Positions 1 through 64,000 of a stretch of DNA of 64,000 nt are shown piece after piece. Below the pieces are notes generated by a model. The model searched no databases. It had not been told where the DNA came from and saw nothing but the letters and a program-made list of their open reading frames with translations. The DNA is from Cornus controversa. Lineage: Eukaryota; Streptophyta; Magnoliopsida; Cornales; Cornaceae. Where the stretch lies: the NCBI GenBank assembly GCA_026545225.1, contig CM048846.1, positions 19,208,501-19,272,500 of the forward strand. Reading direction: 5' to 3'. Positions within the stretch are counted from its first letter, which is position 1; every line of letters begins with the position of its first letter. A program made the translations under genes and the position numbers.

Positions 1-854
1 TAATAAGGAGAAAAAATGTCAACCAATATTAATATATGTGAAATGGCATGCTATAGTGCATGAATGATCGACAAATATATATGCTTACAGATGACGTATT
101 AGATTATGCGACCAATTGACAATTTCTTGAAATTTTAATTGTTAATTTACAATATTTGATTACCTAACCATTCCAGAATACTATTACTCGCCCTAAACTC
201 AGTATTTGGAATTGAAGCTCCATAGAGTATTTGTGTGTGTAGATTTACCTAAAAGAAATTCAAAATAGTATAGGAATTGGTTATAAATATATATGGATAT
301 GTGTGTAAAAAAGTCTACAATATTTCAGAATATTTTGACACGTGAGATTCACTCCACTCGATGCACTCTATTTTTCTAAAAAATTGTACAATCTTTAAAG
401 AAAATATCACGTGTTAAAATACATTTTAAATATTTTAACCTTTCTCGTTTATGAGAAAGAAAAGTTCTCACCTCATTAGAGTGCACTCTCTCCGTTATGT
501 CAAATTTCAATACACAAATTAAGACGACTCTCTTAAAAAGAACAATTCGAGAATTGTACAATCAATTTTTCAGATAAAAATTAATTTAGAGTAGACTACA
601 GTTTAGTGAAATTTTATATCTTTCTTTGGATAAATCTAATTATAATGAAGTTTTATCTTTGACTAACTTGTAAAATTTTATTTTAAGTTAAGAAAATTGG
701 AAAAATTATTACACGCTCTGGGACCATGACCAGCCACAACTTGACACATAAGCAAAAATATTTTTAAAAAATTAACACAAACCTAACACTTTTGTCTATG
801 TGTCGAATTGTGATTGACTTGGAATTAATGATCCTAAGATCATGTAATAATTTT

Positions 855-1075
855 TCATAAATATTGTCAAAAAATCGAAGTTGGAGGAAAAAAAAGTGAG
901 TGTAAATATTGTCAAAAGTTGCATTTAAGTGATACTTTCTCATTTTCTAAAATCGAATGTGGAGAAAGAAAAGTGAGTGTGTGAATGTTGTAAAAAATTA
1001 TAGTCTAGTGATACTTTTTCATTTTTTAATTAAGTGATACTTTCTCATTTTTTAATTACAGAAAAGTGAGCGTGA
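855..1075. repeat. Imperfect tandem repeat
   Basis: The motif 'aagtgatactttctcatttt' and a following 'gaaaagtgagtgtgaat' recur three to four times with small changes. This is local tandem duplication of non-coding sequence. Confidence 0.6.
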
Positions 1076-1445
1076 ATTTTTTTGCCAAGATAAAAATATA
1101 TATATACATATACGTATACGTACATATGATTGAATGACATACATAGTTAATTGTTGCTTTTTATTGGGATTTCATAATGAGAGAAGAAAATAGCACGTGG
1201 TGGTTACATTTTATTTTTTTGGTATGAGGAATAAAATAAGAGATCGCGAGAAATAGATACGGTTAAAAATATGATCAAAGTTACAAAATATTATGATAAT
1301 TTCGTTGCTTTAAATTGTTGATTATAAAACTCCAGTATGCCATTTTTCTTTTGATCAAATTTTTTCTCCTTATCATCGAGAAAAAGAAAAAAGAAAAAGA
1401 AAAATTAAAATTAAGACAACAAACATTCTAAAGAATTTCTCATAT

Positions 1446-1812
1446 GATGCGTTTGGTACGCAACAAATAGAATAGAATGAGCATTCTATTATTAGAGTGA
1501 AAATGAAATGAAAATGTGAATGAAATAGAATGGTCATTTTCATTTTATTGTTTTGTTTCAAACATGAAATGATGCAGGAAGAGAATGAAGATTACATTAT
1601 TTTTGGTAACTAAATTTTATTTTTTAATATTTATTGAAAATTGAATGACCATTTCATAGGTTGAATAGTGGAATGAATTTTCATTATTTTTCATTTCAAA
1701 GAAATGACACGAAATGGTCATTCTCACCTTAGTTTTTTTTACCAAACAAGGATCCAAAAAAGTAATATTGACATTTCATTTTATTTCATTATTGCGTACT
1801 AAACGCAGCATT
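1446..1812. mobile_element. MITE-like element with GCGTTTRGTACGCAA inverted ends
   Basis: The left end reads ATGATGCGTTTGGTACGCAA and the reverse complement of the right end reads ATGCTGCGTTTAGTACGCAA. Both continue into similar GAATAGAATG-type sequence. The interior is simple and has no gene. A three-base target duplication (ATA/TTA) would suit a PIF/Harbinger-type MITE but is imperfect, so the superfamily is uncertain. Confidence 0.5.
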
Positions 1813-2014
1813 AGATTCTCAACATTTAGTAAAAAAACAGTATAAATAAGCAAATATTTTTTTACAAGTCTATTTATTTTATTTTATTTGGTTATTTCAC
1901 GTTAAGAGTAATCGTACAAATGTCTTGTGTGAACAGAATGATGGGTCCATCACATTTCTTACTTTGCTTATTAAACACAATAATAGATTAAATATAACTT
2001 CATTAATAAATAAT

Positions 2015-2208
2015 TCATCAAACGTGTAACCTCATCCAATCTAAATTCGATTTGGTGAGTGACTTATGTGGAAATGGTATATCATTTTAAAATAATTTTT
2101 CTCTAAGCTTTTCATCAAACGTGTAACCTCATCCCATCTAAATTCGATTTGGTGAGTGACTTATGTGGAAATGGTATATCATTTTAAAATAATTTTTCTC
2201 TAAGCTTT
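2015..2208. repeat. 97-bp tandem duplication
   Basis: Two adjacent units, 2015-2111 and 2112-2208, begin TCATCAAACGTGTAACCTC and differ by one visible base. The near-identity means the duplication is recent. Neither unit codes for anything recognisable. Confidence 0.9.
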
Positions 2209-3399
2209 TCTAATGCTTTGTTTGATGGAAATGAATGAAGGAAGAGGCGTGAAAGGAAGATAGAAGAGAAAAAATATTTTTTTTCGTTTGACAGAAAGGA
2301 GGCAAAGAGAGAACGGAAAATAGGGTGGAAGAGGTGGATGGCTCATCCACTCTCTTTCACAAATTTTTATCTCTTTAAATTTAGACGGAAGACAGAAAAG
2401 AAAAAAAATTAAGACTATTAAAAATATTTTGAATTACAAAACTATTCTTATAATTTTTTCATAAACCCAAACAAACAAATAGTGATGGGTATAATAGTAA
2501 AAATAATTTAAAATTCTTTGTTCCTTTCTCCCATAACAAATAAACCCAAACTTGTCTAAATATCAATTACGTATGTAATAACAAAACTTAATTCAAACAA
2601 AATAGTGATATGATTTAAGTCACACCGTTATATAAAGGGAATGACTAAATAAAATTATGTGCAAAACTAGAGAGCAAGAGTCCGCGAACGCATGGTATAC
2701 ACTCATTTAAAAAAAATTACGCAAGTGAAAATATGATATTTTTTTACGAGTTTTAAACCCTTGAAACACACTTTGTTGGTTTTTTCTCTGGACAGAGTAT
2801 CATCAATTGCATGTATACTTTTGAACTAGACAAACTACTTTCTTAACTTTACCTGTCCAAATATATGGGACAAAAATTTAAGGGCCATTTTATCTTCCAA
2901 TATCCACCGCCCTAACCACACAAGGACCCATCTTAATTTCTAAATTAATTACTGATAAATGCCATTTATTTGCCACGTCGGACATTAATTTACAGCTGGA
3001 CCACATCCATAAGTTGACATTGCTTTAATCTACATTTTTCTATTTTTATTTTATTTTTTTTCAATTGGAATATGATGATTGTATCCATTGTCTTGGACTC
3101 CCAAGAAAGAAAAAAAAAATAGTGAAGTCGTTTCCTTTTTATCGCCATCTAGTCTACAGATCCCCTTTCTCTCTCTAGTTTCTCTCTCTACAACACTACC
3201 TTTCTCACCTTTCCTCTGTTTCTCATTGCTTGTTGGGCACACCAGAGACAAATTTGGAGTACAACCCTAGAACAACAAATGTGTCAAACATTTCCACTCA
3301 AATCTAATCAAGTACTCAGCTAATGCTGTAACTGTAGAGCTAGGGTTTCAAATAGGACTGTGTCTTAGAGGAGAGGTGGGTAGGTAAGAGGCAACTACC

Positions 3400-6300
3400 A
3401 TGGGTCTCTGCAGTTCCAAACTCAATGTCTCCGGTGATCATCAACCCGAGACGGGGAACAATCCCATTCCGGCGAAGGACAATGCTAATCCACCCAAGGA
3501 TAGCATAAACCCTCTTGGTGATGCCGAAATCCCCAAAACCCAGCAAGAGCCAGAGGTGGGTAAGAAATCGCCGTTCTTTCCCTTTTACAGTCCGAGTCCG
3601 GCGCATTACTTGTTCTCAAAGAAGTCTCCGGCGAGATCTCCGGCGAATGTGAGCTCGAATTCGACTCCCAAGCGGTTCTTCAAGCGGCCATTCCCTCCGC
3701 CGTCGCCGGCGAAGCACATCAGGGCAGTGTTGGCGAGGCGGCACGGGTCAGTGAAGCCGAACGGAGCGGCAATACCGGAGGGGAACGAGGGGGAGGGCGG
3801 TGTCGCCGGGTTGGATAAGAGTTTTGGGTTTTCGAAGCATTTTGGGAACAAGTATGAGCTCGGAGATGAGGTTGGAAGAGGCCATTTTGGGTATACTTGT
3901 AAGGCAAAGTTTAAGAAGGGTGAGCTTAAGGGACAAGATGTTGCAGTTAAGGTCATCCCAAAAGCGAAGGTTCGAAATTTTCACACTCTTTCTCTCTTTG
4001 ATGTGTGTATGTGTCTGAATTATTGATAAGTCAGGTCAACCATTTGCGTCTAAGCGATTTTGTATTTTTGGGAATCTAGTTTTACCTGATTATCTTGATG
4101 ATACAGAGATCAGATCTGTGACAAAAAATCATTTTTGGTCTTATAAGTGATCATTATTTGATTGAAGCATACTTTAGTCATTTCTTGGTCTCTAATTAGA
4201 ATTTTATGCATTTTTTGACTGCAAGAACTTTCAATATGTGTTTGAATAGTTGCAAATGTGAACTTTTTCAAGCATTTATCCATAAGGTAATTAGAATTGA
4301 TGATCTATGGGTTATGACAAGGAGCTGATCTTAACCTTGATTCAGTGTCTATTAATCAATTATCCATAAGCCGTGGCTGTGATATTCTTTTCCTCTTTGG
4401 ATCCAAGAAAAACTTTCAAGTAATTGGGATTAAGACACTGCTTGCTGACTTGACGTAAGGGAAGCGTCTGCGTATTTCTTCTTCAGTTTTGCTATTTAAA
4501 GATGTTGATAGATTTAAGTTTATATTATAAGATATATTGTTCCCTTCATTTTTTATTGTCAAAAGACAAATCTTGATGACAAACATATCTGTTGCATCTC
4601 TGCCAAAAGGAACTTATGCATTGAACAACTCTTGAGTCTATTTGAGAAAAACGCACATTTTAAGAGAGAAAAAACACATATTGAAAGTTCTGACAGTTCA
4701 AAAATGCATAAAATTCTAATTAGAGACGAAGAAATGACTAAAGTGTGCTTCAATCAAATGGACTTAGATCCTTTCCTATGATTTCTCTCTCCAAGCATCT
4801 CCAAGACATCATCCAAGGGTTATGAAACTGTCACGTCACCATTTTTTTGTACAAGTGATGACGTGGTATCGTCATAACACTTGGATGTTGCATTGTAGAT
4901 GCTTGGCAAGAGAAATCATTGGAGAGGATCCAAAAACCAATCAAATGATGATCACTTTATTGGACCAAAATTGCTCTTGCTGATATAGAGATCAGATCTA
5001 TGAGAAAACATCAACTTTGGTCATATAAAGTGATCATCATTTGATTGAAGCACACTTTAGTCATATTTTCGTCTCTAATTAGAATTTTATGCATTTTTTA
5101 ACTGCAAGAACTTTCAATATGTGTTCGTTTATGATTTTTATGTGTTTGAATAGTTGCAAATGTGAACTTTTCCTAGCATCTATCCATAAGCTAATTAGAA
5201 TTGGTGATCTATGAGTTATGACAAGGAGCTGATCTTAACCTTGATTCAGTTATCCATAAGCAGTGGCTGTGATATTCTTATCCTCTTTGGATCCAAGAAA
5301 AACTTTCAAGTAATTGGGATTAAGACACTGCTGACTTGACATAAGGGGCACCCTTCTTAAACTTTGGCTTACAATATACCCAAAATGGATTCTTCCAACC
5401 TCACCTCCTAGCTCATACTTGATCCCAAAATGTTTCGAAAACCCAAAACTTTATGCTATCCTTGGATGGATTAGCGTTGTCCTTTGCCAGAATGAGATTG
5501 TTCTCCTCTAGACACAATCTATTGAAAACGCTTTGATTTGAGTTACTGAGTAGGAAGGTTTGACACATAATGCTCTAACCGTAGAACTAGGGTTTCAAAT
5601 AGATTGTGTCTAGAGGTGAAGTAGGTAGGTACTAAGAAGCACGGAAACGGATACGACATGACATGGACACGGCGACACAGAAAATCCTAAAAAATTAGGA
5701 CACGGACACAGTGGAGACTCCGCAAATAATAAATATTTATTTTTATATAATATTTGATGTTGTACTTTAAATAATTAAGAGTAATATTATTTTTCATCAA
5801 CCTAACAAAGAAAAAAAATTCACAAATCATAAATCACAAGTACACAATTGAATCTACTCCACAACAACAATAATTATAAGAGAACGATGTCACAAGGTCA
5901 TAAAACCAAATCAAAACGAGACATTAGAATAAAAACTAGTCTTTATCATTTAAACATCATCATTCTAGCTTACTCCAAATAAAAATACATCATCAGAAAG
6001 TCACATGTAAAAGATAATAATTGTACAGTAAGAGAAAAAGAGTAAAAAAGAACAAAGATGAAGAGATGAGATGGGCTATAGTTGAATTGATAAAACAACC
6101 TTTCTAGAACTTGTGTTTTGCTAGGAAAAAGAAAGAAAGAGGCTAAAAAAGGAGAAAGCAGCAAAAACAATTAGGGATTAGTGAAAAGTAAAGTAAGAAT
6201 CCATGGAAGAGAGAAGATTCATGAAAACAAGAGGAAAAAGAAAAAAAAAAATTTGGAGTGTCCGTGCCGTGTCTGAAAATTCAAGCAGTGTTGGACGCGT

Positions 6301-9300
6301 GTCCGCGCCGTGTTCGTGCCATGTCCGCGCCATGTCCGAAAATTCAAAAAAATAAAAAAAAATAAGATACGTTTTTTGTCGTCTCAGACTCGTGTCGGGG
6401 CGTGTCCGACGCGTATCTGTGTCCGACATGGATTCTTTGCCTTTTTAGGCGTGTCCGTGCTTCCTAGGGTAGGTAGGTAACTATCATGGGTCTCTGCAGT
6501 TCCAAACCAAATGTCTCCGGTAATCATCAACCCGGGAAGGAGAACAATCCTATTCTGTCAAAGGACAACGCTAATCCATCCAGGATAGCATAAAGTTTTC
6601 GGTTTTCGAAGCATTTTGGGAACAAGTATGAGCTCGTAGATGAGGTTGGAAGAGGCCGTTTTGGGTATAGTTGTAAGACGAAGTTTAAGAATGGTGAGCT
6701 TAAGGGGCAAGATGTTGCAGTTAAGGTCATCCCAAAAGCAAATGTTCGGCATTTCACACACTCTCTCTCTCCTGATGTGTGTATGTGTCTGAATTATTGA
6801 TAAGTCAGGCCAACCATTTGCGTCTTAGTGATTTTGTATTTTTGGGAATCTAATTTTAGCTGATTGTCTTGATGATACAAAGATTAGAGCTGTGAGAAAA
6901 CATCAATTTTGGTCTTATAAAGTGATCAGTATTTGATTTAAGCACACTATAGTCATTTCTTCATCTCTAATTAGAATTTTATGCATTTTGTAAGTGCAAG
7001 AACTTTCAATATGTGTTCGTTTAAGATTTTTATGTGTTTGACTAGTTGCAAATATGAACTTTTTCAAGCATTTATCCATAAGCTAATCAGAATTGGTGAT
7101 CTATGAGTTATGACAAGGAGCGGATCTTAACCTTGATTCAGTGTGGATTAATCAATTATCCATAAGCTGTGGCTGTGATAATCTTTTCCCCTTTGGATCC
7201 AAGAAAAACTTTCAAGTGATTGGGATTAAGACACTGCTGATTTGACGTAAGGGGTTTTGTTTGCGTCTTTCTTCTTCAGTTTCTGCTATTTGAAGATGTT
7301 GATAGATTTAAATTTATATTATAAGATATATTTTTTTCTTCTTTTTTTATTGTCAATAGAGAAATATGGATAACAAACATATTCCTGTTGCATCTCTGTC
7401 GAAAGGAACTTATGCATTGCATAACTCTTGAGTCTACTTGAGAAAAGCGCACATTTGAAGAGAGAATGGGTGGGGTAGGGTGGTGGTGGTGTTACAGGTC
7501 ATAGGAGTTCAGTTCACTTTTTCATTACATAATTGGCCTCATGGTCGTTGGTTTTGGACCTTTACCCTTTACCTAATAGAAATTTCTTCAAAAGAATAAC
7601 GTTCTGTTAGCTAAATATCAAGGACTTGTCTTAATATTTCGTTTTCAGAAGTATTTACTTTGTTTAGATGTGTTTCTGCAGTGTAAAAATCTTATTGGGC
7701 TTTGGTGAAGCCCATCTGTTCTGTCTCATTAAGACTCAAAGGCATATTTTCTTTTTGTGCTGAAAACTAAATAGTTTTATCGTTGAGGTGCTAAAAATTA
7801 GTCGATTGGCCTCTGTTTCTTGCTGTATCAGAGCAGTAAGGGAGATTTCTCTTGTTTAAGGAGACTGACTGATAGAAAAAAGTAAATTAGAACTGAGGTT
7901 ATCACGAGATTGAGACATGTATTTCTTCTCTGGTATTTGCATTGAGATTGTGTTTAGGTCTGTATTTTAAATGGGTAAGCTTTAATACTTTATACCGAAG
8001 GCCGCGTCTACACAAGACGGTAGATTGATATATGTGTAACTTGCATGTCCAAAGATCTCTAGGGACATTCCTTGTGATAAGATGAGAGATGCTAGAAGAT
8101 TTATGCCAAGGACTACCTAAATTCAACTTCTTTAGTAGCAGGGCGGCAGAACTTTGGCGGTGGCAGGCTTGTGTTAATGGAATTATGGGGAAGTTGTTAA
8201 GTGATTCTATACAAGTGGATGCCGTTCATGGTAATCCCATTATTTGATTATTTATGGACTTTTGCACCAGGAAAAGTAAAATTTGTAAGAATTGAACTGG
8301 TTTGTATTACTGCAGAAGTGCCTACTCTGGTATTCTCGAACCCATAGATTAATTGAATGATTTGAGGGAAACTTTACTCTAAAAATGTTTTGTTGCCTCT
8401 TTGTATTGTATGGGTAATCAGTAATATGTACATTGCATTTAAATAGAGAGACTATACTGGAAAACAAGAGGACAACTGGAAACAGCAAGCAAATGCTCAA
8501 GGCATCATAAGAGTGGAATTTGTTAAGTTATCATATGAGTGGAATTTAGAAGAGATGAAATTTTAGCAAGAAAATGGCATGATAATCGCTTGTTGGAACT
8601 AGGAAATAATCTTTTAGATGATTTTTTAGAATGATTTTGCTAAATCTGGGGAAAGAATCCCTGGAGAATAATATGATCTGTACTAAGTTGCTAGTACTAA
8701 AGGAGAAGCAAAAAAACAACAAAGGAATGGAAGCACGAAATGTGGTTCAAAAAAATTATAAGAAATGGGAAGCATTGGGTGATATGAAATTGATTTGGAA
8801 TATTAATAAGGAACTTTGATAAAATCAATAGGAAACATTAGAAACCTACTAAGTTAAATTAAAATATTAATTTTAGGAAACAATTAGACTTGTCAAAAAT
8901 CTGGTGGAAGTATATTGCATTCTAATTTGTATACCACTCTTCTTATATGTTGTAGAATCTTTAGATTGGTTGTCTATGATCATCATTTGTTTAAGTTTGA
9001 TTTTTGACTCCAAAACACTTATTTTCCTTAAAAAGATTCCATTTCTGTCTCTGGTTGATACATGACAAGCTTTATTTTATATATAATTAGATTTACAGGG
9101 GAACTAATTTCAGAAATACTATCTTTTGGATTGTTTATTGCATCTTATTTGCTAATTTGTGTGTGTGTGTGTGTGTGTGTATATTTCTTTTCCATCTAGA
9201 TGACGACTGCCATAGCCATTGAGGATGTTAGACGGGAGGTGAAAATATTGAGAGCTTTGACAGGACATAGCAATTTAGTACAATTTTATGATGCATATGA

Positions 9301-12300
9301 AGACCATGATAATGTCTACATTGTGATGGAGTAAGTTCTGATCTTGATGCTTGATTTGAATTTTATCCCATTAATATGGATATGTTCCACAACTTTGTTG
9401 GACCTGATTACCTGTGCAACAATAGAATTTGAATCTGTTAGCTGGTTTATGGTAACTAGTATAACTTCTTTGAACTAAATGCCATTATTTCTGTTTAATA
9501 ACTTTATGGAAATAATTTATTTATATTTGTTATTCAAATATAACTCGATATTAGGAGGGTTTCACTGCTCGCTTGTTCTAAAATTTACTTCAAATGGGCT
9601 TTCATGAATTTTGTTGAATTTTGAAGGTTATGTGAAGGTGGGGAGCTTTTGGATAGAATACTTTCAAGGTACATCTGTTTTAGTGCTAGCTATAATGAAA
9701 TACTGTACCTATGAACCTTTTGAATTTAATTGCTATTGGTGGACCAGGAAGATAAACATTTAAAGAGAAGAATTGGTTGGCAATTAATAGCATTTCAAAT
9801 AGTTGTATTTTTTGTAATGCAGGGGTGGGAAATACACAGAAGATGATGCGAAGGCTGTCATGATGCAAATCTTGAATGTTGTTGCATTTTGCCATCTCCA
9901 AGGTGTGGTGCACCGGGATCTTAAGCCGGAGGTGAGAGATAGTTTCAAGTTTGCATTATTTATTGTGTGTTAGATTTATATCTGCTAGCTCACAGGATAG
10001 ATTGAATGTCTGCCTCCCTACTTTTTAGGGCAGGGAAGGATGAGTAGGATAATTTCTTTGTGATGTCTCTTTGAGAGATCTTAATGAGCATTAAATTAGG
10101 ACTGAACTGCTGGGTTGTATGAGTCATACGCAAAAGATGTGTATTCTTCATTAGCAGATTCCATGATATGCAGTCTTCTAAGTTAACAGAATTGCTTTAG
10201 AACATTGAGAACTTAGAATCTCTTCTTTTGCAAATGACAAGTGGGTTATATATATGTATGTCTGTCTAGTGCAAGATTGGTATTGAACTGACATTTAATT
10301 CCCAATTGAAAGGCCTGACCAAATTGGCCAATAACTATCTTGATTCTTGAAGAAATAGAGTGGTTGGTTATTGAAAAAATGATCTGTTCAATAAATGCAT
10401 TTTCTTTTACTGTATGTTGTCTTTACAATCGTCTTTTCTTTTCTATCGTTCTTACCTAACTATAGCTAATTGCTGCATCAGAATTTCTTGTTTATGTCTA
10501 AGGATGAGAACTCACAACTAAAGGCCATAGATTTTGGTTTGTCAGATTTTGTAAAGCCAGGTTTGTCCTTATTTCTTCTATATTTATTTAGTGTTGCAGC
10601 TTTTTGTTTAAATAGCTCTGATAATGAGTTAATTAATTTTTAATGTCTCAAATGGTTTGCAGATGAACGGCTTAATGACATTGTGGGCAGTGCATACTAT
10701 GTAGCACCTGAAGTTCTACATAGATCATACAGCACAGAGGCTGATGTATGGAGTATAGGTGTTATAGCATATATTCTATTGTGTGGCAGCCGTCCATTTT
10801 GGGCTCGAACTGAGTCTGGGATATTTCGTGCTGTTCTAAAAGCTGATCCAAGTTTTGACGAATCACCTTGGCCGTCTCTAACTTCTGAGGGAAAGGACTT
10901 TGTGAAACGCCTATTGAACAAGGACCCACGGAAAAGAATGACTGCTGCTCAAGCCCTAAGTGAGTGTCTCAACTCTCAACCCTGTTAAAGGTGCCGAGTT
11001 TTTTCTTCTAATTATCCTCGAAGTGCCACTTAAAACTCTTTTGTTGCAGGTCATCCATGGATTAAAAATAATAATGACGTAAAAGTGCCCCTGGATATAC
11101 TAATTTTTAAACTCATGAAGGCTTATATGCGTTCATCTTCTCTTCGGAAAGCTGCTTTACGGGTGTGTATATGATGCTGCTTGAAAATGGTGATGTTCTT
11201 TTATTCTCTATTAGTTGTGCCTACGTGAACTTAAGTGGGTATCTGGGTGTTCCTTTTAGACACCACATTCATCTGCAGGTTTATGGGATTCTTGGACTAT
11301 GATCCTATAAAATTGAGCGACAATTTGCAGATGTTCATTTGCATAAAATATTCTTGCCCTTTTATGTTTAAGGGAACTACTTAATCCAATTGAATACAAG
11401 ATAATAAAAATAAAACATATGATGAGTGCTTGTTCAATAGGCAATAGACGAGAAATGAAGCTTAGCCAGGCTGCATTAGAAAGAGGTTTGAGCTCGTGTT
11501 CAAGATCGCTTTGGCCCATTCATGAACTTATGAACTAACTTCATGAACGTATACAAGGCTATGTTCATGAATGGGTCCATGAACACAGACGCTACACGAC
11601 TGAGCCTAAAAATGTCCGGGATTGGCTTGTTTACTAAACAAGCTAAAAAATTGAGCTTGAGTTCTGATCGTTTACTGAATCAACAAGCTCGAGCTGAGCT
11701 TTAAACAAGTTGATCCCAATCTGTTCATGAACAACTGTGGTTCATTTGCAGCCCTACTCGTGAGTGCTGCTTCTATTGTGGTATAGGATAAAAACTATAC
11801 GTAAACAACTGAGGCTGTCACTGGAACCAATTTCCTGAAAAATGATTTTTGATTGGCCTTATGGTTCATTTAGTAATTTTCTTGAGAATCAAGAGAGTTT
11901 GATGTACATTTTAGTTTGAGATAATTGTTGAATTGATTCCTTGAAAACTGGGCATCAAATGCTTTTTTGGAAGTTATTAGGGTGTGTGTAGTAACCCTTG
12001 TGGACGGGTGTGAGTGGGCGGGTGCATAGACAAACACTGGGCTGAGCTACCACACTGACAGGGTACAGGGTGCTCAATCCCACATCGCCTGGGTGTGGAA
12101 AAGGGGATGTGCTTATATGTAGTATGTTCTCTTCAAATGGTATGAGGCCTTTTGGGGTAAACCCAAGAGCAAAACCGTGCGGGCTTAGGCCCAAAGCGGA
12201 CAATATCATACCATGTGTTGGAGCGGGGTATTACAATTGGTATCAGAGCCTGAACCCAGCCGGAAGTAAGTGTGCCGACGAGGGCGTCGGGCCTCGTAGG

Positions 12301-14547
12301 GGGGTGGATTGTAGTAACCCTTGTGGACGGGTGTGAGTGGGCGGGTGCATAGACAAACACTGGGCTGAGCTACCACACTGACAGGGTACAGGGTGCTCAA
12401 TCCCACATCGCCTGGGTGTGGAAAAGGGGATGTGCTTATATGTAGTATGTTCTCTTCAAATGGTATGAGGCCTTTTGGGGTAAACCCAAGAGCAAAACCG
12501 TGCGGGCTTAGGCCCAAAGCGGACAATATCATACCATGTGTTGGAGCGGGGTATTACAGTGTGTTTTGGAATGACATTTCAAGAATGATTTCTTTGTGAT
12601 TGTTATCACATCATTTTCTTCAACTTATATTTAGGCTCCCTTTGTTTCGACGTAAAATATTATCTGGAAAATATTTCTAAAAAAATTCGGTGTTTGATTG
12701 CGTATTTTAAAAGGAAAAATATTATACCCATAAAACATTTTCACACCAAAATGTTTGGATTGATGCAACCAATCTGTAAAATATTGAATAGCTAGCTTGG
12801 TTGATGCTACCGAACACCGGAAATTTTCAGAAAATATTTTACGTCGAAACAAACGGAGCCTTAAGACAAAATTTTGATCAAATTTTATTTTTCTAAGATA
12901 GGAAATTATATTTGCTTCCACTTTTAAGTTGCCTAGGTGATGGAGAATGAGATGCGATTCGAAAGCATGAGCCGCATGTGATTCACCTCTACTTTCGGAG
13001 AGTGTCAGAAAAATAAATAAAATTAGTGTTAAATATTTATGTTTTTTTATTTTGGAATATCTAATTTAGGGTTATTTTAATTATTTATCATTTTAGGGCT
13101 TATTTGGTAGTAGAGTTTGATTAGGGTTTATTTCACTACCTAGATATATATACAGGGCTTCATACATTGAGTTGGATGGCTTTGATGATTATTGAATATT
13201 ATGATTGATTCGAGAGATTTCTTTCCCATATTTCTTCTCCTCCTCCCTAATTCTTCTTTTCTCTTCACTCTTTTCTACTGTCTTCCGCGTCCTCCATCAC
13301 AAGGTCTCTTCATTTAGGTGATTTACTTACAAAGATGAGTCACTTAGTAGCGAGGATATTTTTCTCTACGATGCTTCTCTCTCAAATTCTACCTTTCCTT
13401 GTTTCTCTGCATTTATATTGTCTAATATTTATACAAATAATGTAAAAGGAGTCACTCTTTCAATAGCACTCTTAATCTGCAGAATGCTAGAAGAGTTCTT
13501 TGATTATTAAGGGTTTAAAATGTTGCCACACGGTCCTGAAGTATTACCATAAGAATTTTATGGAAGTGATCTGAAAGCATACATATTCCGATTAGGCCAT
13601 TAGATAATTCCAGTGACTATTAGAAGTTATTCTTTCATAAAGTCAGTCCCGAACACAGTTTTTGGTAATTTTTGCTATGCATCTTCTTGGTTTGGTTTCC
13701 TTTTTGATCTCTTACGTTATTGGCATACACATTGTAGTAGTTTATTTACCATTTTTCTTTCTATTGGCATTTGGCAGGCTTTGTCTAAAACATTAACAGT
13801 AGATGAGCTGTTTTATTTGAAAGAGCAGTTTGCCTTATTGGAACCAAACAAAAATGGCGCCATAAGCTTGGAAAATATTAAAGCGGTTGGTTTATTGCAG
13901 AATATTAAAATTTCATTATTATGTTTTATTTGAATGTTACTCTCAACAGTTTTGACTGGTCAGGCCTTGACGAAAAATGCAACGGACGCTATGAAGGAAT
14001 CTCGTATTCATGATTTTCTAGCATCAGTATGTGCTTTGACCATTATGCTAGACATGAGTGTTTCATGGTGTTATGGCATTTGAGTGGTAAACCATTTTCT
14101 CTTGTTCTGTAACAGCTTAATGCACTTCAATACAGAAGAATGGATTTTGAGGAATTCTGTGCCGCTTCACTAAGTGTCTATCAGCTTGAGGCTCTTGATC
14201 GATGGGAGCAACATGCTCGTTGTGCCTACGAACTTTTTGAGAAGGATGGAAATAGGGCTATTGTCATCGATGAGCTGGCTTCTGTAAGTTGATTCTTGTT
14301 CCTAGGCAATAAAGAAATATTCACCTTTAGTTGAATTTGTCACGTCAAGCAACACGAACATAGACCGATGAGACTGATTTACAATATTTTGGGAATATTA
14401 TTCCAGGAACTAGGCCTTAGCCCATCTGTCCCTGTTCATGCTGTTCTCCATGACTGGATTAGGCACACAGACGGGAAGCTGAGTTTCCTTGGGTTTGTCA
14501 AATTATTGCATGGTGTGTCTAGCCGGTCCCTTGTAAAAACACAATGA
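3400..14547 (+). CDS. CRK: CDPK-related protein kinase (CRK family), 11 exons
   Basis: Exons: 3400-3969, 9200-9330, 9627-9668, 9823-9931, 10482-10560, 10663-10959, 11050-11162, 13778-13885, 13964-14026, 14116-14283, 14407-14547; 1,821 nt, 606 aa. All introns inferred are GT-AG and all phases close. The start MGLCSSK in an ACCATGGG context gives an N-myristoylation Gly2 and a likely palmitoylated Cys4, so plasma-membrane attachment is expected. A Ser/Pro-rich N-terminal region precedes the kinase domain (about 152-414): glycine loop GRGHFG at 159-164, Lys184, HRDLKPE with Asp280, DFG at 301-303, GSAYYVAPE activation segment. The C-terminal part matches the CRK regulatory region, with degenerate EF-hands that are not expected to bind calcium well (family knowledge). 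CRKs are Ser/Thr kinases linked to calmodulin. Closely resembles Arabidopsis CRK proteins; the exact orthologue is not assigned. Intron 1 (5,230 bp) is unusual and is described separately. Confidence 0.95.
4103..5350. repeat. Direct and inverted copies of kinase intron-1 sequence
   Basis: The intron-1 segment around 4103-4470 (containing AGAGATCAGATCTGTGA and ACAAGGAGCTGATCTTAACC) recurs in direct orientation at about 4980-5345 and again at about 6874-7250. Its start is also present in reverse orientation at about 4670-4759 and 4938-4970. The inverted piece lies head to head with the 4980 copy, giving a foldback centred near 4972. A Mutator-like MITE later split the inverted arm. The copies include intron sequence, so they came from genomic DNA, not from a spliced transcript. 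Confidence 0.85.
4760..4937. mobile_element. Mutator-like palindromic MITE with 9-bp target duplication
   Basis: The 178-bp element is flanked by a perfect 9-bp direct repeat CAATCAAAT (4751-4759 and 4938-4946). Its ends are inverted repeats carrying GATCCTYTCC and then TGATTTCTCT..CCAAGCATCT, and most of the element can pair with itself. It codes for nothing. The 9-bp duplication points to the Mutator superfamily. It sits inside the inverted copy of intron-1 sequence, so it inserted after that rearrangement. Confidence 0.85.
5348..5579 (-). pseudogene. Inverted, deleted copy of kinase exon 1 and 5' UTR
   Basis: Read on the minus strand, this piece matches kinase 5' UTR and exon 1 (about 3457-3510 joined to about 3822-3920), roughly nine bases in ten identical by eye over the kinase-domain part. 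It lacks the start-codon segment. It also lacks about 310 bp of exon 1, the Ser/Pro-rich region. The + strand copy at 6468-6750 has the same internal deletion, so the two copies share an ancestor after the deletion. It lies in intron 1, antisense to the transcript. Confidence 0.85.
5580..7480 (+). pseudogene. Direct, deleted copy of kinase exon 1 plus intron-1 start
   Basis: This copy contains 5' UTR (5580-5631), then a hAT-like insertion, then exon 1 from an ATG at 6486 (MGLCSSK retained). The same internal deletion as in the inverted copy removes the Ser/Pro-rich part and brings a stop about 36 codons after the ATG. The kinase-start segment (NKYEL to VAVKVIPKA) follows at about 6600-6735, then intron-1-like sequence to about 7480. 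It is not part of the inferred mRNA. It could act as a cryptic exon, but the stop makes a useful protein unlikely. Confidence 0.85.
5632..6467. mobile_element. Non-autonomous hAT-like element, 836 bp, GAAGCACGGA ends
   Basis: Perfect 8-bp direct repeats GGTAGGTA (5624-5631 and 6468-6475) flank the element. The left end is CTAAGAAGCACGGAAACG and the reverse complement of the right end is CTAGGAAGCACGGACACG. The 8-bp duplication fits the hAT superfamily. No transposase is visible. The original kinase 5' UTR at about 3375-3385 has no insertion, which supports the boundaries. A relative with the same ends is at 43260-43712. Confidence 0.85.
11470..11765. mobile_element. Degenerate transposon relic (possible hAT type)
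   Basis: The right edge (GGTTCATTTGCAGCCCT) and the interior repeats GTTCATGAA and AAGCTCGAGC look like plant non-autonomous elements with AGGGCTGCAAATG ends. The left end is not recognisable. It lies in kinase intron 7. Confidence 0.35.
11987..12558 (+). mobile_element. TRIM: complete miniature LTR retrotransposon
   Basis: Two 249-bp LTRs (11987-12235 and 12310-12558) begin TGTAGTAACCC, end GGTATTACA and look identical base for base. A primer-binding site TTGGTATCAGAGCC, complementary to initiator methionine tRNA, follows the first LTR. A purine-rich tract (about 12297-12308) precedes the second. The internal region is only 74 bp and codes for nothing. A 5-bp target duplication GTGTG lies on both sides (11982-11986 and 12559-12563). 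The element looks whole, and the LTR identity implies a young insertion. It is non-autonomous, so its enzymes came from another element. It sits in kinase intron 7 in sense orientation. Confidence 0.95.
12634..12860. mobile_element. Tourist-like MITE, TTA target duplication
   Basis: TTA flanks both sides (12631-12633 and 12861-12863). The ends GGCTCCCTTTGTTTCGACGT and, in reverse complement, GGCTCCGTTTGTTTCGACGT extend as an inverted repeat for about 40 bp. The 227-bp interior has no gene. This is the usual form of a PIF/Harbinger-derived MITE. It is in kinase intron 7, just downstream of the TRIM. Confidence 0.85.
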
Positions 14548-15994
14548 TACTTCAAGCCAAGGCATTGTCCCTAATACAGGCTATTGTGTGCTGCGTCCAA
14601 TAAAGATGCTGATAAGAGGTGGTTAAGACACTTCTCACCAACTGCCAATGTGGCGAAACATGGTTCGTTTTGGGACTGGTATCAGGTTTACAGCACAAGC
14701 TTGTTTGCGCCTCTACTAGAATGGGCAGGACCAGTTGTGCTATTTCAGCGATAAAGCCCACGCACTTATGTGTCCCACTGTAAAGTTGTAGTTTAAATTG
14801 TGTCTGATTGTAGGTGAGAACATTCTTCAACTGGTTATGGAATGTTATACCTGATGTTCTGAAATTGCCTTTTATCATCTGCTGTGCTCGAAATACATTC
14901 TACCTTAAGACTATCAATTCAATTTCATTGCTTTCCCAATGAGTTAAAACTGAGAGTTCATAGTGGTTTAAGTTGATTATATCACATTTAATTGACATTT
15001 TAGTTGTGATATACAGTACCATAACAGTCATTAAGAATCTTAATATCAATGTCCGGACCTCTGTGTTAGTGTAGAGAATCCGAGTCTTATGTTATGACCT
15101 ATCCAGCCAGAATACAATGCTTATTTTTCACAAGTTTTTATTCATGCCTCGCTAAATATCTTGCAAACTAATCTGGCATTTTCATCATTAATGAACATTA
15201 GCAAATTCTTAGAGGGCTGGTTTGGCAACTGTTTCCATTCTGTGTTTCTGTTTTCATTCAATACAGAAACAACATTTTTGTCAGTTATGGGGGTGTCTGT
15301 GATCAATAGTTAATTGGAAAAATGTCTTGTAACATAAAATTTTTTGCAAGATTTTTTGAAGCAAAAATATGAAACACATGTTTGGTAAAAATGTGTCGGA
15401 CGATTGAGAAACAAAATAGGAAGTTAAAAAGGGCCATGGAAATATTGGAAAACACAAATTTTGTGTGTCCAATTATAGCCTCTTTTCGCCAACAAATGTG
15501 TTGCTATTCAAATGACAACAAAAGTTACCAAACACATTTTGGTATTTTGGTGTTTTGTTTTGCCTACAATACACTACCCATAACACAAAAAAAAATAAAA
15601 ACACAAAAAATTCTGATTGTTTAATTTAACAAAAATAACATGAAAGGGAGTTTTGTTTTTCTACATTACACTACCCAAAACACAAAAAAAAAAAAAAAAA
15701 AAAAATAGATTGTTTAATTTAACCAAAAAACACGAGAGGTTCCCAAACATTATTTTGCTCAATCTTTTTTAGCTTTCATGCCATCAAACGTAGCATTATA
15801 ATCAACTTTATCCTAACTTAATTAATCTGAGCTTAAATAGAATTTACAAAATATGATTGGATTGGGAGCTTGATTTGAACTTGGTTTGAAAATTTCATAC
15901 ATTGGTTAAACTCAGATTAACCTTTTTTGAGTCATGACAAAAAATAAAAAAAAAAGTACTCCTAGTCAAGCCAAACCCAAATACTCCGTGCCAT
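14548..15994. other. 3' UTR of kinase and intergenic spacer
   Basis: A possible polyadenylation signal AATAAA is at 14599-14604, close to the stop; others may be used. From about 15216 to 15800 the sequence resembles a decayed MITE: it starts GGCTGGTTTGGCAACT and ends near TGCCATCAAACGTAGC, with a run of A in the middle. Its ends are too divergent for a firm call. I see no gene. Confidence 0.45.
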
Positions 15995-16307
15995 TAAGTG
16001 TATATAATTCGATTAGATTTGGTTCGATTTTGTTCTAAAATATTTCAAATTGTATAGATCGATTTTATTAAACTATGAAATCGAATCAAACTATTTCAAG
16101 TATAAAACTGAACCAAACCGAACTATGATGAAACGGTTTGGTTCAGTTCTAACAATAGTTCTATCATCAATCTTTTTTTTGGTATAAAAAGGCAAAAAAA
16201 TTTAATAGTTTAGATCTTTTAAAAATCTGCTACTAGCCGACTATTATAAAAATTACTACTAGCCTACTATCAAAAGGGACAGGAGTATAGGCCACAATAT
16301 CATATAA

Positions 16308-16357
<50 letters not shown>

Positions 16358-16517
16358 TTTTTGATAAATACTGTAACTGAACCAAAAAAATTTACCGATT
16401 GAAAATTTTGAAATAGTAACCGAATCAGACCGGAGTGTAAAAAAATTAAACGGTTTTGTCTGCTCAGGTTTAAAACAATGTAGTTTGATTTTATGATTTG
16501 GGTGGATTTTTGTGCAC
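15995..16517. mobile_element. Non-autonomous hAT-like element upstream of SAP gene
   Basis: The element shares its layout with 61189-61649: a TAAG start, GATCGATTTTATTAAAYTATG near the start, CTACTATCAAAAGG in the middle, and GGGTGGATTTTTRTGCACCC at the end. It is flanked by a 7-of-8 direct repeat (CGTGCCAT at 15987-15994, CCTGCCAT at 16518-16525), which fits hAT. It contains an (AT)n run at about 16312-16349. It ends about 300 bp before the SAP gene start codon, so it borders that gene's promoter. Confidence 0.7.
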
Positions 16518-16815
16518 CCTGCCATTGTCGCACTAAAAAGGGGTCGTCTCATTCCTCGGTTGCCCCAAATATAAAACGAAAAGTAAAAAGTGACGATATT
16601 GGGAAAAACCAAAATTTCCTGATATTGGATCCGGAAGACACAAATTTGAAATTTCTCGTCGATTTCTGCACAAAATCGCCGCTCAAAATCACACACACTC
16701 TCTCTCTCTCTCTTTCATTCAAGTCTCCGTTTTGTGTTGTGTTTTCTCCGAATGCTCACACATATATACACATAGATATATACATATATACGTAAATATT
16801 GATAATTTTCTTAAA

Positions 16816-19800
16816 ATGTCTGATAGAAAAGGTAAGAAACGCAATTTTATTACAATCTCTTCGTCCTCTGAAGAAGAAGAAGCTGAACAGAGCCAAGAAC
16901 AATCAGAATCAGAAGACGATGACGATGACGAAGATGAAGAGTATGATATGTCTATTATATGTATTTATACATGTATCAAAACATGATGCACACTACTGCG
17001 ATTTTTATGCTGATTTCAATTCTTGTGTTTTGGTCAGTGATAGTGATGATGATGATGATGATGAGGTTTCGAGTGAGTGGAGTGATGACAAAGTGGATAA
17101 ATCGGATGATGAGGATTCTTCTGATCCCGAGGACGATGAGTCTCGCGGCAATAGAGTCATCAGTTCGTCCGATGAGGATTCTTCTGATCCTGAGGACGAT
17201 GAGTCTCGCGGCAATAGAGTCATCAGTTTCCTCCAAGGTCAGGATCTTCTTTCGTGATTCATGAACTCTCCGAAATTGCTTAGTTCAGCTAATTTGTTTC
17301 CTTGAAATATACAGCCTCTATAACCACACACACACACACATATATATATATGTAACACAAGATTTTCCACAATAATGCCTAACTTAGTATCATTTCCAGG
17401 GAAATTAGATTAAATATCCAAATATTCAGACATACATAAATGCATATAAAATACACACTCATTCTTAAATTTCCCTGGAAATGATATTTAATCTAATTTC
17501 CTTGGAAATGATACTAAGTTAGGCATTATTGTGGAAAATCTTGTGTTACATAGTTACATTCACCTCTAGAAGCTGACTTGTATTATTTTGTACTATTGGT
17601 TATGTAAATGCAATGGATAGATATGAGCGCTTTCTTAAATTTGTTGAAAGACTTGTGTAAGTTGGTATATTTGACAGTTGGTACTTGTAGATGTAAATGT
17701 AGCTTGATGGCATAGGATACCGAAGGCATCTTCATCTAGATTTTAGTCTCTAAACCAGGGCATCCATGAAAGAAAGAATGTTACTGCCAAAGTAGCATTA
17801 GAATGTTGAAAATTTTCCTGACATCATTTTGCAGTGACCATGTTCTTTTTACTGTGAAGAGCAATATTATGTTTAAAGTTTAAACTTTGTTTGTGATGTC
17901 CAATATATATATATATGATTGAATAAGAGGTGTTTTTGGAACTATTTAATTTACAGAACACTTGTGTATCATGATAATCATATTTTTGTTGTTTTATAAG
18001 GCCTTGTAGCTGAACACTGGAAGCCATTGCCCTGTGTTTATCAAAACAAGTACCTGTGATATTTCCCGATGTTTTTTATTTTGTGCAGAAAGTAATGATC
18101 TACAAGATCTAAATCTTAAAGATTGCAAAGCTTATCTACGTAAGTATGGACTGAGAATAACAGGGACCAAGGCAGAATGTATACAGCGAATCAAGGAGCA
18201 CTGGAGGTGAGTTGTTTCATACATGAATATTGCTTAATTTCTTCTCTACTTATATGGTTTGTCTGAGTTTTTGCAGTTCTAGTCGTCATTCATCAATTAT
18301 ATTTCAATCTGGATATAATACTTCTATGTGGAAAGGTTATTCTTTGAGGGAGTGATATATAGTAAAGAAAAAAACCTCATCTGTCTCATATCTTATTACC
18401 TGCAGATAACAAATGAAACCCCAAGATTATATAAATTTAAATAATTGTATAAATATAATATAAAATATCATTCTCCCAGGAAAAAAATTAAAAGAGAAAT
18501 CAGTGGATCGGGAATCAGCCTGTTTTGACCTGCCAATTCTTACTTTACATATAATATAACTTCTGGGGTACCTGTTTCCAACCTGTTTTGACCCACATAT
18601 AAGCTGGTTTATCTTAAGTAATCTGATTTGATCCAAATATCATAATAAGTTAATCCAAACCCATTTATTTATGGCAGGTTTGGTGGGTTGACAGGTTTGA
18701 CTTTGATTTGCCACCCTTAGAAAGTTACCTACTTACCTTGATCCTGTAAAATTATATAGTTCCCATCCGCAATTTGTTGTGGTTCATGTGTGAAGATTTT
18801 TATATGGTAGTGCGCTTTAACAGTTACTAAGAGCACCTATATAGAGTGGGAAACATGCTTGAATTAGAAGATGCTTCACTTTATTTAGTGAAGAATGCTT
18901 TGGAACAATTTTCTTTGATTTTCATTCTTCTACTTGTCTATTTTTTAAGTTCTCATATATCAAATGTTAAAGACACATTCAAGAAGTGTCCTTCAATAGT
19001 TAATATCTATATGTACGTAGCAAAAACGTCTCTCTCTCTATATATATAGATATGCATATATCTTTTAATAAGATCACTTCCTAATTTTGTGGAATCATTC
19101 TTGCTCTAGAAAGTATGAAATTACCTGTAACATGATGATATAATTCTGTTTTTTTTTCTTGCTTCTTATTGTATTCTTATAATACATTTTCTCACCGCAC
19201 TTCTTAATGCATATAATTGGTTATTTATTTATCCTATGAATTTAATAGAGTTATTTGGATTTTTCTTGTTTAGTTATTGGTTTCTCTTTATATGTGCCCC
19301 CCCACCCACACACATACTTATACTTATTCTGGACCTTCAATCTCTACATTTTGTCTGGCATACCATCATGTTTTTAGAATGCCATTATCCAGTGCTAGTA
19401 CTGCATACATGGTTGGCATTATTTTGCACAAAGTAGCTGATCTCTGACTCAAATATACATCTTCGCACTTGTCAACCTAAACTTTTATCATTGCACCAAG
19501 TCATGATCCTTAACCATGTTATATTTGTGTAGGATATTAAGTTTATAAAAAATGTCATTTCATTCTTGATTTCTCTTAGTTAGTTCCAATCACATCAAAT
19601 CCTTCTTGTCAAAATCTTTGAGTATTATTTGTAACGACCCAAATCTTATAATTCTTATCTCAAAATTAATGAATCATACTAAAATTCTGGGCTATTTGTA
19701 ATCTTCTACTCTTTGTGAAGTCTAGTAGTCGCTATCGATTTCAGTTGGGAGTTTGAGGTTAATTTTTGGAACTAAGTTTTTCGTTATTTACATGTAATAT

Positions 19801-22800
19801 GGAAAACAGAGAACTTTTCAGGGTATTGCTGTCTTTTAGTTCTATTATTATTTTCTCTTTTCTTATTTTATTTCTGAATGATTCTTTCATTCTTTGTATG
19901 ATTTCTACACCTCAGGATCAAAGATGGAAAAAGTGACACACTCTATCCCAGATCATCTTTTACCATTAACTGTACAGGTAATTTTTTTAATTTTTTTGGT
20001 GCACTTGTTCATCCATTATGTAATTTTGTAGCCTTTTTTCCTTCATTGTTGAATTAAACATGTTTCTACATGAAGGGGATGTCTGTAGAGGAGATGTAGT
20101 TTTGTTCACACAGAAAGTATATGAGAAGTACTCACTCATTCCTGCTCTTGTTTTTCTTTATTCTATGATTTTTCATTCGTCCATTCCAGGTTCTAAATTG
20201 TATTTGCTCTACCAAACAGGTTTGATAAAGTGACTAGGACAGGAAATTTTCTTGGGAAGAGAACTGTAGCTGGGAGGATTGTTAAGGAAAGCTATGGTGC
20301 AGCCAAGCAACAACATACCTTCTCGGTAAGGTTGAGTAAAGCTATGGAATGTTATTTTTTGGATAAAGCATGGCTAGTTATGGCTTATAACATATTTTAG
20401 GTTTACAATTTTGGCCTTTTGGTGCATATTTTGGTTTAGAGCAGCTATTTAGATATATCTAGTGGCTCCTTCATTTCTTTATCTCTCTCTCTCTCTCTCT
20501 CTCTCTTTTTCTTCTCCTTTTTCTGGAGTAAACTACTAAAAACCACCCCCCACTCCCCCCCAAAAAAATCATATTTTAACACCCAGTTAGTATCCTGTAA
20601 AGCAATTCTTTTGTACACAATTTTAGGAAAGCTTTCCAAGTTTAATAATGTAATGCTCAATAAGTTGGATTGTAGTTATATCCTTTAATGAGATTCCCGT
20701 CTTCCCCATATCTGTATGTACAACCAATATCATTATCTACACCCTAAGATGCTATAGCTACCGCCCATTTCATGGATAGGGATGGCAATGGGACGGGTAC
20801 GGCACGGGTTTGCCTAAACCCGTCCCTGCCTCGTTGCCTTTAATAGCCTTCCCATACCTGTCGCTGGTATGGGACGAAGAGGGAACTCAAATCCCATCCT
20901 CGCCCTGTTGGGAGATGGGGTAGGGACGAGTTTATGGAACAATCAATTTCATTGTGGTGACTTTGGCACTGATATGTTAGAGAATAAGAGATATGTTAGG
21001 TTAGTGTAAAAAATGTAAACAAAATATATATTTAAGGTAAGGATATTATATATGTAAATATGTTTATATATGTTAGAGAATAAAAGATATGTTAGGTTAG
21101 GTTAAAAATTTTAACAGTATATATATTTAAGGTAGGGATATAATATATATAAATATATTTATATATATAACAATTAAGGTTAGGCGGGGTGGGTTTTTAA
21201 CAAATCTTGAACCTGCCCCATACCTGTGGTGGGTTCTAGTTTCCTTTCCCATACCCACCCCTACGAAACAAAAAGGGTTTCTATACCCCATCCTATTAGA
21301 GGCAGGACGAAGCGGGCAAAATTGCCATCCCTATTCATGGACTCTTCAAAAGTACGCGAAATGCCCTTATTGAACAAGTGGTACTCTAATAGAGGTATAG
21401 GATATGGTTTGACACATTTAGTTGGACATGCACCAAAAAGTCAATATCTTACTATTCCATTCTATAAAATTATTGCTTCAAAACGAGTGAAATGCCTATT
21501 CATCATCATCATCCTTGCCTTTATCTTGTACAAACGGGGTCGGTCACTTGGATTTTCTTCTTCCACTCCTTTCTATCATAGGTCATATTTTCTACTAAAT
21601 TTAATTTTTTGCAATCATTTCTTTTTCACTTCATTTCATGTTATTTTTGGTCGACCCCTTTGTCTCTTGCCCTCTATATAAATCAATCTTCCTCTTCTCA
21701 CGAAAGCATCTATAGGTCGGCGTTGAAGGTGCCCATACCACGTAAGTCTACTCTTTCTTATTTTCTCGCTAATAAGCATCACGCCTAGTCTCTCCCTAAT
21801 TCTTTGATTATTAATCTTATTTTTTCTAGTTACTTCTAACATCCGCATTTCAACCACATGCATTCGTGGTTTGTATTTCTTTTTTAGAGCCCAACATTTC
21901 GCCCCATATAGCATAATCGGTCTAATCATTGTCTTATATACTTTTCATAGTTGTCAAAGGCACGCGCCTGAGGCGCGAGGCTCGGATTCTGCGCCTGTTA
22001 GGGACTGAGGCAAGGCGCCTTTAATAAGGTGCGCGCCTATTGTAGAGGCGCAAGGCGCTGTGGGGCGCGCCTGAGTGAATTTATTTACTTTAAAGTGACT
22101 AACCACCCAAACAGAGCCTTCAACTCGGGTCACTCGACTAGGGCAAACTATACTTGCGGCAGATTGCAAGCTTCATACTCTCGTTCAAAGGTTGCAGCAG
22201 ATTGCGGCAGATTCTGGCAAGCTCTCTCTCCTCTGATGAGCTTCTCTGTTTCTTTTTCTCTCTTCTTCTTTTTCTCTATTTTTTTTTTCTCTGTCTCTTT
22301 CTCGCCCTTTTTCTTCTTCTTCTTCTCTCTTCTCTCTCTTCCCCTTCTTCTCTTTTTTTTTTTTTTTCTTCTGGTCTATTCTTCTCTTTCTCGCCCTTCT
22401 TCTTCTTCTCTCTTCTCTCTCTTCCCTTTCTTCTCTGTTTTTTTTTTCTTTTGCTCTGTTCTTCTCTTTCTCGCCCTTCTTCTTCTTCTCTCTTCTCTCT
22501 CTTCCCCCTTCTTCTCTGTTTTTTTTTCTTCTGCTATGTTCTTCTCTTTCTCACCCTTTTCTTCTTCTTCTTCTTCTTCTTCTTCTTCTTCTTCTTCTTC
22601 TCTCTCTTCCCCTTTCTTCTCTGTTTTTTTCTTCAGCCAATCAGCCCTTTTTCTTCTTCTATATTTTCTCTCTTCCCCTTTCTTCTTCTTCTTCATTGTA
22701 TAATAATGCTTCTAACCTCTGTTTAAATGTATAATTGTATAATAATTGGTGTTTTTTTCTGCTCTGTTTTTTCCTGTTGCTTTTTTGCTGTGAAATTGTG

Positions 22801-25800
22801 AAATGCCTGCTGCAAAATATGCTGAGCTGTGATTTTTTTCTTCAGCCAAGCAGCCCTGTTTCTTCTTCTTCTCTATTATCTCTCATCCCCTTTCTTTTTC
22901 TTCTTCATTGTATAATAATGCCTCTGTTTAATTGTATAATAATGGTTGTTTTTTTCTGCTCTGTTTTTTCATGTTTGTTGCTTTTTTGTTGTGAAATGCC
23001 TGCTGCAAAATATGCTGAGCTGGGAGCCTGTGATTCCTGTGAAAGTGAAACTATGTTTTTTTTATAAAAAAAATCTGTCTTTTTTGTTGTATAATTGTAT
23101 TTGCTACCTATTATATTGAATTCGTTTTGTTATATTGAATATAACACTTTGTACTTTAAAAGATGTCTAGTGAAGGTGTAAGAAAGGATCCAGTGTGGAA
23201 TTACGCATATTTAGCGAATCCACAAGATAGAAACGCTCTCACATGTAAATTTTGTGCGAAAGTTACAAAAGGAGGTGTTTATCGGGCTAAGCAACACTTG
23301 GCTAGAGGGTTTAGGAATGCAAAGGCTTGTAATAGATGCCCCGAACCTGGTAATAGTAGAAATGAAAGAGTACTTGAGTAAAAAAAAAAAGAAGAAAAAA
23401 AGCAAATGAATTTGTTACCAGATGATGACACTATTGATGGAGATGATGAGGAAGTTGGCATCCCCAAAAAAAAGAGCAGCTAGTGCTACTGTTAATTTAT
23501 CGAAAAAGCCAAAGCAAAAGGGACTGATTGATTTGTATTTTACCCCCAGACCAGAAACTATTGTTTAAAAAAGGAAGGAGGGAAATGAAAAATAAACCAC
23601 CATTAATGAGGCATGCAAGAAAGAGTTGAGGGGACGAGCACGCAGTGCTATAGCAAGGTGGATGTATGATGCAGGAATCTCATTCAATGCTGTTAAATAT
23701 GATAGCTTCGATGAGGCAATTGAAGCAATTGGACAATATGGTCCTGGCATGAAACCACCTAGTTATCACGAGGTGAGGGTTCCTTTGCTTAAGAAGGAGT
23801 TGAATAATACCAACAACTTGATGAGTGACCATAGAGAGGCGTGGAGAAAATATGGCTGCTCAATAATGGTAGATGGGTGGACAGACTGGAGAGGGAGGAC
23901 TTTGATTAATTTTTTAGTAAATTGTCTCAAGGGAACAATGTTTAAAGAGTCGGTGAATGCTTCTTCCTATTCAAAGGACAGGACAAAGATGTTTGACCTA
24001 CTTGAGAAATTTGTGCAGCGCATTGGAGCGGTAAATGTTGTTCAAGTTGTCACAGATAGTGAATCAAGCAATGTGGTTGCCGGTAAGAATGTTTTACATA
24101 CATTATAAAGATATATATAAGTATATATTATATACATTAGCAATGTTATTTTGATTTAGTCATTCTCTTTATATCATTTTTTTTTCTTTTGGTTTCAAAT
24201 AGGGAGATTGTTAGAAGCCACCTACCCACATTTGTATTGGACACCATGTGCTACTCCTTGCTTAGACTTGATGCTCGAAGACATCGAGAAGCTACCGGCC
24301 ATCTCTAGAACATTGAAGAGGGCAATAGAGCTTAATGGTTATATTTATAACCGTCCAAAGTTGTTGAACGTGTTGAGGCGCTTTACTAAGAAAAGGGAGT
24401 TGCATAGGCCTGCTAAGATTCGGTTTGCTACTGCTTTCATCACACTATCAAGTATTCATAAGCAAAAGGAAAACTTGAGAAAGATGTTTACTTCGGAGGA
24501 GTGGAGTCGTAGTAAATGGGCAAAAGAGCAAGCTGGCAAAAGAATAGCTTCTTATATTTTGATGCCTTCCTTTTGGAACAACATTGTATTCAGCCTTGAG
24601 GTTTCAGGTCCTCTTGTTCGTGTTTTGAGATTAGTGGATGGTGAGAAAAAGCCTCCTATAGGATACATTTATGAGGTTATGGATAGGGCCAAAGAAGCCA
24701 TTGCAAAGTCCTTTAATGAAAACAAGGAGAAGTATAAGGAAATTTTTGAAATCATTGATAGGAGGTAGAATGTTCAACTTCATCGCCCTTTGCATGCGGC
24801 GGGTTATTACTTGAACCCAGAGTTCTTTTATTGAGAGGGATGTAGAGATTGCAAAAGGTTTGTATGATTGTATAGAAAAGTTAATCCCAAAAACCACACA
24901 ACAAGACAAAATTATTGAGGAGTTGGAGTTCTGTAATAAAGCCGAGCCTCTTTGGTAGTACTTTTGCAATTAGATAGAGATGTACACGATCACCAAGTAA
25001 ATTATATTAACTTAGTATATCATTTAGTATATTGACTAATTTATTTAATTATTTAGACAATAAAGTCAATCCAAACACGAAGCTTAAGATCATTTACTAA
25101 TTTATTTAAAAGCTAGTTGGTGGGAAACATATGGCAAGTCAACACCACTTTTGCAAAAGTTTGTTATAGCGGTTCTAAGCCTCACTTGTAGTGCTTCTGG
25201 TTGTGAATGAAATTGGAGCATGTTTGAACATATAAGTAATTAGTAAGTACTAACTAATTGGTAATTTAATTATTGAAAATCAAATTATTAATTTTTTATA
25301 CTTACTAGTTAAAATTGAATTTATTGCAACTTCATAGCAAGAAAAGAAATAGGCTCTCTTAAACAACTTTGAATGATTTAGTGTTCATCAAATATAATAC
25401 GGCATTAAAGCGTCAATATAACATGCATAACACTCTTGATCCCATTTTACTCAATGACATTGATGATAGCAATGAGTGGTTGATTGGGAGGATGGATGGC
25501 AATTCAAATGCAGAAGATGATCCATTGATGATGATTTATTGACATGGGGGTGTTGTTGCCAATGCTACTGGCATTGGAGAGGGTGGTACTAGTCTCCGGT
25601 CTAGATCAAAATCTAGTTCGCGGCCAACGGCGAAGTTTACTGGAAGCTCCTCCTCTAAAGTTTCACTTCAACTTATAGATGAGGATGGAGAAGATGCAGA
25701 TTCAGAGGAGACAGAAGAGAATCCTGAGGGTTATGAGTCATTTAATGATGATGAAGATCTTGTGTTTGATGATGAGAATGATGCTTAGATCCTTAATCTT

Positions 25801-28352
25801 TTAGTGTTGTCTTCTTAGGAAGAAGTGAACATTTCTATGTTTGTTTTATTTTTTGTTTCGTTAGTTAACTTTTGCAACCAATATTAGGCTTTTTATTGTT
25901 GCTTGCCTATAATGCCTTTTGTATTTATAAGGTTTGTATTGTTGTTGGCTTTGTTTTGCTAGATGTTGGCTACAAATGTTATTTTTTTTTTTTAAAAAAA
26001 AAAAATTCAACTTGCGTCTCGCTTCAATCAGGCACTAGCCTCGCCTTGTGCCTTGCGTCTCAAGTTCTAGGAGGCCTTAGCGCCTCGATGCGCCTTGAGC
26101 CTTTAACAACTATGATACTTTCCCTTTTAATTTATTTGACATTCGTTTATCACATATAACCCTTGTAGCATTCCTCCACTTTGTCCAAACTATTCCAATT
26201 CTACTACTTACATCATCATCAATCTCTCCATCCTTTTGAAGATATTATTTTACTATTGAAAATAAAAGAAAAATAACAAATAGTATGATGAATATCTAGT
26301 TGTGTCTGCGTCTTGTTTGGTAATTTGATACATTTAAAACTTGGACACATATTTGCACTCGACACACGTAACCAAGTCCATGCAACATAGACCACCACCA
26401 CCTTCAACATCCTAAAAGGCTTTATCAGTGTAAGGTGTATATCAAGAACTTTTGTTTTGGACTTGAAAACCCATAAACAAATCTAATTCTGCAACTACTT
26501 TACCATCTCCATTGATGATACATCACCAAATTTATCACTATTATCAACTATCGAAGAGAACACATAAAAAATCTAATTCTGCAACTACTTTACCATCTCC
26601 ATTGATGATACATCACCAAATTTATCACAATTATCAACCATAGAACTAAAGAGTTCTAAAGCTTCACCTTCTAATTTTTTATTTATTCTTTTTGGGGGTG
26701 GAGGTGGGGGTGGGGGGGTGTTATTTCATTTTTTTTTGCTCTCAAAATGGTCAAGATCAGACCTCTGAAGCATATTACTGATTCACAAGCTTGAAAACTG
26801 TTGCTTTTAGTAGCACAAACGCTTCAATGAACCTATCATTTATCAATAATAGATTTTCAATTGAGGGCATGTTTTAGTTGTGTCAATCAATTTGAGAATG
26901 CAAACTCGAGTTCGATCATGAGAAACACCCTTTCTTTATTATTTTTTATGAGCACCCCCTCTGTATAAACCTTGTATGACGATGTGGTAAGTAGGCTGGA
27001 TATTGAAGGTAACATTTGGGTGGTGATAGGATTCGTAGATTGCTCATGGTTGTAGTATTGTATATGAAAGTGGCTACTAGCGATTCACCCGCTACTAGAT
27101 CCAGGGATCCCACCTTATTCTCAAACCAGATGGGTTGGTTGGGCGTTTCAATTGACGTGATGAGGTCTCTAAAAGGGAAGTAGGGCACCTTTCGAATGAA
27201 AATAGCTATGAAACCCCTCCGAAGAATTTTGAGCTATGATCAATACCCCACTGGCTGGTGGCAATACAGTTTGCGATGCCAACAGGGTTTCAAACGGGTG
27301 GGTTTTTGGGCACATTTATGTATTATTTTGGTATATCAGATACTGGAATACTTTATGGGCTTTCTTGTTTAAAGAAATCTTTTGAAGCATTTTTTAGTAC
27401 ACTTCCCTTTTTTTGAATTTTAATTTTTGTGATATACAGGTAGAAGTATTGTGGAGCAAGGGGATTAAGAAATTGCCTCCACTTTTTCCTCTGCTTGTGA
27501 AAGGCCGTAACCTCTATAAATTGAAGACTTTCAGACAGGTGATTATTTATATTTATTGAAGCAGCAATTCTTGGTATAGTCCCATCAACCGCAGTGCGCT
27601 TGATGTTCTTTCTTTCCTTCTCCCTTTTAGCGTTGGAAGAATGAAGCAGAAAGATCAAGAGTCCTTGCTGAGAAGCACAAAAGAGGGACAGCAGCAAGAC
27701 TCAAGAAAGCAATGAAGACCAAGAGGCCATGGTCTACAAATGAAGGTATGGTGAGAGATAGAGAGAGGGAGTGGGGGGTTGGCAATTTCCCATGCATTCA
27801 TTCTCCTAACTTCATTGGTGATGATAATTAGGTGTGAAGCGTCAGAAACATTCTCATCATTCACGGCCATCCGGAACGAGACAGAGAACTGAACCAGAGA
27901 AAGGAAAGCACATGAATGGAGGTGGAAATGCCTCAAAGGCACGTCGTCAAAAGGTCCCTCAAGTTGGACAAGTGAAGTCTAGGCAAACTACAAAACCAGG
28001 ACCATTGAAATCTAGTAGGCATCAAAACCTCACCCATGCAACCGGAAACGCAAATGTGGAATTTCACCACCAGAACCAATCAGTTCGCCATCCTTGTTAT
28101 GAAGTCGGCTCTACATCATCTACAATGAGGTTCCCTCATTTCCAGGGTTATGTGGGTTCATCTGTCATGCCTCCATCACAATACCAAGGTTTAAACCATG
28201 TAACTTATCCCCTCCATGTCAATTTACATCCTAGCTACGGGTTTCGACCAAGAAATCTGAACCACTTTCCAGAATCAATGAACATCTATAGACCGTTGCA
28301 CTTGTATCCCTCCGGAACCGAGACATTTGGACAGAGGAGATATAGATTTTAG
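16816..28352 (+). CDS. Acidic SAP-domain protein (similar to 'CCCH zinc finger protein 62' group), 9 exons
   Basis: Exons: 16816-16940, 17038-17237, 18089-18206, 19916-19977, 20076-20127, 20220-20325, 27440-27538, 27631-27745, 27832-28352; 1,398 nt, 465 aa, all phases consistent. The first 105 residues are Ser/Asp/Glu-rich and include a 21-residue repeat. Exon 3 encodes a SAP motif (about 113-147: LNLKDCKAYLRKYGLRITG then CIQRIKEHWR), a fold that binds DNA. A conserved central part (about 148-255) contains TGNFLGKRTVAGRIVKESYG and LPLLVKGRNLYKLKTFRQRW, which I associate with plant proteins labelled C3H62. The tail is basic, His/Pro/Tyr-rich and low in complexity. No CCCH zinc finger is visible in these exons, so the C3H name may not fit this copy. 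A nuclear role in nucleic-acid binding is inferred. The 5' leader has a (CT)n run near 16697-16712. Confidence 0.85.
17108..17233 (+). repeat. 63-nt in-frame tandem duplication in SAP exon 2
   Basis: Units 17108-17170 and 17171-17233 differ at very few bases. Each encodes the same acidic block, with core DEDSSDPEDDESRGNRVIS. The length is a multiple of three, so the frame is kept and the protein gains 21 residues. Confidence 0.9.
17351..17550. repeat. Near-perfect inverted repeat (hairpin) in SAP intron 2
   Basis: Left arm 17351-17417 and right arm 17484-17550 are reverse complements over 67 bases with one visible mismatch, around a 66-base loop. The arms begin TGTAACACAAGATTTTCC. The motif TTCCCTGGAAATGATA also recurs in the loop. 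No clear target duplication is seen, so it may be a foldback transposon, a locally made inversion or a small-RNA precursor. Confidence 0.9.
20777..21333. mobile_element. Non-autonomous hAT element, 557 bp, TAGGGATGGCAAT ends
   Basis: Perfect 8-bp direct repeats TTCATGGA (20769-20776 and 21334-21341) flank the element. The ends are perfect inverted repeats TAGGGATGGCAAT followed by GGGACGGGT-like sequence. The interior carries a diverged tandem repeat around 20965-21170 containing TATGTTAGGTTAG. It codes for nothing. It lies in SAP intron 6. Confidence 0.92.
22210..22690 (+). repeat. 480-bp polypyrimidine (TTC/CT) tract
   Basis: The + strand is almost entirely C and T, built from TTCTTC and CTCTCT runs in a 70-90-bp higher pattern (CTTTCTCGCCCTTCTTCT recurs). 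Long open frames in it (Ser/Phe/Leu-rich on +, Lys/Glu/Arg-rich on -) come from the composition and are not genes. It lies between the left end of the hAT and its transposase. Confidence 0.9.
23163..25788 (+). pseudogene. Broken hAT transposase (BED finger, DUF659, C-terminal region)
   Basis: From ATG 23163 comes a BED-type zinc finger (CKFC, then KQHLARG and C residues), ended by a frame break at an A-run near 23380. Sequence in other frames continues the usual linker (LPDDDTIDGDDEE). The DUF659 domain follows at about 23626-24082 (PPSYHEVRVPLLKKEL, SIMVDGWTDWRGR, VVTDSESSNVVAG). An intron of the usual form (24083-24202) then leads into 24203-24768 (YWTPCATPCLDLMLEDIEK). After a stop at about 24768 several more breaks occur. 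The C-terminal end is recognisable at about 25370-25788 (IKYNTALKRQY, then an acidic tail). It cannot make a working transposase as it stands. Confidence 0.9.
26478..26650. repeat. 90-bp tandem duplication
   Basis: Two units with a 90-bp period start at about 26478 and 26568 and share ATCTAATTCTGCAACTACTT through AAATTTATCAC. They are nearly identical over about 75 bp. Non-coding, in SAP intron 6. Confidence 0.85.
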
Positions 28353-29927
28353 AGATGTTATATGTTGGGATATCATGCCAAAGCTGTGTATAGTTCATGC
28401 ACATCAGAAATGCTGCGGTAAGATTGTGAATGCCCAATGCAGCAACTATATTCTCTCCCTCCCTTGATGGGTTTGACTTTGTGCAAACAAAATTTTCTTT
28501 TGGTAATTTGATCCTCTTGATATTGTTTCAGTTTTTAATTTTGAATTCATACTTTATTATTTTCTTTCTCCAAATGCTTGCCAGCGAACCTGGAAGTGCT
28601 TCTCTCTTCCATAGCATTAAACATTTAGTCCATTCCTAAAATTTATTTTGTTAACCTTGGATGAGAATTTTGTTCAGTTATATGAATACCTAGAATGAAG
28701 TTACAACTGTATTTAATCAGTCAAGGGTTTATATGTAATAGGTTGTTAATTTTGAATTATGACTTTAAAATGAAAGGTGAATATGATTCATGTATTGACA
28801 AAGGATTATATATATATACACAAACAAGCACGAGCTCTATGCACTGCGCACGACTTTTTTTTAAAATGGAGTCAGCAAGGAAATATGATTTTTGGGTGGT
28901 AATATATTATATGGCATTGTATCCTCAATTGTTGGCTTAAGAAATCAATGAGATCAGTCTCTTGTTAAAACAATTAAGATTGTATATTCAGAATAATCAA
29001 TCTCTTCGTTGGACTTGGGCCTTGTTTAGTAACTCAGTTAGGTACTTAATTTGTCAATAAATTAAATACTTACTCAATTAAGTAGGTTTAATAATACAAT
29101 ATAAATACCATTAAAAAAATAAATGATAGATAAAATTTTAAAGAAATCCCACTTGGTTGAGAGTTGAGACCGAAAGAGAGAGAAAATGGAAAAGCACTTC
29201 TTGACATGCCATTTGGTTGAAGCCGAAAGGGAGAGAGAATGGAAAAGCACTTTTAGTAAATGCAAAGAACACTTTAGGTAATGGTCGGTGAGTCGTAGGT
29301 CAGGTCGCATCTTTAGCTATAGCGTTGATGATTTATGGGGCCCACAAAATAACGGCTCTTAAAGAGACCTGACACGTTATATTATATAGATTCAGCTTTT
29401 TCATTGATATATACCTCTCCTTCACTTTCTCTCTCCAAAGATACCTTTTGTGTGGAAGTTCGTATTTACGTACTTCAACCTTGTGCGTCCTCAATTCGAA
29501 CACGAAAACCTTTTACCATCCATTCAACACTCGCCCCAATCATAGTCGCCATGGTCCTTCTCGGTCATGAATCCGGATCTCCTCAGATTGGGTTTCTGTC
29601 AATTGCGACTTACCCACCACAATACAATCGATTAAGAATAAAATTATTACATAAATAATCTAACATTTTTAGATAAACTACGTAAAACTATTAAGCAGAC
29701 AACAAGTAGTTGTAGCATATAGAAAGAATGGTCCATGTTTTTACTAACGAAAAAACCATTTCTTAATTATTTCATAACCATATATATAACAACATTTAGA
29801 TACACGGTCAAACCATATCCAAGCACAAAAGTTAATAACTACACACCCACCCAGCATAAAAGTAAATAAATTCTATAATTGGGTACAATTGACACATTAT
29901 TAATAAGATGATGTTAAATAATCAGAA
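28353..29927. other. Convergent spacer between SAP gene and dehydrogenase gene
   Basis: The 3' ends of the two genes face each other here. The first few hundred bases should be SAP 3' UTR. A short imperfect tandem repeat occurs at about 29152-29255 (GAGAGAAAATGGAAAAGCAC and close copies). I see no gene; the open frame at 29404-29658 has no recognisable domain. Confidence 0.5.
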
Positions 29928-32106
29928 CTAGAACGTATAGGATCTTGAGTGATAGGGACGAAGGTCGATCTCTTGGGTCCAAGCTGATCGGTTCTGGGCG
30001 TGCAAGTGCCAGTAAGTCTGAGCCACCGTATCAGGGTCCATAGAACCATCCCCTCCTCCGCTTTGTTGTTCTCCTATCCACGATCGCTTATGCATTTGAG
30101 ACTGCATCTGAGACGTTGACAATCTCCTGCAATATTTTCACAATTTTCTCTCTATTTATTAGCTAAAATCTAGACATAGATTGTAATTTTTATTCCATAT
30201 ATTCATTAGTTAATGTTAGTAAAGAAAGAAGTAGAGACAAATTTAAATTTTAGCATATTTTATACAAAAACGTGCCAAAAATTAAACTCAATTTTCACCT
30301 CCCTCAAAAAAAACTCAAAACTCAATTTTTTGATTCACAGTTTGAATTAAGAATTTCAATTAATGTTTAGAAAATAAAATATAATTGTTACATGTCTATA
30401 AATATATATATAGAGAAGATATCCCCAAATAGAAAAGGACATGAAATCTCCTACAATATGCTAGAGTAGTGTAGAAAAAGAAATTAAATCTCTATTTTAG
30501 AAATACAAACATAGAAAAGAAAAGATTCTTCCATAAAACCTGACCTGAAGAAGATTGGGACACTAATAATTAATAATTCAATTAGTGTGAATTTGATGAA
30601 GAATTGATTAAAAATATTATTTACATACTAGTTTATCATGTATAATATTGAGACTTTTATTTATTTAAGTTTTTCTTCACTTTTTCTACTGGACTGTTTT
30701 TTTTTTTTTTTTGAACTATGATCAGATATAAAAATAAAAAATAAACCATATTTTTTTTTGGTATTTCCTTTCTTTTTCTCTCACATTTCTAAGTTATATT
30801 TTAATTTTTTTTTAAATATTACCCCTCATAATAAATATCAGAATAACAGAATCTATTACCCGATCAGATTGGATCGCAGATATACCTCATTGAATTCCTC
30901 AAGAACTTTTTATGATATATTAAGCAATGAATGCATTAATGTGGAAAGTTGTTTCCTAATAGTTAAGGTCGGAAACAAAACATAAGAAGTGAGATACTGA
31001 TAAATTTATTCTGGAATCAGTGAAGTGGATAACCATGTTTTTACTTCAAAAAAATGGTAATAAAAAAACAAACATACCGTGCACCGATGATGCCGTCGAT
31101 GATAACGTGCGCCACGTGTACACCCAGAGGTTGAAACTCTCTAGCCAGGCATTGCGACAAAGCTCTCATAGCAAACTTCCCACAACCTGTGTACGAGTAT
31201 TACACACACACACAGAATTATAATAATATTATATGTTATGGGTTTATAGTAATAATATTTAAAATTTAAAAGTAAAGTATTAAATTTATTTTTTAATGTA
31301 GTATTTATTTATTTATATATATATTTTTACAAAAGTGAAATTTACATAGTTCAGAGTAACCAGCAATGCCGTTGAGAGAAGCAGAACAGCCAGTGAAGAG
31401 AATAGTCCCTCTTCCTCTTTCAACCATGCCCGGAAGTACCTTTTCATGTCAACCAAACAAACCCAAATTTTCTTTCTCAAAATCAAACACCAAAGGAAGA
31501 AAAACTGATTCAGATGGTATGATTACTTGAATGTTCCGAGTTTTTTTTTAGGAATAATATTGCGAGTGTGTGCAAAAGCTTAGCTTGAACATCCAAAACA
31601 AAAATGAGGAGATGAACGACAACCTGTTGGGCACACTGAAAGGCTCCGACGGAAGAGACGGCGATGGATTTCTCGAAAGAGTCGATTCGAATGTCGGCGA
31701 AGTTGGTGGGTTGCCAATTGGGGACGGACGGGTACGCATTGTAGACGAGAACCTCGACAAACCCTAGAGAGTGAACGCCTTCGAATGCCTCTCTCACGCT
31801 GCGAGAGTCAGAGCAGTCGATTCGGATTGCGAAGACTTGTGCCTTTTCCTCTCTGGCTATCTCGTCGGCGAATTTCGATAGTCTATCTGTAAAGCAGAGT
31901 ACTGGGTATTATATATATATATATATATATATCAGAAATGATTGATTGAAAGTAGAGAGAGAGAGAGTGCCTAGGTCGCGTGAGAGGATGGCGACGGTGT
32001 AGCCTTCGTGGGCGAACTTGCGGGCGATGGAGCGGCCGAGCTTGGGTCCGACGCCGACAATGGCGGCGATGCCTCTGGAAGAGGTGGAGCTCGCCATGTT
32101 GCGCAT
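29928..32106 (-). CDS. Short-chain dehydrogenase/reductase family protein, 5 exons
   Basis: Exons in transcript order: 32106-31971, 31886-31624, 31439-31346, 31186-31078, 30126-29928. This gives 266 aa from MRNMASS, or 263 aa from the second Met (32097); the choice is open. Numbering from MASS, a Rossmann glycine motif VGVGPKLG (14-21) binds NAD(P). Asp66 follows beta-strand 3, YNAYP (91-95) replaces the usual NNAG, and GCSAS (147-151) supplies the likely catalytic Ser. The usual YxxxK is not present: Lys165 has Leu at the minus-4 position and the nearest Tyr is 158. The tail (AWTQEIDLRPYHSRSYTF) is conserved in this plant SDR group as I remember it. The substrate is unknown. Intron 1 appears to use a GC donor. 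The other introns are GT-AG. Confidence 0.88.
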
Positions 32107-32341
32107 CTTAGCTTGGATCAAACTGTGGCCAAGAGGAGAGAGAGAGAGAGAGTGAGAACACAAATATCCCCCAAACCCTTCTTCTTATATCGCTGTCTTC
32201 TTATGCTTCTTCCCGAGGAAGGACAAGCTTTCGGAGGCCGACGGAACAGTCTCCTCCGTCGCTGTCTAAGTCGCTGCCTGCTATGCGAAAGTGTCACTAT
32301 TTTGGTTTTTGCTCCTTCTGTACCACTGCTTCTTATGTCCC

Positions 32342-32352
32342 TCTATATATAC
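32342..32352 (-). promoter_or_regulatory. Possible TATA box of dehydrogenase gene
   Basis: On the minus strand the sequence reads TATATATAG about 240 bases upstream of the first Met. The leader between them includes a (CT)n run (GA on the + strand at about 32134-32152), common in plant 5' UTRs. The position is plausible but unproven. Confidence 0.35.
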
Positions 32353-32399
32353 ATAAACATACATATACATACACATACATATACATATGTATGACCCTA

Positions 32400-34085
32400 C
32401 TTGACTTTTCATACACTCGGAAGAATCGGACAGTAAATACTCCCTTTAAGATTCTATGAATAATTGGCAATGATAACGGTACAAGTTTGGGTTGGGGACC
32501 TCTCTCACAGTGATCCGTTCATAATTCGTGTTTGTTTAGCAAATTACTCTCGTGCCCCCATCTATTCTGTTCCTTTTAATCACTCGGTCCGTAGAGTTAT
32601 GTATGGAGCTATTATTCATAGAAATCCACAATCCCATTAAAATATGATTATAGCATTTTAATTTTCCATGCCACAAATCTAATAAAGAATATGTACTTTT
32701 CACCAGCTAAAAACCTACAACCTAAGATAGATAGAAGACCTAGCGGTACAACTATTTCTTCTTTTAAGTATTTTTTGTTGTTGCTGAGATACAGTGTCTT
32801 GTGACCATTTTGCTAAAATGGATCACACTACAATGTAGAAAGAGAGGCAAGAGAGAGATTTAAATTTATGGATTTTCCTTGTTGAAAATTTTAAAGAAAT
32901 TTTTTTCTTAGGAGATTGAAATTTTCTTCTTGATTGGTGATAAATTTGCCCTTCACAATATTGATCAGAGACGCGCAAAAAATGACTGCAAGTCACGGTG
33001 AGAAGCAGTTGCGGCTGAACTAGTTAGAGGACGGCTAAATGGTCACCACGAAAAGCTCTGATTACCTTGTTGATGTCTCTAGAGTGGTTGTGCTGCTGAA
33101 CTTGTAAAGAAAACTAGGATAGGGTTTTCATAATATATATGCACACACACACACACTTTAAGAGTATTTTAATAAATAATATACAATATAAGGGTAAAAT
33201 AGTAAATTAGTAAGGCGGTGCAGGGTTGGGCCACCTTCTCACGTGTTGTGGATCGATCTCTCTCGAGGGTGCCTGAACTTGTTACAAAAATGAGGCTAGG
33301 GTTTTCTTATTCTCTCTCTCTCTCTATATATATATACACTTAACGGTATTTCAGTATACAATATAGGGGTAAAATAGTAAATTAGTAATATAAATGGGCT
33401 GGACTACCTTTCCCATCTCTACACGGGTTTTTCACTACCAAATCCATCCCTATCCAAAACCCTTACACGAATATGCAAAACAGTTTAAAACTAACTGAAT
33501 TCTTGTTGCAACGGGGTGTTTTGCTATTCCTAACTATAACTATATGTGAAAAATATTTTAATTAGTCTATTACATGAGATGAATCTCATGAAAATTGTAA
33601 TTAGAGAAAAACTTTGCATGAATCACATTATCATGTTCCTCGTATTTAAAGCTCTGGTCACAAAAAAAAAAAAAAATTAAAATACCTTAAAATAAAATAC
33701 ACAAGCTAGTGATATTTGGAGAATAATCAATTCAGCTTAAAAGCAGTAAATTAGTATCCATCCATGTGAGGTTCTAAGCGTAAGATAAAGCAACTTGGTG
33801 ACACATATTCAAGTGAATGCCTTCTCCACCACAGCTTTTATGACTTTCCAAAAAAGGGCCCGACAATTTCCAAACTTGGCCAAGCAGACAGAAAGCCTCA
33901 TTCATTATGCAACTTGTCCACTAGTCATACCCGTATACCATTTTTTTCTTGTATGGTCCCTCGGATCGGATTAGGATCCATTACTGTAACGGATGGGTCC
34001 AGAATTTCTTATACACTTCGCTAACGCCATTAACTCTTATGATTTGATGTAAAATACTCATCCCCTTTCTCAATATCCTTATCTC

Positions 34086-34132
<47 letters not shown>

Positions 34133-34488
34133 GTAATTTCTCTCATTGAATATTTTGTTGATTTCATGGTTTCTACTCCCTTTCATATTGGAAACTTTGA
34201 TTGCATACCATTCTTACTTTTGTTTTTCAGTAGTGTTCTAAGTAATGCATCGTTATCGATGTCGTTAAGGGTGGTGAGAGAGAAGAAATTATAAGTGCCA
34301 TGGAGTATAGTCTCTAACCACAAATTAATTGATGATAGATGGATTAAAATGGGTTTCTGTCAATTCTATAAATTGATACCATGTTCCATTTTCGACAGAG
34401 TAATGATATAGACTTTGGTATGGGAATACCAAAATTTGACTTTATAATACCGAATTAACTTTACACATTGAATAATATAATTAAATTC

Positions 34489-34524
<36 letters not shown>

Positions 34525-35400
34525 TATTAAGGATGACAATATTTGACACGAAACTCTAACACGATTTGAACACGACTCCGAATAAGTGAATTTATGTTTA
34601 TTTTAATCGTATTCGTGTCATTTGATCTAAATAGACACTACAATTAAACTGTTATATTTGTGTTTGAGTCATTAATCTGTTTACATCTCGATAATTAAAC
34701 TGTCGTATTCGTATTAAAAATGATCTGTTGTCTCATGTGCGTGGTTTGAATGGGACAAACTCAATCCAAGACTAAGTCCATAGCCACCACACCATTTGGT
34801 TGCGACTCCTTGAATTAAGATTCCAATGTGCAGGACAAACTCATGGGAAACAAATTCAATTTTATTACTAGTTTGCTATGTTCAACCACCACACTCGATT
34901 CAATTTCCATTCATCTAGAAATTGGATTGAATTTTTGAACACATTTCAAGTTGTACCTACTCCAAAATCTTAATGGAATCGGCTAGAATTTTTGCCCAAA
35001 AGTTTGCCTCGACAAAACCTAATTTTCAACATCAAAAGTTTTTTTATTTTATTTTTATGATAGCATATATGGATTATTATGGGTAAGTTCGTCTTTTGCA
35101 ACCTTGGAATGATTGCTCCTGATTTATGAGTTATTCAATTTTATTATTTCTAATTTTTTTAATCAATTTTCCTTCCATGCTGCAAAGGTATCTAAGTTTC
35201 GTGTTGACAGCTGTGAACAATGATCATATCCTCCAGCATTTGTTTTTGGGTGTACAGGATTCAACTGTCTAGTAGCACAGCCACCAACCACGAACCCTTG
35301 TGGACAAAAACACCAAGAAAATGAAAGCGAGTCATTTTCATTAGCATTCTAGTGTGTCAGTGTGTGTATATATAAGACGAGAAACAATAAATAAACAATT
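32400..35400. other. Intergenic, upstream of dehydrogenase gene
   Basis: No gene is visible. It contains two diverged copies of a roughly 130-bp segment (about 33100-33230 and 33275-33415, sharing AGGGTAAAATAGTAAATTAG), (AT)n runs at about 34091-34130 and 34491-34520, and a stretch near 34525-34740 with ACACGA/GTGTC motifs that may be a transposon relic. Confidence 0.5.
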
Positions 35401-36319
35401 AATATAGTATTAATAAAAAAAGAGAGGATAAATATTATAATACTAACGGTGTCCGGTCACTTTCGCTGCATATTCTATATGCATTTCTCTTATAACGACG
35501 TTATCACATTCAATGGACAAGCATATCACTAATGGCCTAGGTGTTTTGCAAGTTGCAAAGTCATGTCAGTCTAAAACGGAAATCTTGTGGACGATTTGAA
35601 ATTTAAGGGTAGATGAGGGTGGTGCTGTACTAAATGCGTGCACATGTGTTCATTTGGCTTCCTAGCATTATTTATTATTATTATTATTTTTTATCTGAAA
35701 CGCAATGTCGGAGCTCACGACAACCCTTGTGGTAGTCGCCACACCAATGCCACCGACTGTCAACTAGCGGTGGTGACAGTATAAATCAATTCACATGTGG
35801 TCATTTAGTTTCGTTACCTTTTTTTCAGTTTTTCTTATGAAGTTTTTATAATGTCAATTATGGTTGTGGATTACTTTTTTTTTAGTTTTTGTTATGAAGT
35901 TTTTATGATATCAATTATGGTTGTGGAGCTCGTGGCAACTCTAGTGGTGGTGATAGTGGTGACAATAATAATGTTGCTGACTCGTCAAGTGATAAGTTTT
36001 TTCTTATTTGGTTGAAAGGAAGAAAATGAGAGTTTTTATATATTTTTACTAATATACCCTTATGAAATAAATTGATCATTCATACATTGATTCGTCTATT
36101 TACATAGTTTTTGTAATTGGGTTTTTTATTTCAATGAAAATTTTAATTAGAAAAAAAATTGGTGAAAAAATAGAGTCCACATACTTTGTTATTTATAATA
36201 AAAAAAAAAGTTCAAAAAGATCTTCAAAAGACTAAACACAATCCACATATTTTAGTATTTATGAGAGAGAAAAAGAGACTTCATAAACTTTGGTATTTAT
36301 GGGAAACAAAAGAGTGCAA

Positions 36320-36431
36320 AAAAATTAGTGACGATACTCATGAGTGTTTTTTGATTTACTTAATTCAAGATGGGTGTTTTTCTAAAATTAGTGACAATAC
36401 TCTAGGTGTTTTTTTTATTTACTTAATTTGA
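36320..36431. repeat. Imperfect tandem repeat, about 61-bp period
   Basis: AAAATTAGTGACRATACTC followed by GTGTTTTTT and ATTTACTTAATT occurs at about 36327 and 36386. Non-coding. It makes a short open frame with no domain. Confidence 0.6.
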
Positions 36432-37718
36432 ATATTGTATATAATATATTTAAAATAAAAAATAAAATTAAAAATCGGGTTGGGCTTGGGTTGTTGGTAC
36501 CTCAACCCATGCTTACCAATAATTAAGTAAGGTTGATATTTCTTAACCTAGGTCTAATCCTAATTATAAAAATAGTTGTATAAGTCTTTGGAAAATCGGG
36601 CTAGAATCGGATTGGATTTTGATTAGATCTCCCAAGTTGCACCCCTAGTCAACTCAACTAGCGGTGATGTTATTGGCGACGATAGTATAATTGATGTCTT
36701 TTATCACTTAAAATTTTATTTCTTGCTAAGTGTCAATTATTATTTTTAAGTGGAATTATGTTACATTAATAAATGCACTTAATTAGATAACAACTTATCG
36801 ATTCATAATTAATTACGGAATTGAGTTATCAAATACCAGCTTAATTTAAGAATAACTTTCTAAGGCGAGTTATTAGGTTTCATAGAAAAGAAAACCACAA
36901 ATAATGAGCATGAGAGAAAGATTAAGATATGCCGATGGCCATCAAACAAGTCTAAAAAAAAAATTTTAAATAAATTTTAGAGTTGTGAGGAGAAATCTAA
37001 AGCAGACAATATTGTTGACTGCAATGATGGGTTACTATCATTTAATAACTCAAATTCAAGTTATTTATTTATTTTTAAAATTTGAGGGTAGGCTTTAAGT
37101 GAACAATATTGTTGATTATGATGGTAAATTACTACTATAGACTAATAACTTGAATTCAATTTATTTTCGAACACGAGATAAGTTGTCTTGACTTTTAGGT
37201 TCAAGGTAGACAAATTATATCCGGATCATTTTTTAAAGTGTGACGGTGAGGGTGATTCTAAAGTAAACAATATTGTTGATTATGTCATATCCTAACCGTA
37301 CATATATCCTCTCTTGTCTAAAATTTGTCATATATTTGTATTTGTGTCATATCGTATTCATATTCCGTAATTTTTTAAAAGTTACAGTCTCTTCAAAGTT
37401 ACCAGGCCGTTCATGAGTTCATTTGGTTCGATGTGTGAGATTCATTTACTTTAGTCGTAGATTCATATATAATAATATAACGGTTATCCTCAATATTTTT
37501 TCCATTTTTTTGTTAGCGGCCTATCATATTAATCTAACTTTCGTATGATTGTTTTTTATTGGCTGCTCAGTTGGATTCTTTGATTATGTGCCATGTTGTG
37601 ATTGGTTGGAATCAATGCTCCAGAGAATAATTAATAATTTCTTAGACATTGAAATATGAAACTCCACTGTCAACTATATTAATGGTCCAAAAGCTTTTTC
37701 AATTAAAAAGTGACTGAT

Positions 37719-37786
37719 ATATACATACAAGTTAAGGCCAGATGGGGCCCATATATACATACAAGTTAAGGCCAGATGGGGCCCAT
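37719..37786. repeat. 34-bp tandem duplication
   Basis: ATATACATACAAGTTAAGGC plus CAGATGGGGCCC is present twice with a 34-bp period and no visible mismatch, so the duplication is recent. Confidence 0.9.
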
Positions 37787-38389
37787 ATCTTTCTTTTCAT
37801 GGACTCAGCCTGAACCAAAGTATATACTATAAAACCTGACAGACCTTGAAGGCTGTAACAATGTTGGATTCCAAATATTTGGGCCCAATATATAATTTTA
37901 TCATAGGACAGTGGTACCCTAATAAATGTTTCAAATAACAAAGACGTACCATGCAAAAATAAAAAATTAACTATGGGTCATTCAGAACAAGTTGGAAACT
38001 TGAATGCCCTGAGTTTGATTCTCACAAGGTGCAAAAACATCCGAGTTTATTTAGAAGTTTACCTTACAATCATAAGTTCAAAGGGTCGGTGAATTTTAGG
38101 TTCTCTTTTCTAATAAAAAAAAAAACTTTCCTGTTTATATATTAAATTCATATCTTACCATAACATTTATTTATAAATTAAAACTATATAAACTTAACAA
38201 AAATCTTATTTTCATTTTCTCAAAAATGATTTTTATTTTATGCTCTATTGGTTAACAATAATTAAGATCCACACTTGATCTAGGCATACCATTTGGCATG
38301 CCTATATATTCGTGCTGGAATGGAAAATATAAGATCTTCTGCTCTATTTGTTACAGAGACATTAAGATCTTCTAGGATTTGGAACAAAT

Positions 38390-41300
38390 TCTAGTTCACG
38401 TTAGTATTTCAGCATCTCAATGGTGATAATTACTTAACTTGGTGTTGCGCCATGAGATAGGGCTTTATCCGCCATAAATAAGCACCATCAACATAAGCTA
38501 ACAAATTCTCAATCCAACATGGTAGAGTGGGAGCGATGCAACAATATGGTTTTGTCTTGGTTGTTCAATTTCATATGTCATTACATTGCTAATAGTGTGA
38601 TTTATGCTGATACGGCTAAAGAAGTTTGGAATGATCTCCATAGTCATTTTTCTCAAGGGAACCTGCGAGAGTTTTTAGATCAAGTGATCCATATGCACTC
38701 ATCTCAAACAACAAATCTTTATCACATCATACTTCACCAAACTCGAGGCTTTATGGGATAAACTTGACTCCTACAACACCATTCCTAATTGTACTTGTGG
38801 TTCCACTAAGGCCATTCAAGAATACCAACAATAAGAGCATGTTTATCAATTAATGGGACTCAATAAGTCCAATGCTGCTCTTTAAAGTCAAATCTTAGCA
38901 ATGAATTCATTATATTCTTTAAGTAAATAAAATGTATTCCTTGTTTCTTTAAGAGGAAAAACAAAGGTAACTCCATATTGTCACTCATTCACGACCCAAT
39001 TATGCTGCCCTAAATGTTACCAAAGGTGATTATAATCAAGATAAAAACCACATTTCTACTTTTGATAGCAAAGGAAAACCTAGGCCTAAGTGTGATCATT
39101 GCCACAAGATTTGGCACACTAAGGCCAAGTGTTTTAAACTTCATAGTTATCCACCAACGCAAACCAATGTGATCTCTACAAGGGTCGATGCCCCTACAGT
39201 ACCTAAAGTTGAAGTTCCTCAATTCAAGGTAGAACACTATCAGCAATTGTTCTCTCTCCTTAATACAAACACCACCCAGCCCACTGTCAACCTCACAGGT
39301 AATTTATTGTCTTTCTAGTTCTAATTTTTTACCTTGGGTTATTCACACTGGTGCTTCAAATCATATTTTTTCTTCCATTCATTTTGTCTCGTGTTTACTT
39401 TGTTGATACTAAACCAGTTCATTTGCTAAATGACGATTTCTCACATATTTCATATATTGAGAGTGTGAATATTTAAGACAAAATTTGACTTAACAATATT
39501 CTTTGTTAGTAAAGTTAATAAGTCCTTCAATTGTGATGCTAGATTTTTTCAGATTTTCACATTTTTTAAGATCTTTATACAAAACAAACGATTGGACTGG
39601 ATAAAAAATATGGTAGCCTTTACTACTATCATCTTACTTCATCTCCTACCACTTTGGCTACTCAACAATCTTTCTTTAATCTTTGGCACTAGCGTTTGGG
39701 TTATCCTTCTACATCTCGTCTTAGTTATTTATCCAAGAATATCAGTGGCATCTATAGTTGTTCTAATTTATTTTGTTATAATTGTTATCTAACTAAGCAC
39801 ACTCGTTTGTCTTTTTTCAATGAAAATAATTGATGTAATAAACCATTTGTGTTGACCCAAAGGTTTTAACCTAAGGGTAATCTCATAATTTTGATTATAA
39901 AAAATCATTAATGATGTTATGTCCTAACATCTATTTTAGTGATTGCCTAGAATGATCATGTATTATCAAATGAGTATTCATCTCATTTAATTATCAATGA
40001 AGAAGGAGTTGATACCTCAAGTTTGAAGAATCATGTCAAACAAAGAATATATTATAAAGCTTAGGTATATATTGTAAAGCTATTTATGAATTACTCGTTT
40101 GAAGCTTATCATCTAAAAATTGATTCTAAGACCACATGCATATCATTTTCATATCAATGATTGACTCTTAGCATCCTTGAAGATGATTTGATCTTATTGA
40201 ATCATCTATAATTAGTCCTTAATTTTTAGGCTTATTCAAGTTTTAAATAAGTTATTTTTCAAAATGAGCATTAAAATAGTCGATTTATTCAAGATGAATA
40301 GTCGACTATCTTCAACAGTTTGTTTTGGGCATTTCTAGAACCCTAAAATAATCGACTGTCCTTTAATAGGTAGTCGACTATTTCTTATTCGAATAGTTAA
40401 ATTATTTCCTTAAAACAATTGAATCTTTCTAACAGAATGAATCTGATGTTTTGAAGGTCAAAAAATAGTCGACTATTTTATGTCATAGTTGACTGGTTTT
40501 TTTCAAATTCAAATTCAAACGACTAGTTGGTGCATTTAATGTTCCCACCAACCCTCCAACAGCCGTTTTTATGAGTAAGGACATATAAACAAGTCTTTGG
40601 CTGCATTTATATAGACATTTACTATACATACGAGCATTTGATATACATTCACTCTACTCGCTCCATTTCAACTAAAATTTGAGCTTCAAACTTATGATTC
40701 ATTTATTATTTTTAGTCTTGTGAGCTTGCACTTGAAATAATATCTTTAAAAGATATATTTTATTGAACTATAAATCTTTTCTCATTCATTTGTAAAGGGT
40801 TTGTTAAACTCTAGAAGCTTAAGTAGAGGACATCATTTAGCAAGAGAAATGAGAAGCTTATGAGCTTTATCGTAAAGAGTTGCTCTCCACTAAGAAAGAG
40901 AAGCCATATTGGATTTGAAAATTCTCAAGAAATATCTTAGTCATAGAGTAGGGAATTTCGAACCACGCTACATCATTGTATCAATCACGTTTGAATTTCT
41001 CCTTCTCTATCTTATATAATTTGTGCTTGAATTAATTGTTTATCTCTTTATTTACTTGCACATTTTATTTGCTCAATCAAACAGATTCAAAGTGACAGTG
41101 GCTTGGAATTTGTCTTTATACATCATTTCTTTACTGAATATAGAATTATTTACTAACAAACTTGTGTTGTATGTTGGGACCCCTCAACAAAATTATGTTG
41201 TTGAACTCAAAACATTAACATGTCCTAGAGGTTATCCGTGCTATCCTTTTTCAAACTCAATTACCTCTTAAGTATTGGGAAGAATGTTTCCTCATTGATG

Positions 41301-42185
41301 CTTATCTCATTTAATCACATGCTCACTCCATTACTTTATGATAAATCTCCCCATGAGTTTCTTCTACATTTTGAGCCATCTTATAATCACTCACATGTCT
41401 TTGGTTGTTTATGTTATGCCCAAGATTTATCTCCTAATAAAAATAAATTCTCACCACGTACCATTAAGGATGTTTTTGTTGGGTATCCCTTTGCTCAAAG
41501 AAGGTATCGAGTATATAATCTTGAGAAACATATGATTTTTACTAGTCATGATGTCACTTTCAAGAAACTATTTTTCTATTTCAAGAGAACCATCAATCAT
41601 ATGAGCAATCACCCATTGTCCTTTCCAAACTCGGACATGAAATTTTGATTGTTCCTATGTAACTTGTTGCTCAGTCATCTATTCATGAACAACCAATCGA
41701 CCCATACAACCAACCTTCCAACCCAGTGCTGCCAATCTTTACTCTAGTTCCAATTCATTATTCCTCCCGCGCTCATCATCCATATTCTTACCTTCATGCC
41801 TATCGATGTTTTTTAGCCACCTCTCCTCATCGTTTACCCCAGTGCTATACTTTTTTTCATCTCACAACATACCAATTTAGCATATGATATTCGAAACTTT
41901 ATTTTTAATGAATCATTATCATCTAATTATTTTGCTTATATTGTTGTTATTTATGTTGATGTTGAACCCACATTTTATGCTTAAGCATTCCAACATCCAT
42001 AAATAACGTCAAGTTATGATTGTAGAGATTCATGCTATTAAAAGGAATAATACTTGGACCCTCACTGGCTTTCTCCAAGAAAAATGCCAATTGACTGTAA
42101 ATGGGTGTAAAAATCAAACATCGTTTTGATGGATTCATCAAGTGTCATAAAGGTCGTCTTGTTGCAGAGGGTTATACTTGATGGA
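38390..42185 (+). mobile_element. Ty1/Copia-type LTR retrotransposon fossil, broken
   Basis: Fragments in order recall a Copia polyprotein: a gag part (about 38400-38760), a CCHC-like zinc knuckle (about 39080-39140), an integrase part (about 41090-41640) and a small reverse-transcriptase part (about 41890-42180). The element is broken many times over, has lost large parts and cannot be paired with clear LTRs, so it is old. It is also interrupted by the LTR-like insert at 39850-41062. Confidence 0.8.
39850..41062 (+). mobile_element. Probable solo LTR inserted in the Copia fossil
   Basis: About 1.2 kb with no coding interrupts the Copia fossil. It begins TGTTGACCCAAAGG and ends near TTGCACA, matching the TG...CA ends of an LTR. 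ATTTG occurs just before it and again a few bases after it, so the target duplication is not clean. Three perfect TAGTCGACTA palindromes lie in its middle. The family is unproven; the length and start suit a SIRE-like Copia lineage. Confidence 0.55.
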
Positions 42186-42189
42186 AAAT

Positions 42190-43740
42190 GTGGAGCCTGA
42201 TAATACTGGACACCTTAGTCCAACTTCGCGGATTCAACTGTGTGTAGTCCTAGGACATGCCTATATATTCATTTTGAAATCTCTATAATGGTGTGTCATT
42301 TTTTCTCATCATAATGAAATCGCTGTAACACTGAGGACGTAACTTAAATTTTAGGTGAACCTCGTAAATCTTTGTGTCTTTTTTGTGTGTGTTTGATCTA
42401 TTATTTTTTGTTAATTTTCTCAATAACTAGTAGCGGAGCCTTAGGTTTGAGTGGTAAGCGATGGGTATAGAAGGAAATATCAAGATAGACAAGTTCAATG
42501 GTACATATTTTGGGTTCTAAAAAATGTAGATTGAAGACTATCTATTAATTTCTTTCAGGAAAGAAACCAAAATAGATGAAAGATGATGATTAGACAGTTC
42601 TTGATCAGTAGACTGTATAGGTTATTCGATTGACACTATCTTATAACATTGTCTTTAACATAGTGAAGGAGAATATAACGACAGATCTGATGACAGCCTT
42701 AGCAAATATGTTTGAGAAACCTTCTATGTCCAACAAGGTGTATTTGATACGATGATTATTCAACCTGAGGATGTCAGAAGGCGCGCAAATGGCCGACCAT
42801 CTAAACGAGTTCAACATAGTTACGATTCAGTTAAACTCAGTAGAAATCAATTTTGATGATGAGACCAAGGTATTGATTCAATTATCCTTTTTACTAGAAA
42901 GCTAGAATGATGCAATTACAAATACTATTACAACGTTCAGCGGTTCTTCAAGGAAAGAAAAGTTGAAGTTTGATGATGTTCGGAACTTGATTCTTAGTGA
43001 ATAAATTTGCAGGAAAGAAACAAGCGAATCATCTGGATCTGCTCTAAAAAAGATCAAGCTCGGGTCACAGCAAATCAAAATCCAAAAGTAAAGACAAGTC
43101 AAGTACTGAAAAATAATTTGAAAGTTGTTGGAACTGCGAAAAGAATGGACATTTCAGGAAAGACTGTCTGGCACCGAGGAAGAAAGGCAAAATAAAGCAA
43201 TAATCTACAAATGCAGCCACAAAGGAGGTTTTTGAGGCTTTGATTTTGAGAGTAGATAGCCAAAAAGCACGGACACTTCACCAAGGTTGTCGTACCCATG
43301 CCGAACACTCGGACACTCCTTGGATACATGTCGAATACTTCATAGAAGTGTCATAACATTTTTCTTTTTAGGATACTTATCGGACACTCATTTGATATTC
43401 CTCGAACACGTGTCGGACACCTCGTAGTAGTGATATATATTCTATTATTTCGAAAGAAAATTATATGCGACTAAGTTATTATTAAAAATCTAAACTAAAT
43501 ATATGTAAAGGAGTAAATAAGTCAGCTTCTTTAATTTATTTGTCTATTTTTGTTTTTAAGTTTGTTTGGTTGTTAATTGCTTGATGATAAATTGAAGTAT
43601 TTCTGTAATGTAATCTTTTTTTTGTTGAATAATGTATTATATTATTATTTTATAGTCGTATCCATGTTATGTCCGTGTCCTGCTTTTTTTAAAAAAAATT
43701 AGAATTTCCTAGGTAGATAGTCACTTAAACTAAATCATAA
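42190..43740 (+). mobile_element. Second Ty1/Copia-type fossil: 5' LTR remnant and gag part
   Basis: An LTR-like tail (about 42190-42425), a degenerate primer-binding site near 42431, then gag-like sequence (about 42460-43200) with a CCHC-type segment occur in the order of a Tork-like Copia element. Everything downstream of gag is missing and the remainder is broken in many places. A small hAT-like element (43260-43712) has inserted in it. Confidence 0.75.
43260..43712. mobile_element. Non-autonomous hAT-like element, 453 bp
   Basis: Perfect 8-bp direct repeats GTAGATAG flank it (43252-43259 and 43713-43720). The left end CCAAAAAGCACGGACAC and the inverted right end (CTAGGAA..., then AAAAAGCAGGACACGG) resemble the element at 5632-6467. 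No gene inside. It lies within the second Copia fossil. Confidence 0.8.
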
Positions 43741-44690
43741 TAATTAAAATACTAATGCGCAACAATTACACAGACATACAAATAATTAAAGTAACACAAA
43801 TGATACACCACACCCATCCAAAAACTTATCAACCACCAGGACATTGTATCATTTATTACAATACCATCAAATTTTTTAAAACTTTTAAGGATGATGGTAA
43901 GTATTTAATATAATCTCAATAACCTGTATGATAATGATTTTTTTTTTTCTTAACAAAAGTAAGCTAGGTTTTCAAGAAAAACAACTATTTTTAATACTGG
44001 TAATTGCAAGGTCATATTTTTTGTGTGTGATTATAATGGTATTTTTGTTTCATGTCTTGAAACAAAGTTAAATTTGAGAGTTTACATTTTTTAAATCAAA
44101 TATGTTAGATAGATTCATACCTCTAGTTATAAGCAAGAAATATTTTACATGAATAGAAATTATAAGAAATCATATCTTTCTACTATCAACATTTTATAAA
44201 ATATGTAGTTCAATATATTATTATATTATATTTGTTTAGAATGATCCACGTATAAATCGGGGAGAGTCTATATTAAATCAAAAAACTTATAATGAGATTC
44301 GCATTACAAAATAAAAGTCAATTAAAAATAAAAAATAAAAAAAGAAGTTTGTAAAGAATTGATGTACTATTTTAGAAATTTTTAGAAAAGAAACTTGAAA
44401 AATCTAGATAGATGCATCCAGACAAAAATATATGTACAAATATCTAGAAACCAAAAAGTCTTGAATTCTAACTCTAAAATAATTTAGAGAAACTGAGGAG
44501 GTGGTGGTGGGTTATAAATACCACAAGCGCTCATCGAAGACAAGCCAACAACTGCATCTTCGGTCGAGGGCAATTGTTGCAAACAAAAGAAATCTTTTTC
44601 CCACAGTAACTTTTAAGTGTTTGTACTCTAATACTCTAATCATATGGTTATGCTTTTATGTGTATATATAAGAAAAATAATAATTTATAT
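43741..44690. other. AT-rich spacer
   Basis: No gene, RNA gene or clear element is visible here. It separates the Copia fossils from the second copy of the DUF547 downstream block. Confidence 0.5.
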
Positions 44691-45612
44691 ATCTACCGGT
44701 GATTTTTGTTGCATATTTTTTTTGAAAACATCTTATCAGATTTTCTATCATGGCAAAACAGATCTGAGTAGGATCAACAACAATCGACAAGTATATCACT
44801 AATGACCTAACTGTTTTCCAAGTTTCATATATATGTCTCTCTCTAAATGCATTCGTATGGCCCTCTAAAAGGAAAATTAGTGGAGGGTTGAACTAAGGTT
44901 AGATAGGAGTGGGGTGCTGTCATAAATGCATTCACATGTGTGCATTTGCTAATTGTAAGTAGCGATGGTGATAGTGATGTGAGCATTTGGCTGGCTTATC
45001 CACTGGCATTTTTTCGGTGGTGATAGTTGCAATGATTGGGTGACAAAGATTTGTAATCGCAATCAAGAGTGACTCCTAGATAAAAGCGATTTATGGAATT
45101 TGTCTCATCAAGCTAATAAGAAGGCACAATAGGGTTGTGACTCAGCTAGCATCAGTTGATATAGTAACAACTGTAGAGTAATATTTTTCCAAAGTAACCA
45201 AGAATAGTATACAAGAAAAATGAGTAATGCTATAGTGTACAGATGTGTTGTTGAATGTTACACGATAATCATAGATAGGGTCTCTCTTTTTAAAAGGGTT
45301 AATTCGACGATTAATGTTTCAATCGGTTATAAAAACTGATGCAAACTTTTATCATTTCTCACAAAAACAATGTTGCTGGTGGTTTTAAGCAACTTACATT
45401 AGCGGTGACGTGTGAGCATTTGGCTGGCTTATCCCAGCATTTTTGCGGTGTGAGGTTGAATGATAGAGTGACCAAAATTACTAATCGCAATTATAATTGT
45501 GACTCGTAATCGTTAGATAAAGTGATTTACGAAATTGGACTCATAATTATTAGCATTGTGACTATGAGTAGCTAGTTGCTATAGTCACAGCTGTCGAGTA
45601 ATATTTTTCTAA

Positions 45613-46042
45613 GCCTCTGTTTGGATTAGCTTTTCAATCGCTGTTTTTAATTTTTTTAGGTCAAGAAGTTATTTAAAACAGTGTTTGGCTACTTTTTATA
45701 GAATAGCTTCACCTCTTAGGAGAGCGTTTTGGAAGAAGCTAAGGATCCCAGCTTCCTAAAACGCTCTTCTTTTTTAAGACACGAAGAGCTGTTTATGATT
45801 TAATAAAACTTTCAAAATACCTAGGATACCCCTTTTGTTTAGGTCGGGAAAAAATTAAATTACAATCTATGCCATTATAAAGCTCTTAAATAATATAGTT
45901 TCCAAACATTCACCATAAGCCAAATAGAAGTGATACATTTTGTTTCTCTTTTATTCACATACAAGCCAAATAGAAGTGATACCTTTTGTTTCTCTTTTTG
46001 TTCGGTATAAAAGAAAAAGCAAAAGGTATGTCAAACAGGGCC
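45613..46042. mobile_element. Tourist-like MITE, TAA target duplication
   Basis: TAA flanks both sides (45610-45612 and 46043-46045). The ends are GCCTCTGTTTGGATTAGCTT and, in reverse complement, GGCCCTGTTTGACATACCTT. The internal duplicate at 45180-45215 continues across this point without the element, which supports the boundaries. Interior non-coding. Confidence 0.8.
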
Positions 46043-46215
46043 TAAGAATAGTATACAGGAAAAAATGCATAATGCTACTATTGTGTGCGAATATGTTGTT
46101 AAGTGTTATACGATAATCAAATATTGTCTCTTATTAAAGGGCTAATTTAACGATTGCTACATCAATCGGTTATAAAAACTAATCCAAAGTTTTATTATTT
46201 CTCACAAAAAGACTT

Positions 46216-46659
46216 GGGGCTCGTTTGGATTGAAGGAATTGGAAGGAAAAAAAAGAGAATGATAGTATTTTTTGTGTTTGAATTGTCATTAGTACGAGAA
46301 AAGAAATGATTATGAGTGATTTGGAATGATAGTTTATCCCTCCAAATCTCTTATATGCTATTCTTTCAAAAGTGAAAAAATTTGAAAATAAATTATAAGA
46401 ATAAGTGAATATTTTATAATACCAAAAATAATCCTAACATTTTAAAGAACAAAATTTAAAAGACATTTGGATATATGTTGTAATATAAATACAAAATGAA
46501 AATTGATTAAAATAGTTTATTTTCTTTTCTCTCCTTTACATTTTTCAAACAAAAATACAATCATTTTCTTTCTTTTTCTTCATAATTTATTCAAACATGA
46601 ATACATGTTATCTTCCATTTTCTTTTCTTTTCTCTCTGATTTATTCAAACAAAGCTTTA
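46216..46659. mobile_element. MITE-like insertion, GGCTCGTTTGGATT end
   Basis: The left end GGGGCTCGTTTGGATT and the reverse complement of the right end, TAAAGCTTTGTTTGAATAAA, are partly alike. The paralogous segment near 45385-45395 runs through this point without the insert. The boundaries are good to a few bases only and no clean target duplication was found. Confidence 0.5.
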
Positions 46660-47476
46660 GTGGTGATTAGTTGAACATGAAATGAGAGATTTATTACGAT
46701 GAGGGATTAGTGTTAGCTTATATACAAATAATTTGAATAATTACGAGAGAAACTTACATTAATTATTGTTGTTTTTGCTAGATTCATTTTTGAGTGGTAG
46801 GTAATGAGACACACTTTTCTTCACTATAATTAAACTAAAAGCTAGATGGTCACTAAAGGACAAAAGTTAAGGTACTAATAACCGAGGTATTAATCTAAGA
46901 TTAATTATTAAAAGCCAAGGTATGGTTAGAGGACAACTCTAATACTGTTTGATAAATATCAAATTCAATTAAGTGGTAAAATTTCAATTGTTAATTGGAC
47001 AATAAGAAATTTTATAATACTTTTTAAAATTTTGAGTGTTGTCACTTTTTATTTTCTTTTTTCAAGTGACTTATTTTAAGTGATATTATATTGCTATCAA
47101 ATGTATTTAATTAGATAACAAATTAATCTATTCAGAATTAATTACTAAAGTGAGTTATTAAACACTACCTTAATCAAGAAACAACTTTCAAATCCGAGGT
47201 ATTAGGTTTCATAAATAAATAAATAGAGATGTGCAAATAATGAAAGGACAAAGATTGGCTACCAAAATGTCCTAGTAAGAATTTTAAGACACATTTTAAA
47301 ATCACGAGGGGAAGTATAAAATGGGTAAATTACTATCATTTAAAGATCAATTCCTTTTATTTTTTTTCTTTTAAACTTAAAGGGAACAAAATTGTTGATT
47401 ATGATGGTAGATTAGTATCGGTGGAATTCTTATAAAAATAAAATTTTTGGAATACTCAAAATAAATAAATAAATAA

Positions 47477-47510
<34 letters not shown>

Positions 47511-47513
<3 letters not shown>

Positions 47514-47722
47514 CAACGAGGATATCATGTCCTTGGGAGTTGGATTTAAAAAGCATTTTGATATATATATGATATCCAGGTCGATCATATATATATGTGA
47601 TCGACCTGGATATCATATATATATCAAAAAGCTATTTGTCCAAAATATATATATATATATATATATGATCGACCTGGATATATATATCAGAAAGTTTTTT
47701 GAATCCAACTCCCAAGGTCGAT
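47511..47722. repeat. Foldback with repeated GATCGACCTGGATAT motif
   Basis: The outer arms (GATCAACGAGG...CCTTGGGAGTTGGATT and GAATCCAACTCCCAAGGTCGATC) are complementary. The interior has a near-perfect palindrome (about 47569-47632) built of GATATCCAGGTCGATC and ATATAT runs. The motif GATCGACCTGGATAT or its complement appears at least three times. An (AT)n run precedes it at about 47481-47510. It may be a foldback transposon, present only in tandem copy 2. Confidence 0.7.
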
Positions 47723-47744
47723 CAAGGCAAGAATGAGGCGCATA

Positions 47745-47990
47745 TGGTTTACTCTTATTACACCCATGCCCAAAACCAATCACCATACCCAAACCCATTA
47801 ATCGAAGGAGAAATAAAATCCTTCTACCTTCTACTCTTCATGCATATCACTGTATCAGAATAATGACCCGCCACTCCAAAATGTAATCTTTTTATGCTCA
47901 AGCTACCAAAACTGAAATTATATACCATTTTTTCTGTCAAGTGTGAAAGAAGCTCCCCTCCCTTCCTATAACTTATAACAACTTAGAGCA
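47745..47990 (-). pseudogene. 3'-end fragment of the DUF547 gene
   Basis: The sequence parallels 53485-53790 of the intact gene: TTATTACACCCWTSCCCAAAACC, TATCACTRTATCAG, CCGCCACTCCAAA and AAACTGAAATTATAT occur in the same order. It covers the 3' UTR and roughly the last 25 codons only. It is not expressed as a protein; it marks the end of a duplicated block. Confidence 0.8.
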
Positions 47991-47995
47991 TCATC

Positions 47996-48649
47996 AATGA
48001 GATCGCCAGAGTCCAATCTGGCGATCCAAAAGCTACTATTGCTAAACAATGAGATGGCTTAAAAAATGGGCCTCAGCATTGGTTCGCTTGCTGCTTTGCC
48101 GGATTGAGTGAAGCTGCAAGCGAACCAAATGCTATCAAATACATTATTTTATTAATTTTTTGGTTTTTACTTTTATAGATATTTGTGCCATGTATATATA
48201 TATATATGTATCATTTATTTAAATCTCAATAACTTTCATTACAAATTAAATTTTTTGATGAAACTAATTCTGTTTGAAAGATAATTTCGAGAGCTTTAAT
48301 TTGAGTACCATATAGACTATTTTTTGACTTAAAACGAAAAAATTAAGAATTTTTTAAGTTAAAATAGTGTAAAAAAATTTAACATAAATATGTATATACA
48401 TAAAATTTTAGATTAATTTAATTGTGTAAGATTATTTAATTGTGTGGGTAGTGAAAATCTGAAAAACTTGTCGTGGAGTCAAAATTTAGAGATTATGATG
48501 TGACTAGCTAAAATTCAAATCTGGAGAACCTGTTGTGAAGTCAAAATTTAGAGATCCTGACATGATGATGTGACTGGCTAAAATGTTGATGTGACTAGCT
48601 AAAATTTAAATTTGGAAAACCAAATTTGAAGATCCCATAGTGGATGCTC
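47996..48649. mobile_element. PIF/Harbinger-type MITE, GAGCATC ends, TTA duplication
   Basis: TTA lies on both sides (47993-47995 and 48650-48652). The left end is GAGCATCATCAATGAGATC and the reverse complement of the right end is GAGCATCCACTATGGGATC. The interior has short tandem repeats (GATGTGACTAGCTAAAATT) and no gene. It sits exactly at the junction of tandem copies 2 and 3. Confidence 0.85.
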
Positions 48650-48652
48650 TTA

Positions 48653-51600
48653 GTGGACTACTTGCAATAAGGTTAGATGGAGTGGCTGCTGTCATAAATG
48701 AGTTCACATCTGCCCATCTTTCTTACATGACCGCAACCCACCTGGTGGTGACAGCGGTCACGAGTTACGACCACTACTGCCGCAATCCCCAGCAAGCTCT
48801 AAATTTGAAAGGTCTCATATTTATACACATGCTTTAATTATAAATCTAAATATTTTTATCTCTAGTCGAACCACTAAAGTTTCATATTATTATTCCAACC
48901 CAACTTTAATAATATAAAGTAAAAGACCCAAATACTAAATTAGTCTTTTACTCATTCCATTTTAAAATCTAAATTAAACTATGCTCATTATTTACTTTGA
49001 TATAAAATTAAATTTTAATTTTTCTGACTAAGGTGTGTTGAATATTTCCTTTTAATTTTTTGATGTGAACTAGATCGTGCTATTTATATGCACCAAGACC
49101 GTGGTTTTTTTATTTTATTTTATGTTTTTGACATTAATATATTTTATATGTTTATCGTTTCATTTTAATGAAAATTCTGCAATATTATAATTTTTTTACG
49201 CATGTGAAACCTTACGTAGAAAGGGTTTACATTTAAAAGTTGGTTTATAATCTCTCAAAATTTTAAAAATTTCAAGTATTCTCTGATCAAAACAGTAATG
49301 TTATCCACGGGTGGTGACGACGATGGCCGACTATGAACTAGTGTTGATGATAGTGGTGAACAATCTATGCTATTGATGAACAACTAGCGGTGGTGATAAT
49401 GGCAACTACAGCAATGCCACCAACCGTTGGTGACGATAGTAATGCAATTACAATTGTGACTCCTCATCGTTGGATTAAATAATTCATATATGGGGTTTGT
49501 TTCATCGATTAATAAGTAAATAAGAAGTCAAACGGTCGTTAATTAGTTTTCATAGTCGCAATTGCAAATAACATTTCTCTAAAGTTACCGACAGTGTAGA
49601 AAATTTGTAAATGCTCATGTACTAATTCACGTATAAGTTAAAATATATTTATTTTAAAACGACAATAATACGTAAGAAAAAAAATGTTAGAATTGGTATT
49701 TGTGTTATGTTATTTTTCAAAGTAATTACCACTTAATATTTCAGTTTAAGTAATATTCTGATCAGACTCTTATAATTCCAATATTACAGAATACACCCTT
49801 ATTAGTGACATCCGTCAAATTTATTAATTTTTTATTTTGGATAATTTTACAATTTTATCCATAATTATTATATTGAATTTAATTGATAAAAGTTGGTGAG
49901 AATGGCAAAAATGTCTATTTTTATACTTTTCTGTTGCTGACGTCACTTAACAGAGGAAGAAATCGATACGTAAACTCAAAATTTAAGAAGTGTAATAAAA
50001 AATAATAAAATCTAAAAAAGTTTAGTCAGGATATTATATAAACTGAAGTGGTGTAGATAATAATTATCATATTTTTTATTAATAGGTGACGTAAACTCGT
50101 TGACTTTCCTTCACTATTTGAACAAAGAAGCTCGATGGTCACTAAAGGGCAAGAATTGGGATCTTACTAACCACCGATGAATTCATCTAAGAATATCTAT
50201 TAAAAGCCAATGTATGCTTAGAGGACAAATCTAATACCGTTTGATATATAAAACTCAACATATGGCCACTTAACTAGTTTTTAAAACTTCTTTATTGGAT
50301 ATTTTTCTATTGGGCCTATTTATTTTTATGTTAGCGGCCTATTTATTTTGATTTTATTGAGCCTATTTGTATTGGTCTATTTATTCTATTTATTAGGGTT
50401 ATTTATGTCATTTATTGGATCTATTTAATTTGATTGTTACAATGCCTTGAGCTTTGCCTATATAACTTGAGTTCTCAAGCATAATTTTAGATTCTATTCT
50501 CGTTTTGTTTCTTCACTTTTATCTCTCTTTTTTTCTTTTTATTTTTTATTGTACCTTGAAGTTTCTGTGTTCTATCACATTGTGGAGTAATTTTACAATA
50601 CCTGAAAATTCCTTAAATATAGGAATCCCACCAATAATAAAATTCAATTTCTTATTATTATAAAAAATGGAGCCTTATTAATTATAAGATTCTCCAATAC
50701 ACGGAATTCCAGTGGTATATAATAATTTCTCTACATCGTGCTTGCATATGTTAGGTCAAAATTTTCTTTTATATATTTATTTGTTATTTTACATTTATGA
50801 TGTCTATTATTTATTCACGGTACACATTTGTATTATTAATAAGTTTTAACATTGGGTGTAGTTTTCCAATTCTCATTTGAATGTGTAAAATTAGTTTTAT
50901 TTATTCAAAATTGTGTAAAAGAAATTTACTGTAATTACTAATTATATAATAAGAAATTTATATTACTTTTTAAAAATTTTAAATGTTTAGAGATACGTTA
51001 TCTAATCACAAATACACTTAATTGAATAATTAATTTATTCAGAATTAAATACATAATTAAGTTATCAAATAACACCTTAATGCTTTCAAAGTAGAGCTAT
51101 TAGGTTACCAACCATGCCCTTATAAGAATTTAAAACACGTTTTAAAATTGTAAAAAGAAGTTCAAAACAAACAATATTGTTGACTATAATGATAGGTTAT
51201 TATTAATTAATAGCTCGAATTCAATTTTTTAATTTTTTATTTTAAACTGCGAGAAAAATCAAAAAGAATATCGTGATGGTGCATTACTATTTGCTTAACA
51301 ACTCGAATTCAAATTATTTTTGCCCACGAGATATGTTGTTTTGACTTTCAATTTCAAACTAGAAAAATCACATTAGGATCATTTTAGACTTTTTAAATGA
51401 GGGGCAAATATGTAACTTTAAACATAGTCGATCCAATCATTTTTATTAGAGATAGACAAGTTAAAAAAGTTTCACATTACTGAGCAAATTGGAAGCTCAA
51501 TTTAGTCAACATGACTTTGTTAAGTAAATCGTTTTTGGCAAAAAAAAAACTATGTCCTTTAAATTTTATCCTTTTTTCTTTCCCTCTATATTCTCAATAA

Positions 51601-52291
51601 CCAAATAAAGTCGACGTACCAGAAGACCTTCAAATTTTATACTTGAAATGATGTGTCAAATTTATTTGAGGTTTGACGTGACAAATTAGTATATGATATT
51701 TTGATATACTTCATCTAGTATGTCAAATTTATTAATTTATTAATATTTTTTTTAAATTAAACTACTATTCAATTACAATAAATGGCTAGTTTTATTCAAC
51801 GACTAATTTTGTTGTAATTATAAAATATGAGTACAATAAATATTTAAACAAACAACAATACATTAATTGAAACTAAAATACATTTAAGAAAAAAACAACA
51901 AACAAAAATTAAATGGCTTGTTTTATCCAATGGCTATAAAAAATTTCAAATTTATTACAATTATAAAATACATTTTAAAATAATAATAGAAAATCATAGA
52001 TTAAAATAATAAAAAAAATTCATTTGGCATACCACTTTTTGATATGCCAAATTTGGCATAATAGAATGATGTAGATATTAGCATATATTTTTGTAATCGA
52101 TCATTTATTAGGAGTGTACAAAAAATTCGTCAATCCGTGAATTCAATCCGTGCGGATCAAATCAAATTAGACGACTAACGGATCAGTTACGGATTTAGAA
52201 AATAAGAATCCGTAGACCACGGATTAGATTACAGATTGAGGGTCAGAAATCTGATCAGATCTTTGAATCCGATCAGTGGCAATCCGTTAAA

Positions 52292-52339
<48 letters not shown>

Positions 52340-53460
52340 TATAAATTTTAATAATAATATTATAATATGTTATATCTTTTAGGTTAAAAAATTATTATTA
52401 GGACATAATTAAAAAATAATTATATTAAGTTGTTTAGATTACGCCAAATCCGTCAATTCGATTCGATTCAATCTGTTATTTCACAGATCAGATCGGATCG
52501 AATTGAACTTTTTTCGTAGATCGAATCGGATTACATATTCATCAATCTATAGACCACGAATCAAATTAGAATCATAACTAATCCGATCTGATCCGATCAT
52601 TGTCACCGCTGTCATTTACTACATATGCCTAAAAATCAATCCGGATAATATTATCCAAGTTAGTCGGGACCCATTTGTCATAAGCAGTACCCTAGAATGA
52701 TAAATAAACAAAGGAGTAGTACCTTTTTTTCTCTCCAAAGACAAAAATCAGCGAAAGATTGAACTTTTTTTTATCAGTCTCATCATTTTTTAATACAGTA
52801 TAATATTGTGTATAATCGCATACACTACACACCCGGCGTACACAGCACATGAATCAACTTATGTTTAAAGTTACACTTTGTCGGGTAGAAAGCACATAGA
52901 TTACACGTACACGTTTTCGTATCGGTATCATATTATTTTCTTATTCATATTTTTGTGAGTAGGCATAACGGTACATGATAAATAAAAAAGAAAAAGAGTA
53001 AAGATTTTTATCTGGTCGTCCATTGGTTAATTTACTTTAGTGCGTGGAATTCACTTCCTTTAGTGGAATATTTTCATTCTTCAGTGTGTAGACCGACTTT
53101 CTTTAATGGAAAATTTTTATTCGTGAATTTATAGTATAATGGTTGTCTCCAATTTTTTTTTTCATTTTGAGTAATGATAGGAGTCCGAATCGGACTAGGA
53201 CTTCACCACATAATGTCATGTGATGGACTCATCACTCCACTTATATAAAAATAAAAATAAAAATAAAATTAGACTAATTCAATCGATCCGATTAGAGCTC
53301 GGAACCAAAGCAAATAACACTTAAGAGACCTTGAAGCGATATTGGATCCTAAACATTGGGTGCCCAATAAATAATTTTATCATAGTACAGTGCTACCGTA
53401 ATAAATCTCTGAAATAACAAAGAGCTACTATTCTTCTATGCAAAAAATCAAAAATAGTGA
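48653..53460. repeat. Tandem copy 3 of the block, still joined to the intact DUF547 gene
   Basis: The same markers appear in order (GCTGTCATAAATGAGTTCAC at about 48689, GTCACTAAAGGGCAAGAATT at about 50139, ACAATATTGTTGACTATAATG at about 51171, CCAATAAATAATTTTATCAT at about 53370) and lead into the gene's 3' end. It includes unique stretches: 51440-53000 with (AT)n at about 52293-52338, and a possible transposon relic at about 52107-52610 rich in GGATCAGATC-like motifs. No gene lies in this block. Confidence 0.65.
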
Positions 53461-53705
53461 AAGTACAATGAATTAATTTAAAAAAATCATCATTATTACA
53501 CCCTTCCCCAAAACCAATCTTAAAAAACCAAACACAACACCCAAATCCTCCATTTGAAGGAGAAACAGAAATTCTCTTACAGTCTCTCCTGAGACTAGAT
53601 TCTTTTGTGTACTTACATATCACTATATCAGTATAAAGACCTGCCACTCCAAAGTTCTTCAAATTATATGCACAGTGAAGGTTCATGAAAGGAAATGTAA
53701 TATTT

Positions 53706-54270
53706 TTATCGCTCTATAAGGTACCTGAAACTGAAATTATATGGCATTATTTCTACAAGCTGTGAAAGAGGTTTTCCTCCCTTCGCATCAAGGCATCTAA
53801 ATGTTTCGTTCCGGAGTTCACTCGGTAGCTGCAAGCAGACCCAATCAAGCAGTGCTTCCAAATCTTTCGCAAAATCGAGCAGATACCAATCCAACAGCTT
53901 GGGAATTGTTAATTTGTTTGTTGCTGAAATCCCAACTGCTGCTTGTAAATAGTCTCTCTTTGCAGCTTCCAACTCATTGTCTACTTCGGATGCAGTGTAC
54001 ACCCTCACCTTCATTTGACAAATTGTCTCAAAACTAGCACAAACATATATTATATTTATCGAAATTCAGTCAGGCAATATTATTGTAGGGGAAGACTCTC
54101 TACAGTCTTATTGTTATTTATTTGAATCTGATTACTGATTATAAAAATACCTTTTTGTTGTTTTTTCTAGAATGAAGCATTAATATGTCAATAGGAAATA
54201 TATAATTCCATATTCAACTCTGTATATTTCAGATTCTTTTTGCTTTTTTCTTCTTTAGGTTGGGAGTTAA

Positions 54271-54309
<39 letters not shown>

Positions 54310-57300
54310 AGAAAACGTAATTATAAGGACATAGGCATCGTTCTCACGGAATGATGTTAGTGGTCAAATTAATCTTTTTATCTTCAAAAGTTGTTCTCAT
54401 CATAATCAACAATGAAATTTTGCTAATGCTTTCTCATGATCCCAATGCTAAACTTCAGTCCTGTAGTTCAAGAATGTAAGTATCTTTTATTTATAATTAT
54501 ATATTCAAGCAAAATTAATTATGTAGAATATGTCATCAAATAACAATCCTAGATAAGACATTGCCAGACACATAAAATTAACATTTGAATTTTCGTATAA
54601 AGTACCAAAGAAATAATTGATATTTCATTGTAGCTTAAAAAACCCAATCTAAATGTGCAGCAACTTACAGCAGGAGAGGACCAGCTTCCACAGGAGAGTG
54701 CAAATGTGACCAAGGGTTCAGACCACTCCAATCCAAATACACTGCGTGCCTTCGTTTCATTGTTCTTTGCAGCTTTTGGACAAGTCTATTGAGAATAGGG
54801 AAAGGGGGTTAGCAAACTAAGTTCGTTAAAATTAACTAAGATACCTTCCATAGCAAGCTTTATTTTCTGCAGCATAAGAGGAAACCAAAATTTTCATTAA
54901 AGAGATGAGATGAATGCAACTTACATATTTCAAGTGAGAGGGAAGCCTTAGGATAAAATGCTCAATCATAATTGCATTTAGCAAGTGTCCCCCCACATCT
55001 ATCGTTGCCTGAAGAAATGTAGCTGAAATTCAGTTGTGGACTTAATATGCTATATTGATGATCTAGTGATTTCACTATAGCTTTAAAAAAAATATTTGTT
55101 AGCATTTTAAAAGCTTCATTAAGAAATTTTAGGAGGGATGGACAGTCGCAAGTCACATCGTTGGCATATTGATATATGCCGCCTCATTGTGCTTAATATG
55201 AAATATTAAACCAAATCTGATTAAGTTTATAACATTTAATATTGTAATATATCCATTTTGCCTATAAATTAACAGATGAAAGGAAATAGAACATAAAATG
55301 TTGCTAGTTTATTGTAAATGACAAGAATGATGGGAAAATCTTACCTTCTGCATTAGTTCTACAACTATTTCAGGACTGTCAGGTATTCCATGCTCTAATA
55401 ATGCCTGAAACATTGGCAACAAACAAATATCACTCTTGCTTTAGTACTGTAATTTGGTCAAAGGCAAAGAAGGTTCACTAAGCCATATGATGTCCAAAAG
55501 TCATGAAATTTTTTCAAATACATTCTTGGTCTCTTGTTTCAAAAATATTGAAGTTATTGGTAATAGAGAGACCTCTTACATTCATCATGCAGGAATTATA
55601 AGTGTTTATCCAGAATGCAAGCTTCTGCTTATGGGTAAGACCCTCTAAATCGACAGATGCTAGCTTGCCAAGGAGGAGCCTGAATATTTTGTAAGACACA
55701 ATAAATACACACACCAACAGTATTAATAACACAAGGAGAAAACAACCTGAAAACTTACTTTAGCCTTTGGATCAGAAATGAAGCATTTGTTGTTCGGTTC
55801 AGATCAATTGAGCCACGTTCGATTGCACACAGATGCTTATATGGGCCAATATCTCTTGTGAATTCTGAACAGATACCATAAGGAAACTCGGTTTCTCTAC
55901 CTTTTCCATTACAAGACAATGCCAGTAGAGATGGACAAGTCCCCACCTGTACTGTCTTGTTCTTCAATGTGCTCAACCGTAAAATGATGCTAGACAAGCA
56001 CTTCAAGACATCCTCAGATATTTTGTTTGGTGTGCTTTCAGCTTCAAGCATTGTGTTATCTGAAGAGCCAGAAGAGCTGTCCTGGGCACTTCCCTGGTCC
56101 ACTAATCTGCACTCTAGCTGTACCACCAGAACCAAGATTAATTCCTATACTAAAAGGTTGAGACTAATTCTTAGCTAACACTACCAATCATCATATACCT
56201 GTAGCTTCAGAGGATCAATACTTTTTTCAACTGATTCAGACTTTATTGAAGGTCTCTTAGCTGGGATTTTGATTGTGGGGCTCTTCTTTTCTGGAGATTG
56301 CTTGTCTTTTGCACAATTTGAACATGACCGATTCTCTTTCCCTCGCCCATCTTCAGAGGAGGAATTGAGCTTCTTCACAGCTTGTTTCACATTCGCTGGC
56401 CTATCAGAACAATGCCTCATTCGATCAGATGAAGGGTCAGAGCACAATAACTTTCTACTTGAAGCACTTCTGGAAAGACTGGAAAGAGAAGGTAAAACCC
56501 GTGCCATGGATGCTGCTGAATTCGATTCATTTTGGAACAAACATTTTGATTCCTCCTGTTTGGAACTTCTAGTCGATATGTGGTCATAAAAATCAATAGA
56601 AGTCTCTGCATTCCTCCTGGATGATATGCATACAGCTTCCTGATATAGACCTTGTCTAAAATTAACAACTTGCTCTTCAAGCCGAACAACCTCCTCCTCC
56701 AAAACAGCTACTTCAGCAAGAAGCTCCAGTGTCTACAGTATTAGATTTCACATTCTACATTACACTAATACACTCCAAATTAATCTCTGTGTGTGTATTG
56801 AAATTTCCAAAATTAAGGACAATATAGAATGATTAGAGTGTCAATTTCATCTGGGTATCTCACATTTATCATCTCAAACTTCCATATTGTGTCATTAAAT
56901 CTTTGCAACACCAAAACTAACTTGAATGTGTGTGAGTGTGTATTGAAATTTCCAAAATTAAGGACAATATAGAATGATTAGAGTGTTAATTTCATCTGGG
57001 TATCTCATATTTCTCAGCTCAAGCTTCCACATTGTGTCATTAACACTTTGGTTACAGCAAAACTACGGTTTCATGAAAAAGAGTTAGTGACAGATCTAAC
57101 AAAGTGAGGAGTGAAATTGAATGATATTGATACTAACATATGGTGGGAGATAGGGAGGAAGGCGAGGTAGAGCTCCCAAAGGTCTCTTAAAAGCCCTCTC
57201 CAATGCTCTGTGGACATTCTCTTCCTCTCTTAGCTTCTTCTTCAGCTTATCAACCTGCAAATTGGTAAAATAACTCACTAAATGAACAGAAGCTAAAAAT

Positions 57301-57878
57301 GGAAAGAAACCAAATATTTGTGAAGACAGTGTCAATACATCTTGTAGTAAAGCCAATTTTCTCTCTCTTCTGGATCGATACGCCATGGCTTTTTCAGCAC
57401 CTGGTAATTTGCTGCCCATCTTCTGCTATGAAAATTCAAGTTATAAAAATTTAAAAAGAAACAAAATCATGAGCATGTGAATTAAAGAAACTAAAAAGGA
57501 ATTATTCGTTTCTTGAGAATTTTACAGAACCCAATTCAGATATGGATCAAAAGTGCCTAACTTTTCCAACTCAAGAAGGCCATTGCACAAATTACCACAT
57601 TAAATAATTGAAAAACGACAATATTTAAAATTTGAAAAGAAAAAAAAACAAATATGTGGGACAATGAATGAGAGTTTTCATTATATAACAACCCAAATCA
57701 AGTGGCATCAAAAGCAAAACAATTTAACTTTCAGGTTTAATTTCCAAACTCAACAATTTATATTGTACTATGCCCACCTCGAAATTTTTACAAATTAGAG
57801 CTTTTTAACTAAAAATCAAACTCAACACAAAAAAAAACTCACTTCCTTGGGATTCAAAGAACGAACTCTTGTACCCAT
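53706..57878 (-). CDS. Leucine-zipper (MIP1-type) and DUF547 protein, 10 exons
   Basis: Exons in transcript order: 57878-57843, 57425-57339, 57254-57138, 56732-56199, 56117-55759, 55679-55580, 55404-55345, 55008-54925, 54785-54669, 54008-53706; 1,797 nt, 598 aa, all phases closing, introns GT-AG. The start [12 protein letters not shown] is followed by a coiled-coil or leucine-zipper region (about 25-110: [50 protein letters not shown]) of the ternary complex factor MIP1 type. A long polar Ser/Lys-rich linker comes next, then DUF547 (about 365-500: [59 protein letters not shown]). The C-terminal part ends [10 protein letters not shown]. The exon 2 acceptor could lie three bases further on, losing one Gln. 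The biochemical role of DUF547 is not established; the zipper suggests a protein partner. Confidence 0.93.
54271..54308. repeat. 38-base G homopolymer in DUF547 intron 9
   Basis: Thirty-eight consecutive G on the + strand (C on the gene's sense strand) lie inside the intron 54009-54668. Such a long G run is rare in AT-rich plant DNA. Its length may be a sequencing or assembly estimate. Confidence 0.9.
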
Positions 57879-59714
57879 CTTTTATTTTCCTGAAAAGAAC
57901 CAGAGAAAAGGTTGAAAACATATTAATTCACAGTAATTGACGAAAAAGAGATCAAAACATATATTTTATTTTTAAAATATAGAGTTAGAGAACAGACCAC
58001 ACTACAGAGAAATAAAGAGGGAAATTTTCATTCCCTAGAGAGAGAAAAAGCGGGAAAATGGAAAGCAAATGAGACTCAGAGACATTAACGCATTCTCTGT
58101 GTATATATATATATTTTCGATGGTGGTGATGATGATGATGATGATGATGATGTGGGTTTACTGATATCGATGGGCGGGAGAGACTAAACAACAAAGACCA
58201 GACCGATCAAAAGAAAACGACGAAGTTTCGAGCTTCAATGTCACAGAATGCACAGCGTTACAGATGGAGGAGAAGCACAAATTGTCGTTTACTATTAAAG
58301 AAAGTTTCTGGTTAAAAAAATAAATAAATTAATAAATAAAGTTTCATAGAAACTGAATATGAATTTAAAAATAATTAAGATAATTAGATAATAGAAGAAA
58401 AAACAAAGATATAGTAAGAAGAAACAGAGCATAGAGTTTGCAGACCAATGCGCGACTCTATATAGTCTTCGGTGATTCTTCTATCTTGCTTTCCACTAAG
58501 AGAGAGAGAGAGAGGTATGCGATTAAGGGGTTCACTATGCTTCCATTTTCACTCTCCTTCCATGAACTACCTTTCCTTTTTATACCATTACCTTCCCATT
58601 TTTTTGTTTGTGATGGGTATGGGAGAAGGGAAAGGAAGGGAAGAGAAGGGAAAATGAGGAGAAAGAAAGGAAAGAGAATAAAAGGACTACTATAAAAGAA
58701 AGTAATTGAAAAAATAAAATAAGAAAAAATAGAGGAATAAAAAGGAAAAAGAAAGTGGTTTTTTTAAAAATAAAAATAAAAATTTCTCATCCCTTATTTG
58801 TTTGGAGTTAAAAGAGAGGAGAAAAGAAAAGAGAAGAAAAAAAATGATAGAAAGGAAGAATTTTGAAAATTTTCTCTTCTTCCTCATACCAAACATGAAA
58901 AAGACTTTTTCCTTCCTTAAATGTCCATAATTCTCAAAATTTTGTGAAGGTATGTACCATACTATATTTATTTTTCTTCTTTCGTTTTTAATTTGAAAAG
59001 TGATACTCCAACTGAGAGAGAGAGAGAGAGAAATGAAGGGACAATGGAATTAATATAGTTTTTAAGGTTTATTAAAGTGAGAGGTAAGAGATTAAACTAA
59101 CATAAAATGGAGTAAATAAAAATAATTTTAAAAAGTTAAAAATTAAAGAAGATATAAAAGAATAGAGTATAAATGAAGTTGAATTTATTTTTTTTAAACA
59201 AAGATAAGAATGATAATGATGATAAAAATAAGAGAAACTGATGGGAGAGAATTCATTTTCTTGTAACCTATTATATATATTATATATATAGTTCTCTAAA
59301 AGTGGTTGTAAAGGAGGAAAAGTGTTTGTCTTTCACATGTTAGCCTAACAAAACAGTATCCTGCTTTTTGTACAGAACAAATAAACAATTAGGTTTTAAT
59401 TTTCATAATAGAAACATAAAGATTGAATATTAGTATTTAGTATCCAGAATTCAAAGCTTATATACCTATGATATATATATTAATGTTTTTCAGCTTCACT
59501 TCATTTTAAACACACCAGCTAAAGTGAAAAGAAAAATTAATATTTCGTGAAAAGGAAAAGCATGTTGTGTTTAATGCAAGAGTGCAAGACACGTTACAGC
59601 AATTAATTACTAATTAATTAGTACAACTATGCAAGTACCTTGACAAGTATCAACCATAACTGAAACCCATCAAGGATAATTCCATCTTCCGATAGATAAT
59701 GATAAGTACATCAT
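57879..59714. other. Promoter and leader of DUF547 gene, then spacer
   Basis: Directly upstream of the start codon (minus strand) a CAG acceptor at about 57889 suggests an intron in the 5' UTR. A (GAT)n run at 58125-58153 and GA-rich runs lie in the likely leader and promoter region. From about 58610 to 58880 the + strand is almost pure purine. No gene is seen. Confidence 0.5.
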
Positions 59715-60874
59715 GGGTTAAGTGCATTAATCCCTCCTAAACTATGACCGGATTGTAATAAATCCCTCTGAATTACAAATTGCTCTCCTGAACTATAAGA
59801 AACATACACTTAAGGACAAACTATTAACTAATATTTAATGAAAAAATTAAATTACTTTTTTGTCCTTAGTTAATATGTATGCTTGTTGGTGAAGTAGACC
59901 AATGCCTTGTTTGGTAACACTTTCAATTCCAGATTTCAGCTCTTATTTTTTTTTTTTTTTTGGAAGGCAGTTTTCATTTCTGAAAAAATGAAAGTGATGT
60001 CAAAATTTTGACAATCCTTAGACATAATTTGAAAGCTTCATAATGAAACTTTCAGTTTTCGATTTCATTTTTCATTTCAAGTTTTCATTTATGATTTATT
60101 TATAAAATACAATAAATACCAATTGGTCAAAAATATAATATAATATAATACAATAAATTAAAATTTTATAAAAAAACAAGAATAAAAAAATTAGAAAATA
60201 CAATAAAAAAAATTAGTTACTCAAAAAATATAAATGTAACAAAATAAAATACAATAAATTAAAAATATAAATATAAATAAAATACAATAAATTAAAAATA
60301 TATATATAAATAAAATACAATAAATTAAAAATATAAATATAAATAAAATACAATAAATTAAAAATATATATATAAATAAAATACAATAAATTAAAAATAT
60401 AAATATAAATAAAATACAATAAATTAAAAATATATATATAAATAAAATACAATAAATTAAAAATATAAATATAAATAAAATACAATAAATTAAAAATATA
60501 TATATAAATAAAATACAATAAATTAAAAATATAAATATAAATAAAATACAATAAATTAAAATTATAAGTCAATAAGAATTAAAATATTTTATAAAATACA
60601 ATAAATAAAAAATATATGTATATAAATATAAAGATATATATAATAATAATAAATATTATATATATATATATATATATAAAGATATATATAAGAAGAAATA
60701 CAATAAAATAAGAGCTATATATAAATACAATTATATATAATATTATAAATACAAAATTATAAGTCAATAAGAATAAAAAACTTTTATAATATATATATAT
60801 AAGAGATATATAAGAAGAAAATACAATAAAATAATATATGTTGTTTATGTTGGTTCTAGAGAATGAGATATAAG

Positions 60875-60915
<41 letters not shown>

Positions 60916-61118
60916 GAGTTATAAGGGTATTTTTTGTATTTTAAATTTGGGGTAGGTCATGTGTGTTAATTAAGATTAAATTTTGGATGGTAATTTAATG
61001 ATTTGGGGTTTATTGTAGAGAGAGAAAATAGTTCAAGGGGTTAAGTGTTCAAATGATAGTTTAGGGGAATTTTTTGAGAGAGAGAAGATAGTTCAGGGGG
61101 GTTTAATGCACTTAACCC
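59715..61118. mobile_element. Mutator-like non-autonomous element, 1.4 kb
   Basis: The left end GGGTTAAGTGCATTAATCCC and the reverse complement of the right end, GGGTTAAGTGCATTAAACCC, continue as an inverted repeat for about 35 bp. The flanking 9-mers GTACATCAT (59706-59714) and ATAGATCAT (61119-61127) agree at 7 of 9 positions, which suits Mutator. Inside are AT-rich repeats and a possible second MITE starting near 59910 (CCTTGTTTGGTAACACTTTC). No transposase. Confidence 0.75.
60237..60560. repeat. 33-bp minisatellite with alternating variants
   Basis: About ten units of AATAAAATACAATAAATT plus AAAAATATAWATATA repeat with a 33-bp period. Two variants differing at one base (AAATAT or ATATAT) alternate strictly, giving a 66-bp higher period. 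On the minus strand the units stay open and read FNLLYFIYIYI ten times, which follows from the composition and is not a gene. Confidence 0.9.
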
Positions 61119-61188
61119 ATAGATCATTAATGGAAGTTGTGAAGACTGTCTATGATTGTTTTTTAATCTTTCCTCCTTGAGTAAACAG

Positions 61189-61649
61189 TAAGGGTGAAAG
61201 AGTTGGATTCGGTTTCGAAATATCACTATTGATCGATTTTATTAAATTATGAAACTGAATCAAATCATTTCAAGTATAAAACAGTTCCTCTATCATCAAA
61301 TTTTTAAAAATTTTTTTATAGAAAGGTAAAAAAAATAATAATTTAAATTTTTTAAAAAAAATTGCTACTAGTCTACTACCATAAAAATTACTACTATCCT
61401 ACTATCAAAAGGTAAAAAAATATCATAACTTAAAAAACTGCTACTGCTACTTATGAATCCACAGGAACATATATCATAATATCATATATTTTATAAATTT
61501 ATATATATATAACTAAACGACACGAAACCTTACCGAAAAATTACAAATTGAAGTTTTTGAAACCGTGACCGAATCAAACTATAAAAATCAAACTGTTTTG
61601 TCTAATCCAGTCTAATTTTTCGGTTTGGGTGGATTTTTATGCACCCCTA
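61189..61649. mobile_element. Non-autonomous hAT-like element, relative of 15995-16517
   Basis: The ends TAAGGGTG and (reverse complement of the right end) TAGGGGTGCATAAAAATCC are inverted. The flanks GTAAACAG (61181-61188) and GTAAACAC (61650-61657) match at 7 of 8 bases. The interior is colinear with the copy upstream of the SAP gene, including CTACTATCAAAAGG and GTGACCGAATCA. No gene. Confidence 0.8.
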
Positions 61650-61969
61650 GTAAACACTACTTGACACATACCAAAACTCTAACTCTTAGGTCATTTAGTA
61701 GGGTGACTAGCTACTCTGATGATTACTTTTGACATATGGAAAGTCATGTCAATCTAGTCAATCAGCATGGTACCAACTAGGCTAGTTACTTTTATTAAAA
61801 AAATGAAGGGTAAAATGCTCTAACACCTCCTCAGGTTTGGATTTATTACTCATATATTAAACTTGTATCAAAAACGACTCTAACACCCCTCAGGTTTGGT
61901 TAAACTAGCCCTAACACCTCCTGTTGCCAAAAATATCCTCAGATTTAAAAAGGGATTCAAGAGTTATGT

Positions 61970-62019
<50 letters not shown>

Positions 62020-63189
62020 ATGTCAGTGCAATGTAGAAGGAATTGCAATTGTTAGATCGATTGATTTTAAACCGTAAATAGACAAACATATTCTAGACCA
62101 AGCTTATATATATATATAATCACGGGTAACTCAAAAGGCTCGAGTCATGAAGAAATGAAGCCATCAAAACTTAATTAATAATCTGCTTGTTGTTAATATT
62201 TTAATTGATAACATAGTAGGACGCGTGATCTCTCCCGCAAATTTAATAGAATAACTTAGCTATTAATTTTTGGATCTCAGAATCAATTTTTAATCCAAGT
62301 GATTAATTTAAAGTTGAGAGTAACAATGTCACTCTCTCGTGGCAGTGGCCAGAAGGGAGGTGCAAACATGCAATAAGATATCCTCGGGAGGGAAAAGGGA
62401 GATGGTGATACTTATATAAGGAAAATATTGTGATATTATATAGAGGGAAAGGTAGCTTAATTTAGACATTTTGATGTTCCCAATGCATCAACATTATAAT
62501 TATTTCAAGGTCAAGAAACAAGATTTGGTGCATGTATGGAATTAAAAATATATATAACTATATTATATTAGCAAGCACGTGATTGCATCCCATACATATA
62601 TATGCATTGCTTTGTGGTTTTAAACAGAGCCATATGCACAACCATCCACACATATCATGAGTCTCTCTCTCTTCCTCTCTCTCTCTCTCACACACACACA
62701 CACTTGCTGCTTCTACCTACTCTTGGAACATGATTGCATAATTCTTTTGTCGGGCGAAAAGCATTTGCTCACACGCCATTTCCATAATTCAACAAATTAT
62801 TTACCTAATCAAAGTTTAGAGGTTGTCATGAAAAATATTGGTTGAGTTTCTAACACAATGTTTGGAAAGAAAAGAAAGAAAATGATGGTGTTATGTTAGG
62901 GTTGTTTAAATGAAAAGAAAAAAAAAGAATTGAAAGTTCCCTCATTTCAAAAATAAAAAAAAAAATTAAGAGAAAAATCATAATAAGTTATGTAGTACTT
63001 TCATAATTTTAAATTTGCCTTCAATAATTAAAAAAAAAATTATTCCAACCATATAATAATAATTTAATAGTTATCATTTCTTTTATTTTATTTTCTCTCC
63101 TCTCCTCTCCCGTCTGTGTGTGTGTGTGTGTGGTGCTTAAAGTGGTGAAACCGTGCCAGTTTAGTCTTTTAGTAATCAAAAGGTTTGTG

Positions 63190-63226
<37 letters not shown>

Positions 63227-64000
63227 GGGGGGCATCAATCTTCCTAGTCTTCTTTTACCAAACGAGCTGTGATAATGAAGTATGAGTCATGCGTCATGCC
63301 ACTCAAATCATTCTCTTCCAACAAGCCTATCTGTTGCTCAGTTTTCTTTTTCTTCCCTATATATATATATATCTACACATAAGTCCACATGACTTCCCTT
63401 CCGATACACACACACTTCACCTACTAAAACTATGGCATAATGGTTATTATTTACAATTAAGTTAACTAGTACTTTCAAGTCTCAATTAGCAGTATAACTG
63501 GCTCATTCAAATGTCATATAATTATGACAATCAAATGTAAAAGCTCAATTATTGTATGATCCATAGAATTAAATAGGGATGCCTTGGCCCCATCCCTAGC
63601 CAAAGTGAACTTGAGGGGTCACTTATCATGTATTAGACTTTAAGACAGTGATACATTTACCTTTAATTATAATGCCCCAAGGGGTGATTTCCTAATAATT
63701 GGTGTTAATAGGAAAATGGAAAATTATTTCCTCACCTAATTAGGTGAGAGAATCACATCTCGGAATCAGTACAAACCATCAGATCCACTATAGTGGACCC
63801 GTGTGACGCTTATGATGGTTAGTGCTCATTCGGACATATCCGGCTCACTGTTTTTTTCTCTTTTCTTCCAAGTCTATCATATAAAGTAACAAATAATAAT
63901 ATTCTCTCCAATTTTTTTTTTTTTTTTTTATGCTAGTGAAATGATTGGGTTCCATCACATGATATCATATGTGAAACTTATCATTCCATTCACATAGTCC
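61650..64000. other. Intergenic to the end of the window
   Basis: No gene is recognised. It contains (AT)n at about 61976-62012, (CT)n/(CA)n at about 62660-62702, (GT)n runs at about 63115-63130 and 63190-63202, and TATATA runs near 63360. The short open frame at 62657-62845 starts in the microsatellite and has no domain. The sequence after 63500 is less repetitive and could be the far promoter of a gene beyond the window. Confidence 0.5.

Follow-up and report, generated by a model that had tools for sequence, protein, structure and literature searches.

How a gene comes to carry inverted copies of its own first exon within its first intron, and whether such copies act on their parent, is the question raised by a locus of Cornus controversa. 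All positions below refer to the window, the whole analysed stretch of 64,000 nucleotides. The host gene encodes a calcium-dependent-type kinase; its exon 1 product comprises 190 amino acids and ends in VIPKAK, followed by the donor GT at 3970, and exon 2 begins with ATGACGACTGCC at 9200, its frame being open over 9200-9331. Intron 1 contains a block of ~2.8 kb (4672-7466) composed of local copies of exon 1, the 5'UTR before it and the start of intron 1, which alternate in orientation (-,+,-,+) and apparently derive from one template, segment X (Table 1). Among the open-licence PMC papers listed in our searches, none described this gene or an intron with inverted copies of its own exon.

Table 1. 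Features of the kinase gene and of the repeat block in its intron 1 (window positions)
Feature	Position	Strand	Identity or basis
Kinase gene exon 1, coding part	3400..3969	+	Open frame; paralogues align across
Intron 1, 5,230 bp	3970..9199	+	GT at 3970, AG before 9200; splice sites inferred
Template segment X (5'UTR, exon 1, first ~700 bp of intron 1)	3283..4671	+	Self-BLAST, alignment
Copy C4, inverted copy of X 4156-4243	4672..4760	-	93% to X, 94% to C3
MITE, 177 bp, long terminal inverted repeats, within C4	4761..4937	.	
C4 remainder past the MITE target duplication	4948..4978	-	
Copy C3, direct copy of X 4093-4461	4975..5347	+	84% including gaps
Copy C1, inverted exon 1 and 5'UTR (X 3922 down to ~3283)	5349..5569	-	
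Copy C2, 5'UTR part (X 3321-3386)	5570..5631	+	
Non-autonomous hAT-type element, 836 bp, interrupts C2	5632..6467	.	
Copy C2, exon-1 part with 311-bp deletion	6468..6750	+	
Copy C2, intron part (X 3970-4670)	6751..7466	+	

Self-BLAST of 2401-8000 confirmed, far above chance, the original prediction that deleted copies of exon 1 and the 5'UTR stand head to head in intron 1. Both arms match the exon 1 region at 86.4-91.7%: C1 corresponds to 3815-3922 (5349-5454, 91.7%, E 1e-37) and 3453-3509 (5450-5506, 89.5%, E 2e-16), and C2 to 3321-3386 (5568-5631, 86.4%), 3378-3509 (6467-6594, 86.4%) and 3815-4670 (6590-7466, 87.9%). Chance similarity is ruled out, as E falls to 6e-55 between the arms themselves (5349-5507 and 6538-6696, 89.4%). 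The internal deletion said to be common to both exon copies is indeed one and the same: its junction (GCATAA/AGTTTT) is identical and base-exact, and the 311 bp taken away (3509-3819) encode approximately residues 37-140 of the exon 1 product. The copying extends beyond what had been described. C2 continues for ~700 bp into intron sequence, C1 reaches into the 5'UTR and has an additional deletion of ~80 bp that removed the start-codon region, and a second foldback, of intron sequence, is formed upstream by C4 and C3 and is interrupted by the MITE. A processed retrocopy is ruled out because the copies contain intron sequence. A known RNA family is ruled out as well, with 0 Rfam matches at the gathering score over the window, a result that leaves room for a new family.

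Both transposons were inserted after the block had formed. The MITE is flanked by the target duplication CAATCAAATG (4751-4760 and 4938-4947), from the length of which we take it to be Mutator-like; 43 matching pieces were found across the genome, two of them the MITE itself. The hAT insertion originally reported in one arm is substantiated by an exact 8-bp target duplication (GGTAGGTA, 5624-5631 and 6468-6475), terminal inverted repeats and many genomic relatives (40 of 1905 candidates were scored). Among 10 listed loci, five of which were not readable at both ends, the 8-bp duplication is exact at the window copy, L010, L012 and L013, and has one mismatch at L011.

Neither C1 nor the copied 702-bp intron segment has a match elsewhere in the 772-Mb genome; in each case all matches (4/4) lie at this locus. 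All six paralogues of the kinase gave a single uninterrupted match over at least residues 64-190 of 190, and therefore hold the deleted region. Three were compared in detail (paralogues labelled C1, C8 and C4; C7, C9 and C6 were left out). The closest is 82% identical over exon 1, which is uninterrupted, and its intron 1 of ~3,044 bp has collinear anchors flanking the position of the block on both sides and no self-repeats. The block is thus missing from this intron and looks derived.

The copies differ from one another by substitutions at 6.6-9.6% of sites and by independent indels. Substitutions appear evenly spread over template and copies: unique changes in X, C1 and C2 number 5, 7 and 7 at 157 exon sites (chi-square p 0.81), and those in X, C3 and C2 number 9, 13 and 17 at 351 intron sites (p 0.29). 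The arms differ from each other at 15/157 sites, versus 13/157 for each arm against exon 1. Of 14 copy-specific changes, 10 replace an amino acid, the glycine loop included, and 10 of the 15 arm-arm differences break a pair; no excess of pair-preserving changes was found in the arms over the 157 sites. The copies decay freely, with no apparent sign of selection for coding or pairing in these small samples. From the deletion junction common to C1 and C2 it follows that the two share an ancestor younger than the split from exon 1. This grouping is not given by the substitutions alone, as C1 and C2 have a base in common that differs from X at five sites, for which the paralogue indicates a change in the copies at two, a change in X at two and neither clearly at one; only single sites were taken from this four-way alignment, which misaligns the 5'UTR part of C1.

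The block has a strong predicted capacity to fold. The region 5300-6800 reached -510 kcal/mol versus -338 +/- 7 for shuffled versions (z -23.3), and the upstream foldback (4600-5300) -290 versus -151 +/- 7, while positions 7500-9000 of the intron, used as a control, gave z +0.5 (24 shuffles each). In folds without exon 1 the arms can form a long stable stem, C1 pairing with C2 over 171 nt. The suggestion that the hAT element weakened the hairpin holds mainly for loop size: it lies towards the apex, and in the fold of 5300-6800 with the element present, 146 of the 159 nt of the lower stem are still paired with the other arm.

The block is probably the product of local fold-back or template-switching DNA synthesis within intron 1, in what we infer to be one or two events. 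Segment X would have been copied beside itself and that copy would have lost 311 bp; inverted pieces would then have been placed in zigzag order with two U-turns of ~35-40 bp, the two transposons arriving later. The locally templated pieces, their alternating orientation and contiguous order and the short spacers at the U-turns support such an accident of copying, as does the lack of any match of C1 or the intron segment outside the locus. Against it may be set that the block is still recognisable and foldable despite 7-10% divergence. Junction microhomology of 0-4 nt, judged by eye and without a chance control, singles out no one pathway. Fold-back and template-switch inverted duplications (PMC3907307, PMC11724301) likewise combine short-spaced inverted copies and extra templated pieces, and show short junction homologies to which the 0-4 nt seen here may correspond; unlike them, the kinase block is small (pieces of ~100-900 bp), old and situated in a plant intron, and its pathway is read from the end product only.

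The block is presumably transcribed and then removed with the intron, and probably has no selected function. Long hairpins of the excised or nascent intron might be cut, chiefly into 24-nt siRNAs, which would direct methylation to the intron and possibly to exon 1 of this gene; we take this reading, which an accidental origin would allow, seriously without favouring it. It would bring the locus close to sirtrons (a term used in PMC5260113), siRNA-rich introns which the kinase intron resembles in its intronic, self-complementary predicted fold. The stability of both foldbacks relative to shuffles and the 171-nt pairing of C1 with C2 speak for it, and so does the pattern in the cited portion of a maize study, where short genic hairpins are mostly intronic and genic hairpins show raised CHH methylation (PMC10760457). 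However, the arms are just 89% alike, the loop is ~1 kb long, and the window holds no known RNA family. Any molecular effect would most likely be incidental, the excised intron folding and yielding a little siRNA, probably of 24 nt, that methylates the intron. By comparison, C1 is unlikely to be a self-silencing device or an incipient MIRNA gene whose siRNAs or miRNA direct cleavage of the gene's own mature mRNA. Near-complementary guides may arise, as 51 of the 211 C1 windows of 21 nt have a plant-type target score of at most 2 against the real exon 1, with predicted sites at 3820-3850, versus a shuffled best of 5.5 (rough in its weights and in its simple shuffle, 20 versions, every fifth window). 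One mismatch occurs in 23/211 windows and two in 50/211. Any action is predicted to be gene-specific, since no C1 window matches exon 1 of the closest paralogue at two or fewer mismatches, and young MIRNA genes that arose from protein-coding genes through inverted duplication are documented (PMC1790633, PMC3237417). This near-complementarity is what common descent leaves and does not count as evidence of targeting. Not one of the 211 windows is exact (longest exact run 18 nt), the copy with exact 21-nt windows (C2, 31/326) is in sense orientation, and siRNAs cutting the message of their own gene would face counter-selection unless useful. Of the original prediction, the anatomy and the predicted folding capacity stand; a self-silencing device is not demonstrated, with no exact window, C1 predicted to fold onto the real exon and pairing that shows no sign of being kept.

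Folds that include exon 1 raise a different prospect, namely that C1 acts as a clamp on the real exon before splicing and influences how the transcript is spliced, whether it is kept in the nucleus or whether it is cut while unspliced. C1 is predicted to pair with the real exon whenever exon 1 is present in the fold, and with C2 only when it is left out: minimum-energy folds of 3260-7500 and six 3'-shortened versions place 202 nt of C1 on exon 1 or the 5'UTR and at most 7 on C2, although folds over 4 kb are unreliable at long range and ignore proteins and splicing. The duplex energies are close (-234 kcal/mol with exon 1, -251 to -254 with C2), and C1 is made earlier than C2. We nevertheless find such a clamp hardly probable, as the donor at 3970 is left free, the nearest paired exon position being 3922. 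Even more doubtful is its extension to a splicing-timed, gene-specific brake, in which clamped unspliced RNA would become double-stranded and be cut, while prompt splicing would free the intron and let C1 re-pair with C2. An equally faint prospect is that C2 serves as a cassette (poison) exon or an alternative first exon. It keeps a start codon, a frame of 35 codons (MGLCSS.., from 6486 to the stop) and still has GT where the donor would be; on the other side, the G at -1 is lost (AAG/GT to AAT/GT), the coding content is decaying and no promoter was copied along, since C2 has the 5'UTR but nothing from upstream of ~3283. Misassembly can occur at such repeats, but an artefact is the least credible of these explanations because the copies differ at so many sites and by independent indels. 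Two different transposons, each with target duplications, lie inside the copies, and the contig is of chromosome size in an assembly of 61 contigs.

Two further plant systems invite comparison with the kinase block. In Populus, the male-specific partial copies of ARR17 that lie inverted (PMC9636151) also consist of first-exon fragments arranged as a hairpin-capable inverted repeat with decaying coding sequence. They differ in lying in a sex-linked region with a distant target gene, and in having observed 24-nt siRNAs and promoter methylation, whereas the kinase block sits in the intron of its own gene. Young MIRNA loci, in the cited sections of PMC1790633 and PMC3237417, share head-to-head gene copies and parent similarity extending past the miRNA site; the kinase block, in contrast, is no independent transcription unit, and its long arms are ~1 kb apart.

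The block is a well-preserved record of a gene gaining inverted copies of its own exon through local copying. Inverted exon copies are the proposed raw material for young MIRNA loci, and this block is an example of copies apparently decaying without effect. If small RNAs did arise from it, the block would represent a natural RNAi construct of the intron-hairpin type, directed at the gene that hosts it and still in an early state.

The window (contig coordinates C2:19208501-19272500, on a large contig of a genome of 772 Mb in 61 contigs) contains a protein kinase gene spanning about 3400-14544, with exon 1 ending at 3969 and exon 2 starting at 9200. Positions 10668-10985 matched Pfam Pkinase (E 4e-23), and the best solved-structure match (E 3e-32) was to a chain that bears the name calcium-dependent protein kinase 3; no family was matched by exon 1 in the Pfam search. 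Following the original prediction, we label the gene a CRK (CDPK-related kinase). A downstream intron carries a 249-bp direct repeat (11987-12235 and 12310-12558, 100% identical). Elsewhere, a 97-bp unit occurs twice in tandem at 2014-2210 (99% identical), some 1.2 kb ahead of the start codon, and a 63-bp unit (~1.9 repeats, 98% match) lies at 17108-17228 within an acidic Asp/Ser-rich open frame.

The predicted head-to-head copies of exon 1 inside intron 1 are confirmed. They belong to a larger zigzag block with two foldbacks, of which they make up the second; the structure of the block is as listed in the table. Its two U-turns skip or overlap ~35-40 bp, and beyond 7466 the intron sequence is unique. 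C1 is the only antisense copy of the exon.

Source segment, copies and insertions of the intron 1 block
Feature	Position	Strand	Remark
X, source segment (5'UTR, exon 1, initial ~700 bp of intron 1)	about 3283-4671	+	
C4, copy of X 4243-4127	4672-4978	-	interrupted by MITE
MITE	4761-4937		
C3, copy of X 4093-4461	4975-5347	+	
C1, copy of X 3922-3283	5349-5569	-	
C2, copy of X 3321-4670	5570-7466	+	interrupted by hAT
hAT-type element	5632-6467		

The hAT-type element has the termini CTAAGAAGCACGGA / TCCGTGCTTCCTAG and relatives with 83-91% identity across long matches. Among the ten loci printed, including the window copy, 8-bp target duplications were exact in the window copy and three others (L010, L012, L013) and had one mismatch in L011; in the other five, the two ends could not both be read. 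The MITE has long inverted ends, a 9-10-bp target duplication and relatives elsewhere in the genome.

In a whole-genome search that skipped very common words and scored only the best candidates, all four matches of the minus exon copy, and likewise all four of a 702-bp intron segment, were at this locus, with none elsewhere. Exon 1 has six paralogues in the genome. In the closest (C1:115509495-115510067, again a contig label; 82% identity over 190 residues), exon 1 is open, intron 1 is ~3,044 bp long (exon 2 lies at 5051 of locus L025 in reverse orientation), and no internal repeats were found at E 1e-8; in two more distant paralogues, on contigs C8 and C4, the exon is single and intron 1 lacks repeats. 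The block is therefore younger than the split from the closest paralogue. Two short intron matches to the latter (4244-4275 and 8897-9017) are collinear, on either side of the block, and a third (8130-8191) is inverted. The 32-bp stretch 4244-4275, 94% identical to the paralogue's intron 1 amid surroundings that are not alignable, is retained also in C2 and C3, and is possibly a conserved intron element. Direct repeats also occur in the C8 paralogue downstream of exon 2 (413 bp, 88% identical; L026 4172-5904) and in the C4 paralogue within an intron further downstream (~200 and ~50 bp, 90-96% identical; L027 2540-3315).

As predicted, C1 and C2 share an internal deletion, of 311 bp and with an identical junction; ~80 bp around the start codon are missing from C1 alone. 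Unique substitutions are evenly spread both in the exon part (X 5, C1 7, C2 7, all different 1; 157 sites; p 0.81 for equality) and in the intron part (X 9, C3 13, C2 17, all different 1; 351 sites; p 0.29), the copies differing by 8.3-9.6% and 6.6-8.8%, respectively. C2 and C3 have two indels in common against X, one of 21-22 bp and one of 4 bp. At five sites C1 equals C2 against X; the paralogue agrees with X at 3470 and 3474 and with the copies at 3455 and 3483, where conservation is poor, its state at 3493 being ambiguous in the alignment. The C1-C2 tie rests on the deletion, not on substitutions. The block is best explained by local fold-back or template-switching copying, its probable origin; in the simplest history, a direct copy would have been made, the deletion would have arisen in it, and the inverted pieces would have followed. 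Alternatively, a single event may have been followed by exchange between copies.

The original prediction also proposed that the repeat might silence its own gene or represent an early step towards a MIRNA gene. The block is predicted to fold strongly: against 24 dinucleotide shuffles, 5300-6800 gave -510 kcal/mol (shuffled -338 +/- 7, z -23.3) and 4600-5300 gave -290 (shuffled -151 +/- 7, z -19.9), a control stretch from the same intron giving z +0.5. When 5300-6800 was folded alone, with the hAT present, the lower arm paired with C2 over 146 of its 159 nt. When 3260-7500 was folded, and likewise in six folds whose ends ranged from 5600 to 7500, C1 paired through 202 nt with the true exon 1/5'UTR and through 4-7 nt with C2; without exon 1, 171 nt of C1 paired with C2. 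This choice of partner is not firm, because the duplex energies are close (-234 with exon 1 vs -251 to -254 with C2). None of the 211 21-nt windows of C1 matches the true exon 1 and 5'UTR exactly; a single mismatch is seen in 23, two in 50 and three in 33, the longest exact run being 18 nt, and by a plant-type target score with approximate weights 18 windows reach <=1 and 51 <=2. Near-complementary guides from C1 are thus possible, exact ones not. Against the closest paralogue, no C1 window had <=2 mismatches. Amino acids are altered by five of the seven private substitutions in C1 and by five of seven in C2; between the arms, 5/7 transitions retain a G:U pair (p 0.45) and 8/8 transversions disrupt pairing. 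These small numbers give no sign of selection for coding or pairing. A working self-silencing device or nascent MIRNA is possible, yet unsupported, and we regard it as very improbable.

The nearest described parallel is the inverted partial ARR17 copies in poplars, for which 24-nt siRNAs were observed (PMC9636151); genic hairpins in maize are mostly intronic and enriched in CHH methylation (PMC10760457). Incidental production of siRNA or methylation from the block, which is compatible with an origin by local copying, is plausible but less likely than not.
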